Source: Luteibacter flocculans
GTDB lineage: Bacteria; Pseudomonadota; Gammaproteobacteria; Xanthomonadales; Rhodanobacteraceae
Length of the DNA: 64,000 nt
Direction of reading: 5' to 3'
NCBI RefSeq assembly: GCF_023612255.1
Contig: NZ_CP063231.1
Span: forward strand, 2,772,001-2,836,000
How positions within the stretch are numbered: the first letter of the stretch is position 1; each line of letters starts with the position of its first letter. Below the pieces are notes generated by a model. That model did not search any database. It saw nothing but the letters and a program-made list of their open reading frames with translations, and was not told where the DNA came from. Made by a program: the position numbers and the translations under genes. Shown piece after piece: positions 1 to 64,000 of the stretch.

Positions 1-353
1 CGGAAACCCAGGTGTTCCAGGTGCCCGGCTCCAGTGCGGCGGACGCCACCCTGGCCCGTGTTTCCATCACCGCGCAGAAGGTGCCCAACCTCAACGGATT
101 CCAGCAGTTCGCGGGCAACCTTCGCAGCCACGCCACCGGCCTCACGGAATATACGCCGGGCAAGGCGGCAGCGCCGACCGAGAACGTCTACACGGCAAAG
201 GAAGGCGCCGTGACGCTCGCCTATTTCGAACGCTATTTCTACAGCAACGGCTATGCGATCCAGTTGCGTTGCGTACGCCCCGCGAACGACGCGCGTTTCG
301 GCGCCTCCTTCGACAAGGGCTGCGCCGAACTCGCTGCACGCATACCCTCCTGA
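1..353 (+). CDS. C-terminal part of an unidentified protein (cut by the window edge)
   Basis: An open frame runs from the first bases of the window to a TGA at 351-353. The real start lies upstream of base 1, so only about 116 residues are visible. No family motif is recognised. The visible part is mixed polar and hydrophobic, has no membrane segment, and carries two cysteines near the end (in LRCVRP and KGCAEL) that could form a disulfide in an exported protein. It ends 11 bases before the kynureninase start on the same strand, so the two are probably co-transcribed. Function unknown. Confidence 0.6.
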   Translation, partial: ETQVFQVPGSSAADATLARVSITAQKVPNLNGFQQFAGNLRSHATGLTEYTPGKAAAPTENVYTAKEGAVTLAYFERYFYSNGYAIQLRCVRPANDARFGASFDKGCAELAARIPS

Positions 354-364
354 CGGTCGATTCC

Positions 365-1645
365 ATGAATGATTTCGAAGCGACGCGCGCCTGGGCCGAA
401 GCCCAGGACGCCGCCGATCCTCTCCGCTCGTTCCGCGACGCCTTCCACATCCCGCCGCACGACGGCGGCGACGCGCTGTATTTCTGCGGCAACTCGCTCG
501 GGCTGCAACCGAAAACCGTGCGCGCCGCGATCGAGGCCGAGTTGGCCGACTGGTCGGAACTGGCGGTGGAAGCGCACTTCCGCGGTCGTTCGCCGTGGAT
601 GCATTACCACGAGTACGTGCGCGACGCGATGGCCGAGGTGGTGGGAGCGCAGCCGCACGAAGTCGTGGCGATGAACTCGCTTGGCGTGAATCTGCACCTC
701 ATGATGGTCAGCTTCTATCGCCCGACGGCGGAGCGTCCGGCCATCCTCATGGAGGCTGGCGCATTTCCCACCGACCGCTATGCGCTGGAATCGCAGGTCC
801 GCTTCCATGGCTTCGATCCATCGCGCGACCTCGTCGAGATCGCGCCGGACGGCCCTGGCGGCATCTTGTCCTTAGAGGCGATCGAACGCGCCATCGCCGA
901 GCACGGACACCGGGTGGCCTTGATCCTGCTGCCGGGCGTGCAATACCGCACCGGCCAGGTATTCGACCTCGCGCGCATCGTCCAGCTCGGCCACGCGCAG
1001 GGTTGCGTGGTCGGTTTCGATCTCGCCCATGCGGTCGGCAATCTCGCTCTCGCGCTGCATGACAGCGGCGCCGACTTCGCCGTGTGGTGTACGTACAAGT
1101 ACCTCAACGCCGGTCCGGGCGCTGTGGCAGGCGCCTTCGTCCACGAACGACACGCGCGCGCCGAGCTTCCGCGCTTCGCCGGATGGTGGGGCCACGACAA
1201 GGCCACGCGCTTCCAAATGGGGCCGCAGTTCGTGCCCACGCCGGGTGCGGACGGTTGGCAGTTGTCGAACCCGCCCATCCTCGCGCTCGCGCCGCTGCGG
1301 GCATCGCTGGAGCTGTTCACGCAAGCGGGCATGGCGCGGCTCGCCGCGAAGAGCCGTCGTCTTACCGGCTACCTCGACTGGCTTATCCGCACGCGTCTCG
1401 CCGAGACCCTCGACATCGTTACGCCCAACGATCCTGCACAACGCGGCGCGCAGTTGTCCGTCCGCGTACGCGCCGGGCGCGACGCCGGCCGTGCCTTGTT
1501 CGCGCATCTCGAACGACATGGCGTGATCGGCGACTGGCGCGAGCCCGACGTGATCCGGTTGTCGCCGACGCCGCTCTACAACCGCTATCTCGATTGCCTC
1601 GGTGCCGTGGAAACCATCGCATCCTGGCAGGCGACGTCGGCATGA
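365..1645 (+). CDS. kynU: Kynureninase (L-kynurenine hydrolase)
   Basis: PLP enzyme that cleaves L-kynurenine to anthranilate and alanine, or 3-hydroxykynurenine to 3-hydroxyanthranilate. The 426-residue length is usual for the family. The fold-type I core is visible: FCGNSLGLQPK near residue 40, FDLAHAVGN around 218-226 (the Asp that contacts the PLP pyridine nitrogen and the following His), and WCTYKYLNAGPG around 241-252 with Lys245 as the expected Schiff-base lysine. ATG at 365 was chosen over in-frame upstream starts because family members begin close to this point and the upstream part overlaps the previous gene. The stop overlaps the next start (ATGA). It may feed the aminomuconate enzymes at 52-54 kb or NAD synthesis; the other kynurenine-pathway genes are not here. 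Confidence 0.95.
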   Translation: MNDFEATRAWAEAQDAADPLRSFRDAFHIPPHDGGDALYFCGNSLGLQPKTVRAAIEAELADWSELAVEAHFRGRSPWMHYHEYVRDAMAEVVGAQPHEVVAMNSLGVNLHLMMVSFYRPTAERPAILMEAGAFPTDRYALESQVRFHGFDPSRDLVEIAPDGPGGILSLEAIERAIAEHGHRVALILLPGVQYRTGQVFDLARIVQLGHAQGCVVGFDLAHAVGNLALALHDSGADFAVWCTYKYLNAGPGAVAGAFVHERHARAELPRFAGWWGHDKATRFQMGPQFVPTPGADGWQLSNPPILALAPLRASLELFTQAGMARLAAKSRRLTGYLDWLIRTRLAETLDIVTPNDPAQRGAQLSVRVRAGRDAGRALFAHLERHGVIGDWREPDVIRLSPTPLYNRYLDCLGAVETIASWQATSA

Positions 1646-2343
1646 GCGAGCAGGAACTCTACCCTCTGCCGTACAGCGAGCGCGGCGATGGATTCGCGGT
1701 GCAGGCCGTGACGCATTGGCTGCGCATCGCACCCGGACGGGTCCTGCTGGGTCTCAAGGCGGGCGGCCTGCCGGTCGCTCTGCCCGACCGCCCTGCGACG
1801 GTCTCGCACGGCGGCATCGTGGCGAAGGTCGATGGTCACCTCACCGCGGTGGACGACGTCAGTAGCGTCTGGCTACGCGACCGCCCCAAGGTGATCGACC
1901 AGTACGTCGCCGCACTGCGCACGGTGCTCAAGCACCCACGGTTGCGCCTCGACGGCTACGCCACGCACATCATCTTTACCGGCTCGGTCGAACTTTTCGT
2001 CGGATCGCGCATGGACCGCGTGGACCTCGAACTCGACGACGAAGACGGTTCCTTCGCCCGTGCATTGGAACTCCTGCGCGAGGCGCCTCACGACACCCGC
2101 ACCGCCTTCGCCATGCCGCCCGAACCGGGCATGGGCGCGTACGATGAGCCCCTCTACCTCGCTGGCGAACAAGCGTGGATCGATGGACGACGCGTGCTCA
2201 TCGAATACTCGCCCGACGAAGGCGGGCGCACGGAAACCGTAGCCCTCGACCGCGATCCGCTCGCCAACGCCATCGAGCGGGCGTGGTACGCCATGATCGC
2301 CGTGTCCGAACGCATCCGCAGCGGCTTGGGTCAGATGATGTGA
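1642..2343 (+). CDS. Uncharacterised protein translationally coupled to kynureninase
   Basis: 233 residues, starting at an ATG that overlaps the kynureninase stop in an ATGA arrangement, so the two are very likely translationally coupled. No signal peptide, membrane segment or known motif is recognised. The protein is acidic, with a middle stretch DLELDDEDG around residues 130-140, and has a mostly soluble composition. Coupling suggests a role linked to tryptophan/kynurenine catabolism, but the sequence alone shows no enzymatic signature. It ends 14 bases before the convergent ABC ATPase gene, so it marks the left border of the low-GC peptide cassette. Confidence 0.75.
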   Translation: MSEQELYPLPYSERGDGFAVQAVTHWLRIAPGRVLLGLKAGGLPVALPDRPATVSHGGIVAKVDGHLTAVDDVSSVWLRDRPKVIDQYVAALRTVLKHPRLRLDGYATHIIFTGSVELFVGSRMDRVDLELDDEDGSFARALELLREAPHDTRTAFAMPPEPGMGAYDEPLYLAGEQAWIDGRRVLIEYSPDEGGRTETVALDRDPLANAIERAWYAMIAVSERIRSGLGQMM

Positions 2344-2357
2344 CGTGGGATTTGCGT

Positions 2358-2999
2358 TCAAAAGCGCAGAATGCTTCCACCTGGCAGGCTCTCCAACCTA
2401 TGCCTACGTAGCTCGGCTCGCTCAAGTACGGACGGTTCGTGGCACGTTAGAACGATGAGCCGGTCGGCAGGCTGCGTACGGATCAATTCGACTAGAACAC
2501 TTACGGCATCCCGATCCAATCCGACGGTCGGCTCATCGAGAACGATGAAATCCGCGGCGGTTACCAACGCCATATGCAACAGCACACGCTTGCGCCAACC
2601 CAAGGACAGGTCGCCAAAGCAAACCTCCGACACCTGATGGAGCCCAAACGGATCGGCGACATCGAGCGGATCGGCTACGCAGCGCGCCCCCTGCAAGGAA
2701 AGATAAAGCTGTAAGGCGGACGACACCGTGACGCCCTCGAAGAACGTTGGCTCCGCGGGCACGAAGGCGAGCTGCCTCCGATGCTTCGGGCGCTTGGCAA
2801 ACATGTCCCTGCCATCGAGTAAAACGCGTCCAGCTGTCGGCGCCAACGTGCCCGACATGATGGACAGCAGCGTGCTCTTGCCGGCGCCATTGTTCCCTTC
2901 GATCAGATGCAAGCCGGGTCGCAAGACGGCCGTGGCATCGCGGAGGACACAACGCGACCCATAGCCCTTGCGAACGCCGGCCAGGATCAGCTCGGCCAT
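2358..2999 (-). CDS. ABC transporter ATP-binding protein of the peptide cassette
   Basis: 213-residue stand-alone nucleotide-binding domain. Walker A is GNNGAGKST (about residues 35-43), the Q-loop region lies near FVPAEP, the signature is the degenerate LSLGWRKR in place of LSGGQ, Walker B plus D-loop is VLDEPTVGLD, and the switch histidine is in LTCHEP. It has no N-terminal C39 peptidase domain, so it cannot itself cleave a leader peptide. ATG at 2999 was chosen; it overlaps the end of the permease gene by 13 bases, so the two are coupled. It is the last gene of the four-gene cassette and probably powers export of, or self-protection against, the modified peptide. Which of these it does is inference. 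Confidence 0.88.
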   Translation of the reverse strand: MAELILAGVRKGYGSRCVLRDATAVLRPGLHLIEGNNGAGKSTLLSIMSGTLAPTAGRVLLDGRDMFAKRPKHRRQLAFVPAEPTFFEGVTVSSALQLYLSLQGARCVADPLDVADPFGLHQVSEVCFGDLSLGWRKRVLLHMALVTAADFIVLDEPTVGLDRDAVSVLVELIRTQPADRLIVLTCHEPSVLERAELRRHRLESLPGGSILRF

Positions 3000-4003
3000 G
3001 CGAGCCTCGCCATGCCTGCAATCAAGGGACTGAATGCAGCAAGCCAGTCGGCGGCCCCGTCCATGCGAAGGTGCCGAAGCACACCGAGCAGGGTTGCACC
3101 CCCAACCAATCCCGACAGCAGCACGGCGATGGAAGCGAAACCGCTCGACACGAACATACCAACGAGCAGCACAATCACGGAGGCGAGTATCGTCAAGACA
3201 AGCAAGCGCGCCACACATAGCGCATGCAACGAGCGTGTCGTCGAGAGCATCGGCACCAGGCGATGGGTCTCCACGCGGAGAACATCGGCCACGCCACGCA
3301 AAACCCACACGATGATGCCAGCCATGCCGCAAAGTACCTCGGGCGCGCTGATGCCGCCCTCGTTAATCCATCGAAAGCTGCACATCGCACATAAGGCGAT
3401 GAGCAGATAGCGCATTGCCAACCAGGGCTTACCCATCGGTAGCGCGTCCACGATCGCATGACGCCCCAAGACACTCCATCGAGAGGCACCACCATGAATC
3501 CACGCCGCGCATCGATGCCTGTAGCGCCATCCCAGCGCGTCGACGATGAAACCTGAGGCAGCGGAGAGAAACAACGCCGCCGCATACCAGGGCAACCGCT
3601 CCGGACGACCGACGAGCGCGGCGCCAAACAAAAAAGGAACCAATGGCCATCCTGTAATGACCAGCGGCACCGCGGCATTGATACGAGCGAACGATGGCGA
3701 CACTACCACCGACAGCGCTACAAAGTGCGTCGTACAGGCTTGAAACGGACGATTCACTCCAACCCAGGTCGACCAGAGAAGCAAGACCAAAAAAAATGCG
3801 CCGACACGAAGCCGAATATCGGCGGTATCGTCGCCCATGATGAGAATGGGCGACATGAGTAATTCGGGCACCGACGCAAGAGGAACCAAAACAAACGCAA
3901 CGGTGAATAGGGTGCGCCTCTGCCTTGCGAAGTAAGCGACGGATCGATACCGATAGGTGAGCCAACTAGCTCTCGCGGCAAGGAGCACTGTCACAGAATT
4001 CAC
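2987..4003 (-). CDS. ABC transporter permease of the peptide cassette
   Basis: 338 residues with about eight hydrophobic segments (first near residues 30-50, a strong pair close to the C-terminus), which fits a transporter membrane subunit paired with the following ATPase. The GTG at 4003 was preferred over a TTG at 4045. It lies four bases after the kinase-like gene's stop and has a Shine-Dalgarno-like AGAGGGA at suitable distance inside the end of that gene. No close subfamily was recognised. GC content is visibly lower than in the flanking biosynthetic genes. Likely role: moving the cassette's peptide product across the inner membrane, or immunity. Topology and subfamily are estimates by eye. 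Confidence 0.8.
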   Translation of the reverse strand: MNSVTVLLAARASWLTYRYRSVAYFARQRRTLFTVAFVLVPLASVPELLMSPILIMGDDTADIRLRVGAFFLVLLLWSTWVGVNRPFQACTTHFVALSVVVSPSFARINAAVPLVITGWPLVPFLFGAALVGRPERLPWYAAALFLSAASGFIVDALGWRYRHRCAAWIHGGASRWSVLGRHAIVDALPMGKPWLAMRYLLIALCAMCSFRWINEGGISAPEVLCGMAGIIVWVLRGVADVLRVETHRLVPMLSTTRSLHALCVARLLVLTILASVIVLLVGMFVSSGFASIAVLLSGLVGGATLLGVLRHLRMDGAADWLAAFSPLIAGMARLAWPS

Positions 4004-4007
4004 TGGC

Positions 4008-5372
4008 TTATCCCTCTGAACTCGAAGGGAGAGGCTTTCGTCCAAACGAGGTAAAACCCGGGGTCATTGCCCCCATCAAGCGCTTCAACGCCGCCAAGGC
4101 GAACTCATCCCACGCATCCCTTCTCGGCGGGCTAGCTAGTAGCTCATTCAAATCGACAATGCGATTGGCACGAAGGGATTCCTTCGCTCCATCCACAAAC
4201 AGAACCGACAGAAGAAAGTGCATGGAATACGCTGTGAATCGATCGATATCGTCAACGCCGAACGCACGAAACGAAACAGGCATATCCTCCTTTCGATCCG
4301 AGCAAACGCCCTGGCACGACTCGAGGTCAATCAATCGCAACGATGATCCGGTCACGACGAAGTTGGATAGCTTGACGTCCCCAAGAACGAACCCCGCGAA
4401 GTGCGCCTTGGAAATGATATCGACTGCCTTATCGACCCATGAAACGTCAGATGACAAGGAACTTCTGGCGGCAAACAGGTCTTCACCGCTCAACCTTTCA
4501 AGAAGCAGGATTGATGCATCAGCCTCGTCCGAAAATTCGATGACATGAGGCAAGTGCGTGCCCATCCCCCTCGCCGTCATCAACGCATACATCCGTGCCT
4601 CATGACGCACGAAATGCGCACCGTCTCGACCATCGGGCAACTCCGCACCATGCCGTAGGCCTAATTTCGCGATGCATTCATCGCCCGAACGAACGTCCGT
4701 CGCTATAAAGACTCCTCCTTTTCCGGATCTGCAGATCACCGAACGGACAGGGTATCGAGCCAGCAGCGATGGGCTGTCATGCCTACTTGGAGGTGCTTCC
4801 CTATGTCTCACAACATCCCACAGTGCGTACTGGTCCAGAACGTCAATCACTGCCTTCGGGTCATCCCTGTCGTCGACTACGTCGCGACCATCGATCGACA
4901 ACGTCGTACCGCGATAGGCCCCGTACCTAAGGAAAGCTGGTATCCCCCGCCAAAGCTGCTGAAGTCTGGGAACGACCGGACCGAAGTGCCCACTAACACC
5001 GAGCCATTGGCGCAATGCAGTCAAAGCTTCTGCACTGCTTTCCGGGGTCTCAAGGTAGGCAACGAGATTCTTTCCAACCTGCGAAAAGCCGAACAAGCCA
5101 ATATTGGCTTGGCAGAGATGATCGATGGAACGGAGATACTTGAACGCAATTCCATGGCGAAGGAAGACGGGAGCCGCATTCAGAATCAGACTTATGTAGT
5201 TTGCGGGAGTTGCAGACACATAGAGCTTCCAGCCCTGGCTCACCTGTCGTGACGGAGTTCCAACTCCATACCAGTGAGGCGTTTCAGCCCAGTCGACGTC
5301 ACCAAAGTCGCGTGGCGATGGAAACCGCTCGATAGCCTCAGTCCGCTCGAAAACAACATCAGTGCCTTCCAT
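4008..5372 (-). CDS. Class III lanthipeptide synthetase-like protein: lyase-like plus kinase domain, no cyclase
   Basis: 454 residues. Residues about 45-105 resemble the phosphothreonine-lyase domain of LanKC enzymes: QGWKLYVSATPAN (46-58), FKYL (77-80) and a GK pair (100-101). Canonical enzymes have a catalytic His in KxHVSA; here it is Tyr51, while Lys49 and Lys78 remain. Residues about 205-400 form a kinase domain with apparently complete chemistry: CIAK (Lys236), Glu258 in RHEAR, catalytic loop GDVKLSN (Asp332, Asn337) and metal-binding LIDLES (Asp349). The protein then ends, whereas LanKC proteins continue with a LanC cyclase of about 400 residues. The ATG has GGGAG eight bases upstream and lies 22 bases after the precursor gene. 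Inferred role: phosphorylation, and perhaps elimination, of Thr residues in that peptide. GC is low (29 of 60 bases at 4201-4260). Confidence 0.82.
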   Translation of the reverse strand: MEGTDVVFERTEAIERFPSPRDFGDVDWAETPHWYGVGTPSRQVSQGWKLYVSATPANYISLILNAAPVFLRHGIAFKYLRSIDHLCQANIGLFGFSQVGKNLVAYLETPESSAEALTALRQWLGVSGHFGPVVPRLQQLWRGIPAFLRYGAYRGTTLSIDGRDVVDDRDDPKAVIDVLDQYALWDVVRHREAPPSRHDSPSLLARYPVRSVICRSGKGGVFIATDVRSGDECIAKLGLRHGAELPDGRDGAHFVRHEARMYALMTARGMGTHLPHVIEFSDEADASILLLERLSGEDLFAARSSLSSDVSWVDKAVDIISKAHFAGFVLGDVKLSNFVVTGSSLRLIDLESCQGVCSDRKEDMPVSFRAFGVDDIDRFTAYSMHFLLSVLFVDGAKESLRANRIVDLNELLASPPRRDAWDEFALAALKRLMGAMTPGFTSFGRKPLPSSSEG

Positions 5373-5394
5373 GGCCGAAGCTCCCTGATAGTGA

Positions 5395-5589
5395 TTAGTG
5401 CGCCTTACCCGGCCAGAGAACGGTGGTGAGCGTGATAGTCACGGTAATCGGAAGTACGTTTGCTCCTTTGTCGCCTCCAGCCATGTTCATGGCCTCAAGC
5501 GGCGAGGTTGCAAGGACGGGTTGAATCGGTGCGGTATCCGCGATGGATACGCAAACGGCATCTACTTCCCGTTGGACCATGCGGTACAT
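5395..5589 (-). CDS. Candidate RiPP precursor peptide with Thr-alternating core
   Basis: 64 residues, first gene of the cassette. The ATG at 5587-5589 is preceded by a strong AGGAG with six-base spacing, which supports this start over one 24 codons upstream. The N-terminal half looks like a leader (acidic and hydrophobic mix, SPLEAMNMAGG at 29-39 reminiscent of double-Gly leaders). The C-terminal part, ITVTITLTTVLWPGKAH (48-64), alternates Thr with Ile, Val or Leu, giving five Thr residues (49, 51, 53, 55, 56). The only Cys is at position 13 in the leader region, so ordinary lanthionine rings cannot form in the core. Position, size and the neighbouring synthetase-like gene support a precursor role. 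No homologue is recognised. Confidence 0.72.
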   Translation of the reverse strand: MYRMVQREVDAVCVSIADTAPIQPVLATSPLEAMNMAGGDKGANVLPITVTITLTTVLWPGKAH

Positions 5590-5595
5590 GTCGAA

Positions 5596-5600
5596 CTCCT
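5596..5600 (-). promoter_or_regulatory. Ribosome-binding site of the precursor peptide gene
   Basis: On the minus strand these bases read AGGAG, with six bases to the ATG ending at 5589. It is the strongest Shine-Dalgarno match in the cassette and decides the start of the 64-residue peptide. Strong translation of the first gene is what one expects for a precursor needed in excess over its enzymes. Confidence 0.75.
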
Positions 5601-5610
5601 GTCGGTTAAC

Positions 5611-5632
5611 CCGCTTGCGGACTTGCAAGCGG
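5611..5632. promoter_or_regulatory. Perfect 8-bp inverted repeat in the cassette's upstream region
   Basis: CCGCTTGC at 5611-5618 and GCAAGCGG at 5625-5632 are perfect inverted copies separated by six bases. The element ends ten bases before the AGGAG of the precursor gene. In DNA it could be an operator; in RNA it would form a GC-rich hairpin in the leader, controlling ribosome access or RNA stability. No promoter could be placed confidently in 5633-5817. Confidence 0.5.
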
Positions 5633-5817
5633 TCCTGCACGGTAGTCCGGAACAAGAGCACGCCATATCAGTGTTTTCCGACATTCATGTGGGCCGCCTG
5701 GGATAGCATCCGCAATAGCTCTCAGCGGCACACCGAAATCAGCTACGCACCACGTCATCGTGACTGACCCGTCGCGCAGGGTATCCAACATCGGGATGTG
5801 AACGCGTTGCCATCCCA
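5633..5817. other. Intergenic stretch between proA and the peptide cassette
   Basis: This 185-base stretch should hold the cassette promoter. An open frame beginning with GTG at 5818 on the minus strand and running to 5606 could encode 70 residues. It shares no family motif, and its GTG overlaps the proA stop by one base without a ribosome-binding site, so it is not called as a gene. No convincing -35/-10 pair was found. A cassette promoter here is therefore inference from gene order. Confidence 0.4.
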
Positions 5818-7071
5818 CTAGGGATGACGGACCTGCCCGGTGCCTCGCACGACGAAGCGTTCCACTGTGAGCGCCTCGGCGCCCATGGGGCCGTAGGCGT
5901 GCAAGCGCGTTGTGGAAATGCCGATTTCGCTGCCCAGGCCTAGCTCGCCGCCGTCGCTGAAACGCGACGATGCATTCACCATGACGACGGCCGAGCGCAA
6001 CGCATGGACGAAGCGATCCGCGGCGGCCTCGTCCTGCGTGGCGATGACTTCTGTGTGGTCGGAGCCGTAGCGACGGATGTGCGCGATGGCGGCCTCCAGA
6101 TCGTCCACCACGCGTACGGCGATGACCAGGTCGAGAAACTCGGCGGCGTAGTCGTCGTCGGTGGCACTGGCGACATCCGGCACGAGCGCGCGTGTCGCGT
6201 CATCGCCGCGAATCTCTACCCCAAGCTCGCGCAAGCGTGCGATAGCCGTGGGAAGGAAAACGGCCGCCGCGTCGCGGTGTACCAGCAGGGTCTCCAGCGC
6301 ATTGCATACGCCCGGCCGACTGGTCTTACCGTCCACGAGCAGGCGCAATGCCATCGAAGGATCCGCCGCACGATCCACGTAGAGATGGCAGACGCCCTTG
6401 TAATGCTTGATTACCGGCACGCGCGCGTGCTCCGTCACGAATCGGATCAAGCCTTCGCCGCCGCGAGGGATGGCGAGATCGACGACATCGGTCAACTGCA
6501 GCAACTCGACCATCGTCTCGCGGCGCGTATCGTCGATAAGCGTGATCGTGGCCTCGGGCAGCCCTTCCGCCATCAGCGCACGCTGCAATGCTTCGGCGAT
6601 GGCAGTATTGGAATGCAACGCGTCCGAGCCCCCTCGCAGGATCACGGCGTTGCCGGCCATCAGGCACAGCGCAGCCGCGTCGGCGGTGACGTTGGGTCGG
6701 GCCTCATAGATCATGGCGATGACGCCGAGCGGAATGCGCACGCGTTCGACGACGAGGTCGTTGGGCCGCGTCTCACGCCGCGTCACCACACCGACCGGGT
6801 CGGGCAGCGTTGCCACGTCGCGAATCGCGACGACTATCTTGGCGATGCGCGGTGCATCGAGGACCAGTCGGTCGAGCATGGCGGCGCTCGTCCCGTTCGC
6901 CTTGGCGGCGTCCATGTCGCGCTCATTGGCATCGAGCACATGCGTTGCGGATGCTGCGAGTTCGTCGGCCATACGGTGGAGCAGTCGCCGCTTGCTCGTC
7001 GTATCCAGGGCGGCAATCGCCGCCGTCGCGTCACGGGAGGCCAGAGCGCGTTCGCGAAGAGGCGTTGTCAT
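5818..7071 (-). CDS. proA: Glutamate-5-semialdehyde dehydrogenase (gamma-glutamyl phosphate reductase)
   Basis: Second step of proline synthesis: NADPH-dependent reduction of gamma-glutamyl phosphate to glutamate 5-semialdehyde. 417 residues, the usual length. The family is clear from [22 protein letters not shown], the catalytic-cysteine segment [10 protein letters not shown] and the C-terminal [20 protein letters not shown]. The start overlaps the proB stop by four bases (ATGA), giving a coupled proBA pair, so substrate channelling between the two enzymes is plausible. The gene sits immediately upstream of the low-GC peptide cassette on the same strand; no hairpin terminator separates them, so read-through into the cassette is possible. 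Confidence 0.97.
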
Positions 7072-8204
7072 GGTTCTGTTCCCAAAGTAACGAGGTCGTC
7101 GCGATGGACGACGGTCTCGCCGTAACTGTAGCCGAGCACGGCTTCGATATCGCGCGTATGCAGACGCGCGATACGGCGAACGTCGCTCGCGGCGTACTGC
7201 GCTATACCGCGGGCGAAGACCGTCTGCCCATCGCCGATCTCGATCACGTCGCCGCGTGTAAATTCGCCTTCGGCACCCACGACACCACCGGGAAGCAACG
7301 ACGCGCCACGCGTCTGCAACGCCTGCGCCGCACCGGCATCGACCAGCACGCGTCCGATCGGAGGCGTATGCCGCAACCAGTATTTGCGCGCGGCCATGCG
7401 GCTCTGCGGAGCACGCAACCGTGTGCCGGTGAGCGTGCCGGCAGCGAGCCGCGCCACGCAGGCGGGGTCACGCCCGTCGAACAGCACGGTTTCGATGCCC
7501 GCAGCGGCGGCCTTGGTGGCCGCTTCCAGCTTCGTACGCATACCGCCTGTACCCGCCTTGCTCCCTGCCCCACCGGCGGTGGCGAACGAGGACGTGGCAA
7601 GCGCTGGTATGTCCTGCACGGGCCGCGCTTGCGCATCCGTTCGGGGATCGGCGGTGAACAATCCGGCGACGTCGGAGGCGATCAGCAGCACATCCGCATC
7701 GACGAGCGCGGCGACGATCGCGGCAAGGTTGTCGTTGTCGCCGAGTTTCAACTCGTCGACGGCCACGGTGTCGTTCTCGTTGACGACGGGCACCGTGCCT
7801 AGCGCAAGCAACTCGCGAAGCGTAGCGCGCGCGTTGAGATACCGACGACGATGGCGCAGGTCGTCGTGTGTCAGAAGCACCTGCGCCACGGGTACGGAGA
7901 GCAGACCCTGCCACAGTGCGACGAGCCGGGTTTGCCCCAGGGCGGCGAGTGCCTGCCGCCCGGGGAGTCCCGTACTGCGATCCGGACGCGCCAGACCGCG
8001 GCCGGCCGCGACTGCACCGGACGATACGATCACCACCTCGCGTCCCGCGTCCCGGCTACGCGCAACGAAGCTCGCGAGCGCTTGTGCGTGGACTTCCGTA
8101 AGCGCGCCGTCCGGCGTCGTCAGCAAGCTGCTGCCGACCTTGAGCACGGCGCGATGCCACGGAGGCAGCGGCTGTGGCGTGAATCCTTGCGCTTGGTCCA
8201 TCAC
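7068..8204 (-). CDS. proB: Glutamate 5-kinase with PUA domain
   Basis: First, feedback-controlled step of proline synthesis: phosphorylation of L-glutamate by ATP. 378 residues. The amino-acid-kinase domain occupies roughly 15-260 (LKVGSSLLT near residue 20, [28 protein letters not shown]). A PUA domain follows (about 280-365, starting near [13 protein letters not shown]). Two adjacent ATGs (8204 and 8201) are possible starts; the family begins near here in either case. The stop is coupled to proA. It lies downstream of argH on the same strand with a gap of only 44 bases, so proline and arginine synthesis from glutamate may be partly co-transcribed. Confidence 0.97.
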
Positions 8205-8248
8205 CTCTCGCCATCCTCTTCGCCGAAGGGGTCGGCGCCCGCGAAACG

Positions 8249-9544
8249 TCAGTCCGCCATCGCGGCCAGCCTGTCTCGCAACATGTCCAACATCAGGCCA
8301 TGCCCTGCGCCGGGCGACGTGCGCGCGGCGAGGCTGGACTCGGGAGTACGCCCCTCACCCGCCGAGGCCGCAGTAGCCGCTGCGGCGCGATAGGCATCGC
8401 GGAACGGCACGCCCGCGGCCGCCTGCTCGATCGCCACGTCAGTGGCGTACATCGCCGGCTCGATGGCGGCGCGCATGGTCTCGGCCTTCCACTCCAGGCG
8501 CGCGAGCATATCCGGCAGCAGTTCCAGAGCGCCCAGGCCCATGGAGAAACCATGGAACAGCGAGCCCTTCGAAAACTGCAGGTCGCGCTGGTAGCCCGAG
8601 GGAAGCGAAAGCAACTGCTCGATCTCGGTGCGCGCGGCAGCCACCGAGGCGTAGCTTGCGCGGAGCAGTTCCACGACGTCGGGATTGCGCTTGTTCGGCA
8701 TGATCGACGAGCCGGTGGTGTACTCCGGCGGCAGCTTCACGAAGTCGAATTCCGCCGTGGTGAACAGCGAGAGATCCCAAGCGAGGCGGCGCGTATCGAG
8801 CAGCGCTGTACCAACGGCATCGAGCGCCGCCATTTCGAACTTGCCACGAGAGAGCTGGGCATAGATCGGCGACACCTGCATACGCGCGAAGCCGAGCGCC
8901 GCTGTGGTGTGCGCGCGGTCGAGCGCGATGTTGACGCCATAGCCGGCGGCCGTGCCCAACGGATTGGCATCGATCAGGTCGAGAGCCTGGCGCGCGCGCA
9001 GCGTGTTGTCGATGAAAGCCTCGGCGAACGCAGCAAACCACATGCCGGTGGACGAGACCACGGCGCGCTGGATGTGCGTGTAGCCAGGCATCGGCAGCGA
9101 CTCGCGTTCCGCACGTGCGAGGCAGACTTCGGCCACCTCGCGGCAGAGCGCCTGCAGCGTGCCCAGCTTTTCCTTGAGCCAGAGCCGCGTGGCCACCAGG
9201 ACCTGATCATTGCGGCTGCGGCCCGTATGCACGCGGCGGCCCGCATCGCCCAGGCGCTCGGTCAGGCGCGCCTCGATCGCCGAGTGCCCATCTTCATAGC
9301 GGTCGTCCAGAACGAAACGGCCTTCGGCAAAATCGACGGCGAGCGTATCGAGTTCGCGCAGCAGCGCAGCCTGCTCGTCGGACGAAACGATACCGATATT
9401 GGCGAGCCCTTCGACGTGCGCCTTGCTGGCGGTGATGTCGTGCAGGAAGAACTCGCGATCGAGTACGACGTCGTTGCCGGCGAGGAAACGCATGATGCGG
9501 GCATCGACGTGCGTGTCGGACTTCTGCCAGAGCGGTTGAGTCAT
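8249..9544 (-). CDS. argH: Argininosuccinate lyase
   Basis: Last step of arginine synthesis: argininosuccinate to arginine and fumarate. 431 residues, slightly shorter than the roughly 460 of enterobacterial enzymes. Superfamily signatures are present: [10 protein letters not shown] near 105-115, [10 protein letters not shown], and the catalytic-loop signature [12 protein letters not shown] around 270-281. It follows argC by 14 bases, so it belongs to the arg operon that starts at argF'. No missing residues were noticed. Confidence 0.97.
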
Positions 9545-9558
9545 GGGGGCGTCCTTTC

Positions 9559-10506
9559 TCAGAGCGGGATGGCGGTGAGCTCGTCGAAGCCGAGCGCGCG
9601 GTTGACGTTCTGCATCGCCTGGGTGGCGGCGCCTTTGAGCAGGTTATCCAGCGTCGCCACCACAACGACACGACGGCCGTCGGTCGACAAGGCGAAACCA
9701 CCCACGTCGAGATGATGCCGATGCGCGATCTGGCTCACCCAGGGCGCCTCGTCTACCACGTGGATCAGCTTCTCTTTCGCATAGCGTGCCTCGAACCGGC
9801 GCACGATGTCCTCGCGCTTGGCCTGCTTGGCGAGATAGAGGTTGGTAGTCACGGTAAGGCCACGGAAATGCGGCGCCACATGGGGCATGAACTCCACAGG
9901 CATCCCGAGGTGCCGGCTGGCTTCCTTCTCATGCATGTGGCCCGTGAGCGCGTAGGGCATGAGGTTATCGCGCAGCTTCTCCGGGTCGTTGCGGTCGGAT
10001 GGCGTCGTGCCCGCGCCGGAATAACCGGAGACACCGAAGGACACCGGCGGCGCGGCCAGCAGATCCTTGATCGGAGCGATGGAAACCTGGATCGCCGTGG
10101 CGTAGCAGCCGGGGTTGCTGATCCGCTTCTCGCCGCGCCAGCGATCCCGGTACAACTCCGGTAGCCCGTAATACCAGCGCTCGTCGAAGCGATAGTCCGC
10201 GGAAAGATCCACGATCACGGTCCCGGTACCCGCCTTGTCGATGGCGTCGACATAGGGGGCCGCCTTGCCGTTGGGCAGCGCCAGCACCACCACGTCCACC
10301 GCAGTCGCGGCGACGGCGGCCGGGTCGAAGTTGACGAAGGCGAGATCGCCTCGATAGGCATCGCTGTGCGCATCGAGGCGCTGGCCGTCCAGTTCGCGCG
10401 ACGAAACGAAGGCCAGCTCCAGGTCCGGATGGCCGGCGATGAGCTTGATGAGTTCGGCGCCGGTGTGACCGCGTGCGCCGACGATGCCGATGGTCTTGGT
10501 GGCCAT
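9559..10506 (-). CDS. argC: N-acetyl-gamma-glutamyl-phosphate reductase
   Basis: Third step of the acetylated arginine route: NADPH-dependent reduction of N-acetylglutamyl phosphate to the semialdehyde. 315 residues. An N-terminal nucleotide-binding fold ([17 protein letters not shown], residues 7-23) is followed by the catalytic cysteine in [10 protein letters not shown] (about 130-139) and [14 protein letters not shown]; the C-terminal dimer region ends with [13 protein letters not shown]. The gene begins six bases after the stop of the fused kinase/synthase gene, so it is in the same operon. Confidence 0.96.
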
Positions 10507-10512
10507 GAGCGT

Positions 10513-11829
10513 TCAGTCCTGCAAGGTGGGTTCGCGGGTGGCGCAATGCGCCACGCAGCGTTCGATGTCGGCAAAACTGTTCAGGCCGTACCAGAACACC
10601 TTCCAGCGCGCCTGCTTGAAGCAGCCGTCCGATTCCGCGTAGTAGAAGTGGTTGATCGGGTTACCGTGCCGCGAACGCCAGAACAGCCGGGGGTTCTCGT
10701 CGCGCATTACCTGCCACACCGCGCGCCCCAGGCCTTCGCCCTGCGCATCGTCGAGCACGGCGAACTTGTCCAGGTACGCGAAACCCTCTTCCTGGGTCAG
10801 CACCATGGCGGCGCGATAGTTTTCCGAAACGTAAAGGCGATACAGCCTGGTCCGCTCGAAGTAATTGCCGACCAGCGCACGACCGAAGCTCGATTCGATC
10901 AACTGCTGCATGCGCGGCAGGTCCACGCCGTCCCACGACTCGAAGCGCAACACGCGTTCGCCGCGGCGTACGAGCGTGCCGGAGCCCTTGTGCGTGAACA
11001 GTTCCTTCGCCAGTTCGGCGGGGCGCGTGATCGACACCGACGAGGTCAGCGGCAGATCGTCCAGCAGATCCTTGATCTGCTCGATCTTCAAGCGCATGCC
11101 GGAATGCAGCCACGGCTGACGCAGAAGTTGCTCGTATTCCGTGGACAGGTTGATCGAATCGATGACCTTGCCGTCACCGTCGAGCAGGCCGCCCGTGCCC
11201 GTGAGGAACACGATCTTGTAAGGCTGCAACACGCGTACGAGTTCGTTGGCGGCGAAGTCGGCGTTGATGTTGAGGATCTGACCCGCGTCGGTTTCGCCGA
11301 GGCTCGCGATGACCGGAATCGAACCAGCGCGCAAGCTGGCCTCGATCGGCGCGAGGTTGATGTCACGCACACGCCCTACCAGGCCGAACGTACCCTGATC
11401 GAGGTAATCGGCAGTGAAGACGCCGGACGGCACGGACGTGGCCCGCGTGTCGGCTTCCTGCAAGGCTTCCACCAGACGAAGGTTCTGCGCCTGGAAGACC
11501 CGGCGAACGATCGCCAGGGCTTCGGGCGAAGTCACGCGCAGACCGTTCACGGTCTTCTTCTCGATGCCCGCCGCCGCCAGGTCCTCGTCCAACTGGGGAC
11601 CGGCGCCATGCAGCACGATAGGCGTGAGGCCCACCTGCTGAAGGAACGCCAGCGACGAGGTGAGATCCGGCAGTTCGTCGCGCAGCACGGCGCCACCGAC
11701 TTTCACCACGGCAAAGCGAGCGGCATCCAACTGCGAGAAGCGCTTGAGGTACTGCTGGATTTCCCGTGCGCTGCCCATGGAGGACAGCAGCCGGACGATG
11801 GTCTTGCGAGTGTTCTTATTAGCGTCCAC
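10513..11829 (-). CDS. argB: Bifunctional N-acetylglutamate kinase / N-acetylglutamate synthase
   Basis: 438 residues combining an N-terminal amino-acid-kinase domain ([17 protein letters not shown] about 39-55, [10 protein letters not shown], the [14 protein letters not shown] region near 220) with a C-terminal GNAT acyltransferase domain (about 290-438, including [17 protein letters not shown]). This NAGK-NAGS fusion is typical of Xanthomonadales, where one protein both acetylates glutamate and phosphorylates the product. The GTG at 11829 was chosen because homologues carry the [13 protein letters not shown] segment before the first internal ATG at 11778; it overlaps the argE' end by 11 bases. 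In this fused family arginine is known to inhibit the enzyme. The start choice is less certain than the function. Confidence 0.9.
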
Positions 11830-12916
11830 TGTCGACGATCCGATGGATGACCTTGGCGTAGTCCGCCAGTTGTTCGAGGGCGACCCATTCGTCGGCGCTG
11901 TGCGCCTGGGCGATGTCGCCGGGGCCGTAGACAAAGGACGTATAGCCGGCCATGGAGAACAGCGCCGCTTCGGTCCAGAAATCGACGGCATTACCGACCG
12001 GGATGCCCAGCTCGTCGGCGAGATCGCGCGCGGCGAGGCGTCGGTTCTCGGCCGTGGCCGTTTCGCCCGCCGGCAGCGAATCGCCGCGGAAGGTCTCGCC
12101 GAATTCGATCGGCAACGGCTCCACCAGCGTGCGGAAAGTTTCCAGCAGGCCGTCGGCGTCCATCGAGGGCAGCGGACGGAAGCCGAAACGCACATCCGCC
12201 GTCGGCGCGATGACGTTCGCCTTGATGCCGCCCTCGATCTTGCCGATGTTGAAACGCAGGCCGGTCAGGCCGCCGAAGCGCTCGTGCGCCTGCGCCTGCA
12301 CGTGATCGAGCGCTGCCGCACCCCAGCGAATGGCCTGGTGCAAGGCGCTGTCGGAAGGCTTCTGCTCGCCGGAGGCATGTCCCGCACGGCCCTGGAAACG
12401 CATCTGCACGGAATGGATGCCACGATGCGCCAGCACCGCTTCACCGCGCGTGGGTTCGGCGACGATGATCGCCTCGTAGTCGCGTGGCTTCTTCAGGAAA
12501 CCATCGATGCAGCGTGCGTCGTTGGCCTCTTCGTCCGTGGAAAGCAGAAGGGCCATGTCGCCCTGCGTCGCATTGGCGACCGCCACGAGCGCGGCAGCCG
12601 CGCCCTTGATGTCACACGCGCCCAGACCGACCGCGCGATCCTGACCCACGCGCAGCTCGAACGGGCTGGCCGTCCAATGCGGCGAATCGGGCACGGTGTC
12701 CAGATGCACGTTGAACAGGTATTTCGGCTTGCCGCGCACGGCGTACAGATTCACGGCACCGGCGCCGAAGTCCGTTACCTGTACGTCAAAACCGGGGAGG
12801 TTCGAACGCAGGTAATCGAAGATCCCGTCGGTGCCGATCGTTCGTGGCGGGTTGCGCGTGTCGAAGCCGACGAGCGCGCGCAGATGGTCGAGTGTGTCCT
12901 GAAGGAGCTTATCCAT
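11819..12916 (-). CDS. argE: N-acetyl-L-citrulline deacetylase (M20 family, ArgE')
   Basis: 365-residue M20 zinc amidohydrolase. The metal-binding segments are visible: [13 protein letters not shown] (about 69-81), [25 protein letters not shown] with the catalytic and metal-binding Glu residues, and a late [16 protein letters not shown] with the last His ligand. In xanthomonads the homologue removes the acetyl group from N-acetylcitrulline rather than N-acetylornithine. The neighbouring carbamoyltransferase has the acetylornithine-type active site, so the same specificity is inferred here. It lies nine bases downstream of argG and overlaps the fused argB gene. A conventional acetylornithine deacetylase activity cannot be excluded from sequence alone. 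Confidence 0.9.
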
Positions 12917-12925
12917 GAGCCTGTA

Positions 12926-14131
12926 TCAGTTCCCGTTGGCGCGATCGACTTCGGCCCAGAGCGTGGAGCTCATGCCGTAGAGCTTGATGAAACCTTCCGC
13001 CTCGGCCACGCCCCAGTCGGCCGCCTGGGCGTAGGTCGCCTTCGACGACTGCAGGATGTGCTTCGATTCGACCTTCACCGCATACACCGTGCCGCCGCGG
13101 GTTTCGATGATGACCTTGCCGTCCACCTTGCGCTGCGTGGAGACGAGGAAGGCTTCGAGATCCGCCTTGATCGGATCATTGAAGAAACCTTCATAGGCGA
13201 CCTCGGTCCACTTCCGACCGATCTCGGGCTTGAAACGATTCTGCTGCTTCGACAGCACCGTTTCCTCCAGCGCACGGTGTGCCGTGAGCAGCGCGGTCAG
13301 TGCCGGCGCCTCGAACACGATGCGGCCCTTGAGACCGATGTTCGTATCGCCCGTGTACATGCTGCGACCAACGCCATACTTGGCGAGTTCGCGGTTGAGG
13401 AAGCCGAGGATCTCGGGGCCCGAGGCCGGTTTGCCGTTCAACGAGACGGCCGTGCCCTTCTCGAAGCCGAGTTCGATGCGCAAGGGTTCGGACGGCCATT
13501 CGGCACGAGGCGCGCACCAGGCGACCGCGCCCTCTTCCGGAATCTCCCACGCATCGATCTCGCCGCCCGAGATCGTCACACCGAGCACGTTCTCGTTGAT
13601 CGTGTAGTGCTTGGTCTTGGCCCGCACTTCGAAGCCCTTGTCTTCCAGGTACTTCTGTTCGTACGCACGCACCTGGGTGTGCTCGCGCTGGATCTCGCGG
13701 ATGGGGGCGACGATCGTGTAATCGCCGAGTGCCTTGACGGTGAGATCGAAACGCACCTGGTCGTTGCCCATGCCAGTGCAGCCGTGCGCGAAGAACTTGG
13801 TGCCGAGTTCGTCGCAACGCTCCAGCGAGGCTTTCACGATGAGATAGCGATCGGACACCAGCAGCGGATACTGCCCCTGGTAGAACTCGCCGGCCCAGAT
13901 CAGCGGGGTGACGAAGCTGTCCCAGATGGCCTGCGCGGCGTCTACCGTGCGATGGGACGCTGCGCCCAGCTCATGAGCGCGCTGCTCGATGTATTCGCGC
14001 TCTTCCGCCGAGACGCCGCCCGTGTCCACGAAGACGGTATGCACGGCATAGCCGCGCTCGATCAGGTAGGGGACGCAGAAACTGGTGTCGAGGCCGCCCG
14101 AAAAGGCGAGGACGATATCGTTACTGGACAT
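12926..14131 (-). CDS. argG: Argininosuccinate synthase
   Basis: ATP-dependent condensation of citrulline and aspartate. 401 residues from the ATG at 14131, which has CCGGAG five bases upstream and starts directly before the P-loop-like [15 protein letters not shown] (residues 8-22). Other family features are [13 protein letters not shown] near 120-132 and [15 protein letters not shown]. An in-frame upstream extension to 14281 was rejected because it overlaps the end of argF' and has no family counterpart. It lies 44 bases after argF' and nine before argE', so within the arginine operon. Confidence 0.97.
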
Positions 14132-14175
14132 GCTGGCTCCGGAGAAAGTCATGGAATCGAAAGGGGCGAGACGAA

Positions 14176-15210
14176 TCAGAAGCCGAGGCCGGACGGTGCG
14201 CCCGACGACTGCGAGATGAGCGAGGCCATGACCGCCTTCTGCACGTGCAGGCGGTTCTCGGCTTCGTCGATGGCGATGCATGCGGGGGAATCCATCACGG
14301 CATCGGTGGCCTTGATGTTCCGGCGCAGGGGCAGGCAGTGGCTGAACAACCCGTGGTCGGTCAGCGCCATCTTGGCCTCGTCGACGATGAAATGTCGGTG
14401 CGCGTCGCGGATCGCCTTTTCCTCATCCCATCGGCCGAAATACGGAATGGCGCCCCAGCTCTTGGCGTAGACGACGTGCGCGTCGCGGTAGGCCGATTCG
14501 ATGTCATGCGACACGCGCAGCGATCCGCCGTTCTCGCGTGCGTTGGCTTCGGCGAAATCCATGTAGCGCTGGTCGAGCACATACTCGGGCGTCGGGCACA
14601 GCAGTGTCACGTCCATACCCATCTTCGTCGCGATCAGCAGCGCCGAGTTCGCCACAGCGGTGTTAAGCGGCTTCGGATGGTAGGTCCAGGTCAGCACGTA
14701 CTTGCGGTTCTGCAGGTCGCCGAGGTGCTCCTTCAGAGCGAGCGCGTGGGCAAGCTCCTGGCACGGATGCGTGATCGTCTCCAAGTTGATCACCGGGACC
14801 GTGGCGTACTGCGCGAACGCGGCAAGCACCTTGTCCTGGCGGTCCACCGACCAATCGACGAACTTCGGAAAGGCGCGCACGCCGATCATATCCACGTACC
14901 GCGAGAGCACCCGAGCGACCTCGGCGATGTGTTCTTCGGTCTCGCCATCCATCACGGCGCCGACCTCGAACTCGATCGGCCATGCGTCCTTACCCGGCGA
15001 CAGCACTACCGCATGGCCGCCGAGCTGGAAGGCACCGAGCTCGAAGCTCGTGCGCGTGCGCATCGACGAATTGAAGAACAACAGTGCGATCGACTTGCCT
15101 GCCAGCTGCTGGCCCTGGGGCGAGCGCTTGAACTCGGCCGCCTGGTCGAGAAGGGCGTCGATCTCGGCGCGGCTGTAGTCCTGGGTGGAAAGGAAATGGC
15201 GAACGGTCAT
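14176..15210 (-). CDS. argF': N-acetylornithine carbamoyltransferase (ArgF')
   Basis: 344 residues. It transfers the carbamoyl group to N-acetylornithine instead of ornithine. The carbamoyl-phosphate loop is [15 protein letters not shown] (45-59). The proline-rich loop [13 protein letters not shown] (175-187) is diagnostic of this branch. Glu92 is the residue that in studied enzymes gives acetylornithine rather than succinylornithine specificity. Glu144 and Lys300 in [10 protein letters not shown] match the region carrying the carboxylated lysine in the Xanthomonas enzyme. First gene of the arg operon. Its 5' leader holds a strong terminator-like hairpin 57 bases before the start, so expression may be set by attenuation. 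Confidence 0.94.
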
Positions 15211-15267
15211 GGCGATCCAGATGGGTCGATGGCCCGGAGGCGGTGGAGGAAAGAGAAATCGGAAACG

Positions 15268-15296
15268 AAAAAACCCGGCACGTGGCCGGGTTTTTT
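15268..15296 (-). terminator. Terminator-like hairpin in the argF' leader (possible attenuator)
   Basis: CCCGGC at 15274-15279 and GCCGGG at 15285-15290 form a six-bp GC stem with a five-base loop, flanked by six A on one side and six T on the other. Read on the minus strand it is a GC hairpin followed by a U-run, 57 bases before the argF' start. The previous same-strand gene already has its own terminator at 15536-15563, so this second one lies within the arg leader. That position is what one expects of an attenuator; a bidirectional terminator is the simpler alternative. Confidence 0.7.
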
Positions 15297-15326
15297 AGTC
15301 GGTACGAATGAAACGCGCGCGACAGC

Positions 15327-15386
15327 CTACCCGGCCGATGGTCCCATGTACGGTCGACGAGCACGCGACGTCATTCCGGCGGCCAT
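15327..15386 (-). promoter_or_regulatory. Possible arginine-containing leader peptide before argF'
   Basis: A 19-codon open frame starts with ATG at 15384-15386 and ends with TAG at 15327-15329, 36 bases before the terminator-like hairpin. It contains the run SRARRP with three Arg codons among four (residues 8, 10, 11). Arg-rich leader peptides in front of a terminator are the classical layout of amino-acid attenuation. No clear ribosome-binding site was found, and no competing antiterminator was worked out, so this is a suggestion only. Confidence 0.3.
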
Positions 15387-15535
15387 ACGGGCGCTGGTCA
15401 AGACAATCGCGGTGTAAACAGTGTGGGACACGGCTGGGCCTGGAAACGTTGAACCGCGATCATGCCGGGATTTGGTGCGACGCGCAACAAGTCAGGCGGG
15501 CGGGGACCACACGGCGCCGGCATGGCCGGAAACGA

Positions 15536-15563
15536 GAAAGGCCGCGGTCTCCCGCGGCCTTTC
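15536..15563 (-). terminator. Rho-independent terminator of the glycine-zipper gene
   Basis: GAAAGGCCGCGG at 15536-15547 pairs with CCGCGGCCTTTC at 15552-15563 across a four-base loop. It lies 20 bases after the stop of the minus-strand glycine-zipper gene. The stem is a perfect 12 bp. Confidence 0.8.
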
Positions 15564-15583
15564 CAAGAGCTTCACCGACCGGG

Positions 15584-16129
15584 TCAGTCGGCCGGCGCGA
15601 CGCTCACGCGAACACGCAGGCGCTCGCCCGGGTCGTAGTTGAGCCGCGAGACGTAGACCTCGCCGCGATAGCGATATTCCACGTCGTAGCCGGCGATGCG
15701 GCGCTGCTCGGAGATCGAGCTGACGTCGCGGCACCGGGTCTCCGTGCCTTCGTAGGTACGGTCGCCGTTGCGGGCAATGCCATTGCCGACCGCGCCGCCG
15801 GCCACCGCGCCGACCACGGTAGCGGCCTTGCGGCCGTCGCCCTTGCCGACGGTGTTACCCAGCACGCCACCGACCACGGCGCCGAGAATGGTGCCGGCCG
15901 TGCTGTTGCCGCTCGACTCACGGCGGACGACGGGTTGGTCGTAGCACTCCTGGCGAGGCGTTTCGACACGAGCCACACCGTAGACGGGGTCGACCCGCAG
16001 GACGTCCGCCCAGCCGAAATGGGTGTTGTCGTCGGGCCCGGGCGGCGGACCGTAACGACCATCCTGCGCCATGGCGCCACTGGCGAAGACCGCGAGAACG
16101 AGAGCGGGGATGAACAACAGGCGAGACAT
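15584..16129 (-). CDS. Glycine zipper 2TM-domain envelope protein
   Basis: 181 residues from the ATG at 16129, which is preceded by GGAGG nine bases away. A signal peptide (LLFIPALVLAVFASGAMA, cleavage about residue 21) is followed by a Pro/Gly-rich segment. The glycine-zipper hairpin (about 85-125) contains TILGAVVGGVLGNTVGKGDG and VVGAVAGGAVGNGIA, the pattern of SlyB/Rickettsia 17-kDa-type proteins that insert in or near the outer membrane. The C-terminal domain contains one more cysteine (ETRCRD). There is no lipobox cysteine, so it is probably soluble or membrane-inserted rather than a lipoprotein. Monocistronic, with its own terminator. Exact function unknown. Confidence 0.82.
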   Translation of the reverse strand: MSRLLFIPALVLAVFASGAMAQDGRYGPPPGPDDNTHFGWADVLRVDPVYGVARVETPRQECYDQPVVRRESSGNSTAGTILGAVVGGVLGNTVGKGDGRKAATVVGAVAGGAVGNGIARNGDRTYEGTETRCRDVSSISEQRRIAGYDVEYRYRGEVYVSRLNYDPGERLRVRVSVAPAD

Positions 16130-16332
16130 GTGGGAGAACCTCCAGCCAGGCGCAAAAGGAGCGCCTACTGGCGTGCATTTCAACAAGTTCACGCTGAATC
16201 CACGCTTAGAACGGACGGGTGCGGCAGCGTGCCGCGTGTCAACCGATTCGGCGCATGCGCGTGCGCCGGGATGCGGGCAGGCTTGGTACTATCGGCGACC
16301 GGCCGCCCGCCGCGCTCGTCCACGGATTCACG

Positions 16333-17712
16333 ATGCAGATTTCGCTCTACAACACCTTGTCTCGCCGCACGGAAGCGTTCACGCCGCTCGATCCCCAGCG
16401 GGTGACGATGTACGTCTGCGGGCCCACCGTCTACAACTACATCCATATCGGCAACGCCCGGCCACCGGTCGTCTTCGACGTGCTGGCCCGGCTCATCCGC
16501 CGGCATTACCCAAAGCTGGTTTACGCCCGCAACGTGACCGACGTCGACGACAAGATCAACGCCGCAGCGGCCGCTGCGGGCGTGCCGATCGTGGAGATCA
16601 CCGACCGCTACGCCAAGGCCTATCGCGAGGACATCGCGCGGCTGGGCGTGGCCCCGCCCGACGTCGAGCCCCACGCCACGGCGCATATTCCGCAGATCAT
16701 CGCGATGATCGAGCGCCTCATCGCCACGGGCCATGCCTACGAGGCCGAAGGGCATGTGCTCTTCCACGTCGAATCGTTTCCGGCTTACGGCGCACTGTCG
16801 GGGCGCGATCCCGACGAGTTGCTCGCCGGTGCGCGGGTCGAGGTCGCGCCGTACAAGCGCAGTCCGGGCGACTTCGTGCTGTGGAAGCCCTCCGATGCCA
16901 CCCTGCCCGGCTGGGACAGCCCCTGGGGCCGCGGGCGCCCGGGCTGGCACATCGAGTGCTCCGCCATGAGCGAGGCCCACCTCGGCGACACCATCGATAT
17001 CCATGCCGGCGGGGTCGACCTGACCTTTCCGCACCACGAAAACGAGATTGCCCAGAGCGTCTGCGCCCACGGCGGCAAGCCCTTTGCCCGCTACTGGCTG
17101 CACAACGGCATGCTCACGTTCGAGGGGCGCAAGATGTCGAAGTCGATCGGCAACGTGCTCCAGTTGCATGAACTGCTGGAGCGGCATCCAGGTGAGGCTC
17201 TGCGCCTGATGCTGCTGCGCGGCCATTATCGGCAACCGCTGGACTGGTCGGACGCCGCAATGACCCAATCCGTACGCACGCTCGACGGCTGGTACGGCGC
17301 CCTGCGCGACCTCGCCGACGTGGATGCTGGCGAACCCGTCGTGCCCGCGGCGGTGGAAGCCGCCCTGTGCGACGACCTCAACACGCCGCAGGCTCTGGCC
17401 GAGCTGTCCCAGCTTGCCGACGAGGCGCGGCGCGCTCAGGGTGACGCCCGTGCTGCCGCCAAGGCCGCGTTGCTGGGCGGCGGTGCCCTGCTCGGCCTGC
17501 TCCAGCAAGATCCCGAAGCGTGGTTCCGGCAGGGCAACCCCGGCGATGCGATCGACGCTGCCGCCATCGAGGCGCTGCTCGAAGAGCGTCGTGCCGCCCG
17601 CGCGGCAAAGGATTTTTCACGTTCCGACGCGATCCGCGATCAGTTGAAAGCCCTTGGCATCGCCATCGAGGACAGCGCGCAAGGCACGCGCTGGAGCGTG
17701 GTGAAGGCATGA
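16333..17712 (+). CDS. cysS: Cysteinyl-tRNA synthetase
   Basis: Class I aminoacyl-tRNA synthetase, 459 residues. Zinc and ATP signatures: [18 protein letters not shown] (27-44; Cys29 and the HIGH-type HIGN), [10 protein letters not shown] (about 212-221, zinc Cys), HHENEIAQS and the KMSKS loop in [13 protein letters not shown] at 16333 was chosen because all family members start just before the LYNTL segment; longer upstream extensions are not conserved. The stop overlaps the following sufE start by four bases, so charging of tRNA-Cys and sulfur transfer for Fe-S assembly are co-expressed here. Confidence 0.97.
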
Positions 17713-18146
17713 CGACCGCACGCGAAGCCACTGCCGCCGAAGCCCAGGCCGCCATCGCGGAGGAGTTCGCCTTCTTCGGCGACTGGACCGAGCGCTACCA
17801 ATACCTCATCGACCTGGGGCGCCAGTTGCCCGTGTTCCCCGATGAGCGCAAGACCGAGGAAAACCGCGTGCATGGCTGCCAGTCGATGGTCTGGCTGGTG
17901 CCCTCGGGCGACGCCTCGAGCATGCACTTCGACGCAGCCAGCGACTCCGCTATCGTCTCCGGCCTCATCGCCCTGGTGCTACGCGTGTATTCCGATCGCT
18001 CCGCCCGAGAAATCGTTGAGACCGAGCCGACCTACATTGAGCAGATCGGCCTCGCCAAGCATCTCTCCCCCACCCGCTCCAACGGCCTGGCAGCGATGCT
18101 GGTGAAGCTCAAGGCGTACGCAGCAGAAGCGCTGGCGAAGGGCTGA
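17709..18146 (+). CDS. sufE: SufE family cysteine desulfuration protein
   Basis: 145 residues. SufE accepts persulfide sulfur from the cysteine desulfurase SufS and passes it to the SufBCD scaffold. The sulfur-accepting cysteine is Cys57 in [12 protein letters not shown], the family signature. The start ATG overlaps the cysS stop (ATGA). The rest of a suf operon is not in this window, so partner enzymes must be encoded elsewhere. It is followed by a repeat-rich intergenic stretch. Confidence 0.93.
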
Positions 18147-18207
18147 GAGGGGTCGCCCTCGCGGCGAAAACCCAAAAACGCGAGTGGGAGCCACAACCGA
18201 AGCGCCG

Positions 18208-18290
18208 GTGGGAGCCACCCTGGTGGCGAAAAGCCAACGGAGCGGTGTAGCCGCGAGGCAAGCTCCCATCGACAGCAGGCTGGCTCCCAC
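18208..18290. repeat. 83-bp composite REP-like element, copy 1
   Basis: The element is bounded by GTGGGAGCCA and TGGCTCCCAC, so its ends are inverted repeats. Each end contains an internal palindrome (for example GCCAGC-AG-GCTGGC in related units). The inner 53 bases (18211-18263) match the reverse complement of 30923-30975 with a single difference, and the 34.8-kb copy with several. Further partial units (GTGGGAGCC, CTGGCTCC) lie on both sides between about 18184 and 18332. It sits after sufE and before the convergent dksA gene. Confidence 0.8.
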
Positions 18291-18362
18291 CGACAAGCTG
18301 GCTCCTACCAGCAAGCTGGCTCCCGCCCGCAAATTCCCATCGCCGCCTTGCTGGCCTCACCA

Positions 18363-18397
18363 AACGAAAGAGCCCCGCGTTGCGGGGCTCTTTCGTT
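18363..18397. terminator. Bidirectional terminator between sufE and dksA
   Basis: A perfect 16-bp stem (AACGAAAGAGCCCCGC and its complement) with a three-base loop. A-rich and T-rich ends on both sides allow use in both directions: cysS-sufE from the left, dksA from the right. Confidence 0.88.
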
Positions 18398-18418
18398 ACC
18401 GGGTGCCGGAAAGAACGA

Positions 18419-19468
18419 TCAGTCGCCCATCTGCTTCTGCAGGTGTTCGCGACGCTCCTGCGCGTCGAGCGACAGCGTGGCGATCGGGCGCGCGTCGAGA
18501 CGATCGACACCGATCTCCTCGTCGGTCTCCTCGCAGAAGCCGTAGCGGCCTTCCTCGATACGGCGCAGGGCCTTGTCGATCTTGGAGATGAGCTTGCGGT
18601 AGCGATCGCGCGTGCGCAGTTCGAGCGAATTCTCGGTCTCGCGCGTGGCGCGCTCGGCCTCGTCGCCGACGTCGCGGACTTCCTCGCGGAGGTTGTCCAT
18701 CGTCTGGCGCGATTCCTCGACCAGTTGCTCACGCCATTCCTTCAACTTGTTACGGAAATAGGCGAGCTGACGGGGATTCATGTACTCCTCGTCGTCACCC
18801 GGCTTGTAGCCCTTCGGGAGGTCAATGACGGTCGAAGCGGGCAGCGCATAGCGGCCGTCTTCGCGCGTGATGCCGTTGTCGGCGGTATGGGAGGCAGTGC
18901 TGTTCATGCTTGCTTGAGCGGACTTCTCGTTTCTGGATGGGTTGGTGCCGGCCACCGCGGACGCAGTCCTGGGTGGCGCGGCGGCAACTGCCGATGCCGA
19001 ACGACCCTTTTCAGGGCTGGCGGCGGGCACGGCGGTTGCGGCTTTCTTGGCGGGTGCAGGCGCCGGGACGGGCGCCGACTTCACCGGTGCCGGCGGCGCT
19101 TTCTTCGCAGCGGCCGGCGGCGTTGCTTTCTTGGCGGCGACCGGAGACGCCTTTACGGGCGCCTTTGTGGCCTTCGCCGGAGTTTTCGTGGCGGTTTTTG
19201 CCGGTGCCGCCTTGGCAGCCTTCACCGGGGCAGCCTTCGCTGGCGCCTTCTTGGCGGCCGCTTTCGGTGCAGGCTTCGCTGCGGCGTTCTTCGCCGGCGC
19301 AGCCGCTTTCTTCGGGGCAGGCTGGGCCGCCGTCTTCGCGGGCGACTTCGCGGTTGTTTTGGTCGACTTCACCCCGGCCACTACCGTCCTGGCCTTCTTC
19401 ACGTCGCCGGCTCCGCCCTTCTTGGCGGCGCCCTTGGCGGTTGCGGAACTACGAGCGTCTTTCGCCAT
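18419..19468 (-). CDS. dksA: DksA-type RNA polymerase-binding regulator with long Lys/Ala/Pro-rich N-terminus
   Basis: 349 residues from the ATG at 19468 (a GTG nine bases earlier is an alternative). About the first 170 residues are a low-complexity, histone H1-like Ala/Lys/Pro tract with repeats such as KAAAPAKNAAAKPAPKAAA. A DksA coiled coil follows (about 210-300, AYFRNKLKEWREQLVEESRQ) and then the C-terminal zinc-finger region. Only one of the four usual zinc cysteines remains (GFCEETDEEIG then ATLSLDAQER). The RRIEEGRYGFCEE and DARPIATL contacts of DksA are kept. Likely role: stringent-response control of transcription together with ppGpp. The basic tail could bind nucleic acid. Monocistronic, with a strong terminator downstream. 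Confidence 0.9.
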   Translation of the reverse strand: MAKDARSSATAKGAAKKGGAGDVKKARTVVAGVKSTKTTAKSPAKTAAQPAPKKAAAPAKNAAAKPAPKAAAKKAPAKAAPVKAAKAAPAKTATKTPAKATKAPVKASPVAAKKATPPAAAKKAPPAPVKSAPVPAPAPAKKAATAVPAASPEKGRSASAVAAAPPRTASAVAGTNPSRNEKSAQASMNSTASHTADNGITREDGRYALPASTVIDLPKGYKPGDDEEYMNPRQLAYFRNKLKEWREQLVEESRQTMDNLREEVRDVGDEAERATRETENSLELRTRDRYRKLISKIDKALRRIEEGRYGFCEETDEEIGVDRLDARPIATLSLDAQERREHLQKQMGD

Positions 19469-19581
19469 TTCCTTCACCTCGGTGGCCGTGGCGGCGGGGT
19501 GTTATAGCCCAGATGCGTTACCCCAGCAACCTATCTTCTGGGATACTGTGGACTGCTTATGCCGGCGAACACCGACACACA

Positions 19582-19842
19582 GTGACCCGCCTCCTCCTAT
19601 TCCTGCTTTCCCTCTACAAACGCTGGCTGAGCCCCCTGCTCGGAGCCCGCTGCCGGTTCCATCCCTCCTGTTCCGATTATGCCCGGGTCGCCATCGCCCG
19701 CTTCGGTCCGCTGCGCGGCGGCACGCTCAGTGCGTGGCGCATCCTGCGCTGCCAGCCGCTTTGCGAAGGCGGCCACGATCCCGTACCCGACCAATTCGTC
19801 CTGCGCCGCTGCGGCGCTCAAGGAGCACATACCCATGACTGA
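19582..19842 (+). CDS. yidD: Membrane protein insertion efficiency factor YidD
   Basis: 86 residues starting at GTG 19582. The family signature is complete: LLSLYKRWLSPLLGARCRFHPSCSDYA spans residues 9-35, followed by GGTLSAWRILRCQPLCEGGHDPVP with paired cysteines. YidD is a small peripheral inner-membrane protein that helps YidC-dependent insertion. It is usually next to rnpA/yidC near the origin; here it is instead coupled to dihydroorotase, whose start lies eight bases inside its end. The C-terminal tail after VPDQFV is short and not conserved. Confidence 0.9.
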   Translation: MTRLLLFLLSLYKRWLSPLLGARCRFHPSCSDYARVAIARFGPLRGGTLSAWRILRCQPLCEGGHDPVPDQFVLRRCGAQGAHTHD

Positions 19843-21175
19843 CGCCTGGCTCATCAAGAACGCCGAACTCGTCAACGAAGGCCGACGTTTCACCGCCGAC
19901 GTCCGCGTCAGCGGCGGAAAAATCGAAACGATCGCGCAAGGCTTGGAAAATCGGCGTGACGAACAGGTCATCGACGCCACCGGCCTGTGGCTGCTGCCGG
20001 GCATGATCGACGATCAGGTGCATTTCCGCGAACCCGGCCTCACGCAGAAAGCCGACATCGCCAGCGAATCCCGCGCGTGTGCGGCAGGCGGCATCACCAG
20101 CTTCATGGAAATGCCGAATACGAAGCCACCGGCACTGGACCGCGACTCGCTCGAAGCCAAGTACTCGCGCGCTGCCGAAACCTCCGTGGTCAACTACGCG
20201 TTCTATCTCGGCGCGAGCAACGACAACCTCGAGGCCATCCGCGCACTCGATCCTAAGAGCGCACCGGGCATCAAGGTCTTCATGGGCGCTTCCACCGGCA
20301 ACATGCTGGTCGACAACCCGGAAACCCTTGACCACATCTTCCGCGATGCGCCGACACCGATCATCACGCATTGCGAAGACACGCCGATGATCGATGCGAA
20401 CCTCGCGAAGGCGCACGAAAAGTACGGCGAGGACATCCCCGCCTGGGAACACCCCCATATCCGTTCGCGCGAGGCCTGCATCAAGTCCACGCGCCTCGCG
20501 ATCTCGCTCGCGAGAAAGCACAACACCCGTCTCCACGTGCTGCACATCTCCACCGCCGACGAGCTCGCCCTGTTCGAACCGGGTCCTATCGAAGGTAAGC
20601 GGATCACGGCGGAGACCTGCGTGCACTTCCTGCATTTCGGCGGCAAGGCCGATTACGACGAGAAGGGTTTCCTCATCAAGTGCAACCCGGCGATCAAGGA
20701 CGAGGCCGATCGCGAGGCGATCATTAAGGCGCTGGCCGAGGGCCGTCTCGACGTCCTCGCCACCGACCACGCGCCGCATCTGCTCGAAGAAAAAGCACAG
20801 AAGTACGACAAGGCGCCGTCGGGGCTGCCGCTGGTCCAATTTGCCTTGCAGGCCGCGCTGGAACGCGTGTTTGAGAAAAAGCTCACCCTGGAGCGCGTGG
20901 TCGAAACCGTCTGTCACGCGCCGGCAAAGCTGTTCGACGTCGAAAAGCGAGGTTTCCTGCGCGAAGGCTACGCCGCCGATCTCGTACTGGTGGATCCGAA
21001 GCGCAAGCACACCGTGACGCGAGAAGAGGTGCTGTCCAAGTGCGGCTGGTCGCCATTCGAAGGCACCACCTTCAGCAGCAGCATCGTCTCCACCTTCGTC
21101 AACGGCCAGCGCGTGTGGGATGGCAAGACCGTGGACGGCAACGTACGCGGCCAGCGGCTGGCGTTCGATCGATGA
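19835..21175 (+). CDS. pyrC: Dihydroorotase (amidohydrolase superfamily)
   Basis: 446 residues, start ATG 19835 with AGGAG nearby. Pyrimidine synthesis enzyme interconverting carbamoyl aspartate and dihydroorotate. The first metal-binding motif reads MIDDQVHFREPGLTQKA (57-73): the usual HxH has Gln61 in place of the first His, with His63 kept. Other parts are GITSFMEMPNTKPPA, KVFMGASTGN (region of the carbamylated lysine or equivalent), HCEDTPMI, LHVLHISTADE and the catalytic-Asp motif ATDHAPH. A related family with the Gln variant is known in Bacteroidetes and Xanthomonadales, so activity is likely. It overlaps yidD at one end and the M23 peptidase gene (ATGA) at the other. Confidence 0.88.
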   Translation: MTDAWLIKNAELVNEGRRFTADVRVSGGKIETIAQGLENRRDEQVIDATGLWLLPGMIDDQVHFREPGLTQKADIASESRACAAGGITSFMEMPNTKPPALDRDSLEAKYSRAAETSVVNYAFYLGASNDNLEAIRALDPKSAPGIKVFMGASTGNMLVDNPETLDHIFRDAPTPIITHCEDTPMIDANLAKAHEKYGEDIPAWEHPHIRSREACIKSTRLAISLARKHNTRLHVLHISTADELALFEPGPIEGKRITAETCVHFLHFGGKADYDEKGFLIKCNPAIKDEADREAIIKALAEGRLDVLATDHAPHLLEEKAQKYDKAPSGLPLVQFALQAALERVFEKKLTLERVVETVCHAPAKLFDVEKRGFLREGYAADLVLVDPKRKHTVTREEVLSKCGWSPFEGTTFSSSIVSTFVNGQRVWDGKTVDGNVRGQRLAFDR

Positions 21176-21972
21176 GGCAATGGTTCGGCGCGCTCGGCGC
21201 GCTACTGCTCTCCGGCCAGGCGCAGGCGGCTGCCCAGGACCTTCCGACGAGCGTGTCCCAGGGCGCACTCGTGGTCGCGCATGCCAAACCCGGCGCCCGC
21301 GTCTTAGTCGACGACAGACCGGTACACGTAGCCCCCGACGGGGTCTACGTCTTCGGCGTGGGGCGTGACGAGAAAGGCCCTGTCGTCGTGACGGTAGGCG
21401 ACGTGCGACATAACCTCGCCGTCGTCCCGCGCGACTGGCCGATCGAGCGCGTGGAGGGCGTGCCGCCCGGCACGGTGAACCCGCCGCCGGCCGTGGCCGC
21501 GCGCATCGAGCGCGAACAGGCAGCGGTCGTCGCTGCACGTTCGCGGGACGACGCCCGGGAAGATTTCGCACATGGCTTCATCTGGCCCGTCACGGGCCGG
21601 ATCAGCGGCCGCTTCGGCAACCAGCGGATCTACAACGGCGATCCAAAAGCACCGCACTCGGGCATGGACATCGCCGTGCCCGAAGGCACGCCGGTCAAGG
21701 CGCCCGCAGACGGTGTAATCACCTTCGCCAACCCCGATCTCTACCTGACCGGCGGTACGGTGCTGCTCGACCACGGCTTCGGGCTGTCGTCCAACTTCCT
21801 GCATCTGTCGCGGATCGACGTGAAGGTCGGCCAGCGCGTTCACCAGGGGCAGATCATCGGCGCGGCGGGCAAGACGGGCCGCGCTACGGGCCCGCACCTG
21901 CACTGGGGCTTCAACTGGTTCGGTGTGCGCCTCGATCCCCTGCTGCTGCCAGGCATCGAACCCAATTCCTAG
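21172..21972 (+). CDS. M23 family metallopeptidase (exported, LytM-like)
   Basis: 266 residues with an N-terminal signal peptide (FGALGALLLSGQAQA, about 5-20), a linker domain and a C-terminal M23 domain (about 150-255). The zinc ligands are visible: PHSGMDIAVPEGTPV (His and Asp), HLSRIDVKVGQ and GPHLHWGFNWFG (HxH). All expected catalytic residues are kept, so it should be an active peptidoglycan endopeptidase acting in the periplasm. The start is coupled to the dihydroorotase stop. It is followed by a strong hairpin terminator shared with convergent folE2. Confidence 0.92.
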   Translation: MRQWFGALGALLLSGQAQAAAQDLPTSVSQGALVVAHAKPGARVLVDDRPVHVAPDGVYVFGVGRDEKGPVVVTVGDVRHNLAVVPRDWPIERVEGVPPGTVNPPPAVAARIEREQAAVVAARSRDDAREDFAHGFIWPVTGRISGRFGNQRIYNGDPKAPHSGMDIAVPEGTPVKAPADGVITFANPDLYLTGGTVLLDHGFGLSSNFLHLSRIDVKVGQRVHQGQIIGAAGKTGRATGPHLHWGFNWFGVRLDPLLLPGIEPNS

Positions 21973-21977
21973 GGCCT

Positions 21978-22004
21978 GTCCAGGGCCTGTAACAGGCCCT
22001 GGAC
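21978..22004. terminator. Hairpin between convergent M23 peptidase and folE2 genes
   Basis: A 12-bp perfect stem (GTCCAGGGCCTG and its complement) with a three-base loop (TAA). There is no T-run, so termination efficiency is uncertain, but position and strength fit a shared bidirectional terminator. Confidence 0.65.
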
Positions 22005-22014
22005 GCGAACCGCT

Positions 22015-22938
22015 TCAGCGCGCCTTGGAAGCGAACGCCACGGCATCGTGCGGATGCAGGCTTTCGTGATGGGCCACGCGCAGGTGGAAATCGGCGATCC
22101 GCGGATCGACCTCGAGCGTTTTCTGAATGCGCCGCGCCGCGTCCTCGCAGAACATCAGGTTCTGCCCGTTGGCGAGGGCGAAGGCCTGCTCGTCGGCGCG
22201 CTTGACGGCCGTCTGCACGGGCGTACCGAGCGCAGCTTCCACGTTATCGATCATGTCCACGAGGGGAAACACGCCCTCGCCCACGGGACGAACGCGAATG
22301 GTGGCGGTGCTGCGCTGCGCATGCGGCGTGGCGACGATGCCCTGCTCCGTACCCAGCCATGCCAGGATCGTCTCCCGATCCAGCGGCTCACCGGCCGCAA
22401 AGGTCTTGGCAAAGTTGTCCTGAATCAGCTGCCGTGACAACGCTGCAGAGGCCGGGCACGTCGACGAATAGACCACGTCCGTGGTGATCTCGATGCGGAA
22501 GTCGTCACCGTTGAGCGTGGCGTCGATGGTGACCGGGTACGCACGCCAGCCGCTGTTCTCGCTGCGCAACGACTTGCGGCGCACGAGATGCTCGAAGCGG
22601 ATCGTGATACGCGCGCGATCGGACAGGCCTTCATGCGAGGACAGGAACGACTGCAACAGGCCGCGTACGCCGGCAACCGTCAACGGGGCCGCCGACAAGG
22701 CGTCGGAGACCAGCAGATAGAGCCGCGACATGTGAATGCCGCGCGCTTCCGGCTTCTTGAGATCGACGAAGGCACCGACACGCGCGCCGGTCGAGCGGAC
22801 GTCGCCGTCGCCGGCATCGAACGCCACCGGCATTTCCATGCCGTCCATGCCTACCCAGTCGAGCGTGCCGACGGCCAGGGCATGTTCCTGCGAAGCGACG
22901 TCCGGCAGCAGGCGATGGGGAGAATCGTGGATGTACAT
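22015..22938 (-). CDS. folE2: GTP cyclohydrolase FolE2 (type IB)
   Basis: 307 residues. It converts GTP to 7,8-dihydroneopterin triphosphate, the first step of folate (and queuosine-type) synthesis, with a metal other than obligate zinc. Family marks are VGMDGMEMPV near 29-38, a catalytic Glu in the RFEHLVRRKSLRSENSGW region (114-131), the metal cysteine Cys161 in SSTCPASAALS, and NLMFCEDAARR. FolE2 is often induced by zinc starvation through Zur, but no Zur box was recognised upstream. Convergent with the M23 gene. Confidence 0.95.
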   Translation of the reverse strand: MYIHDSPHRLLPDVASQEHALAVGTLDWVGMDGMEMPVAFDAGDGDVRSTGARVGAFVDLKKPEARGIHMSRLYLLVSDALSAAPLTVAGVRGLLQSFLSSHEGLSDRARITIRFEHLVRRKSLRSENSGWRAYPVTIDATLNGDDFRIEITTDVVYSSTCPASAALSRQLIQDNFAKTFAAGEPLDRETILAWLGTEQGIVATPHAQRSTATIRVRPVGEGVFPLVDMIDNVEAALGTPVQTAVKRADEQAFALANGQNLMFCEDAARRIQKTLEVDPRIADFHLRVAHHESLHPHDAVAFASKAR

Positions 22939-23034
22939 CAGGGAAAATCCTTGGGACGTGCCGCGGGCGGCTTACCGTGACCACATGGGGGCCCGGGGAG
23001 GTGGCTCAATGGTGAGTGCCGGGAAACGGTCCGT

Positions 23035-23871
23035 TCAGTTGAATCGCTCTGCATGCCGCGCCGCAAGCCATGCCCGGATCGCCGTGGCGGGGCCGGTGCG
23101 CGACTGGCGTCGATGCAACTCGGCGAAAGGCTCGCCTGCGCGGGCGGCCGAGCGCGCCGTGGACAGCGAGGTCCGCCCCTCCAATCCGCGGAAGGTGCTA
23201 ATCGGCTCCCCCTGCGCCAGCGCCTCACGCAGGCCGTCGGCCAGTTCGCCCAGTTGCGCACGCAACGCGTCGCGACGGCTTGGCGAATCGATCTTGAGTT
23301 GCGCGCGCGCGAGGCCGTGCCGCGCCAGTCGCGCCATGGGCAAAGGCAGGCGCTCGCGTTCCGCATCGAGCTCGAGCCGCGACAAGGCGAACACCAGATG
23401 CGACAGCGTCGCCACGCGAGACGCGGCCTCGGTCGGCGCGTCGGGACCGAACCACCACATGTTCTCGAGGCGCGCCAGCGCGCCGTGCAGCCCTTGCGAG
23501 GCCGCGACCTGTGCCGCGAAATCCGACGGCGTGCCCTGCTCCAGTTGCGCCATCGCTGCCAGCACCGGCGCCAGCCAGATGTCCGCGGGAATCGCGCGAG
23601 CCCGCTCGCTCGCGAACAGTGCCTGGGTCAACGGATGGCGACCGCCGCTGGCCGGGGCACCGGACAATTCCTCCGCCCACCATTGCAGCTTCGCCGCGGC
23701 CACGCTCGGCTCACGGATGCCGTAGGCCGTCGCGACCAGTTCCTGCTCGAAGGCTGCGAGCGCCACGCGCTCGTCGCGCACCGACGGCGCGACGAAACCG
23801 AGCGCCACGCGCTGCTGCGGCTGGACCGCCAACCACTTGTCGATGAAGCTCTGGGTAGCGCTGTCGCTCAC
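23035..23871 (-). CDS. Squalene/phytoene synthase-like protein (NDUFAF6-type)
   Basis: 278 residues starting at GTG 23869-23871, which overlaps the preceding phosphatase stop (GTGA). The VRDERVALAAFEQELVATAYG and AAAKLQWWAEELSG segments (about 30-75) match the all-alpha prenyl-synthase-like fold. The Asp-rich DxxxD metal motifs needed for squalene or phytoene synthesis are not apparent. This resembles the NDUFAF6 branch, linked in eukaryotes to respiratory complex I assembly, rather than a true carotenoid enzyme. It is last in the operon ubiG - phosphatase - this gene, which also fits a respiratory role. Biochemical function is uncertain. Confidence 0.75.
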   Translation of the reverse strand: MSDSATQSFIDKWLAVQPQQRVALGFVAPSVRDERVALAAFEQELVATAYGIREPSVAAAKLQWWAEELSGAPASGGRHPLTQALFASERARAIPADIWLAPVLAAMAQLEQGTPSDFAAQVAASQGLHGALARLENMWWFGPDAPTEAASRVATLSHLVFALSRLELDAERERLPLPMARLARHGLARAQLKIDSPSRRDALRAQLGELADGLREALAQGEPISTFRGLEGRTSLSTARSAARAGEPFAELHRRQSRTGPATAIRAWLAARHAERFN

Positions 23872-24548
23872 GCCGCAGCCTCCCTGACGCCCAGCAGCGC
23901 GGCAAGATCGTCCGGGTGATCGAGCACGGCATCCGCGCCCCACGCGTCCGGATCGCCGCCATCGAGGTAACCCCAGCGCACCGCCACAGTGAACAGCCCC
24001 GCCGCGTTGCCCGCAAGGATGTCGCGACGGTCGTCCCCGACGAACACCGAGCGTGCCGCCTCGCACCCGGCGAGTGCGCACGCGTGCAGCACCGGCGCGG
24101 GATCGGGCTTCTTCACCGGCAGCGTGTCACCGGAGACCACCGCTGCCGGCTTCCAGTGCGGCACAGCCTGCGGCAACAGTGCGTCCGTCAGGAATCCAGG
24201 CTTGTTGGTGACGATGCCCCAACGGATCGCGGCGTTGTCGAGACCCGCGAGCAGGGCTTCCACGCCATCGAAGGCCACCGTGTGGCGAGCCATCGCCGCC
24301 TCGTAGATGGCGAGATAGCGCGGCACGAGCGCCAGCAGCGCCTCCGCGGTGATCTCGGGGAACCCCACGCCGATGATGGCGCGAGAACCACGCGATACCA
24401 CCGGTCGCACTCGCTCGTACGGCGGCGGGGCGACGCCCTCCTCCGCGCACAGATCGACCAGCGCAGCGTGGAGATCCAGCGCACTGTCGAGCAGCGTGCC
24501 GTCGAGGTCGAAGAACACCCCGTCCGGCCGGAACGGCAGGATGCTCAT
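23868..24548 (-). CDS. gph: HAD-family phosphatase (phosphoglycolate phosphatase / MupP-like)
   Basis: 226 residues with the standard HAD motifs: DLDGTLLDSALDL (motif I, nucleophile and acid Asp near 19-21), VTNKPGF (motif II), and KKPDPAP plus FVGDDRRDILAGNAAG (motifs III/IV). Usual annotation is phosphoglycolate phosphatase. However, the gene directly follows ubiG, which is also the location of mupP in Pseudomonas, whose product dephosphorylates N-acetylmuramic acid 6-phosphate in peptidoglycan recycling. Sequence reading alone does not separate the two. The start overlaps the ubiG stop by four bases. Confidence 0.85.
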   Translation of the reverse strand: MSILPFRPDGVFFDLDGTLLDSALDLHAALVDLCAEEGVAPPPYERVRPVVSRGSRAIIGVGFPEITAEALLALVPRYLAIYEAAMARHTVAFDGVEALLAGLDNAAIRWGIVTNKPGFLTDALLPQAVPHWKPAAVVSGDTLPVKKPDPAPVLHACALAGCEAARSVFVGDDRRDILAGNAAGLFTVAVRWGYLDGGDPDAWGADAVLDHPDDLAALLGVREAAA

Positions 24549-25258
24549 CCCGCTTTCCTCGCCGCCAGCACGTAGTTGACCGCGGTATTGGACGAGAGGC
24601 TGGCGTTGCGCGTGAGCGGGTTGTACGCCAGCCCCTTGATGTCTTCCAGTTCGAGGTCGAAGCGACGCAGCATCGTGGCGACTTCGGACGGCTTCAGGAA
24701 CTGCGCGTAGCGATGCGTGCCCCGCGGCAGCAGACCCATGACGTACTCCGCCCCGACGATCGCGGCACCGAATGCAGCAGGCGTGCGGTTGAGCGTGGAC
24801 AGGAAGAGCTGGCCACCGGGCTTCAGCATCGCCGAGAGGTCGCGGATCAGCGCCTGCGGGTCGGGCACGTGCTCGATCAGCTCCATGCAGCAGACCACGT
24901 CGAACGAGGCAGGCTCGGCCTCGGCCAGTGCCGTCGACGACTGCACGCGGTAATCGACTTGCAGGTTCGACTCGAACAGATGCAGCTTGGCGATCTCGAT
25001 GAGCTTGTCGCCCAGATCGATCGCCGTGACGTTGGCGCCTGCGCGCGCCAGAGCCTCGCTCAACAGGCCGCCACCGCAGCCGACATCGACCACACGGGCG
25101 CCACGCAGGTTTGCGCGGCCCGCCACATAGGCGGCGCGTACGGGGTTCAGGTCATGCAGCGGTCGCGATTCGCCATCGGGATCCCACCAGCGGGCGGCGA
25201 GTTTTTCGAAGCGGGCGATTTCTTCCGCGCTGACGTTGGGGTTGGCTTGGGTCTGCAT
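24545..25258 (-). CDS. ubiG: Ubiquinone biosynthesis O-methyltransferase
   Basis: 237 residues. SAM-dependent methyltransferase acting twice in ubiquinone synthesis. Start ATG 25258 was chosen because homologues begin just before ISAEEIARFEKLA-like segments (here VSAEEIARFEKLAARWWDP, 9-27). Motif I is VVDVGCGGGLLSEALAR (about 55-71), followed by VCCMELIEHVPDP and LFLSTLNRT. In-frame upstream sequence to 25438 overlaps the YciI-like gene and was excluded. Operon: YciI-like gene four bases upstream, phosphatase overlapping downstream. Confidence 0.94.
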   Translation of the reverse strand: MQTQANPNVSAEEIARFEKLAARWWDPDGESRPLHDLNPVRAAYVAGRANLRGARVVDVGCGGGLLSEALARAGANVTAIDLGDKLIEIAKLHLFESNLQVDYRVQSSTALAEAEPASFDVVCCMELIEHVPDPQALIRDLSAMLKPGGQLFLSTLNRTPAAFGAAIVGAEYVMGLLPRGTHRYAQFLKPSEVATMLRRFDLELEDIKGLAYNPLTRNASLSSNTAVNYVLAARKAG

Positions 25259-25262
25259 GGTG

Positions 25263-25547
25263 TTACTCCTTCGCCGCAAAGCGACGCACGCGCCACTCAT
25301 GGACGGTAAGGGTCGACGATCCGGTGGTGTGCAAGGGATCGCGGTGGGCAAGTTCGGTAGCGGTCGCGAGATCGGCCGCACGCAGCAGATAGGCACCGCC
25401 ACTGCCATCGGTGAACGGACCGGTGGCGTCCAGCACACCTTGTTCGGTCAGCGCCGCAAGAAACGCCTTGTGCGCCTCGCCAGCCTCTGCCTGGAAATGC
25501 GGCGTGCGCATCGCGAGCACAAGGTAGAGGTGCACCGGTTCGCTCAT
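25263..25547 (-). CDS. YciI family protein
   Basis: 94 residues, start overlapping the deaminase stop (ATGA). A ferredoxin-like fold small protein. Its conserved His/Asp pair would be in the AHKAFL and DGSGGAYLL segments, which fits YciI-type proteins described as possible dehydrochlorinase- or dehydratase-like enzymes. No known specific substrate. It sits between an MtaD-type deaminase and ubiG, all likely on one transcript. Confidence 0.8.
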   Translation of the reverse strand: MSEPVHLYLVLAMRTPHFQAEAGEAHKAFLAALTEQGVLDATGPFTDGSGGAYLLRAADLATATELAHRDPLHTTGSSTLTVHEWRVRRFAAKE

Positions 25548-26881
25548 GCGGCATCCCCCGCTGCAATGCGTTCGCGCCACGCGCGCGCCTTGGCGCGGAT
25601 GGCCGCGGTATCGATATCGACGAGATCGCCATCCGTGAGCTTGCGCCGGCCGTCGATCCACACGTCGCTGACCTGATGCCGCCCCGTGGCATACACCAGC
25701 TGCGACGCCACGTGGTACAGCGGCTGCGTTTCGAGCGCATCGAGGCGAACGGCGACGAGATCGGCACGCTTGCCGACCTCGATGGAGCCGACCCGCTCAC
25801 CGAGACCGATCGCACGAGCGCCATTGAGCGTGGCCGCACGCAGCGCGTAGGCAGCGTCGAAGGCGGCTGCGTCACCCGCCACGGCCTTCGCCAGCAGGGC
25901 GGCGGTGCGCATCTCGCCGAACATGTCCAGATCGTTGTTCGAGGCGCAACCGTCGGTGCCGATGCAGACGTTGACGCCGGCCGCGCGCAGCTTCTCGGCG
26001 GGGCAGAAGCCCGAGGCGAGCTTGAGATTCGACTCCGGGCAATGCACCACCGACACGCCGGCCTTCGCGCACGCCGCAATCTCCGCGTCGGTCAACTGCG
26101 TCATATGCACGGCAACCAGGCGATCGTTGACGATGCCGAGCTTCTGCAGGCGCTGGAACGGACGGATGCCGTCCTTCTCCACCGCCTCTTCCACCTCGTG
26201 CGCCGTTTCGTGCGTATGCAGGTGGATGGGAATATCGAGCTGATCGGCAAGCACGCGGATGCGTTCGAAATTTTCGTCCGACACCGTGTACGGCGCATGC
26301 GGCACGAACGCCGTGGTAAGCAGCGGCTCGCCACGCAGCGAATCGTGCACTTCCAGCGCGCGGCTGAAGTACTCGTCGGACGTCTTCGCCCACGCGGTGG
26401 GAAAGTCGATCACCGGAAGACCGATCACGGCGCGGAAACCCATGGCGCGATAGGTCGCCGCGATCACGTCGGGGAAGAAGTAGTTTTCGTTCGCGCAGGT
26501 CGTGCCGCCGCGGATCATCTCCGCCACGGCGAGTTCGACGCCATCACGAATGAAGTCGGGCCCCATCACCCGCCCTTCCGCGGGCCAGATGTGCTCGCGC
26601 AACCAGGTCATCAGCGGCAGGTCGTCCGCCAGGCCCCGCAACAGCGTCATGGGGTTGTGTGTGTGCGCGTTGATCAGGCCGGGAATCAGCGCATGCTCCG
26701 GCAGTTCCACTCGTTCGCGCGGGGCGTAGAGGGCACGGGCTTCCGCGATGGGCAGGATCGCCACGATCTCGCCGCGGTGGACCGCGACGGCGTGTTCGTC
26801 GAGCACCACGGCATGGGGTTCGACGGGCACGACCCAACGGGCCTCAAGGAGCAGATCGATATCGGTAGGGCTGGCGGTCAT
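25544..26881 (-). CDS. mtaD: TRZ/ATZ-family amidohydrolase, probable 5-methylthioadenosine / S-adenosylhomocysteine deaminase
   Basis: 445 residues from ATG 26881 (GAGG five bases upstream). Metal-dependent deaminase: LIPGLINAHTHNPMTLLRG (first HxH), FVPHAPYTVSD, IHLHTHETAHEVEE, VVHCPESNLKLASG and CIGTDGCASNNDLDMF (metal Asp). This set matches MtaD-type enzymes, which deaminate 5'-methylthioadenosine and S-adenosylhomocysteine. Other aminohydrolases such as chlorohydrolases share it. Adjacent ubiG makes S-adenosylhomocysteine, so a recycling link is plausible but is inference. A hairpin (26920-26960) separates it from efp. Confidence 0.85.
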   Translation of the reverse strand: MTASPTDIDLLLEARWVVPVEPHAVVLDEHAVAVHRGEIVAILPIAEARALYAPRERVELPEHALIPGLINAHTHNPMTLLRGLADDLPLMTWLREHIWPAEGRVMGPDFIRDGVELAVAEMIRGGTTCANENYFFPDVIAATYRAMGFRAVIGLPVIDFPTAWAKTSDEYFSRALEVHDSLRGEPLLTTAFVPHAPYTVSDENFERIRVLADQLDIPIHLHTHETAHEVEEAVEKDGIRPFQRLQKLGIVNDRLVAVHMTQLTDAEIAACAKAGVSVVHCPESNLKLASGFCPAEKLRAAGVNVCIGTDGCASNNDLDMFGEMRTAALLAKAVAGDAAAFDAAYALRAATLNGARAIGLGERVGSIEVGKRADLVAVRLDALETQPLYHVASQLVYATGRHQVSDVWIDGRRKLTDGDLVDIDTAAIRAKARAWRERIAAGDAA

Positions 26882-26919
26882 CGGGGCCTCGGTAGGAAAA
26901 GCGGGAGCCTCATGCAAGA

Positions 26920-26960
26920 GCGGCACGGCCCTCGGAAGTGCTCCGAGGCTGCCGTGCCGC
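26920..26960 (-). terminator. Hairpin downstream of efp
   Basis: An interrupted long stem, GCGGCACGG...CTCGGA with TCCGAG...CCGTGCCGC, around a five-base loop. It lies 22 bases after the efp stop and 38 before the deaminase start on the same strand. No T-run. Confidence 0.55.
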
Positions 26961-26982
26961 GATATCAGGGCGAAGAGTGGCC

Positions 26983-27564
26983 TTACTTGACGCGGCTGTC
27001 GTACTCGCCCGTGCGGGTGTCGACCTTGATGATCTCGTCCTGGTTGACGAAGAGCGGCACGCGAACCACGGCACCCGTCTCAAGCGTGGCCGGCTTGCCG
27101 CCGCCGCCCGAGGTGTCGCCGCGCACGCCCGGATCGGTCTCGACGATCTTCAGCTCGACGAACTTCGGCGCCTGCACGGCGATGATCTGGGTTTCATTGA
27201 AGATGGTGATGACGCATTCCTCGTCGCCCTTGAGCCACTTCCACGCGTCGCCCATGGCGGCCAGGTTCGCGCGGTACTGCTCGAAGGTCTCCGAGTGCAT
27301 GAAGACCCACTCGCGATCGTTGCCGGTGCCCTCGACGTACGAGAACGTGGCGTCGGTATCCGTGGCGTTGGCTTCTTCGTACGAATCGCTCGACTTCAGC
27401 GTGAGTTCGGTCGTGCGACCGTCCTTCAAGTTGCGGACGCGAATACGGGTGAACGCCTGGCCCTTGCCCGGCTTGATGAAGTCGGCCTCGGTGATGACCC
27501 ACGGATCGCCATTGTGAAGGATCTTCTTGCCCGTTTTGACGTCATTGAGGCCAAGACTCGCCAT
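26983..27564 (-). CDS. efp: Translation elongation factor P
   Basis: 193 residues. EF-P relieves ribosome stalling at proline runs. The modified lysine is Lys34 in [12 protein letters not shown]. The presence of Lys rather than Arg, together with the divergent epmB gene only 87 bases away, shows that this organism uses (R)-beta-lysylation of EF-P. All three domains are complete. A short shared region 27565-27651 should contain both promoters. Confidence 0.97.
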
Positions 27565-27651
27565 GCGCTTTCTGCTCCAGGGTTAAATCCGCCCCGTGGG
27601 CGGCTAAAATAGGGTCCGTCACGGGCATTACGGCCCGATCCAAGGTCCGCA

Positions 27652-28677
27652 ATGATAACCGCAAGCCCCACTCCCCGCCTATCGCCGCCCACCGCAGGCT
27701 GGCGCGAGCTCTGGCGGGACGCCATCACGGATGCCGGCGAACTCCTGGCCGCTGTCGGCCTCGCGCATCGCCCCGACCTCCTGCCGCCGGGCGACGAGGG
27801 GTTCCCTCTGCGCGTGCCCCGTGGCTTCGTCGCACGGATGCGTCAGGGCGATGCGGCCGACCCCCTGCTGCTCCAGGTGCTGCCACGCGCCCAGGAGGCC
27901 GCCACGGCCGACGGCTTTTCCGTGGACGCCGTGGGCGACATGGCCTCGCGCGCCGGCCATGGGGTGCTGCACAAGTACGACGGGCGGGTCCTGCTGATCG
28001 CCAGCGGGAGCTGTGCGGTCAATTGCCGCTACTGCTTCCGCCGCCACTTCCCGTACGGCGAGGAAATCGCCGCCGCGGCGCAATGGCGCGAGGCGCTGGC
28101 GCACCTGCATGCCGACCACTCCATCCGTGAGGTGATCCTGTCCGGGGGCGACCCCCTGTCGCTCGCCACCCACAAGCTCCAGGAATTAACCCGGGGCCTG
28201 GCCGACCTGCCGCATGTGATCCGCCTGCGTATCCATACGCGCCTGCCCATCGTGCTGCCGGAACGCGTGGACGACGCGTTCATCGACTGGCTATCGGCCT
28301 TGCCTGTGCAGAAGGTCGTGGTGCTGCATGCCAATCACGCCAACGAGTTCGACGCCGCCGTGGATGCGGCCTGTGCGCGTTTGCGGGCCGCGGGCGCCAC
28401 GCTGCTCAACCAGTCGGTACTGCTGCGTGGCGTGAACGACGATGTAGACGCGCTGACGGCGCTGTGCGAACGCTCCTTCGCGGCCGGCGTGCTGCCCTAC
28501 TACCTGCACCAGCTCGACAAGGTGCAGGGCGCAGCGCACTTCGAGATCGACGACGACCGCGCGCTGGAGCTGCTCGAAGGCCTCCGGGGCCGCCTGCCGG
28601 GCTACCTGGTCCCCCGTCTGGTCCGTGAATTGCCGGGCGATCCCTCGAAACGTCCCATTGCCGATTTCGCGCGTTAG
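27652..28677 (+). CDS. epmB: EF-P beta-lysylation protein EpmB (radical SAM lysine 2,3-aminomutase)
   Basis: 341 residues. Converts L-alpha-lysine to (R)-beta-lysine, which EpmA attaches to EF-P. The radical-SAM cluster motif CxxxCxxC is Cys121, Cys125 and Cys128 in GSCAVNCRYCFRRHFPYGEE. The GGDPLS segment and PLP-lysine region follow. It is shorter than clostridial aminomutases, as is typical for EpmB. Divergent from efp; epmA is not in the window. Confidence 0.95.
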   Translation: MITASPTPRLSPPTAGWRELWRDAITDAGELLAAVGLAHRPDLLPPGDEGFPLRVPRGFVARMRQGDAADPLLLQVLPRAQEAATADGFSVDAVGDMASRAGHGVLHKYDGRVLLIASGSCAVNCRYCFRRHFPYGEEIAAAAQWREALAHLHADHSIREVILSGGDPLSLATHKLQELTRGLADLPHVIRLRIHTRLPIVLPERVDDAFIDWLSALPVQKVVVLHANHANEFDAAVDAACARLRAAGATLLNQSVLLRGVNDDVDALTALCERSFAAGVLPYYLHQLDKVQGAAHFEIDDDRALELLEGLRGRLPGYLVPRLVRELPGDPSKRPIADFAR

Positions 28678-28778
28678 TATGGGCAACACCCGGCAGACAT
28701 GAACCTGCCGGGCCGCGCTATGGGGGAGCGGTACGGCCAAGCCGCACCGCGGGATGAGCAAGCGGCAACCGGAACGGC

Positions 28779-30842
28779 ATGAAACACGACAACGTCATCA
28801 GGATCCTCTTCATCGAGAACTCGGTCGAAGACGCCGAACTCTTGATCAATGTATTGCGCAACGGCGGCATCGCCGTGCGACCCGCCCGCGCCACCAGTCC
28901 GGACGAAATCCAGGCGGCCCTCGGTGACACCGTGCCCGACCTGGTACTGATGAATCCCGGCGTGCCAGGCATCGATCCTGCCGCGGTCATGCGGCAGCTC
29001 GACGCCAGCGGCCGCGATCTCTCCCTCATCGCCGTCGTCGACACCCTCGACGACGAAACGATCGCCGACATGTTCGCCAACGGCGTACGCGGCGTCGTGC
29101 TGCGTAAGCGCGCCGATCAGGTGCTGACCGTGGTGCAGCGGGAATTCGACGCGCTGTCCACACGCCGGCTCGTTCGCCGCCTCGAAACCTCGCTGCGCGA
29201 AACCGAGCGGCGCTGCGACGCGCTGCTCGACTCCTCCCGCGACGCCATCGCCTATGTCCACGAAGGCATGCACGTGCGCGTGAACCAGGCCTACCTCGAA
29301 GCCTTCGGCTTTGCCGAGGTCGACGACATCATTGGCCTGCCCATCCTCGATCTCGTTGCCGGCACCCATGCCGACGACTTCAAGAGCACGCTGCGCGGGC
29401 TGTCGAAGGGCGACAAGGTACCACCCCCCATGGAACTGCTCGCGCGCCGAGACGACGGCAGCACGTTCAAGGCCATGGTCGAGTTCGCCCACGCGACCTT
29501 CGAAGGCGAGGCGTGCCTGCAGATCGTGTTCCGCCAGCAGACCGTAGACCCGGCGCTCGTGGCGCAGTTGCAGCGCGATCCGGTCACCGGCCTGTTCAAC
29601 CGCGCACACACGCTGGAGTGCATCGACGAGGCCGTGGCCGCTGCCGCGGCCGGTCGCGCCGGGCAGGCGGTGGTGCTGCTCGAACCGGACAACTGGAAGG
29701 ATCTCGTCGCCAGCGCGGGCATCGGCAACGCCGATCACCTGCTCGCCGCCATCGCGGCGAAGGTCAACGAGTCCATCGACGACGACGACATTGCCGGCGT
29801 GCTCGGCGACCACACGCTCGGCCTGGTGCTGTCGCCGCGCGGCGACCTGGAACACGCGGCGCTCACCGAGCGTCTGCGCACCACCATCGCCGAAACCATC
29901 TTCGACGCGGGCTCCCGCTCTCTCACCGTTACCGTCACCCTCGGCGGCACGCTGCTCGCCGAGAAGAACGCCAACACGGAAACGGTGCTCGATCAGGCCA
30001 GCACCGCGCTGCGTGCGGCACAGAATCAAGGCGGAAACCGCGTCGAACTGCACGATCCGGCGGCGCGCGAAAAGGCCGACGCCGAACGCGAGCAGTACTG
30101 GCTGGATCTGGTCCGTCAGGCGCTCTCGGAAGACGGCCTGCGGCTTTACCACCAGCAGATCATCAGCCTGCAGGACGCCGCCGGCGAGTTCTACGAGATC
30201 CTTGTCCGCATGCGCGGGCCCAAGGGCGACGTGCTGCCTTCGTACTTCTTCCCGGTCGCCGAACGCAACGGCCTCCTACCTGCGATCGATCGCTGGGTGC
30301 TCGGCCATGCCATCGATGCCCTCGCCCACCGCGAGAACGATGGGCTCACGACCACCTACTTCGTAAAGATGACGCTGCAATCGCTGGAAGACCCGGAACT
30401 GCTGCCCTGGCTCATCCGCCGGCTACAGACGGCCAACCTGCGTCGCAGCAAGCTGGTCATCGAGATGCCGGAATCGAAGGTACTGACCAGCCTGCGACCG
30501 ACCCAGGAATTCGTCACCGGGTGGCGCAAGGCGGGTGGCGGCTTCGCCATCGAGCAGTTCGGCTCGGGCCTCAACTCGTTCCAGATGCTGAACCACGTCG
30601 AGGCCGACTACCTGAAGATCGACCGCAGCTTCATGACCGACCTGCCGCAGCACCCGGAAAACCAGAAGAAGATCGCCGAGATCTGCAAGGAAAGCCACTC
30701 GTCCGGCAAGCAGACCGTCGCCGAATGGGTCGAGGACGCTGTGAGCACGTCGCTGCTGTTCGCCTGCGGCGTGGACTTCATCCAGGGCAACTTCCTGCAG
30801 GAACCCGCCAAGGTGCTGGCCGAGGAATACATGCCCGTGTGA
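28779..30842 (+). CDS. fimX: FimX-like cyclic-di-GMP effector (REC-PAS-GGDEF-EAL, degenerate)
   Basis: 687 residues, the length of FimX (about 690). REC-like domain about 5-125, in which the phospho-acceptor position reads MNPG (Asn instead of Asp); PAS about 145-255; GGDEF about 265-430 with GDHT in place of GGDEF; EAL about 445-687 with EIL in place of EAL. Both catalytic motifs are degenerate, so the protein probably binds rather than makes or degrades c-di-GMP. In Pseudomonas and Xanthomonas, FimX controls type IV pilus assembly with PilZ and PilB. Monocistronic, followed by repeats. Confidence 0.85.
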   Translation: MKHDNVIRILFIENSVEDAELLINVLRNGGIAVRPARATSPDEIQAALGDTVPDLVLMNPGVPGIDPAAVMRQLDASGRDLSLIAVVDTLDDETIADMFANGVRGVVLRKRADQVLTVVQREFDALSTRRLVRRLETSLRETERRCDALLDSSRDAIAYVHEGMHVRVNQAYLEAFGFAEVDDIIGLPILDLVAGTHADDFKSTLRGLSKGDKVPPPMELLARRDDGSTFKAMVEFAHATFEGEACLQIVFRQQTVDPALVAQLQRDPVTGLFNRAHTLECIDEAVAAAAAGRAGQAVVLLEPDNWKDLVASAGIGNADHLLAAIAAKVNESIDDDDIAGVLGDHTLGLVLSPRGDLEHAALTERLRTTIAETIFDAGSRSLTVTVTLGGTLLAEKNANTETVLDQASTALRAAQNQGGNRVELHDPAAREKADAEREQYWLDLVRQALSEDGLRLYHQQIISLQDAAGEFYEILVRMRGPKGDVLPSYFFPVAERNGLLPAIDRWVLGHAIDALAHRENDGLTTTYFVKMTLQSLEDPELLPWLIRRLQTANLRRSKLVIEMPESKVLTSLRPTQEFVTGWRKAGGGFAIEQFGSGLNSFQMLNHVEADYLKIDRSFMTDLPQHPENQKKIAEICKESHSSGKQTVAEWVEDAVSTSLLFACGVDFIQGNFLQEPAKVLAEEYMPV

Positions 30843-30894
30843 GGCCACGGCCTTCTTGTGGGAGCGGCCGCGGCGGCAACGTAGGCTTGCACTG

Positions 30895-30977
30895 GTGGGA
30901 GCCAGCCTGCTGGCGATAGGTGCTTGCCTCGCGGCTACACCGCTTCGTTGGCTTTTCGCCACCAGGGTGGCTCCTAT
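30895..30977. repeat. 83-bp composite REP-like element, copy 2
   Basis: Same element as at 18208-18290 but in opposite orientation: starts GTGGGAGCCAGCCTGCTGG and ends with GGTGGCTCC. The inner 53 bases (30923-30975) differ from copy 1 by one base. Additional related half-units occur at about 30858-30880 and 31000-31019. It lies between fimX and the convergent rplS operon. Confidence 0.8.
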
Positions 30978-31045
30978 CTTTGCTTCGTAGGTATCGCGCC
31001 GCTATATGGCGGCTCCCACAGTGTTTCTTCGGCAACCCCAGAAAC

Positions 31046-31077
31046 AAAAAAAGCCCGCGATCGCTCGCGGGCTTTTT
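31046..31077. terminator. Terminator of the rpsP-rimM-trmD-rplS operon
   Basis: AAGCCCGCGA (31051-31060) pairs with TCGCGGGCTT across the loop TCGC, with A-run and T-run flanks on both sides. It lies 19 bases after the rplS stop on the minus strand and can also stop transcripts coming from fimX. Confidence 0.88.
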
Positions 31078-31095
31078 CGTGCACCTTGCAGCGGA

Positions 31096-31491
31096 TTACT
31101 CGGCGGCAGCGGCGGCCTTCTTCGCAGCCTTGGCGGCAGCGGCGGCGGCGACGTCTTCCTTGATGCGCGCAGCCTTGCCTTCCAGACCACGCAGGTAGTA
31201 CAGCTTCGCGCCGCGGACCTTGCCCTTGCGCTTCACTTCGACGGAGTCGATCGAGCGGCTGTGGCTCTGGAACACGCGCTCCACGCCCGTGCCGTGCGAG
31301 ATCTTGCGCACGGTGAAGGCGGAATGCAGACCGCGGCTGCGCTTGGCGATGACGATGCCCTCGAACGCCTGGACGCGCTCGCGGTTACCTTCCTTCACCT
31401 TGACGTTGACGATCACGGTATCGCCAGGACCGAAATCCGGCAGCTGGCGGGTGATCTGCTCGGCTTCGAACTGTTGGAGGAGTTTGTTCAT
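31096..31491 (-). CDS. rplS: 50S ribosomal protein L19
   Basis: 131 residues from ATG 31491 with GGAGGAG-type Shine-Dalgarno. Complete L19: [30 protein letters not shown] and [14 protein letters not shown] are clear. The C-terminus carries an extra Ala/Lys tail ([11 protein letters not shown]) beyond the usual end near 115. Last gene of the rpsP operon, ten bases after trmD. Confidence 0.97.
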
Positions 31492-31501
31492 GGCGCACCT
31501 G

Positions 31502-32284
31502 TCAATTTTCATTACGGCGGTCGTTACCGACCGCACCGTTTGGCCGCGTGTACTCACGGCGGAATTCATCCAGCAATGCTCTCGATTCGTCATCGAGCGC
31601 ACGCTGCGTTAGTAGATCCGGCCGGCGCAGCCAGGTACGACCCAGCGACTGCTTGCGACGCCAGCGGCGTATGGCCGCGTGATCGCCGGAAAGCAGCACC
31701 TCCGGCACGCCGCCCCACACATCGTGATGCACGGGACGGGTGTAATGCGGGCAATCCAGCAGACCATCCGAGAAGGAATCCTGCTGGGCGGACTGCGCAT
31801 CGTTCAACGCGCCTTCCTGTAGACGACCCACCGCATCGATGATCACCGCTGCGCCGAGTTCACCGCCAGACAGCACATAATCGCCGATTGAGAGCTCCTC
31901 GTCGACCTCGTGCTCGATCAGGCGTTCGTCCACACCCTCGTAACGTCCGCAAATCAAGGCGATTCGCGGCATGCCTGCCAGCGCTTCCACCTTTTTCTGC
32001 GTCAGCCGCGCACCTTGCGGGCTGAGGTAAATCACATGCACCGGTTCCGGTGCCGCCTCACGAATCGCCGCGAGCGCCGCTCGCAGGGGGTCGATCAGCA
32101 TCACCATGCCGGGTCCGCCGCCAAAGGGGCGACCGTCCACAGTGCGATAATTGTCGGTGGCGAAGTCGCGAGGATTCCAGGTTTCCACCTGCAAAAGCTC
32201 GCGCTGCTGCGCCCTTCCGACCACCCCGATCGCAGCCGACTGGCGGACGAAATCGGGAAAAAGCGAAACCACGTCGATACGCAT
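31502..32284 (-). CDS. trmD: tRNA (guanine-N1-)-methyltransferase TrmD
   Basis: 260 residues. Makes m1G37 in tRNAs with G36. SPOUT knot-fold signatures: [13 protein letters not shown] at the start, [33 protein letters not shown] and [13 protein letters not shown]. Conserved operon order rpsP-rimM-trmD-rplS. No anomaly seen. Confidence 0.97.
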
Positions 32285-32302
32285 GATCTTCAGGTTTCGC
32301 CG

Positions 32303-32818
32303 TCAGAACTCGGGATCCCAGTCCACTACGATGCGCCCGGCGTCGAAATCGACCGAATGCACGTAAGGGCCCTGGACGAACGGAACCAATCGCTCCCTGT
32401 CGCCATCCTTCACCACCATGACGTCGTTGGCGCCGGTGGAAAAGAGATGACTGACCCGACCCAGATGGGCGTTCTCTGTGGTTACGACCTCAAGGCCTTC
32501 GAGATCGGTCCAGTAGAACTCACCCGGCGCGGGCGGCGGCAGCTTGTCGCGCGAGACCGTGATCTCGCAGCCGACCAGGGCAGCCGCCTGATCACGATCC
32601 TCGATGCCCGGCAGGGTGGCGACGATGCCCTTACCCTGTGCGCGACCGCGGATTCCGTCCATTTCCCGCTCAACGCCCGGCGCGGTCAGCAGCCAGGGCT
32701 GGTAGCGGAAGATCTGGATGCGGGGCTCGGTCCAGCTTTCGAGCTTGACCTGTCCCTGCACGCCATGGAGCCCGACAATGCGTCCCACTCGGACGCGCTT
32801 ACCGGACTCCGTCGACAT
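32303..32818 (-). CDS. rimM: 16S rRNA processing protein RimM
   Basis: 171 residues from ATG 32818; a TTG one codon earlier is possible. Helps maturation of the 30S subunit head by binding S19. [19 protein letters not shown] (RimM N-domain) and the PRC-barrel segment [14 protein letters not shown], followed by [20 protein letters not shown], are typical. The ATG shares one base with the rpsP stop (TGATG), implying coupling. Confidence 0.95.
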
Positions 32819-33069
32819 CAAGCAGCCAGCTTGCCGGCTTCCTTCACCAGGGCACGGACCTTGTCGGTCATCTGCGCACCCTTCGCGATCCAGGCCTCAA
32901 CCTTGGAGACGTCGAGTTCGAGGCGCTTGTCGTTGCCCGAAGCGACCGGGTTGTAGTAGCCAACGCGTTCGATGTTGCGACCGTCGCGCGGGCTGCGCTG
33001 GTCGGTCACGACGACGTGATAAAACGGACGGCCCTTGGCGCCACCGCGCGAAAGACGAATCTTGACCAT
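32818..33069 (-). CDS. rpsP: 30S ribosomal protein S16
   Basis: 83 residues. Standard S16: [20 protein letters not shown] at the start and ERVGYYNP. First gene of the rpsP-rimM-trmD-rplS operon; ffh lies upstream on the same strand. Confidence 0.97.
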
Positions 33070-33174
33070 AAGTTACGAGCTCCAGAATGCCGAAGACCGG
33101 CAAGGCGCGCGCGAGAAGCGGGCGCGGTAAAGCCGGACATTGTAGTGAAAATTTCAGGAAATGGAAGGGCTGAG

Positions 33175-33258
33175 CGTGAACCGTGAAGCGTAAACCGTGA
33201 GCTGCCGCCGCGGACGTGGGGACCGCCGCTCCTGCTTACTGTTCACGGCTCACTCCGA
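33175..33258. repeat. Imperfect inverted repeat between ffh and rpsP
   Basis: An 18-base GTGAACCGTGAAGCGTAA-like arm near 33175-33195 has an inverted counterpart near 33238-33257 (15 of 18 positions match when reversed). The left arm also contains a short tandem GTGAA/GTAAACCGTGAG echo. It follows the ffh stop on the minus strand, so it may act as its terminator. No T-run. Confidence 0.5.
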
Positions 33259-33263
33259 GCGTC

Positions 33264-34646
33264 CTAGCGGCCCGGCGGCAACATGCCGCCCATGCCACCC
33301 ATCCCCTTCATGGCGCCACGCATCTGGCGCAGCAGGCCCTTGCTGCCGCCCTTGGACAGCTTGGACATCATCTTTTCCATCTGCATGTACTGCTTCAGGA
33401 GGCGATTCACGTCGGCCGGCTGGGTGCCAGAGCCGCGCGCCACACGGGCCTTGCGCGAGCCGTTCAGGAGGTCCGGATGGCGGCGCTCCTTCTTGGTCAT
33501 GGAGCCGATGATGGCGACCATGCGCTTCAGTTCGTTGTCGTTGACCTTGGACTTGACGCTATCCGGAATGCTGGCCATGCCCGGCAGCTTGTCCATGAGA
33601 CCGGCGAGGCCGCCCATGTTGCTCATCTGCTCGAGCTGGTCGCGCATGTCGTTGAGATCGAACCGCTTGCCCTTGATGACCTTCTCGGCCAGCTTCTGGG
33701 CCTTCTCCTGGTCGACCTTGCGCTCGACCTCCTCGACCAGCGACAGCACGTCGCCCATGCCGAGGATGCGCTGGGCCACGCGGTCCGGATGGAACGGCTC
33801 GAGCGCGTCGGACTTCTCGCCCGCGCCAAGGAACTTGATCGGCCGGCCGGTGACGTAGCGCACCGAAAGCGCAGCACCGCCGCGCGCATCGCCGTCCGTC
33901 TTGGTCAGCACTACGCCGGTAAGCGGCAGCGCATCGGCAAAGGCCTTGGCGACGTTGGCGGCATCCTGGCCCGTCATCGAATCGACGACAAACAGCGTCT
34001 CGATGGGATCGAGCGCCCCGTGGAGCGCCTTGATCTCGTCCATCATGGCGGCGTCGACGTGCAGTCGGCCGGCGGTATCCACCAGGAGCACGTCGATGAC
34101 TTCGCGACGGGCGGCCGCCACGGCAGCCTTGGCGATGTCGACCGGGTTCTGTCCGGCTTCCGACGGGAAGAACGAGACGTCGACCTGCGACGCCAGGGTG
34201 CGCAACTGCTCGATCGCAGCCGGACGATAGACGTCGCAGCTCACAACCATGACGCGCTTTTTCTTGCGTTCCTTCAGGAAGCGGGCGAGCTTGCCGACGG
34301 TGGTGGTCTTGCCTGCGCCCTGCAGGCCGGCCATGAGCACGACTGCCGGCGGCTGCGCCGCCAGGTTCAGTTCGGTATTGGCCGCCCCCATCAGGGTGGT
34401 CAGCTCGTCGCTGACGACCTTGACCAGCGCCTGACCCGGCGACAGGCTCTTCAAGACCTCCTGACCGACGGCGCGAACCTTCACGCGCTCCACCAGCGCC
34501 TTCACCACCGGCAAGGCCACGTCGGCCTCGAGCAGGGCGATGCGGACCTCACGCAGGGTTTCGCGGATGTTTTCCTCGGTCAGCCGCCCGCGGCCACGCA
34601 GGCGGTTGACGGTGTCGGACAGGCGCTGGCTGAGCGATTCGAACAT
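33264..34646 (-). CDS. ffh: Signal recognition particle protein Ffh
   Basis: 460 residues from ATG 34646. GTPase that with 4.5S RNA targets nascent inner-membrane proteins to FtsY. N domain about 1-90; G domain with GLQGAGKTTTVGKLA (about 106-120), VDTAGRLHVD and TKTDGDARGG; Met-rich M domain from about 325 ending in MKGMGGMGGMLPPGR. Longer in-frame upstream sequence to 34910 lies in repeat DNA and was excluded. The 4.5S RNA gene was not seen here. Confidence 0.96.
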   Translation of the reverse strand: MFESLSQRLSDTVNRLRGRGRLTEENIRETLREVRIALLEADVALPVVKALVERVKVRAVGQEVLKSLSPGQALVKVVSDELTTLMGAANTELNLAAQPPAVVLMAGLQGAGKTTTVGKLARFLKERKKKRVMVVSCDVYRPAAIEQLRTLASQVDVSFFPSEAGQNPVDIAKAAVAAARREVIDVLLVDTAGRLHVDAAMMDEIKALHGALDPIETLFVVDSMTGQDAANVAKAFADALPLTGVVLTKTDGDARGGAALSVRYVTGRPIKFLGAGEKSDALEPFHPDRVAQRILGMGDVLSLVEEVERKVDQEKAQKLAEKVIKGKRFDLNDMRDQLEQMSNMGGLAGLMDKLPGMASIPDSVKSKVNDNELKRMVAIIGSMTKKERRHPDLLNGSRKARVARGSGTQPADVNRLLKQYMQMEKMMSKLSKGGSKGLLRQMRGAMKGMGGMGGMLPPGR

Positions 34647-34982
34647 GGGGATTCGGTCAAGATGCAATAAACCAGGGATTATAGCTGGTCGGGGGCGGGG
34701 ATGGGAACGAACTGGGGCGGCACGGCCGGCGAGAGCACCAGGGCGCTGGAACGCAGCAACAAGCATCGCCATGGCGAGAGGAGGGTCGCCGGTGGGAGCC
34801 AGCCTGCTGGCGATGGGAGCTTGCCTCACCGCGACACCGCTTCGTTGGCTTATCGCCACTAGAGTGGCTCCCACCGGTGATTTGGGTTTTCGCCAGCAGG
34901 GTGGATCCACCTAGGCTTCGTTGGCTTCTGACCGCCATGGCAACTCCTACAACGCCTGTTCTCTATGCCACACTGCGCGTCC
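34647..34982. other. Intergenic region between divergent ffh and the CcsA-like gene
   Basis: 336 bases. It holds one complete 83-bp repeat (34792-34874) and related half-units up to about 34960, and must contain promoters for ffh (left) and the CcsA-like gene (right). No clear promoter or small gene was identified. Confidence 0.6.
34792..34874. repeat. 83-bp composite REP-like element, copy 3
   Basis: Begins GTGGGAGCCAGCCTGCTGG and ends GTGGCTCCCAC, same orientation as copy 2. Its inner 53 bases (34819-34871) align to copies 1 and 2 with several substitutions, so this copy is more diverged, but the terminal inverted arms are kept. Confidence 0.78.
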
Positions 34983-35780
34983 ATGACCGTCACCATCCTG
35001 TCCCTGGCCGCCATCGTCTTCTACCTGACCGCTGCCGGCGTCCTCGCCCGGCCGCTCGCGACAGGTGGACAACCGCTTGCGCGCGCCGGCATGGCGCTGG
35101 CGACCGTCGCCGCGATTGCGCACGGCGCAGTGCTGCTCTCCGCGCATCGCGGCACGCTCGACCTGCACTTCTTCGCCGCGCTCTCGCTGGTCGCCTGGAT
35201 CGCCTCTGCGCTCACCATTGTGGTGAACCTTTCGCGCCCCATCGCCGGCCTGGGCATCCTGATCTTTCCGTTGTCGGCGGTGTTCCTGGCCATCGACACC
35301 TTCCTCGCCCCGCGCACCGCGCCTGAGGCGATGACCTGGCAGATCGAACTGCACGTCACGATCGCGATCTTGGCCTTTGGCATCCTTTCACTCGCCGCCG
35401 CGTTGGCAGTGCTCCTGGCGATTCAGGAACGCGCCTTGCGCCGCAGCCGCTTCGGGCACTGGCTACGCGCCCTACCCCCGCTTACGCTGACGGAAGTGCT
35501 GCTGTTCCGCTTGATCGCGGTCGGCTTCGTACTTCTCACCCTGACGCTGGTCACCGGCACGCTGTTTGTCGGCAATCTCTTCAGTCAGCATCTCGTCCAC
35601 AAGACCGTGCTCTCGATCGCCGCCTGGATCGTCTTCGGCGTGTTGTTGTGGGGCCGCTGGCAATACGGCTGGCGCGGCATCCGCGCGGTGTATCTCACAC
35701 TGATCGGCATGGGCATCCTGTTGCTCGCGTTCTTCGGTACGAAGGCCGTGCTCGAGCTGATCCTGCACAGAACGCCCTAA
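34983..35780 (+). CDS. ypjD: CcsA/YpjD-like cytochrome c assembly membrane protein
   Basis: 265 residues, start ATG 34983 (an in-frame alternative lies six codons upstream). About eight hydrophobic segments. Histidines at membrane edges (AIAHGAVLL, WQIELHVTIAIL, FSQHLVHKTVLS) follow the CcsA/CcmF-like heme-handling pattern, and AWIVFGVLLWGRWQYGWRG replaces the usual Trp-rich region. Its position next to ffh is typical in gammaproteobacteria (ypjD next to ffh). Exact role in heme or cytochrome maturation is unproven. Confidence 0.85.
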   Translation: MTVTILSLAAIVFYLTAAGVLARPLATGGQPLARAGMALATVAAIAHGAVLLSAHRGTLDLHFFAALSLVAWIASALTIVVNLSRPIAGLGILIFPLSAVFLAIDTFLAPRTAPEAMTWQIELHVTIAILAFGILSLAAALAVLLAIQERALRRSRFGHWLRALPPLTLTEVLLFRLIAVGFVLLTLTLVTGTLFVGNLFSQHLVHKTVLSIAAWIVFGVLLWGRWQYGWRGIRAVYLTLIGMGILLLAFFGTKAVLELILHRTP

Positions 35781-35814
35781 CCCGGAACGGCGCACCGAGG
35801 CGCCATGCGTCTCG

Positions 35815-36678
35815 CTACGGGACCACGAGTCCAGCGATAAACGCATTTACCCGTTCGGTGTAGTCGGAGTGCAGCCCCAGCGTTCGGTTGATCTCGGCGT
35901 GCGAAAGGTCCTGCGGCAACACGTCGACACGTACGCCGAGTCCTGCCGCCTTCTGCGCGAAGCGCCGTGCCTGTGGGCACGCATCGAAACGCTGACGGGA
36001 ACACACCGCCAATACCGGCAGCGCGCCCGCCCGCAACTGATGATAAGGCGACGCAGCCGTCCATTCGCGCGGATCGTCGCCGAAGGCGCGGTCGTAGAGC
36101 CTGGGATGACGCGGAAACTCCATGATCTGCACCACGTCCATCGCGGCACTGTCGAGGGAAACGACACCCCGCGGCCGAACGGCGCCAGCAGCCGTCAGCA
36201 TGTCGGGATCGGCACCCAGCAAGGCGACCAGGTGCGCGCCTGCCGAGTGCCCCATCAGGACGAATCGATCGCGGTCTGCGCCCCACGACGCGGCCATGCG
36301 TTGCGCCGTAGCCAAGGCGCGGGCGACATCCCGAGCCTGCTCCAAGGGTTGAGCCACGGGCAGCATCCGATAGTTCACCGAGACCACGACATAGCCCTTC
36401 GGCAACCAGTACGCCACCTTATTGTCGGCCACGCCCGGATTGGACTTGTCGCCGATCACCCAGGCTCCTCCATGCACCATGAAGATCACCGGCGCATGGC
36501 GCGGCGACGGCGGCAGATAGACGTCGAAACGCTGCTGAGGGTCGTCGCCATAAGCGACGTCGCGCAGCACCCTTGCCTCGGACCGCGGCGCGTCGTCTTG
36601 CGCGGCATGCGCGATACCGCCAAGACCCACGGCGATGCATACCGCAGCGAGAATCCCATGCATTCGTTTCATGCCCAT
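35815..36678 (-). CDS. Exported alpha/beta-hydrolase (carboxylesterase-type)
   Basis: 287 residues with a signal peptide (MHGILAAVCIAVGLGGIAHA, 6-25). The hydrolase fold shows the oxyanion HGGAW motif (VIFMVHGGAWVIGDKSN), nucleophile elbow MGHSAGAHLV, and a late Asp/His pair of which His in DLSHAEIN is visible. Resembles arylformamidase- or BD-FAE-type esterases. Start uncertain between two Met codons two residues apart (36678 or 36672). It ends convergently against the CcsA-like gene. Substrate unknown; kynurenine formamidase activity would be interesting given kynU at the left end but is not supported by position. Confidence 0.8.
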   Translation of the reverse strand: MGMKRMHGILAAVCIAVGLGGIAHAAQDDAPRSEARVLRDVAYGDDPQQRFDVYLPPSPRHAPVIFMVHGGAWVIGDKSNPGVADNKVAYWLPKGYVVVSVNYRMLPVAQPLEQARDVARALATAQRMAASWGADRDRFVLMGHSAGAHLVALLGADPDMLTAAGAVRPRGVVSLDSAAMDVVQIMEFPRHPRLYDRAFGDDPREWTAASPYHQLRAGALPVLAVCSRQRFDACPQARRFAQKAAGLGVRVDVLPQDLSHAEINRTLGLHSDYTERVNAFIAGLVVP

Positions 36679-36704
36679 GATGTCTGCCCAATCGGTGGAG
36701 TCGT

Positions 36705-37970
36705 TCAACTTCCGCGCAACACAAGCGTTGCCATCAACCCATGAGGTCGGAGCGGCGCGAGCCGCAGCTCGCCGCCATGCTGTCGCGCGACGCGCTCGAC
36801 GATCGCCAGCCCCAGGCCGGTACCGCCGCCATCGCCATGCACGAAGGGCTGACGAGCGCGCTCCGCAACCTGCTCGGGTAAGCCCGGGCCGCGGTCGACA
36901 ACGTCGATGCGCCAGGCATCCTCCTGACGAGAAAGTGCCAACGCGTACGGTGGCGCACCGTGCCGTTGCGCGTTGACGAGCAGGTTGCCCACTGCGCGTA
37001 AAAGCGCCATCGGTCTGCCTGTCATCGGCGCGTGGGCAGGCGTGTCGACCTGCCACTCGCCCTCATACGCGCTGATCGCATTGCGACAAAGCACGGCCAG
37101 GTCGAGCGGTTCGCTCGCTTCGTCGCGGCCATCTCGCGCGTAAGCAATGAACTGCGAAAGGATGGCGTCGATATCGGCGATATCGCGATGCATGCCGGCG
37201 CGCAGTTCCGAGTCGACGCCGGGCACCAGTTCGATCGCGTACTGCAGCCGTGTCAGCGGCGTGCGCAGGTCGTGCGAGATGCCGGCAAGCATCAGTGCGC
37301 GTTCCTCGGCGGCCTCGCGTACCTCCTTGCTTGAATCGGCAAGCGCGCGCGCCAGCTCCTCCACTTCCTGCGGCCCCGCCAGAGTCCCCGGCGATGGCGG
37401 TTCGCCACGTACGATCGCCGGTGCGGATTGCGCCAGGCGCCGCAACGGCACCACCAGGCGGTGTGCGTAGTACGCCGCCGCGAGCCAGACCAGCACGGCA
37501 CCCACGATCAACATCAATACCGAAAAGCGCAACACGCGACTGGCGCGCTGATCGAGAGCGAACGACACCCACAAGGCCGGCTGCGTATCGAGCTTCAGCC
37601 ACACCACGTTCGCCGTTCCGATGCGCCCCAGGCGCGCCTCGCGACCGTGTGTGAGCTGTTGCGGCGCCTGTTCGATCAACTCGCGCATGACCGGCACGGC
37701 ACGGAGGTCCCGCGATGGCGGCGGCAACTCGCTCACTGCCAGCCCGGCGTCGCGCAAATGGGCCACCACGCGTTCATGGGGCTGGGTGCGTGCCAGTTCC
37801 TCGGCGACATCAGCAAAGCCGTCCATCGCTTTCAGCAATTGCACGGCAGCCGGGCGGGTGGTCATCTGCCGCCCCATCGCCACAGCCAACACGGCCGCCC
37901 CGAGCAACACCAGCCCGATCACCAGCACGAGTTGCCCGAACACGCTGCGCGGTAGCGGAAGGCGGATCAT
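36705..37970 (-). CDS. Sensor histidine kinase (EnvZ-like)
   Basis: 421 residues. First membrane segment about 12-33, periplasmic domain to about 148, second membrane segment about 149-167, HAMP about 168-220. The H-box is LAGISHDLRTPLTRL with the phosphorylated His233. The ATPase domain follows with NLLVNAQRHG (N-box), VVDRGPGLP (G1) and GGGTGLGLAIV (G2). All catalytic motifs are complete. The start overlaps the response-regulator stop by four bases. Stimulus unknown; EnvZ-like by domain order only. Confidence 0.9.
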   Translation of the reverse strand: MIRLPLPRSVFGQLVLVIGLVLLGAAVLAVAMGRQMTTRPAAVQLLKAMDGFADVAEELARTQPHERVVAHLRDAGLAVSELPPPSRDLRAVPVMRELIEQAPQQLTHGREARLGRIGTANVVWLKLDTQPALWVSFALDQRASRVLRFSVLMLIVGAVLVWLAAAYYAHRLVVPLRRLAQSAPAIVRGEPPSPGTLAGPQEVEELARALADSSKEVREAAEERALMLAGISHDLRTPLTRLQYAIELVPGVDSELRAGMHRDIADIDAILSQFIAYARDGRDEASEPLDLAVLCRNAISAYEGEWQVDTPAHAPMTGRPMALLRAVGNLLVNAQRHGAPPYALALSRQEDAWRIDVVDRGPGLPEQVAERARQPFVHGDGGGTGLGLAIVERVARQHGGELRLAPLRPHGLMATLVLRGS

Positions 37971-38686
37971 GCGTTTTCATCCGGCGGCACGTACACGTAA
38001 CCCACGCCCCACACGGTCTGGAGGATGCGTGGGTTGCGCACGTCGTCTTCCAGCAGCCGGCGAAGGCGAGCGATGGTGACGTCCATGCTGCGTTCGAACG
38101 CATCGTGTTCGCGGCCACGTGCGAGGCTCATCAGGCGATCGCGGCTGAGCGGCTGTCGCGGGTGCCGCAGCAGCACCGTCAGCACGGCGAATTCGCCGGA
38201 GGTCAAACGCCGCATCTCGCCGTGCTTGCTCAATTCGCGGCGCCCGAGATCCAACCGAAACGGACCGAAACGAACGATGCCACCGTCGGGCTCCGGCGCC
38301 CCCGGCGTCGGGCGTGCTCGCCGCAACACCGAGCGGATGCGCGCCAGCAGCTCGCGGGGATTGACGGGCTTGGGCAGGTAGTCGTCGGCACCGATCTCCA
38401 GGCCGACGATGCGATCGATCTCGTCGCCCTTGGCCGTGAGCATCACGATCGGCGTGGCGTCGCCCTGACCGCGCAGGCGACGGCAGATATCGAGGCCGTC
38501 TTCGCCGGGCAGCATCAAGTCCAGCACGATGAGGTCGTAGTGGCCTCGGTCCAGCGCCTGGCGCATCTGCGCGCCGTCGCCCACACCTTTGACTTCGAAG
38601 CTCTGGGATTCCAGGTAGCGCAGCAGCAGGTCGCGCAGGCGAGCGTCATCGTCGACCAGAAGGATGCGGGCAAGGTTTTCGTCCAT
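37967..38686 (-). CDS. ompR: OmpR-family response regulator
   Basis: 239 residues from ATG 38686. Receiver domain with acidic pair VDDD (11-14), phospho-acceptor Asp56 in LIVLDLMLPG and Lys in LPKPVNPREL. A winged-helix DNA-binding domain follows (about 140-235, MRRLTSGEFAVLTVLLRHP and SRDRLMSLARGREHDAFERSMDVTI region). Close to OmpR in the linker and recognition region. Coupled to the sensor kinase. Targets unknown; the divergent Gly/Asn-rich gene at 38869 is a candidate. Confidence 0.92.
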   Translation of the reverse strand: MDENLARILLVDDDARLRDLLLRYLESQSFEVKGVGDGAQMRQALDRGHYDLIVLDLMLPGEDGLDICRRLRGQGDATPIVMLTAKGDEIDRIVGLEIGADDYLPKPVNPRELLARIRSVLRRARPTPGAPEPDGGIVRFGPFRLDLGRRELSKHGEMRRLTSGEFAVLTVLLRHPRQPLSRDRLMSLARGREHDAFERSMDVTIARLRRLLEDDVRNPRILQTVWGVGYVYVPPDENA

Positions 38687-38868
38687 GGGGCCACTATCGC
38701 GGCTGGCCGCGAGCCGGCGCAACGCCCTTTCGGAGCCGTTTGTAAGCAAATGTTTCCGAGGCGCCTGATCGAAACATCTGGTGGCGATGGCGACATACGT
38801 TCGGTCCGGGGCGGGATTAGCTTGGCCTCACCGCGAGGATGCCTCGCGCCGACCCGAAGGAGATACCC

Positions 38869-39405
38869 ATGAACAGAACGACCCTGCTGATGGCGACGTT
38901 TGTGCTGGCCGGCGCTTCCGTTGTCGCCATTCCCGACGTCTCGGCCCAAGGCCGCGTCCGCGGCCACGCCGTGGTCCACACCGGTGATGGCGGACGTACC
39001 GCCGTCACCGGTGCGGCCGCCCGTGGCGATCGCGGTTCCTATGAGCGCGGACACCGTGTGGACAGCGATGGTCAGGGCAATGTCAGTGGCCGCAGCGGCG
39101 CGTATGCCGCCGGTGCCGACGGCGGCACTGCGCAGCGCCAAGGCAGCTTCTATCGCAATGCCGACGGGAGCGCCGGTCGCCAGGGCAGTGCCTCGGTCAA
39201 CGGCCCCAATGGTGGCAACGCGACCACCAGCGGAAGCATCGCGCGCGACGCGTCCGGCAACGTCAACGGCAACCGCAGCACCAGCGCCACCGGCCAGAAC
39301 GGAAACACCTACAACGGTTCGACCACCGTCCAGAACGGCACGGTTACCCACACCGGCACCTGCACCAACGCGGCAGGCGAGACGATCGCGTGCCGCGGTA
39401 ACTGA
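38869..39405 (+). CDS. Exported Gly/Ser/Asn-rich repetitive protein
   Basis: 178 residues, ATG 38869 with GAAGGAG before it. Signal peptide about 1-26 (LLMATFVLAGASVVAIPDVSA). The mature part is low in hydrophobic residues and consists of loose repeats with GN/DG/NG turns, such as GNVSGRSGAYAAGADGG and GNVNGNRSTSATGQNGN. It ends with two Cys (HTGTCTNAAGETIACRGN), which may form a disulfide. Divergent from ompR. No known family recognised; it resembles surface or matrix-like proteins only in composition. Confidence 0.75.
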   Translation: MNRTTLLMATFVLAGASVVAIPDVSAQGRVRGHAVVHTGDGGRTAVTGAAARGDRGSYERGHRVDSDGQGNVSGRSGAYAAGADGGTAQRQGSFYRNADGSAGRQGSASVNGPNGGNATTSGSIARDASGNVNGNRSTSATGQNGNTYNGSTTVQNGTVTHTGTCTNAAGETIACRGN

Positions 39406-39461
39406 TGCCCAACCCTCCCCCAGGCCAGGGATGGCCACCCTTTCAGCCCACGAGGTATCCC

Positions 39462-39743
39462 ATGCCGAAACTTCGCTATGTACTTGCCGCGACGCTGCTC
39501 GTCGCCTCCACCTCCTCCTTCGCGCAGAGCGAAGGCGCCGCCCAGGCCAAGCAGGACATGCAGGCACGCCTCAAGGCCGCCGATGCCAACGGCGACGGCG
39601 TAATCGATCGCCAGGAAGCCGAAGCCAGCCTGCCGCGTGTCGCCAAGAACTTCGACAAGATCGATACCAACCACGATGGAAAGCTGTCTGCCGCCGAACT
39701 CAAGCAGGCCGTCGACGTCGCGCGACAGCGCTTCGGCCGCTGA
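39462..39743 (+). CDS. Exported EF-hand domain protein
   Basis: 93 residues from ATG 39462. Signal peptide about 1-21 (LRYVLAATLLVASTSSFA). Two calcium-binding loops are visible: DANGDGVIDRQE and DTNHDGKLSAAE, with Asp/Asn at positions 1, 3 and 5 and acidic residue at 12, so a paired EF-hand is likely. It follows the Gly/Asn-rich gene and precedes the desaturase-like gene with short gaps, so probably one transcript. Possible periplasmic calcium buffer or sensor. Confidence 0.85.
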   Translation: MPKLRYVLAATLLVASTSSFAQSEGAAQAKQDMQARLKAADANGDGVIDRQEAEASLPRVAKNFDKIDTNHDGKLSAAELKQAVDVARQRFGR

Positions 39744-39761
39744 ACGAGCAAGGCGATCACC

Positions 39762-40589
39762 ATGGATACCTCGTCGCTCGGCTTGCTGGTGCTACCGCTG
39801 CCGCTACTAGTACTCATCGCCGCCGCCGAAGGTTGGCTGCGACAACGACGCGGACTCGGCCACGATTGGAAAGCCTACTGGGCGTCGCTCGGGGATGCAG
39901 CAGGCCGCGTGCTGATCAACGGACTGCTCGGGCCCGGCATTATCGGAGCGTTACTCTATGCAGTATGGCCATGGCGCATCGCCACCTTCACGATGGACCG
40001 ATGGTGGCATTGGGCCTTGCTCTTCGTGGGCCAGGAGTTCTGCTACTACTGGATGCATCGTGCCGATCACCGCATCCACTGGTTCTGGCTCAATCACTCG
40101 GTTCACCACTCGTCGAACCAGTACACGCTGTCGTCTGCCTATCGCCTTGGCTGGACCGGAAAGATCACCGGCGCCACGATCTTCTTCGCACCGCTGGTAT
40201 GGCTCGGCTTTCCGGTGCCCGTCGTGCTCGCCGCGCTGGCGGTGAATCTGCTGTATCAGTTCTGGTTGCATACGGAACTGGTCGGACGATTGCCGCGACC
40301 GATCGAGTTCCTGTTCAACACGCCATCGCACCACCGCGTGCACCATGCCAGCAATCCGGATTACATCGATTGCAACTACGGCGGCGTGTTGATCGTGTTC
40401 GACAGGATGTTCGGTTCGTTCCGCAGAGAGCGTGAGGACGAACCGCCTCGGTACGGCTTGGTGAAGCCGATATACAGCCACAACCCCGTCCGCATCGCCT
40501 TCCATACCTGGCTACAGATGTTTCGCACCCTGAAATCCGCGCCGACGTGGAAGGAACGCGCGCTGGTGTTGTTCGGGCCACCGCAATAG
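39762..40589 (+). CDS. Sterol desaturase / fatty acid hydroxylase family membrane protein
   Basis: 275 residues with four or more membrane segments and the eight-histidine diiron motif of the family: HRADHRIHW (about 105-113), HHSSNQ (about 120) and HRVHHASN (about 186-193). Integral-membrane oxygenase acting on a lipid; the substrate cannot be inferred. ATG 39762 follows the EF-hand gene by 18 bases. Confidence 0.88.
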   Translation: MDTSSLGLLVLPLPLLVLIAAAEGWLRQRRGLGHDWKAYWASLGDAAGRVLINGLLGPGIIGALLYAVWPWRIATFTMDRWWHWALLFVGQEFCYYWMHRADHRIHWFWLNHSVHHSSNQYTLSSAYRLGWTGKITGATIFFAPLVWLGFPVPVVLAALAVNLLYQFWLHTELVGRLPRPIEFLFNTPSHHRVHHASNPDYIDCNYGGVLIVFDRMFGSFRREREDEPPRYGLVKPIYSHNPVRIAFHTWLQMFRTLKSAPTWKERALVLFGPPQ

Positions 40590-40655
40590 CGGGTGCTCCG
40601 CCGTGCGATGCGCGATTGCGTGCCGTGGCGGCTCACCGCCACGGCCGCGTCGGTA

Positions 40656-42044
40656 TCATTCGCGACTGGCGTCGATCGCCTGTGACAGGCGCTCGACACC
40701 GATCACTTCCATCTCGCCCACGCGGCCACGCTTCGGCGCGTTCGCCGCTGGCACCACGGCGCGACGGAAACCGTGCGTGGCCGCTTCTTTCAGGCGTTCT
40801 TCGCCGTTGGGCACGGGGCGGATCTCGCCGGACAGACCGACCTCGCCGAAGGCGATGGTCTTTTCGGGCAGCGGACGATCGCGCAAGCTCGACAACACGG
40901 CCATGATCACCGGTACATCGGACGCGGTTTCCTGCACACGGATGCCGCCCACCACGTTGACGAACACATCCTGGTCGTATGCCGCCACGCCACCATGCCG
41001 ATGAAGTACGGCAAGCAGCATCGCGAGACGGTTCTGTTCGAGGCCGAGCACCACGCGGCGCGGATTGCCCAGCGACGACTGGTCCACCAGCGCCTGCACC
41101 TCCACCAGCAGCGGGCGGGTGCCTTCGCGCGTGACCATGACCGCACTCCCCGGCGTCGGTCCGGCGTGCGCGGAGAGGAAGATTGCAGAAGGATTGGGCA
41201 CTTCGCGCAGTCCTTTCTCGGACATGGCGAACACGCCGAGTTCGTTCACCGCACCAAAGCGATTCTTGAACGCGCGCAGCACGCGGAAGCGGCTTCCGGA
41301 TTCCCCTTCGAAATACAGCACGGCATCGACCATGTGCTCGAGCACGCGCGGACCGGCGATGCCGCCCTCCTTCGTCACGTGACCCACGAGGAAGACCGAG
41401 GTGCCGGTCTCCTTCGCAAACCGCGTCAGCTTCGCGGCGGACTCGCGCACCTGACTCACGGAGCCCGGTGCTGCGGTCAGCATTTCCGTCCAGATGGTCT
41501 GGATCGAATCGATCACCAGCACGCGCGGCCGCGCCGACGCAGCCTGTTCCAGAATGCGCTCGATGCAGGTCTCGGCCAGCGCATGCAACGGCCCTAATGG
41601 AAGATCGAGACGCTGGGCGCGACCGGCCACCTGCCCCAGCGATTCTTCGCCGGTGACGTAGAGGCTCGGCAGGCTGGCGCCCAGCGTGCCCAGCATCTGC
41701 AGCAGCAGCGTGGACTTGCCGATCCCGGGGTCGCCACCGATCAGCACCACCGAGCCATCGACCAGACCGCCGCCCAGCACGCGATCGAGCTCGCCGATGC
41801 CGGTGTTGGTACGCGCTTCCGCGGTCAGCAGTACCTCCGTGAGCGGCGTGATACGCGGCGCGCCGGCCGCTTCACCCGCATAGCCGCCACGACGCGCGCC
41901 GGTCGATACCGCGGCGGGCTTCGCGGGCTGCACGACGAACTCGGATAGCACGTTCCATTCGCCGCACTCGGCACATTGGCCCTGCCATTTGCTGTGCTCG
42001 GCGCCGCACTGGGTGCAGACGTAGGCGGTCTTGGCCTTGGCCAT
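40656..42044 (-). CDS. radA: DNA repair protein RadA
   Basis: 462 residues. Branch-migration helicase related to RecA. N-terminal zinc finger (CTQCGAEHSKWQGQCAECGEW, first and last Cys pairs near 10 and 25-28), Walker A GGDPGIGKSTLL (about 97-108), the RadA signature KNRFGAVNELG, and C-terminal Lon-like domain with NVVGGIRVQETASD. Complete. Downstream of alr on the same strand. Confidence 0.97.
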   Translation of the reverse strand: MAKAKTAYVCTQCGAEHSKWQGQCAECGEWNVLSEFVVQPAKPAAVSTGARRGGYAGEAAGAPRITPLTEVLLTAEARTNTGIGELDRVLGGGLVDGSVVLIGGDPGIGKSTLLLQMLGTLGASLPSLYVTGEESLGQVAGRAQRLDLPLGPLHALAETCIERILEQAASARPRVLVIDSIQTIWTEMLTAAPGSVSQVRESAAKLTRFAKETGTSVFLVGHVTKEGGIAGPRVLEHMVDAVLYFEGESGSRFRVLRAFKNRFGAVNELGVFAMSEKGLREVPNPSAIFLSAHAGPTPGSAVMVTREGTRPLLVEVQALVDQSSLGNPRRVVLGLEQNRLAMLLAVLHRHGGVAAYDQDVFVNVVGGIRVQETASDVPVIMAVLSSLRDRPLPEKTIAFGEVGLSGEIRPVPNGEERLKEAATHGFRRAVVPAANAPKRGRVGEMEVIGVERLSQAIDASRE

Positions 42045-42122
42045 CGGGGAGATTCCTGTTGCGAAGGTCGATATATAGCGCGGGCGTGTCGCACAGTGCG
42101 ATACGCGTCACCGTGGCGCAGC

Positions 42123-43211
42123 TCAGTTCTCGTCTTCGACGAACAGTACGCGTCGGGTCATGCCGCAGGTGAGGTCGTAGGAGATCGTGCCGGCCGAGGC
42201 GGCGACGGCTTCCACCGGCAGGCCCTCGCCCCATAGCGTTACCTTGTCGCCGACGCGGGCGTCGGGCACGCCACGCAGGTCGAGCGTGATGAGGTCCATC
42301 GACACGCGCCCCACCAGCGGCGCGAGGCGATCGTTGACCAGCACCGGCGTACCGGCCACGGCGCTGCGCGGATAGCCGTCGCCGTAGCCGATGGCAGCCA
42401 CACCGACAGGCATGTCTTCGGGGCATTCGTACGTGCCGTTGTAGCCGACCCGCTCGCCCTTCACGAGGTGATTGATCGCCACCAGCCGGGTGGCGAGCGA
42501 CATGGCGGGGCGAAAGCCGAAATCGATGCCCGAGCGACCCTCGACCACCGAAAGGCCGTACAGCAAACCACCCGTGCGCACCCAGTCGGCGCGTGCATCC
42601 GGCCAGCCAAGCAGCGCTGCGGAATTGGACAGCGCGCGGTCCCCCGGCAGATCCGCCGTGGCGTCCTTGAAGCGCGCGATCTGCAAGGCCGTCTCGCGCC
42701 CCTCGAATTCCTCCGACGAGGCGAAATGGGTCATGAAACCGATGTCCCGATCGACCGCCGGCATCGCCAGCAAGGCGGCGTGGACCGCGCGCGCGCGTTC
42801 GGGCGGAAAACCCAGGCGATGCATGCCCGTGTCGATCTTGAGCCAGACTCTCAGTGGCCCGCGTGCCGGATCGGCGGCCGCCAGCCACGGCAGTTGCACA
42901 TCGTGATGAATAAGCGCCTCCAGGCGGAGGCGCTGCATTTCGGCGATGTCGAACGGCGTATCGGGTCCGGACAGCACGACGATTCGCTGCCGGTGCCCCG
43001 CCGCTCGCAGGCGCAGTCCGTCCGCGATGGCGGCCACGGCAAAGGCCTCGGCGTCCGCGTCCAGCGCACGCGCGACGCGCTCGAGGCCGTGGCCATAGGC
43101 ATCCGCCTTGACGACGGCCATCACCTTGGCCGCACCCGCCATGGCGCGTACGCGAGCCAGGTTGTGACGCAGCGCGCCGAGGTGGATCGTGGCAACCGTG
43201 GTACGGCTCAT
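42123..43211 (-). CDS. alr: Alanine racemase
   Basis: 362 residues from ATG 43211. PLP-dependent interconversion of L- and D-alanine for peptidoglycan. PLP lysine is Lys35 in AVVKADAYGHG; the catalytic Tyr segment lies in the GERVGYNGTYECPED region, and SMDLITLDLR is conserved. In-frame sequence upstream overlaps the next gene and was excluded. The gene is followed by radA after 78 bases. Confidence 0.96.
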   Translation of the reverse strand: MSRTTVATIHLGALRHNLARVRAMAGAAKVMAVVKADAYGHGLERVARALDADAEAFAVAAIADGLRLRAAGHRQRIVVLSGPDTPFDIAEMQRLRLEALIHHDVQLPWLAAADPARGPLRVWLKIDTGMHRLGFPPERARAVHAALLAMPAVDRDIGFMTHFASSEEFEGRETALQIARFKDATADLPGDRALSNSAALLGWPDARADWVRTGGLLYGLSVVEGRSGIDFGFRPAMSLATRLVAINHLVKGERVGYNGTYECPEDMPVGVAAIGYGDGYPRSAVAGTPVLVNDRLAPLVGRVSMDLITLDLRGVPDARVGDKVTLWGEGLPVEAVAASAGTISYDLTCGMTRRVLFVEDEN

Positions 43212-43309
43212 GGCGTTGGCTGGCGGAAAGTGGCGACCCCACAGTTTATCCGCAACGGCCGGGCAATCGCGTGGCAACGGCATGGCCGACCTCGGCAGGC
43301 GTGGCGCGA

Positions 43310-44278
43310 CTACTTCGCGAGATCGAAGTCCGCAGAGGAAACCCAGCCGCGATTGCCGTGCTCGTCCTCCACTTCCCACATGAGACCGATCCTGTCGCCG
43401 GTGGGATAGACCGTCATGCCCGGTTCCAGCCCGCGCACGACCTTGCCCTTGCCGCTGGACTGCGCCCACAGGCGCGTTGCGACGGCCACCGTACCGGACT
43501 GACGACTGTTCGCCGCGGACGCGTCGCCGGGCATCCCGCCCAACTCGGCCACGAGTTTCGTGTACGCGTCGAGATACGCCATCGTGATGACCTGACCCTG
43601 CGTAGTATTCGTGTAGCCGCCGAGACCGGCCGCGCCGAGGCTTTCGCTGCCCCACAGCTGCCCACGCCCGCCGAAGCTGAGGTCGTTCTTTTCACCGTGT
43701 CCCTCGACCAGGGCCACCTGCTCCGAGGAGCGCACATCCGTGACCGTCAGCGTGACGTCCGCCGTCTTCGAATCGAACTTGACCGCGCCGGCCACGCGTC
43801 CCGCGGTGCCGCCGAGCAGGCTCTGCGCCAGCCCGGAGATGCCGCCACCACCCGCGTCACTGTTGCTGTCCACGAGATCGGGCACGAGCACGTAGTCCGC
43901 GGCTTTCACCTGTCCCTTGCCGACGTTGGAGCCTCCACGGAGCTGGCCGCCCGACGCCAGCGCGCGCTCGCGCATGGCCGCATCCATGCCCGCGTTGCGA
44001 TCGACCAGGGTGAAGCAACCGGACTTTGCGACGAACACCTTGATGAGCTTGGTCGGCGCCGGAAGCTGACGCCCCGACCACCAGTTCTGCGACGCCTCCG
44101 GCTCGATGACCGAGAGGGAACCGAGCTTCTTCGCGCATTTGGGAATCTGCGCGACCTTTTCGTCATGCGCCTTGTTCTTCTTGTTGAAGAACGGAAGGCC
44201 CGCGGAGACGGGTGTGCAGAACGAAGCGCAGAAAGCCGAGGCTGCCACGAGGGCAACCGCTTTAAGGGAAAAGTCCAT
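43310..44278 (-). CDS. CsgG-like exported protein with C-terminal SH3-like domain
   Basis: 322 residues, start ATG 44278. Signal sequence about 1-26 (ALVAASAFCASFCTPVSAG). A CsgG-like core (about 70-235) contains RNAGMDAAMRERALASGG, AADYVLVPDLVDSNSDAGG and ITMAYLDAYTKLVAELGG, with the usual beta pattern of secretion-channel subunits. The C-terminal about 60 residues (GLEPGMTVYPTGD and WEVEDEHGNRGWVSS) resemble an SH3 fold. Whether it forms a channel, as CsgG does for curli, is uncertain; no curli genes are nearby. Confidence 0.75.
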   Translation of the reverse strand: MDFSLKAVALVAASAFCASFCTPVSAGLPFFNKKNKAHDEKVAQIPKCAKKLGSLSVIEPEASQNWWSGRQLPAPTKLIKVFVAKSGCFTLVDRNAGMDAAMRERALASGGQLRGGSNVGKGQVKAADYVLVPDLVDSNSDAGGGGISGLAQSLLGGTAGRVAGAVKFDSKTADVTLTVTDVRSSEQVALVEGHGEKNDLSFGGRGQLWGSESLGAAGLGGYTNTTQGQVITMAYLDAYTKLVAELGGMPGDASAANSRQSGTVAVATRLWAQSSGKGKVVRGLEPGMTVYPTGDRIGLMWEVEDEHGNRGWVSSADFDLAK

Positions 44279-44435
44279 GTTGGTGGTTCCTGAAGGGCCC
44301 GATTCGTCGTGCCCTCGCGCGCCCGGGCGCATGCGCACGAAGGCCGTCACGCAACGGCCCATGCTAGGTAACGCCAACAGGAACGTCTTTAGGATGTCAT
44401 CCTAAAATGGGCGAGCGATTTGCCACGCCAGATCG

Positions 44436-45185
44436 TCAGTGATCGTCGTGCAATGCGTGGTCGATGGCCGTCTGCGCCAGCGGCGCCATCACCGCATACC
44501 CCGCCGCGTTCGGGTGCAACCCGTCATCGGTGAGATCTTTCCGCAGCGCGCCTTGCGCGTCGGTCATGGCGTCGTAGTAGTCGATAAAACCCAGACGCTC
44601 TCTCGCGGCGTAGGTGCGCATCCATGCGTTCAACGCACGGATGCTCTCGGGCGGTCGACGCGTTGTTTGCTCGGCATCCGCAGCCACCGGCAACAGCGAG
44701 GCCAGCACGACGCGGATACCGTGCGCACGGGCCAGCTCCGTCATCGACATGAGATTGTCTTCGATCATCGCCAGCGACGAAGGGCCCGTGTTGCCGGCGA
44801 TGTCATTGGTACCGGCCAAAATCACGACGACCGATGGTTTCAGCGTGATGACGTCCGCGCGAAAGCGCACGAGCATCTGTGGCGTGGTCTGCCCGCTGAT
44901 GCCGCGATTGATGTACGGCTTCCCCGGAAAAAAGACACCGGTCGGGCGACCCCAGAAATCGGTGATCGAATCGCCCATGAACACGACACGCCGTTCGCTG
45001 GCCTTCGGCGCGGGCAACCGTGCGTTGTCCGCGGCGTAGCGGCCCTGTTCCGCCCAATCGTTGAGCCGCGCTTCGATACCGCTCCGTTGCTCGGCTGTGG
45101 GGCGCTCCGGGATCTCGATACGCGTCGTCGCGCCCGCTTGAGTCATGACCATGCAGGCCGCGAAGATCAGGTAACGACGGGTCAT
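44436..45185 (-). CDS. SGNH/GDSL-family hydrolase, exported
   Basis: 249 residues with a short signal sequence (ending near AGA-TTR, residue 19). Block I VVFMGDSITDFW (nucleophile Ser about 73), block II Gly in NRGISGQTT, block III ILAGTNDIAGN and block V DDGLHPNAAGY with the catalytic Asp/His. Probably an esterase or carbohydrate deacetylase. Just upstream of dnaB's end on the same strand; a link to it is unlikely. Confidence 0.88.
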   Translation of the reverse strand: MTRRYLIFAACMVMTQAGATTRIEIPERPTAEQRSGIEARLNDWAEQGRYAADNARLPAPKASERRVVFMGDSITDFWGRPTGVFFPGKPYINRGISGQTTPQMLVRFRADVITLKPSVVVILAGTNDIAGNTGPSSLAMIEDNLMSMTELARAHGIRVVLASLLPVAADAEQTTRRPPESIRALNAWMRTYAARERLGFIDYYDAMTDAQGALRKDLTDDGLHPNAAGYAVMAPLAQTAIDHALHDDH

Positions 45186-45240
45186 GGGGATCCTCTGCCT
45201 GGACGATGCAAAACGACGTTGCCAGTACTGCCGCCGATCC

Positions 45241-46656
45241 TCAGTCGAAGCTGCCGACGTAGGAATCGGGCGCCCAGTTCTCGAACTTGGTGTAGTGACC
45301 GAGGAAGGCCAGCTTTACCGTGTCGGTCGGACCGTTTCGCTGCTTGCCGATGATGATCTCGGCCAGGCCTTTGTCCGCCGATTCCTTGTTGTAGTACTCG
45401 TCGCGGTAGATGAACATGATCACGTCCGCGTCCTGCTCGATAGCGCCGGATTCGCGCAGGTCGGACATCATCGGCCGCTTGTCGGCACGTTGTTCCAGCG
45501 AGCGATTCAACTGCGAGAGCGCAATCACCGGCACGTTCAGTTCCTTGGCCAGCGCCTTCAACCCGCGTGAGATCTCCGAGATTTCCGTGGCGCGGTTTTC
45601 CGAATTGCCCGGCACCTGCATGAGCTGCAGGTAGTCGATCACGATCATGCCCAGGCCGTGTTCGCGTTGCAGGCGTCGCGCACGCGAACGCATTTCCACG
45701 GGCGACATCGCGGGCGTGTCGTCGATGAAGATCTTGGCGTCGGAAAGCATGGTGATCGCGGAGGTGACGCGCGGCCAGTCTTCTTCCGCGAGATCGCCGT
45801 TGCGCAGGTGCTGCGCGTGAACGCGACCGAGCGATGAGATCAGACGGAACGCCAGCTGCGATGCCGACATTTCCATCGAGAACACGGCGACGGCTTTCTT
45901 GCCGCGCATCGCCGCGGCTTCGGCGAGGTTCAAGGCAAACGCGGTCTTACCCATCGACGGTCGCGCGGCGATGATGATCAGATCCGACGGCTGCAGGCCC
46001 GAGGTGAGTTCGTCGAGGTCGGTGAAGCCCGTGGACAGGCCGGTGAGCTGGCCGCGCTTTTCGTAGCGTTCCGTGAGCATGCGGAAGGCCTCGGCCGTGG
46101 CTTCGCGCACGGATACGATGTCCTTCTTGCCACGCGCGCCGGACTCCGCGATGCGGAACACGCGCTGTTCGGCGAGTTCCATCACTTCCTGCACGCTCTT
46201 GCCTTCGGGACGGAAGCCGTCCTCGGTGATCAACGTACCGGCGTCGATCAACTGGCGGAGCACCGATTTCTCGCGAACGATGTCGCCGTACGCGGCGATG
46301 TTGGCGGCACTGGGCGTGGAGTTCGCCAGTTCCATGAGGTAGGTGGCACCACCGACCATTTCCGCCATTTCATTGGCGACGAACCAATCGCCGAGGGTGA
46401 TGGCGTCGCAGGGCATGCCCTTGTTGGCGAGCTCGTTGATGGCGCGCCAGATGAGGCGGTGATCACGCCGATAGAAATCGTCGTCGACAAGCTTGTCCGC
46501 GACCTTGTCCAGGGAATCCGGCGACAGCATCAGACCACCCAGCACGGCCTGCTCGGCCTCGATGGAATGGGGCGGAATGCGCAATGCGTCGATGGCGGAG
46601 GGTTCGCGTCGGCGCTTGCGGTCGCCGCGCTCGCTTCGCTCGGGATTGAAGGACAT
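45241..46656 (-). CDS. dnaB: Replicative DNA helicase
   Basis: 471 residues. N-terminal helicase-loader interaction domain (RIPPHSIEAEQAVLGGLM), linker, and RecA-like C-terminal domain with Walker A ARPSMGKTAFALNLAEAA (about 234-251), Walker B region MIVIDYLQLM and the Arg finger region. Complete. The upstream rpsF-rpsR-rplI operon is separated by a terminator at 46777-46798. Confidence 0.97.
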   Translation of the reverse strand: MSFNPERSERGDRKRRREPSAIDALRIPPHSIEAEQAVLGGLMLSPDSLDKVADKLVDDDFYRRDHRLIWRAINELANKGMPCDAITLGDWFVANEMAEMVGGATYLMELANSTPSAANIAAYGDIVREKSVLRQLIDAGTLITEDGFRPEGKSVQEVMELAEQRVFRIAESGARGKKDIVSVREATAEAFRMLTERYEKRGQLTGLSTGFTDLDELTSGLQPSDLIIIAARPSMGKTAFALNLAEAAAMRGKKAVAVFSMEMSASQLAFRLISSLGRVHAQHLRNGDLAEEDWPRVTSAITMLSDAKIFIDDTPAMSPVEMRSRARRLQREHGLGMIVIDYLQLMQVPGNSENRATEISEISRGLKALAKELNVPVIALSQLNRSLEQRADKRPMMSDLRESGAIEQDADVIMFIYRDEYYNKESADKGLAEIIIGKQRNGPTDTVKLAFLGHYTKFENWAPDSYVGSFD

Positions 46657-46776
46657 GGATTACCTCGTGTTGCGGACGGCGCCGACCGGAACGGCGGGCC
46701 GTGGAGCGATCATACGCGCACCTGTCTCACCCGTTGAGAGGATAAGTCTGTGGATAACCTGTGCGTATAAACGAAA

Positions 46777-46798
46777 ACGGGCGCCTTGCGGCGCCCGT
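46777..46798 (-). terminator. Terminator of the rpsF-rpsR-rplI operon
   Basis: ACGGGCGCC and GGCGCCCGT form a nine-bp stem with a four-base loop. On the minus strand a T-rich run (GTTTTCGTTT) follows. It lies 22 bases after the rplI stop, before dnaB. Confidence 0.85.
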
Positions 46799-46820
46799 CC
46801 GGATCGCAGGTGACTCGGGC

Positions 46821-47267
46821 TTACGCGCCGATAACCTTGACCTTGACCGTCTGCTGCACGTCGGCGTGGAGGACGATGACGACCTCGTACTCGCCCACAT
46901 TGCGGAAGGGGCCTTCGGCCTGAATCACTTCGCTCTTGTCGACTTCGAAGCCCTTGGCGGTCAGCGCTTCGGCGACGTCGCGCGGCGTGACCGAACCGAA
47001 CAGCTTGCCTTCCGGCGAAGCGTTCACTTCGATCGTGACTTCCGCGCCTTCGAGCTTGGCGGCACGACCCTCGGCACCGGAGAGCTGCTCCTTGGCCTTG
47101 GCTTCGTACTCGGCGCGACGAGCTTCGAACGCGGCGAGGTTGTCGGCGGTGGCGCGGGCGGCCTTGCCGGTCGGAAGGAGGAAGTTACGGCCGTAGCCCG
47201 GCTTGACGTTGACCTTGTCGCCGAGATTGCCGAGGTTCTTCACCTTCTCAAGAAGGATGAGTTCCAT
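46821..47267 (-). CDS. rplI: 50S ribosomal protein L9
   Basis: 148 residues, start ATG 47267. [30 protein letters not shown] is the conserved N-terminal domain, followed by the long helix and C-terminal domain ([12 protein letters not shown]). Last gene of the rpsF operon. Confidence 0.97.
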
Positions 47268-47371
47268 AGGATGTTCCTTTTCGTTAGCACGGAATGGGCC
47301 CCGTGCAGCCAGGACGGTTGTCCGAAATATCTTTCACGGCGCGCCCTCCCGGTGAGGAGGGCGCGTGACGA

Positions 47372-47602
47372 TCAGACGTCGTGGTTGTCGGTGTACGGCA
47401 GCAGCGAGAGGAAGCGAGCGCGCTTGATCGCGGTCGCCAGCTGACGCTGGTAGCGGGCCTTCGTGCCGGTGATGCGGCTCGGGACGATCTTGCCGTTCTC
47501 CGTGACGTACTGGCGGAGGGTGTTGAGATCCTTGTAATCGATCTCCTTCACGCCCTCAGCGGTGAAGCGGCAGAACTTGCGGCGGCGGAAAAACTTGGAC
47601 AT
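47372..47602 (-). CDS. rpsR: 30S ribosomal protein S18
   Basis: 76 residues. Complete S18, with [26 protein letters not shown]. 15 bases after rpsF and 104 bases before rplI. Confidence 0.97.
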
Positions 47603-47617
47603 GGCTGTGATCCCCGA

Positions 47618-48040
47618 TTAGTCGTCGCTGTCGCGATCGTTGTCGTTGTCGCGACCGCCACGGCGGTCGTCGCCGTCGCTGTCGTCGTCACGGCGACGCG
47701 AACCCTTCTGCTCGTCCTTTTCCTTGCTCTTAAGGATGAAGGACTGCTCGGTGTCGGCCTCGTCGCGACGGATCACGAGGTGGCGCAGGACGGCGTCGTT
47801 GAAGCGGAAGCCCGTCTCGAGCTCGTTCAGGACGTTCTGCGAAACCTCGATGTTCAGCATCACGTAGTGAGCCTTGGCGAGGTTCTCGATGGGATAGGCC
47901 AGCTGACGACGGCCCCAGTCTTCGAGGCGGTGGATCTTGCCGTTGTCGCCTTCGATCAGCGTCTTGTAACGCTCGATCATGGCGGGCACCTGTTCGCTCT
48001 GGTCCGGATGGACCAGGAACACGACTTCATAATGACGCAT
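47618..48040 (-). CDS. rpsF: 30S ribosomal protein S6
   Basis: 140 residues from ATG 48040, preceded by AGGAG (AGGAGCCACC). Conserved core [25 protein letters not shown]. After residue about 105 the protein has a long Asp/Arg/Lys-rich disordered tail ([20 protein letters not shown]). Such acidic tails occur in other proteobacterial S6 proteins, where glutamate residues are added by RimK. Operon rpsF-rpsR-rplI. Confidence 0.96.
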
Positions 48041-48103
48041 GGTGGCTCCTTGTGGATGCACCCCTGACGGGGATGGCAGCCTCCCGCGCAGTGGCGGTGA
48101 GGC

Positions 48104-48126
48104 AAGAAGACCCTCCTGAGAGAGGG
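48104..48126 (-). terminator. Terminator downstream of the A-type Fe-S carrier gene
   Basis: CCCTC and GAGGG (48111-48115, 48122-48126) around a six-base loop; on the minus strand it is followed by TCTTCTT. Short stem, moderate confidence. Confidence 0.5.
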
Positions 48127-48176
48127 CCAGCCGCGCATTCTAAGGAGAAACCGGGGTTCAGAGCAAGCCGAGGCGG

Positions 48177-48206
48177 CTTGTAGGAGCCGCCATGCCGGCT
48201 CCCACA
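48177..48206. repeat. Single REP-like unit near the A-type carrier gene
   Basis: TGTAGGAGCCGCCATGCCGGCTCCCACA is a near-palindromic unit of the same family as the GTGGGAGCC repeats elsewhere. It lies between the A-type carrier gene and rpsF. Confidence 0.65.
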
Positions 48207-48209
48207 ACA

Positions 48210-48536
48210 TTAAGCGACCGTGAAGGACTCCCCGCAACCGCATTCACCCGTGGCGTTGGGGTTGTGGAAGACGAACGAGGCGTTGAGCCCCTGACGTTGG
48301 AAATCGATCAGGGTGCCGTCCACCAGGGGCAGGCTCTTGGGGTCCACCACCACGCGGATGCCGTCGATGTCGAGCACCCGGTCGTCTTCCGCGATGCGGT
48401 CGGCGAGGTCGACGACGTAGCCGAAGCCCGAACAGCCCATGCGCTTGACGGCGAAACGCACGCCGGCAGCCGCGGGGGCCCGATCGAGGAAGGCGCGCAT
48501 CCGGTCGGAGGCGGCGGAAGTGATCTGAATGGTCAT
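48210..48536 (-). CDS. erpA: A-type iron-sulfur cluster carrier (ErpA/IscA family)
   Basis: 108 residues. Three cluster-binding cysteines in the expected places: Cys35 in KRMGCSGFGY, Cys99 and Cys101 in GECGCGESF. Delivers Fe-S clusters to target enzymes. ErpA and IscA/SufA cannot be told apart with certainty by eye, so the symbol is tentative. Divergent from asnS. Confidence 0.88.
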   Translation of the reverse strand: MTIQITSAASDRMRAFLDRAPAAAGVRFAVKRMGCSGFGYVVDLADRIAEDDRVLDIDGIRVVVDPKSLPLVDGTLIDFQRQGLNASFVFHNPNATGECGCGESFTVA

Positions 48537-48656
48537 GAAAACGTTTTCTAGCCGTGGTATACCGACGAACGGTGCCGTTCACGCGACCCTTACACTATCA
48601 TGCGAGGTCGCGTCTTACGCGCCTGACATGCGGCGCCTTTTCTGGAGTTTCAATCG

Positions 48657-50060
<1,404 letters not shown>

Positions 50061-50075
50061 TACAGCGAAACCATC

Positions 50076-50894
50076 ATGCCCCCTTCCCCGTCCCGTCTTC
50101 TTCCGCTCGCCCTCGCGCTCGTCACGCTGGGCGCTTGCCACGCCATCGTGCCGCCGAATCTCCGCCCGCCGGAGAGTCCGACGAACACGGTCGTCATCGC
50201 GCGGAAGACGCTCGAAGGGGCCGCACCGTGCTGCGGCAGCTTCGCCGACCTTTCCTATCAGGACATGCTGCCCTGGCAGCCGAAACGGTTCGAGCTGAGC
50301 AAGGACAGCCCGGTCGCCAATCTCAACGGCGACCGCAGCTATTTCCTTGCGTTCCGACTGCCCCAGGGCGCGCAGGTGCCGTACACCATCGCGTTCAAGT
50401 CGGAACTCAACGGACGCTGGCTCAGTGCCAGCTATCTTTTCGCTCCCACCGTCGTGCTGCTCGACGATGCCTTCCAGCCGCTGCATTCGGAAGATATCTC
50501 GCTGTGCGAGTACATCGGTTGGACCAGCGAGACGACCGGTGCCTTCGGCAAGTTCAAGGTGATGGACGACAAGGCACGCTACCTCGTGGTGTACTCGTCG
50601 GCGAAGCAGCAGCAGGGCCAGACCTACTGGGAGCAGTCGCCCACCACGTTCTCGGCCGAGGCGCCGGTGAAGATGAACTCCGCAGGCAGCTTCAAGATCC
50701 CGCATGGCCCCGATGGCGTGCTGTTCGTCGGCATGCAGAACGACACGTACAAAAAAGCCATCAACAACGCCGTGTGCTCGAAAGCCGAGCAAGGCAACGG
50801 CGTGATCTCCACGATCCGCAGCGTGGTCACGACCGACATCCTCGGCGACGATCCGGAACAGAAGAAGAACAAGAGCAAGGAAAAGGGCTCCTGA
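50076..50894 (+). CDS. MalM-like periplasmic lipoprotein
   Basis: 272 residues. Lipobox LGAC at about residue 20 predicts an acylated Cys. The segment APCCGSFADLSYQ (about 49-61) and the beta-rich body resemble MalM, the maltose-operon periplasmic protein of unknown function. C-terminus is Lys-rich and disordered. No maltose genes are nearby. Downstream of asnS after 15 bases, so possibly co-transcribed with it and the following membrane protein. Confidence 0.7.
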   Translation: MPPSPSRLLPLALALVTLGACHAIVPPNLRPPESPTNTVVIARKTLEGAAPCCGSFADLSYQDMLPWQPKRFELSKDSPVANLNGDRSYFLAFRLPQGAQVPYTIAFKSELNGRWLSASYLFAPTVVLLDDAFQPLHSEDISLCEYIGWTSETTGAFGKFKVMDDKARYLVVYSSAKQQQGQTYWEQSPTTFSAEAPVKMNSAGSFKIPHGPDGVLFVGMQNDTYKKAINNAVCSKAEQGNGVISTIRSVVTTDILGDDPEQKKNKSKEKGS

Positions 50895-50897
50895 TCC

Positions 50898-51230
50898 ATG
50901 CAGATCGCGGTCTACCTCTATCTGCTGCTCCTGCTCGGCGCCGTCGCGTTCTTCCTCCTGCACTTCGTGGCGCAATGGCGTTTTACGAGCCTGCTGCGCA
51001 AGCGCTATCCCGACCAGTGGAAGACCATCGTCGAGGCCGACACCGGACGACCCAACGGTATGGCGAACTGGCTGCGCGTGCGTCGTGTGCTGCGCTCGGA
51101 TGCACCGGCCCTGTTCAATGACGATGACCTCAATCGCTGGCAGCGCGTCTGGCGACTCACGCCCTGGTTTGCATGGCCGTGCTGGTTCGCCGCAATGGCG
51201 ATACAGTGGTGGGCGATGAAACCGGGCTGA
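50898..51230 (+). CDS. Small membrane protein of unknown function
   Basis: 110 residues, hydrophobic segment 5-27 (VYLYLLLLLGAVAFFLLHF) and a second near the end (WFAWPCWFAAMAIQWWA), with a basic/aromatic cytoplasmic middle. Two transmembrane helices likely. It starts three bases after the lipoprotein gene and probably shares its transcript. Not recognised. Confidence 0.7.
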   Translation: MQIAVYLYLLLLLGAVAFFLLHFVAQWRFTSLLRKRYPDQWKTIVEADTGRPNGMANWLRVRRVLRSDAPALFNDDDLNRWQRVWRLTPWFAWPCWFAAMAIQWWAMKPG

Positions 51231-51262
51231 CCCGCCCGCCCACCGTTCGAGGGGAGCGCTGC

Positions 51263-52051
51263 ATGGATCTACGTCTCACCGGTCGTCACGCGCTGGTCTG
51301 CGGCGCCTCGCAGGGCCTGGGCCGGGCCACGGCCTTCGAACTGGCCGAACTCGGCGCCAGCGTCACCCTGCTCTCGCGTTCCGCCGATGCCCTCGCGGCC
51401 CTTGCGGCTGAACTGCCCGCACGCCAACCCGGACAGACGCACAGCCACGTCGTGGCCGACATGCTCGACACCGACGCCTTGGCGGCGACCGTGGGCGAGG
51501 TGATCGGAGATCACGCCGTCCACGTGCTGGTGAACAACAGCGGCGGCCCGCCGCCCGGCCCCTTGTGGAATGCAGAGCCGGAGGCCTTCCTCACCGCCTA
51601 CCGGCAGCACGTCATCGCTGCCCAGGTGCTGACGCAAGCGTGCCTTCCCGGCATGCGCGAGGCCCGATATGGCCGTATCGTCAACATCATTTCAACCTCC
51701 GTGAAGGAACCGATCCCGAACCTGGGCGTCTCCAACACGACGCGGGCCGCGATGGCCGGCTGGGCAAAGACCCTCGCGAGCGAAGTGGCGCCCGACGGCA
51801 TCACCGTCAACAACGTGCTGCCCGGCTACACCCGCACGCCGCGGCTGCAGTCACTGGTGGACGCCAGCGTGAAAGCGGGCCGCACGCGTGAGGAAGTGGA
51901 ACGCGGGCTGCTTGCCAGCGTGCCCGCCGCACGCTTCGCGGAACCGTCGGAGGTCGCTGCGTTGATCGCGTTTCTCGCCAGCCCGGCGGCGGGTTACATC
52001 AACGGCACCAGTATTGCCGTCGACGGTGGCCGCACCCGCGGCCTCAGCTGA
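51263..52051 (+). CDS. Short-chain dehydrogenase/reductase with altered catalytic motif
   Basis: 262 residues from ATG 51263. Rossmann fold: ALVCGASQGLGRATA (about 11-25), VLVNNSGGPPPG, and the C-terminal INGTSIAVDGGRTRG. The usual YxxxK is replaced: around residue 158 the sequence reads NLGVSNTTRAAMAG, so Tyr and Lys are Ser and Arg. This SNTTR-type variant occurs in other bacterial SDRs of unclear function. Ten bases upstream of the aldehyde dehydrogenase, so probably part of the aminomuconate module. Confidence 0.85.
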   Translation: MDLRLTGRHALVCGASQGLGRATAFELAELGASVTLLSRSADALAALAAELPARQPGQTHSHVVADMLDTDALAATVGEVIGDHAVHVLVNNSGGPPPGPLWNAEPEAFLTAYRQHVIAAQVLTQACLPGMREARYGRIVNIISTSVKEPIPNLGVSNTTRAAMAGWAKTLASEVAPDGITVNNVLPGYTRTPRLQSLVDASVKAGRTREEVERGLLASVPAARFAEPSEVAALIAFLASPAAGYINGTSIAVDGGRTRGLS

Positions 52052-52060
52052 GGCCGCCTC

Positions 52061-53512
52061 ATGCACATCCTGGCCAACCTCATCGACGGCCGGCAGCGCG
52101 CGCCGCGCGAGGGCCGGTATCTCGACGTTGTCGACCCGGCGCTGGGAAGCCCGTTCGCTCAGTGCCCGGACTCCAGCGGCGACGACGTAAGCGACGCTGT
52201 CGCGGCTGCCGCACGCGCGGCGCCCACCTGGGCCGCCTTGCCGGCCGAGGCGAGGGCGCGCTGCCTGTACCGGCTTGCGGACGCGATCGAGGCGCGCCTG
52301 GATACCTTCGCCGAAGCGGAATCGCAGGACAGCGGCAAGCCCGTCGCCCTCGCCCGTTCGCTCGACATCCCGCGCGCCATTGCCAATCTGCGTTTCTTCG
52401 CCGCAGCTGCCGGCCAATGGAGCAGCGAATCGCACGCCATGGAACACGGTGCGATCAACTACACGCTGCGGCTGCCTCTCGGTGTCGTGGGCTGCATCAG
52501 CCCATGGAATCTGCCGCTGTACCTTTTCACGTGGAAGATTGCGCCCGCCCTCGCGGCGGGCAATGCCGTGGTAGCCAAGCCTTCCGAGGTGACGCCGTAT
52601 ACGGCGTGGCTGCTCGGCACACTCGCGGATGAAGCAGGATTTCCTGCGGGCGTCCTCAATATCGTGCATGGCAACGGTCCCGCCGTCGGCGAAGCCATCG
52701 TCACGCACACGCAGGTCAAAGCCGTTTCGTTTACCGGTAGCACGCGCACCGGGCTCGCCATCGCTGCGGCGGCAGCGCCCCAGTTGAAGAAGGTGTCACT
52801 GGAACTCGGCGGCAAGAACCCCACCATCGTGTTCGACGATTTCGATGTCAGCGACGCATCGATGGCGACGATCGTCCGCTCCGGCTTCGCCAATCAGGGC
52901 GAGATCTGTCTCTGCGGGTCGCGTCTGCTGGTGCAGCGATCGATCTATGCGCGCTTTCGCGAGCTTTACCTCGAGCGCGTGCGCGCGCTGCGCGTGGGCG
53001 ATCCGCGCGACGCCGGCAGCGATCTCGGCGCGCTTGTCTCGCGAGCGCACTTCGACAAGGTCATCGCCTGCATCGAGCGCGCGCGCCGCGAAGGCGGTCA
53101 TATTCTCACGGGAGGCGAACGGGTGGTGGTCGAGGGCCGCTGTGCCGATGGCTGGTTCGTCGCTCCCACCGTGATCGAAGGCCTGCCGCCGGAAGCTGCC
53201 ACGAACCAGGAAGAAATCTTCGGCCCGGTAGTCAGCCTCATTCCCTTCGATACCGAAGAGGAAGCCCTCGCCATCGCCAACGGCACGCCTTATGGCCTGG
53301 CGGCCTCCGTGTGGACCCGCGACGTGTCGCGCGCGCATCGCTTCGCCGCGCGCCTCGATGTCGGCATCGTCTGGGTCAACTGCTGGATGCTGCGCGATCT
53401 GCGAACGCCGTTCGGCGGCACGAAGCAATCGGGCGTCGGTCGCGAAGGCGGCGTCGAGGCCATGCGTTTCTTCACCGAAGCCAGGAACATCTGCATCGAT
53501 CATGGACACTGA
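52061..53512 (+). CDS. Aldehyde dehydrogenase, probable 2-aminomuconate 6-semialdehyde dehydrogenase
   Basis: 483 residues. NAD-binding ALDH: SPWNLPLYLFTWKIAPALAAGNAVVAKPSE begins near 147, catalytic Glu in LELGGKNP (about 246-253), nucleophile Cys in NQGEICLCGSR (about 280-290), and C-terminal PFGGTKQSGVGREGG. The close RidA-type gene suggests the 2-aminomuconic or 2-hydroxymuconic semialdehyde substrate. Specificity is inference from context. Start ATG 52061. Confidence 0.85.
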   Translation: MHILANLIDGRQRAPREGRYLDVVDPALGSPFAQCPDSSGDDVSDAVAAAARAAPTWAALPAEARARCLYRLADAIEARLDTFAEAESQDSGKPVALARSLDIPRAIANLRFFAAAAGQWSSESHAMEHGAINYTLRLPLGVVGCISPWNLPLYLFTWKIAPALAAGNAVVAKPSEVTPYTAWLLGTLADEAGFPAGVLNIVHGNGPAVGEAIVTHTQVKAVSFTGSTRTGLAIAAAAAPQLKKVSLELGGKNPTIVFDDFDVSDASMATIVRSGFANQGEICLCGSRLLVQRSIYARFRELYLERVRALRVGDPRDAGSDLGALVSRAHFDKVIACIERARREGGHILTGGERVVVEGRCADGWFVAPTVIEGLPPEAATNQEEIFGPVVSLIPFDTEEEALAIANGTPYGLAASVWTRDVSRAHRFAARLDVGIVWVNCWMLRDLRTPFGGTKQSGVGREGGVEAMRFFTEARNICIDHGH

Positions 53513-53924
53513 CGTCATTCGCGTCGACGGCGCCCCTGCACCCGTGGGCGCCTACCCGCATGCCCGCCGTGTTGGGGCGCTCTTGTTTCTCTCAGGCATC
53601 GGCCCGCGAGACCCTGCCACGAATGCCATTCCCGGCAACGTGCTCGATGCGGAAGGCGCGCTGCTTTCCTACGACATCGAGGCGCAGTGCCGGCAGGTCT
53701 TCGCCAACGTACGCGCGGTGCTCGAAGGCAGCGGTGCAAGGTTCGAAGACCTGGTCGACGTGACCGTCTACCTGACCGACATGGCGCGCGATTTTCCGAT
53801 CTATAACCGTCTATATGCAGAAGCGTTCGCGGGCGTCGATGCCTGCCGCACCACGGTGGAGATCAACGCCTTGCCGACGCCGATCGCCATCGAGTTGAAG
53901 TGCATCGCCGCACTGGGCTCCTGA
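53502..53924 (+). CDS. RidA-family protein, probable 2-aminomuconate deaminase
   Basis: 140 residues, start overlapping the aldehyde dehydrogenase end by 11 bases. Rid/YjgF trimer fold, with GAYPHARRVGALLFLSGIGP at the start and the reactive-pocket region CRTTVEINALPTPIAIELKCIAAL near the end. The catalytic Arg is Arg125-type in CRTTVE. Coupling to an aldehyde dehydrogenase matches the operons that degrade 2-aminomuconate from 2-nitrobenzoate or 3-hydroxyanthranilate. Alternatively it could be a general imine deaminase. Confidence 0.8.
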   Translation: MDTDVIRVDGAPAPVGAYPHARRVGALLFLSGIGPRDPATNAIPGNVLDAEGALLSYDIEAQCRQVFANVRAVLEGSGARFEDLVDVTVYLTDMARDFPIYNRLYAEAFAGVDACRTTVEINALPTPIAIELKCIAALGS

Positions 53925-53960
53925 CGACACGTTGCATGCCATGCGCCGAGCCCGCGGCGT

Positions 53961-54752
53961 TCAACCTGCGCGGGCGTGATCCAGGCAATGCTGCAGCATC
54001 TCGCCAATGAGCACCTGCACGTTGGCTGCCTTCTTCGGCAGATATTCGAATGATTCTTCGTCCATGTAGTTGAGCTGGGCGAGTTCGAGTTGCACGGCAT
54101 CCACGCCCTGGTCGGGCCGGCCGTAATGGCGCGTGATGTAGCCGCCCTTGAAACGTCCGTTCACCGCGAACGAATAGTCGTCCTGCCTTTCGAGCACGGC
54201 CGCGAGCGCGGCCTGCAAACCGGGGGAGCAACTCGCGCCGTCGGCCGTGCCCAGGTTGAGGTCCGGCAGGCGACCTTCGAACAACATGGGCACGTGGCTG
54301 CGAATGGAGTGGCCTTCCCACAGCACCACCCGACCGAATTCCTTCCGCAGGCGACCCAACTCGTCGGCCAGCGCGCGGTGATAAGGCCTCCACCAGCGCT
54401 TGACCCGATCCCCGATGTCCTCGGCGTCGGGTTCCGCGCCGCCACGGTAGATCGGCTCACCACTGAACTGCACCGTGGGCACGAGACCCGTTTCGCTCTG
54501 CCCGGGATACAGCGCGTGTCCATCCGCCGGGCGATTCAGATCGACCACATAGCGCGAGGCGAACGGCTTGATGACGCTGGCGCCCAGACCGCGCGCGAAA
54601 TCGTAGAGTTCGGCCACGTGCCAGTCGGTGTCCGGTGAGCGCCGCGCGGGGCGCTTCATGCGCGCGGCCAGATCGTCGGGAATGGCGCTGCCGTTATGCG
54701 GCAGGCTGATCAGAAGCGGTGCAGTGCCGCGGTGCAGGGTATACGGGCTCAT
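53961..54752 (-). CDS. hutG: N-formylglutamate amidohydrolase family protein (HutG-like)
   Basis: 263 residues. Hydrolyses N-formylglutamate in histidine degradation in characterised members. LLISLPHNGSAIPDDLA, the metal-binding DTDWHVAELYDFA, ASRYVVDLNRP, LWEGHSIRSHVPMLF and FKGGYITRHYGRP are family marks. No other hut genes are near, so the substrate may differ. Convergent with the RidA gene, 15 bases downstream of the gorA end on the same strand. Confidence 0.82.
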   Translation of the reverse strand: MSPYTLHRGTAPLLISLPHNGSAIPDDLAARMKRPARRSPDTDWHVAELYDFARGLGASVIKPFASRYVVDLNRPADGHALYPGQSETGLVPTVQFSGEPIYRGGAEPDAEDIGDRVKRWWRPYHRALADELGRLRKEFGRVVLWEGHSIRSHVPMLFEGRLPDLNLGTADGASCSPGLQAALAAVLERQDDYSFAVNGRFKGGYITRHYGRPDQGVDAVQLELAQLNYMDEESFEYLPKKAANVQVLIGEMLQHCLDHARAG

Positions 54753-54768
54753 GGCCGCAGTGTAACGC

Positions 54769-56130
54769 TCAACCGGGCACGCGATCCCCCATCAGCACCA
54801 TCTCTTCGGCGGAGGTCGGATGGATCGCGAGCGTCGCATCCAGGTCCGCCTTGGTCGCCCCCATCTTGATCGCCACGGCGAAGCCCTGGAGGATTTCGTC
54901 CACGCCGGGGCCCAGCATCTGCATGCCGACGATGCGCGACTCTGCGCCCACGCAGATCAGCTTGAACCGTGTGGTCATGGGCCGCCCCGCGAGCGCCAGT
55001 TGCATCGGCACGAAGGCCTGCTTGTACAGGTGCACGTCCGCCCCATAGTGCTCGCGCGCCTGCTCCTCCGACATGCCGATGGTGCCGAGCGGCGGGTGCG
55101 AAAACACCACGCTGGGAATGTTCTGGTAGTCGAGCTTCGCCTCCGGCTTGCCGCCGAAAAGCCGGTCTGCCAGCTTGCGCCCTGCCGCCACCGCGACCGG
55201 CGTGAGCGCCAGCCGCTGGGTCACGTCGCCGACGGCATAGACGCCGGGCACGTTGGTGTTCTGGTAGTCGTCGATCTCGATGTGACCCTCGCTTCCGGTG
55301 CGCAGGCCGATGCGGTCGATGTCGAGCGTCGCGGTGTTCGCGTGCCTTCCCACGGCCCATATCAAGGCATCGTAGGGGCCGGGATGGTCGCCTTTGTCAC
55401 AGTCGAGCAGGAGCATGCCGTCCTTCTCGTGTACGGCCTCGATCTGGCAGGTGTAATGCACGCGGATACCGTGCTGACGCATTTCTTCGCCCAGCCCGTA
55501 GGCCATTTCTTCGTCGAAGTCGCTCATGAGGCGACCGCGCACGTACATGTCCACGTCGCTGCCCAGGGCACGCAGCACGCCGGCCAGTTCGACCGCGATA
55601 TAGCCGCCTCCGACAATGGCCGTGCGCCTCGGGCAGGCGCGCAGGTCGAAGAAACCGTCGGAGGTCATGCCGAGGTCGAAGCCCGGCTTGTCCAGCCGGT
55701 TCGGCGCGGACCCGGTGGCGACGATGACGTGGGGTGCGGTCAGTTCGCGCCCACCGGCCAGCACGCGGTCGGGCGCCAGAAAACGGGCCGTTTCGTGCAC
55801 CAGCGTGACGTGTCCCGTATCGAGCAGTTGCTGGTATTTCCCATGGATACGTTCGATGTACGCCTGACGTCGCTCGATGAAACGGGGCCAGTCGAGGCTG
55901 CCGGGCTTGTCGTGGAACCCATAGTCCACGGCGATGTACTGCGCGTCGGCCATTTGCGCGGCGTACCACATCGCCTTCTTCGGCACGCAGCCGACGTTGA
56001 CGCACGTACCGCCCAGGGCCTTCGGCTCGACGAGCGCGACCTTCGCGCCGTGTTTCGACGCCCGGATCGCCGCCGACAGGCCGCCCGATCCGCCGCCGAT
56101 CACGATGAGGTCGAAGGTTTCCACGGTCAT
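54769..56130 (-). CDS. gorA: Glutathione-disulfide reductase
   Basis: 453 residues from ATG 56130. FAD-binding IGGGSGGLSAAIRASKHGA (10-28), redox-active disulfide CVNVGC (about 42-47), NADPH-binding GGGYIAVELAGVLRALG, and C-terminal His/Glu pair in LAIHPTSAEEMV. Keeps glutathione reduced. Complete. The upstream NlpC gene is divergent. Confidence 0.96.
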   Translation of the reverse strand: MTVETFDLIVIGGGSGGLSAAIRASKHGAKVALVEPKALGGTCVNVGCVPKKAMWYAAQMADAQYIAVDYGFHDKPGSLDWPRFIERRQAYIERIHGKYQQLLDTGHVTLVHETARFLAPDRVLAGGRELTAPHVIVATGSAPNRLDKPGFDLGMTSDGFFDLRACPRRTAIVGGGYIAVELAGVLRALGSDVDMYVRGRLMSDFDEEMAYGLGEEMRQHGIRVHYTCQIEAVHEKDGMLLLDCDKGDHPGPYDALIWAVGRHANTATLDIDRIGLRTGSEGHIEIDDYQNTNVPGVYAVGDVTQRLALTPVAVAAGRKLADRLFGGKPEAKLDYQNIPSVVFSHPPLGTIGMSEEQAREHYGADVHLYKQAFVPMQLALAGRPMTTRFKLICVGAESRIVGMQMLGPGVDEILQGFAVAIKMGATKADLDATLAIHPTSAEEMVLMGDRVPG

Positions 56131-56287
56131 GCATCGCTCCTGGGTCGGGGAGGCGTCACCGTAACAGAAGGCCATGCGAAGGCCCGGTAGCGCACTCCGC
56201 CCATCCAGCTCGTGCGGTTTCCCAGGTATTCCTTGCAAGCCATTGATTTGATAACCTCGACCCGCCGTTCATCGATCGGACTTGCCG

Positions 56288-56860
56288 ATGTTGCCCATCG
56301 ACCGCCATCCTCGCCCGCTGGCATGGCTTGGCCACCTGACCATCGCCGCGCTGCTCTCGTTGCTTGCCGCCTGCGGCAGCGCCCCGCGCAAGCCATCCAC
56401 CTCGCAGCAGCGCAACCCCGCCTCCGCCGTGCCGATTGCCAAGAATCTTGGCTGGTCGATGAAACCTGCCGCCGCGCCTCCTGCGGATGCGGCCAACGAC
56501 GTGCTGTTCCGCGCCATCGGTCTGGTCGGCACTCCTTACCGCTGGGGCGGCAACACCCCGCAAGGTGGCTTCGACTGCAGCGGGCTGATCAACTACATCT
56601 ATCTGACGTCCACCGGCATGCGCCTGCCGCGCACCTCGGCGGAGATGGCCGCGCTTGACAAGCCCAAGGTGGGTGAAGCGGACCTCGCCAGCGGCGATCT
56701 CGTCTTCTTTGGCCGCGGCCACGTGACCCACGTGGGCGTTTATGTGGGCGAGGGTCGTTTCGTCCACGCGCCGAACTCAGGCGGCACGGTACGATTGGAC
56801 AACCTGGATGGTGCCTACTGGAAGGACAACTTCGTCTACGGACGCCGCGTCCTTAACTGA
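56288..56860 (+). CDS. NlpC/P60-family lipoprotein endopeptidase
   Basis: 190 residues from ATG 56288 (a TTG two codons earlier also fits). Lipobox LLAAC (about residues 25-29) marks a lipoprotein. The catalytic triad of the NlpC/P60 domain is complete: Cys in FDCSGLINYIY, His in VTHVGVYVG and His in RFVHAPNSGG. Probably a peptidoglycan D,L-endopeptidase of the Spr/MepS type. Divergent from gorA. Confidence 0.92.
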   Translation: MLPIDRHPRPLAWLGHLTIAALLSLLAACGSAPRKPSTSQQRNPASAVPIAKNLGWSMKPAAAPPADAANDVLFRAIGLVGTPYRWGGNTPQGGFDCSGLINYIYLTSTGMRLPRTSAEMAALDKPKVGEADLASGDLVFFGRGHVTHVGVYVGEGRFVHAPNSGGTVRLDNLDGAYWKDNFVYGRRVLN

Positions 56861-56895
56861 ATGGATGCCAACGCCAGGGGTCACTCAGAATAATT

Positions 56896-56916
56896 CAATT
56901 GCGCGCGATTTAATTG
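56896..56916 (+). promoter_or_regulatory. Possible OhrR-type operator upstream of ohr
   Basis: CAATT (56896-56900) and AATTG (56912-56916) are inverted copies in an AT-rich patch (56890-56925) that stands out in this GC-rich DNA. They lie about 68 bases before the ohr start. OhrR binding sites contain AATT/TTAA-type palindromes. Promoter elements probably overlap it. No ohrR gene is in the window. Confidence 0.4.
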
Positions 56917-56983
56917 TGTGCTTTCATACATTCAAGGCCGGTGTCGCCGGACCTTCCCTCACCTCACCGAAGGACTCACGACT

Positions 56984-57436
56984 ATGAGCAACATCTCGAA
57001 AGTACAGAAGATCCTCTACACCGCCCACGCCAAGGTGTCCGGTGGGCGCGAAGGTCACGCCGAGACCGACGACGGCCTCATCAAGCTCGATCTGCGCCTG
57101 CCGAAGGAAATGGGCGGCAACGGTGGCGGCAGCAACCCGGAACAGCTCTTCGCGGTCGGCTACGCCGCCTGCTTCGAAGGCGCTGTGCGCTTCGTCGCCG
57201 GCCAGAAGAAGGTCAAGGTCGATGGCGCATCGGTCGCCAGCAGCGTGGGCATCGGTCCGCGCGAAGGCTCCGGCTTTGCGATCCAGGCCAAGCTCGAAGT
57301 GACCCTGCCGGGCGTCGATGACGCCACCGCGCAGGAGATCGTGAAGACCGCGCACGAAGACGTCTGCCCGTACTCGCATGCCACGCGCGGCAACATCGAC
57401 GTGGATATCTCGGTCAACGGCAAGAAGGTCGTGTAA
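56984..57436 (+). CDS. ohr: Organic hydroperoxide resistance protein Ohr
   Basis: 150 residues from ATG 56984; longer in-frame sequence upstream overlaps the promoter and was excluded. Thiol peroxidase that reduces organic hydroperoxides. Peroxidatic Cys63 in YAACFEGA and resolving Cys128 in HEDVCPYSHATRGN are both present, as in Xanthomonas Ohr. Monocistronic, with a terminator after it. Confidence 0.96.
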   Translation: MSNISKVQKILYTAHAKVSGGREGHAETDDGLIKLDLRLPKEMGGNGGGSNPEQLFAVGYAACFEGAVRFVAGQKKVKVDGASVASSVGIGPREGSGFAIQAKLEVTLPGVDDATAQEIVKTAHEDVCPYSHATRGNIDVDISVNGKKVV

Positions 57437-57455
57437 TTCACGATCCACAGGCCGG

Positions 57456-57493
57456 AAACGAAACAAGGCGCCGTGAGGCGCCTTGTTTCGTTT
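57456..57493. terminator. Bidirectional terminator between ohr and slyD
   Basis: A 17-bp perfect stem (AAACGAAACAAGGCGCC and its complement) with a four-base loop, located between convergent ohr and slyD. A/T-rich outer ends on both sides fit use in both directions. Confidence 0.9.
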
Positions 57494-57512
57494 GCACGGA
57501 AGGAACGGCAGC

Positions 57513-58001
57513 TCAGTGGGCGCCGTCACCCTGCGGGTGAGCATGACCGTGGGCGATCTCCTCTTCCGAGGCGTCACGCACCGTCTGCACGTCGACGTGG
57601 AAGTTCAAGGTCTTGCCGGCCATCGGATGATTGAGGTCCACATCCACCACGCTGGAGCCGATCTTCTGCACCACCACGACGCGATTGCCGCCTTCCTTGA
57701 GCGAAAGCACGGTGCTGTCGCCCGCCTTGAGGCCCTTGCCCTGCTTCGGGAAGTACTTCTTCGGCACGCGCTGGGTCAGGCCTTCCTGGCGCGGGCCGTA
57801 GCCCTGCTCCGGGGCGATCTCGACATCGAACGTGTCGCCGACCGACTTGCCTTCCAGACCGGCTTCCAGACCCGGGATGAGCTGGCCGTGGCCGAGCAGG
57901 ATCCACAACGGCTCGCCGCCCTCGACCGAGCTTTCGACCTTCTCGCCGTCGACGGTGAGCGTGTAGTGGAACGAAACGACCTTGTCCTTGCCAGCCTGCA
58001 T
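57513..58001 (-). CDS. slyD: FKBP-type peptidyl-prolyl isomerase SlyD
   Basis: 162 residues from ATG 58001. SlyD-type FKBP: N-terminal VVSFHYTLTVDGEKVESS, an inserted chaperone flap domain (about 70-125, APEQGYGPRQEGLTQRVP), and DLNHPMAGKTLNFHV. The C-terminus keeps only a short His-rich tail (HGHAHPQGDGAH). Metal binding is therefore probably weaker than in E. coli SlyD. Confidence 0.92.
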   Translation of the reverse strand: MQAGKDKVVSFHYTLTVDGEKVESSVEGGEPLWILLGHGQLIPGLEAGLEGKSVGDTFDVEIAPEQGYGPRQEGLTQRVPKKYFPKQGKGLKAGDSTVLSLKEGGNRVVVVQKIGSSVVDVDLNHPMAGKTLNFHVDVQTVRDASEEEIAHGHAHPQGDGAH

Positions 58002-58032
58002 GTTGGTTTCCAACGGAGGAAAACCGGGGATT

Positions 58033-59289
58033 TTAGCCGCGGTCGGCCCCGGCGTCACGCGCGGCCCTGTGGCGGCCAAAGCCCACGCCGCGGGCTTCCG
58101 GGCCCAGCCAGGTAAGCAACGCCAGCAGCACCGCCACGGCGGCGATCCATGAGGACATCGCAAAGGCGAAATCGCCGCCACGACGCTCCGCCACCCAGGT
58201 CTGCGCCGTGGCGGTGATCGCCGCGAGCAGGTTGCCCATCTGGTAGGCGAATCCCGGCAACGTGCCGCGCACGGCGTCGGGCGCCAGCTCATTCAGATGC
58301 GTGGGAACCACACCCCAGGCGCCCTGCACCATCACCTGGATAAGGAAGGCACCCAGACCCAGCAGCAGAAGCGAACCCCCGTAGGTCCACAGCGGAATGA
58401 CCGGTAGCGCGAGCAGCGCGGCAATGATGATTGCGCGGCGCCTGCCGATTCGCTCCGAAAGCGCACCGAAGCTCAGGCCACCGACCAACGCACCGAGATT
58501 GAGCAGGGCCGTCAGCAGGAACGCTGTGCTCGACCCCGCGGGGAGCTTCAGCGTCGACTGCACGAACGTCGGATACATATCCTGCGAGCCATGGCTGAAC
58601 ATGTTGAACGCCGCCATCAGCAGCATGAGGTAGACGAACAGCTTCCAGTGCCCGCGCATCGATACGAAGACGCTTTCCCGCGCGTGATGACGACGCGATT
58701 TCCACACCGGCGACTCCGGCACCTTGCGGCGGATGTAAAGCACCAGAAGCGCGGGCAGCGCGCCGACGACGAACAGACCGCGCCACCCGATGTGATCCAC
58801 GAGCAGCCAGTTGACGAGCGCCGCCAAGAAGAAGCCGCAGGGATAACCGCTCTGCAGCAAGCCGGAAACCATGCCACGCGACTTCGCCGGGATGGACTCC
58901 ATCGCCAGCGACGCGCCAATGCCCCACTCGCCCCCCATGGCGATACCGAACGCAAAGCGCAGGCCGAGCAGCACGGCCAGGCTAGGCGCAAACGCACAGG
59001 CCACTTCGAGCACCGAAAACAACACGATGTCGACCATCAACACGGGACGGCGTCCATAGCGATCGGCGAGCCGTCCGAAGATCAACGCACCGATCGGTCT
59101 GGCGGCTAGCGTCAGAAACAAACCGTAGGTCACATCCTGTTTCGACGCACCGAACTCGTGTGCCACGGCGAGGATCACAAAGGTCAACAGAAAGTAATCG
59201 AACGCGTCGAGCGTCCAGCCTAGAAAACTCGCGACGACGGTGTGCCGCTGCGTGGAATCCAGGTCGCGCAGGGCGGCGGGAAGTTGCAT
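58033..59289 (-). CDS. MFS transporter, carboxylate:proton symporter type
   Basis: 418 residues from ATG 59289, with 12 predicted membrane segments. FLGWTLDAFDYFLLTFVI at the first helix, GRLADRYGRRPVL between helices 2 and 3, and GALSERIGRRRAI in the second half are MFS signatures. The GWTLDAFD motif groups it with sialate/lactate/aromatic acid carriers (NanT/JEN-like). Substrate unknown; it lies 31 bases after slyD's start on the same strand. The C-terminal RHRAARDAGADRG tail is cytoplasmic. Confidence 0.82.
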   Translation of the reverse strand: MQLPAALRDLDSTQRHTVVASFLGWTLDAFDYFLLTFVILAVAHEFGASKQDVTYGLFLTLAARPIGALIFGRLADRYGRRPVLMVDIVLFSVLEVACAFAPSLAVLLGLRFAFGIAMGGEWGIGASLAMESIPAKSRGMVSGLLQSGYPCGFFLAALVNWLLVDHIGWRGLFVVGALPALLVLYIRRKVPESPVWKSRRHHARESVFVSMRGHWKLFVYLMLLMAAFNMFSHGSQDMYPTFVQSTLKLPAGSSTAFLLTALLNLGALVGGLSFGALSERIGRRRAIIIAALLALPVIPLWTYGGSLLLLGLGAFLIQVMVQGAWGVVPTHLNELAPDAVRGTLPGFAYQMGNLLAAITATAQTWVAERRGGDFAFAMSSWIAAVAVLLALLTWLGPEARGVGFGRHRAARDAGADRG

Positions 59290-59411
59290 GAGAATTTCCT
59301 CAAACTCGGGCCGCGCCGAGGCTAGCACAGCGCTACTATCCGACACGCGCCTCACGGCGCCATAACGCTGCGGCACTACACTGGCCGCCACCACGACACA
59401 CGGAGGAATCG

Positions 59412-59714
59412 ATGAAGCACTCCCGATCGTTCGTTACATTCGCCCTGCTCGGCACGCTGGTTTCCGGTGCCGCCCTCGCTCACGGCATCGCACCGCAGGA
59501 TGCATCGGGCGACAGCGGCGCTCCCGCCTTCTCGGACATCAGCAAGGACGGCAAATCCATCAAGCGCAGCGATATCCCCAAGGACGTCGATGCACTGAAG
59601 GAACTGCGAGCGCATTTCCCGGAAGCGGACCTCAATCACGATGGGCGCGTCGACAAGAGCGAATACGACGCCTACATCAACAAGAACAGTCAGCGGCCGC
59701 AGTCGCAGCAGTAA
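59412..59714 (+). CDS. Exported protein with one EF-hand
   Basis: 100 residues. Signal peptide about 1-23 (FVTFALLGTLVSGAALA). One clear calcium-binding loop DLNHDGRVDKSEY near residue 74; an earlier SKDGKSIKRSD segment may be a degenerate second one. Smaller relative of the 39.5-kb EF-hand protein. Upstream of a methyltransferase gene by 51 bases. Confidence 0.8.
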   Translation: MKHSRSFVTFALLGTLVSGAALAHGIAPQDASGDSGAPAFSDISKDGKSIKRSDIPKDVDALKELRAHFPEADLNHDGRVDKSEYDAYINKNSQRPQSQQ

Positions 59715-59765
59715 TCGTTCGGCCGGGGCGCATGCGCCCCGGCCATCCTCGCAAGGACAGCCGCC

Positions 59766-60425
59766 ATGATTCCCGATAGCCGCACGAGGCGACGCATCGC
59801 CGCCCGGTTCCGCCGTCGCGGCGATCGGATCTACATCCACGGCAAGCTCGCTACCGACCCCGTCTACGCCGCCACCGCTCGCGCGATCGCCGGCCGCCGT
59901 CTTCCGCTGCTCGACATCGGCTGCGGTCTGGGACTGCTCGGTCATTACCTGCACTCATGCGGTGCGCTCGACGAATACGTCGGCCTCGACCACGATCAGC
60001 GCAAGATCGCCATGGGCCGCGATGCGGCCGAACGCGCCGGTCTCGGCGATGCCATCGCCTTGCGCGAAGCGGACGCCGCCACGCCACAACCCGTACGCGG
60101 GCACGTGGCGATGCTCGATGTACTGCATTACCTGCCGCGCGAACGTCAGAGCGAACTGCTTGCCTTTGCGGTGGATCATCTCGCCGACGACGGCGTGCTG
60201 GTCCTGCGCAACGTGATCCGCGACGGTTCCTGGCGCTATCGCGCCACGGTGTGGGAAGAAAAATTCATCGAGGCGGTGGGCTGGATTCCAGGCGGCGCGC
60301 AGTATTTTCCGACCGAGGACGACATCCGCCAGGTACTGGAACCGCGTGGCATCCACGTCGACTTTCGCCCGCTGTTCGGCCGCACGCCGTACAACAGTTG
60401 GTTGATGACGGCTTCGCGCGGGTAG
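59766..60425 (+). CDS. Class I SAM-dependent methyltransferase
   Basis: 219 residues. Motif I LLDIGCGLGLLGHYL (about 42-56) and an acidic residue at the end of the second strand (YVGLDHDQRK) identify an SAM-binding fold, followed by VAMLDVLHYLP (motif II/III). Family is broad, with substrate unknown. The following 645 bases are repeat-rich. Confidence 0.82.
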   Translation: MIPDSRTRRRIAARFRRRGDRIYIHGKLATDPVYAATARAIAGRRLPLLDIGCGLGLLGHYLHSCGALDEYVGLDHDQRKIAMGRDAAERAGLGDAIALREADAATPQPVRGHVAMLDVLHYLPRERQSELLAFAVDHLADDGVLVLRNVIRDGSWRYRATVWEEKFIEAVGWIPGGAQYFPTEDDIRQVLEPRGIHVDFRPLFGRTPYNSWLMTASRG

Positions 60426-61070
60426 CCGCAGAAAACCAGCCTCGCCGCTTCATTGCTTCGTCGGCTTCTCGCCGCTATAGCGGCTCCCACAGCATCATGT
60501 CGACCGGCGAACCTCCTTGTGGGAGCCGCCATGGCGGCGAGGAAAACCGCCCCACCGCATCGTCGGCCCGTCAGCTTCTGACCGCTACAGAGTCTCCAGC
60601 CGGTCGGTATCGATTCTGTTGCTCCCCATCGCCAGCAGGCTGGCTCCCACCGGCTCTTGGGGTTATCGCTACTCCCCATCGCCAGCGGGCTGGCTCCCAC
60701 CGGCTCTTGAGGGTTGTTGCTACTCCCCATCGCCAGCAGGCCGGCTCCCACCGACTCTTGGGGCTTGTTACTACTCCCGATCGCCAGCGGACTGGCTCCC
60801 ACCGCGGCACTGGTGGGAGCCAGCCTGCTGGCGATAACGGCTCTCGCAGGGCGGCCCCATTGTGCGGCGCAATAAGGTATACTCGGCGGGTCGTGCTGCG
60901 CTCCGACTCCCTTGCGGACCCTCGGCGTGGAAAGTTTCCCGCCCGTTCCCCCACCCCCGGACGCGCGCTCGACACCGGCCAGCCTGCTGTCTTCGTCATG
61001 GCGAGCGGCCGCCAATCCATAACTCGCAGCGCGGTTCCAGGGAACGCTCGGGTCAAGCAGGAGTTCCTCC
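60426..61070 (+). other. Repeat-rich intergenic region before rhlE
   Basis: 645 bases without a called gene. 60470-60545 has two REP-like units; 60622-60835 is the 50-bp tandem array; the remaining 210 bases form the rhlE leader. A TATACT at 60878-60883 could be a -10 box, but no -35 at the right distance was found. Confidence 0.7.
60622..60835. repeat. Tandem array of about 50-bp REP-like repeats
   Basis: Four direct copies start at 60622, 60672, 60723 and 60774. Each begins CTCCC(C/G)ATCGCCAGC, contains the palindrome GCCAGC-AG-GCTGGC and then GGCTCCCACCG with a short spacer. A fifth unit, inverted (GTGGGAGCCAGCCTGCTGGCGAT), ends the array. Copies differ at a few positions each. The regular spacing resembles a CRISPR at first glance, but the whole unit, not only a short repeat, is conserved. 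Confidence 0.82.
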
Positions 61071-62447
<1,377 letters not shown>

Positions 62448-62454
62448 CGGCCTA

Positions 62455-62484
62455 GCCGCATGGGCGATAGCTGACCCATGCGGC
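62455..62484 (+). terminator. Hairpin after rhlE
   Basis: GCCGCATGGG and CCCATGCGGC form a ten-bp perfect stem with a ten-base loop directly after the rhlE stop. There is no T-run, so it may be a weak terminator or a 3'-end stabiliser. Confidence 0.5.
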
Positions 62485-62534
62485 AATCCGGATCATGCGG
62501 GGTGGCAGGCCACTCCATCAGGTATCCATTTCGC

Positions 62535-62975
62535 ATGTCCCGCATTCACCGCTACAGCGTCGTCGTGTTGCGCACGGCTTTTGGTGCGCTCTTCACCTTC
62601 TCCGGCCTGAATCACATCTTCGGCTTCTGGCAGCCGCCCGAACCGCTGACGATCGCGGGACGCACCTTTATGGCAGGCCTCGAAGCGAGTGGCTTCGTCA
62701 TGCCGTTGCTCGGCGTGCTGTTCGTCTATGCCGGCGTGGCGTTGATCGCCGCACGCCTCGTGCCGCTGGCCCTGCTTCTGCTGGCCGCCCCCGTGGTGAC
62801 GATCTTCGGCTATCACTTCGTCACCGAGGGTCACACGCTCGGACCGCACATCCCCTTGCTCGCCGTATACCTGCTGCTGGCATGGGAAGAACGGGCCGCA
62901 TGGCGTGCGATGTTCGATGCGGAACGGAAGTCGCGCGAACCGGCGGAGCCTGCGCCGCTCAGGCCTGCGTTCTGA
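62535..62975 (+). CDS. DoxX-family membrane protein
   Basis: 146 residues from ATG 62535. Four membrane segments (VVVLRTAFGALFTFSGLNHI, GFVMPLLGVLFVYAG, LLLLAAPVVTIFGYHFV and a last one), as in DoxX/SURF4-like proteins. Function unknown; often linked to redox. Its end overlaps the convergent RimJ-like gene by 17 bases. Confidence 0.8.
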   Translation: MSRIHRYSVVVLRTAFGALFTFSGLNHIFGFWQPPEPLTIAGRTFMAGLEASGFVMPLLGVLFVYAGVALIAARLVPLALLLLAAPVVTIFGYHFVTEGHTLGPHIPLLAVYLLLAWEERAAWRAMFDAERKSREPAEPAPLRPAF

Positions 62976-63513
62976 TCTTCGCGGTGAGGACGTGGTCCTC
63001 CCAGACGCCATCGATCTTCAGGTAGCGCTTCGCGTAGCCTTCCTTCTCGAAACCGAGCCGTTCCAGCAGGCGCCCGCTGCGGTCGTTGCGCGGCATGTAG
63101 TTCGCCATCACGCGATGAAAATCCAGCGGGCCGAACGCGTAGCGAATGGCGGCGTCCAGCGCCTCGTACATCAGCCCCTGCCCTTCGTGTCGGCGCCCGA
63201 TACCGTAGCCGAGATGGCACGCCTGGAAGACACCGCGCACCACGTTCGCCAGCGTGAAGCTGGCGATCATCTCGCTGGCATCGGGCGTCAGCACGGCGAA
63301 GGGATAGCCCCGATCCGCACGCGCCGCTTCCAGCCCGGCTTCGATGGCCTGCTGGCATCCCGCCAGCGTGTAGTGCGAGTCGCTGCGCAGCGGCTCCCAC
63401 GGCGCAAGATGCTCGCGGTTTTCCACGCGATAGCGTCGCAGCAGCTCGGCTTCCTCTACGTCGAGCAGGCGGATCACAGCGCGCGCGGTGCGCATGCGGA
63501 TCGGCTCGCTCAT
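62959..63513 (-). CDS. GNAT-family acetyltransferase, RimJ-like
   Basis: 184 residues. N-acetyltransferase of the RimJ/RimL branch: RTARAVIRLLDVEEAELL at the start, an acetyl-CoA binding segment in GYGIGRRHEGQGLMYEAL, and NDRSGRLLERLGFEKEGYAKRYLKIDGVWEDH at the C-terminus (Asn and Tyr of the motif B region). It probably acetylates the N-terminus of a ribosomal protein such as S5. The start overlaps the preceding gene's stop by four bases. Confidence 0.85.
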   Translation of the reverse strand: MSEPIRMRTARAVIRLLDVEEAELLRRYRVENREHLAPWEPLRSDSHYTLAGCQQAIEAGLEAARADRGYPFAVLTPDASEMIASFTLANVVRGVFQACHLGYGIGRRHEGQGLMYEALDAAIRYAFGPLDFHRVMANYMPRNDRSGRLLERLGFEKEGYAKRYLKIDGVWEDHVLTAKIRTQA

Positions 63514-64000
63514 GCGCAGAGGATCTCCGCATGGTGGCGCAGGTGCTCCTCCACGAAGGTCTGGATGAAGTAATAGCTGTGGTCGTACCCGGGGCGCATG
63601 CGCAGCGCCAGCGGCTGGCCGGCGTCCTCGCAGGCCGCTTCGAAGCGCTGCGGCTGCAACTGGTTCACGAGAAAGCCATCCGCCTCGCCCTGGTCGATGA
63701 GGATGGTGCCCGCGAAGCGTGCGCCGTCGGCGACCAAGGCCGTGGCGTCGTACCGGGCCCAGGCCTTGCGATCGTCGCCGAGGTAGCGCGGAAAAGCCTT
63801 CTCGCCCCAGGGCACGCTGGCCGGCGCCACGATGGGCGCGAAGGCCGAGAGGGAGCGGTAGCGGCCGGGATTGCGGAGCGCCAGGGTCAGGGCACCGTGC
63901 CCGCCCATGGAATGACCGAAGATGCCTTGCCGGCCCATGTCGAGCGGAAACCGGCCCGCGACGACGCGGGGCAGTTCGTCCACTACGTAGCTGTACATCC
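63510..64000 (-). CDS. fghA: S-formylglutathione hydrolase, C-terminal part (cut by the window edge)
   Basis: About 163 residues of the C-terminal half; the 5' end lies beyond base 64000. Esterase D family: GIFGHSMGGHGALTLALRNPG contains the nucleophile Ser, IDQGEADGFL the Asp, and RPGYDHSYYFIQTFVEEHLRHHAE the His. Second step of glutathione-dependent formaldehyde detoxification; the formaldehyde dehydrogenase gene is expected upstream, outside the window. Confidence 0.92.
   Translation of the reverse strand, partial: MYSYVVDELPRVVAGRFPLDMGRQGIFGHSMGGHGALTLALRNPGRYRSLSAFAPIVAPASVPWGEKAFPRYLGDDRKAWARYDATALVADGARFAGTILIDQGEADGFLVNQLQPQRFEAACEDAGQPLALRMRPGYDHSYYFIQTFVEEHLRHHAEILCA

What the first reader, a model, noticed from the sequence alone, without database searches (positions are those of the whole stretch)
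2358..5589. Four-gene peptide cassette with a cyclase-less lanthipeptide synthetase
Seen: a 64-codon gene with a strong ribosome-binding site, then a 454-residue lyase-like plus kinase protein, an ABC permease and an ABC ATPase, all on one strand with gaps of 22 and 4 bases and an overlap of 13 bases. Known: class III and IV lanthipeptide loci pair a small precursor with a lyase-kinase-cyclase enzyme and a transporter. Inferred: this is a RiPP locus of an atypical kind, because the cyclase is absent and the precursor core has no Cys. The product might be a linear dehydrobutyrine-rich or phosphothreonine-rich peptide. I do not recall a described family with exactly this set.
Basis: partly seen in the sequence, partly recalled or inferred. 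Interest (0 to 1): 0.92.

Follow-up and report, generated by a model that had tools for sequence, protein, structure and literature searches.

The report
Peptide cassette with cyclase-less lanthipeptide synthetase
A bacterium carries a small, probably foreign gene cassette that seems to make a short threonine-rich peptide, mark its threonines with a two-step enzyme that lacks the usual ring-forming part, and pump the product out, pointing to a little-known kind of linear modified peptide.

Summary
In detail: a 64-codon frame, a 454-aa RamC_N lyase plus kinase protein, a permease and an ABC ATPase, on one strand, with the stated gaps. The protein has no LanC domain and the permease starts 4 bases after it; the genome's two LANC_like matches lie outside the window. 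The cassette has lower GC than its flanks and sits in a variable spot behind proA. No ortholog of the synthetase was found, so conservation of the 64-codon frame cannot be tested. Cyclase-less relatives exist: one in Salipiger and two in Verrucomicrobia-phylum genomes, each beside a small ORF. These three form a supported clade (100/98.6); the window protein joins it only weakly (95/71). Of 46 aligned lyases only the window's lacks the equivalents of ThurKC His67 and Asp152, while the kinase residues checked are intact, so elimination may be slow or altered. Best reading: a RiPP cassette making a linear peptide with dehydrobutyrine, phosphothreonine or both, and no thioether. A new variant of a known kind; chemistry untested.

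The parts
5395..5589 (-). 64-aa precursor-like peptide; possible GG site after residue 39, core with five Thr and no Cys, C-terminal His
   Evidence: AGGAG before ATG; codon score; no family match in Pfam, NCBIfam, PHROGs or PADLOC; next best match in the own genome only E 0.24
4008..5372 (-). 454-aa LanKC/LanL-type protein: lyase domain (RamC_N, about aa 30-166) and Ser/Thr kinase (profile matches about 202-364), no LanC cyclase
2987..4003 (-). 338-aa membrane permease, several hydrophobic segments, no family match above cut-off
   Evidence: homologue at the same place in G122, 25% identity
2358..2999 (-). 213-aa ABC transporter ATPase
   Evidence: (ABC_tran 4.3e-22); homologue at the same place in G122, 50% identity
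5590..5817 (.). 228-base gap between proA and the cassette; presumed 5' region, no sigma-70-like match found

Best explanation
This is a RiPP cassette, probably acquired horizontally. The kinase domain phosphorylates Thr in the core of the 64-aa peptide, and the fused lyase domain eliminates some or all of the phosphate. Because neither a cyclase nor a core Cys is present, the product is a linear Thr-derived peptide (dehydrobutyrine, phosphothreonine or a mixture) without thioether rings. It is then exported, or kept from harming the producer, by the ABC pair. Shown: the gene set, the domain make-up, the missing cyclase, the kinase and lyase residues kept or lost, the deviating base composition, and cyclase-less relatives beside small ORFs. 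Inferred: that the ORF is the substrate, the chemistry, the direction of transport, the leader cleavage site and the horizontal origin. The first rival is the no-elimination end of this reading, so the two odds overlap.
For: RamC_N match and LanL/LanKC model matches confined to residues 30-364 of 454. The best PDB matches by sequence and by fold are class III synthetases (the fold hits have E down to 3.3e-21 but TM-scores of only about 0.3, as the model is of low to middling confidence). All kinase residues checked are kept (Lys, Glu, Asp, Asn, DFE Asp and Glu), as are the equivalents of ThurKC lyase K65, K94, K117, R163 and R191 (residue roles from passages of PMC10604976). Tight same-strand spacing and good ribosome-binding sites for the first two genes. 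Cyclase-less relatives: Salipiger plasmid (528 aa) behind two Thr-rich ORFs, Verrucomicrobia MAG (481 aa) behind a GG-leader ORF without Cys, and G1256 (458-aa frame) behind a 113-aa ORF whose leader resembles Salipiger's; no LANC_like match in the Salipiger plasmid or in the genome of the first Verrucomicrobia case. GC 54-61% in the four cassette genes against 66-68% in five flanking genes.
Against: No ortholog, so the peptide-enzyme pairing at this very locus is not confirmed by conservation. P0002 lacks His67 and Asp152 of ThurKC, kept in 45 of 45 other aligned sequences, and also Lys108 (as do P0005, P0006 and 15 of 43 others; 8 of those 15 have Arg); ThurKC K108A makes no dehydrations and D152A few. 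So elimination may fail. P0001 has no LxLQxL-type leader motif and no peptidase gene is in the cassette. The proposed core of the G1256 ORF is poor in Thr. The Verrucomicrobia ORF of L078 has a GTG start and no clear Shine-Dalgarno site (by eye). G122 keeps only the ABC pair.
Confidence: 0.6

Rival explanations
1. The lyase half no longer eliminates: the enzyme is in effect a peptide kinase, and the product is a phosphothreonine peptide. The lyase fold survives as a phosphopeptide- or leader-binding module. (The no-elimination end of the best explanation; odds overlap.)
For: P0002 alone of 46 aligned sequences lost both His67 (to Tyr) and Asp152 (to Leu), while the basic lyase residues K65, K94, K117, R163 and R191 and all kinase residues checked stay. 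In ThurKC, H67A leaves dehydrated and phosphorylated intermediates, and D152A makes at most five dehydrations with most of the peptide unmodified (PMC10604976 passages). Papers on lasso-peptide phosphorylation were listed (listing only; that such phosphorylated RiPPs exist is otherwise recalled).
Against: The class V lyase CaoY also lacks the SpvC His106 equivalent and still eliminates (PMC9486802 passages). Lys49, Lys78 and Tyr106 are kept (that Tyr106 stands for SpvC Tyr158 is inferred). H67A of ThurKC still dehydrates in part.
Confidence: 0.25
2. A decaying remnant of a lanthipeptide locus with no working product.
For: Two lyase residues lost that are invariant in the other 45 sequences, long branch (3.3), single genome, low model confidence in the C-terminal part.
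Against: No stop or frameshift; good ribosome-binding sites; kinase residues checked all intact; a 4-base gap to the permease leaves no cyclase debris; the protein does not branch with 17 LanKCs of its own genus (p-AU 0.00095).
Confidence: 0.1
3. A cyclase acts in trans, for example that of the genome's full LanKC or of its other LANC_like protein, giving an ordinary lanthipeptide or another crosslink.
For: Two LANC_like frames exist elsewhere in the genome. A His-to-butyrine crosslink made by LanKC enzymes is known (noursin, PMC10206099, abstract and introduction seen), and P0001 ends in His.
Against: No Cys in the proposed core. The full LanKC has its own plausible precursor with an LSLQLL leader, and both LANC frames are over 600 kb away. 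The Salipiger plasmid and the Verrucomicrobia genome of L078 have no LANC_like match (the Salipiger chromosome and G1256 were not searched for it).
Confidence: 0.04
4. Not a RiPP: the small ORF is spurious or a signalling or regulatory peptide, and the kinase regulates the transporter or another protein.
For: The ORF has no relatives; ORFs of this kind arise in about 1.5% of shuffles (291 of 20000); one antisense frame scores nearly as well; the ABC pair occurs without the enzyme in G122.
Against: Codon score and SD site; a fused phospho-lyase has no known role in plain signalling by kinases (recalled); relatives sit behind small ORFs of RiPP type, one with a weak NHLP-clan match (E 0.0016, below cut-off).
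Confidence: 0.12

Closest known systems
Class III and IV lanthipeptide synthetases (LanKC, LanL; ThurKC, CurKC/CuvL)
   Same: RamC_N phospho-Ser/Thr lyase fused to a Ser/Thr kinase with the DFE motif, small upstream ORF, ABC transporter
   Different: no LanC domain at all, no Cys in the core, no LxLQxL leader motif, His67 and Asp152 lost
Class V dehydratase (LanK + LanY, e.g. CaoK/CaoY) and thioamitide enzymes
   Same: kinase and lyase without a fused cyclase; CaoY also works without the catalytic His (PMC9486802 passages)
   Different: separate proteins, APH-type kinase and HopA1-type lyase; here one chain with RamC_N lyase and an STK-type kinase
Class VI synthetases (LanKCb) of streptococci (He et al. 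2023, known here only through passages of reviews PMC10676316 and PMC12328550)
   Same: reduced LanKC-type architecture
   Different: reported with kinase and truncated cyclase and lyase domains, making small rings, and only from streptococci
Predicted archaeal BLES03-like lyase plus kinase clusters (PMC4159009 passages)
   Same: lyase and kinase genes near transporters and a small C/T/S-rich protein, proposed to make lanthipeptide-like products
   Different: separate genes and a different lyase family; a prediction, not compared here by sequence
Linaridins (product type only)
   Same: linear, dehydrobutyrine-bearing (recalled; listing)
   Different: made by unrelated enzymes (recalled); no linaridin gene family was hit by the four proteins
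Cyclase-less lyase-kinases found here (Salipiger WP_193789577.1, L078, L129)
   Same: lyase plus kinase, no cyclase, small ORF upstream, [FY]GFSQIGK loop in two of the three as in P0002 (FGFSQVGK)
   Different: keep His67 and Asp152 (two checked; for L129 read from its translation); other neighbours (methyltransferase; HlyD; cyclase-like proteins) instead of this ABC pair

Membership tests
[quoted passage not shown]
   PF25816 9.7e-18, 64.8 bits against cut-off 27
Class III/IV lanthipeptide synthetase | Ser/Thr kinase domain with intact catalytic residues | tested here: met
   Lys, Glu, Asp, Asn, DFE Asp and Glu all kept; the Pfam Pkinase model itself did not match P0002; kinase fold match
Class III/IV lanthipeptide synthetase | C-terminal LanC-like cyclase | tested here: not met
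   no LANC match in P0002, none of the genome's two LANC_like matches in the window
Class III/IV lanthipeptide synthetase | full set of lyase catalytic residues | tested here: not met
   His67 is Tyr and Asp152 is Leu in P0002 only; Lys108 also lost, as in P0005, P0006 and 15 of 43 others
Class III/IV lanthipeptide synthetase | curated NCBIfam cut-off reached | tested here: not met
   128.9 bits against 650 (LanL) and 99.4 against 575 (LanKC)
Lanthipeptide (product) | Cys in the core for (Me)Lan or (Me)Lab | tested here: not met
   only Cys13, in the presumed leader
Class V lanthipeptide | separate APH-type kinase LanK and HopA1-type lyase LanY | tested here: not met
   a single fused chain; neither family among the Pfam hits of P0002
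Class VI lanthipeptide (LanKCb) | truncated cyclase present | tested here: inconclusive
   no cyclase by profile, but LanKCb sequences were not at hand for comparison
Cyclase-less lyase-kinase clade (Salipiger, Verrucomicrobia) | shared descent | tested here: inconclusive
   three others form a clade at 100/98.6; P0002 joins at 95/71, not starred, long branch. A tree with P0005, P0006 and two full-length proteins (L030, L079) together and P0002 outside is not rejected (p-AU 0.233)
RiPP cassette | precursor is modified by the neighbouring enzyme | not testable with these tools
   needs co-expression and mass spectrometry

The most novel reading that the evidence does not exclude
A lanthipeptide-type synthetase without a cyclase that has also lost its lyase acid/base pair has become a dedicated peptide kinase, so that the cassette makes a secreted phosphothreonine peptide, a RiPP in which phosphate is the final mark and not an intermediate.
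Probability: 0.22. Interest if true: 0.78.

Novelty: new variant of a known kind. Interest (0 to 1): 0.56.

Why it matters
In the reviews and papers seen here, fused lyase-kinase synthetases come with a cyclase (truncated in class VI). A clade that does without it (Salipiger, two Verrucomicrobia-phylum genomes and perhaps this locus) would show that linear dehydro- or phosphopeptides are end products in their own right. It would also give genome mining a simple handle (RamC_N plus kinase, about 450-530 aa, no LanC). The natural loss of His67 and Asp152 is a ready test of which residues elimination really needs.

Tried and rejected
Rejected: truncation of the genus's own LanKC. P0002 held with 17 of the 18 same-genus LanKCs in the tree is rejected (p-AU 0.00095; the 18th, L022, is a separate lineage and was not in the test), and P0002 is only 22.5% identical to the LanKC of its own genome. 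Rejected: cyclase lost by frameshift; the permease starts 4 bases after the stop. Rejected: anti-phage defence; only weak kinase and ATPase cross-hits in PADLOC. Rejected as further cyclase-less cases: L006/L033 of G113 (the contig ends inside the gene); L071, L080 and L082 (frames run off the locus end); L012 and L024, whose 675-677-aa frames have a second frame directly beside them; Staphylococcus L064, with separate lyase, kinase and LanC frames.

Led nowhere: genome-contig scan with P0002 alone (six peptide patterns, 36 pattern matches, 0 relatives); P0003 against plasmids (no match); class-wide search with P0005 (257 of 369 genomes match; the places listed fall in its kinase part except the window genome's two; the list was cut and its frames were not screened for cyclase-less cases); phylum-wide RamC_N search (1 of 398, the own genome); search for a remnant of the enzyme in G122 between proA and the permease (no convincing match); PHROGs; promoter scan (0 found). 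No class VI synthetase sequence was available. Left out of the trees and of the residue count: fragments L031, L040, L064, L082 and duplicate loci; 43 others plus P0002, P0005 and P0006 were used, L129 being added only. Matches with short frames (G246, G283, G325) hit one domain only and were not counted as LanKC. In one search and in the searches the small gene after kynU was read one base out of frame, so its GC3 is not used here and its hits serve only to show position; kynU itself was in frame.

The AlphaFold model has mean pLDDT 64.2, with residues 357-383, 392-426 and 431-454 under 50; Foldseek TM-scores to LanKC structures are about 0.3. It supports the domain assignment but not active-site geometry.
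Full report
What is there. On the minus strand, behind proA, four frames follow each other: a 64-aa peptide (5395-5589), a 454-aa protein (4008-5372), a 338-aa permease (2987-4003) and a 213-aa ABC ATPase (2358-2999), with gaps of 22 and 4 bases and a 13-base overlap. The peptide has AGGAG shortly before its ATG. Its codon score is reached by 1 of 2000 shuffles under a cassette model and 0 of 2000 under a host model, although one antisense frame scores almost as well under the first. Shuffles of the region give an ORF of this sort in 291 of 20000 cases. It is probably a gene; that is not proof.

The enzyme. Pfam gives RamC_N at residues 30-166 (9.7e-18), and the NCBIfam LanL model aligns over 8-345 of 851 positions (2.1e-37, 128.9 bits against a cut-off of 650). 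The nearest solved structures by sequence and by predicted fold are class III synthetases (model mean pLDDT 64.2, TM-scores about 0.3). There is no LanC domain, and the permease starts 4 bases after the stop codon. The genome's two LANC_like matches lie at 2.14 and 4.19 Mb; the window is 2.772-2.836 Mb.

Catalytic residues. ThurKC's lyase residues were taken from passages of PMC10604976. In an alignment of 46 sequences (P0002, P0005, P0006 and 43 others) P0002 keeps the equivalents of K65, K94, K117, R163 and R191 but has Tyr for His67 and Leu for Asp152. Both are kept in P0005, P0006 and 43 of 43 others. Lys108 is missing in all three cyclase-less proteins, but it also varies among the others (K in 28 of 43, R in 8). 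The kinase Lys, Glu, catalytic Asp and Asn, and the DFE Asp and Glu are all kept. In ThurKC, H67A stalls with dehydrated and phosphorylated intermediates, D152A makes at most five dehydrations and K108A none. Against a dead lyase: class V CaoY lacks the same His and still eliminates phosphate (PMC9486802 passages).

Relatives. No ortholog was found. 20 of 233 family genomes and 35 of 398 order genomes have some match, but the only strong one is the window itself. In the family search, of the 22 other places, 20 lie in frames of 693-1006 aa, one (G113) runs into a contig end and one (G106) is a kinase-only match. A pattern-led scan of one genome per species (84,980 species) with P0002 found no relative. 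Cyclase-less lyase-kinases do exist elsewhere. Salipiger sp. CCB-MM3 has a 528-aa one (523 aa as annotated), with two Thr-rich small ORFs upstream. A Verrucomicrobia MAG has a 481-aa one, with a 62-aa GG-leader ORF without Cys upstream, though that ORF has a GTG start and no clear Shine-Dalgarno site. Both show RamC_N and Pkinase and no LanC in Pfam. In 303 genomes of that phylum RamC_N passes its cut-off in 2, the MAG itself and G1256, with open frames of 521 and 468 aa. The G1256 protein again has RamC_N and Pkinase only; a 113-aa ORF lies directly upstream, overlapping the frame as called, and its leader resembles that of Salipiger (40% over 47 columns, E 5e-7 for the single comparison), but its proposed core is poor in Thr. 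The Salipiger plasmid and the genome of the MAG have no LANC_like match; the Salipiger chromosome and G1256 were not searched. The three form a clade with 100/98.6 support. P0002 joins them at 95/71, which is not decisive because its branch is very long (3.3), and an arrangement with P0002 outside P0005, P0006 and two full-length proteins is not rejected (p-AU 0.233). A clade of P0002 with 17 LanKCs of its own genus is rejected (p-AU 0.00095).

Setting. The four cassette genes have GC 54-61% and GC3 0.57-0.71; five flanking genes have GC 66-68%, and the four of them read in frame have GC3 0.75-0.82. Regions behind proA were fetched from 16 of the 22 other genomes of the genus that searched (the other six gave no proA match there). 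kynU was found downstream in 15 of the 16, with stretches of very different size and content in between, some nearly empty. In one of the 16, G122, the permease (25% identity) and ATPase (50%) sit in the same place without the lyase-kinase; the only match to P0002 in G122 is a full LanKC. Over 233 family genomes the permease matches in 3, the third (G073) over about half its length with a stop in the frame. So the ABC pair can stand alone, which fits self-protection or general export as well as dedicated export.

Mechanism. Most likely the kinase domain phosphorylates the Thr residues in residues 49-56 of the peptide, the lyase domain removes phosphate from some or all of them, and with no cyclase and no core Cys the product stays linear. 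The GG at residues 38-39 is a possible cleavage site, but no peptidase is in the cassette. All chemistry is inferred.

Literature. Fused synthetases in the reviews and papers seen carry a cyclase; class VI is described with kinase and truncated cyclase and lyase domains (PMC10676316, PMC12328550: passages only). Separate lyase and kinase genes without a stated cyclase were predicted for archaeal BLES03-like clusters (PMC4159009 passages). Searches for cyclase-less lyase-kinase RiPP enzymes (20 of 41 papers listed; 14; 15 of 16; 7; 1; 3) showed no title or abstract start that describes such an enzyme. The library holds only open-licence PMC papers, and He et al. 2023 itself was not read. A Luteibacter paper (PMC11165876, passages) reports lanthipeptide clusters of classes I to IV by antiSMASH. 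That the window is from Luteibacter or a close genus is only a guess.

Verdict. New variant of a known kind.

Noticed in passing
G000:C1:4188000-4202000 (L032), LanKC at L032 4202-6865 (-): The same genome has a canonical class III LanKC (887 aa, NCBIfam over cut-off), with a likely precursor just upstream bearing an LSLQLL leader, and regulator-like and permease-like genes beyond (by eye).
   Followed up: partly
G000:C1:2143337-2144392 (L121): A second LANC_like frame (979 aa open, 130.5 bits), perhaps a class II LanM; not examined.
   Followed up: no
window 2344-5817 and loci L103-L118: The stretch between proA and the kynU-linked gene is a variable spot in this genus: nearly empty in some genomes, otherwise an MFS-like transporter, an outer-membrane-efflux-like protein, a HEAT-repeat-like protein or other cargo (names by eye from translations).
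   Followed up: partly
L103 oriented with proA on +, 1632-3337 (G122): Diverged copy of the permease and ATPase at the same site without the lyase-kinase; a 61-codon Cys-rich ORF (1380-1565) lies between proA and the permease, significance unknown.
   Followed up: partly
L029 5038-5322: The first Thr-rich precursor-like ORF of the Salipiger plasmid is not in the PLSDB gene table; the annotated CDS at 5250-5444 overlaps it in another frame.
   Followed up: partly
L031 5890-8196 (Planococcus lenghuensis plasmid): A further lyase fragment and kinase fragment, without an annotated cyclase in the stretch shown, are separated by an IS630 element.
   Followed up: no
L078 8241-8408 (-): A second small ORF with a similar leader (KLSDLTPKKDARGG) and a Pro-rich core lies downstream of the Verrucomicrobia enzyme, on the opposite strand.
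   Followed up: no
L129 4438-6537 and 8461-10827: In G1256 the lyase-kinase and its small ORF lie between two similar large proteins whose starts look like adenylate-cyclase domains (by eye).
   Followed up: no
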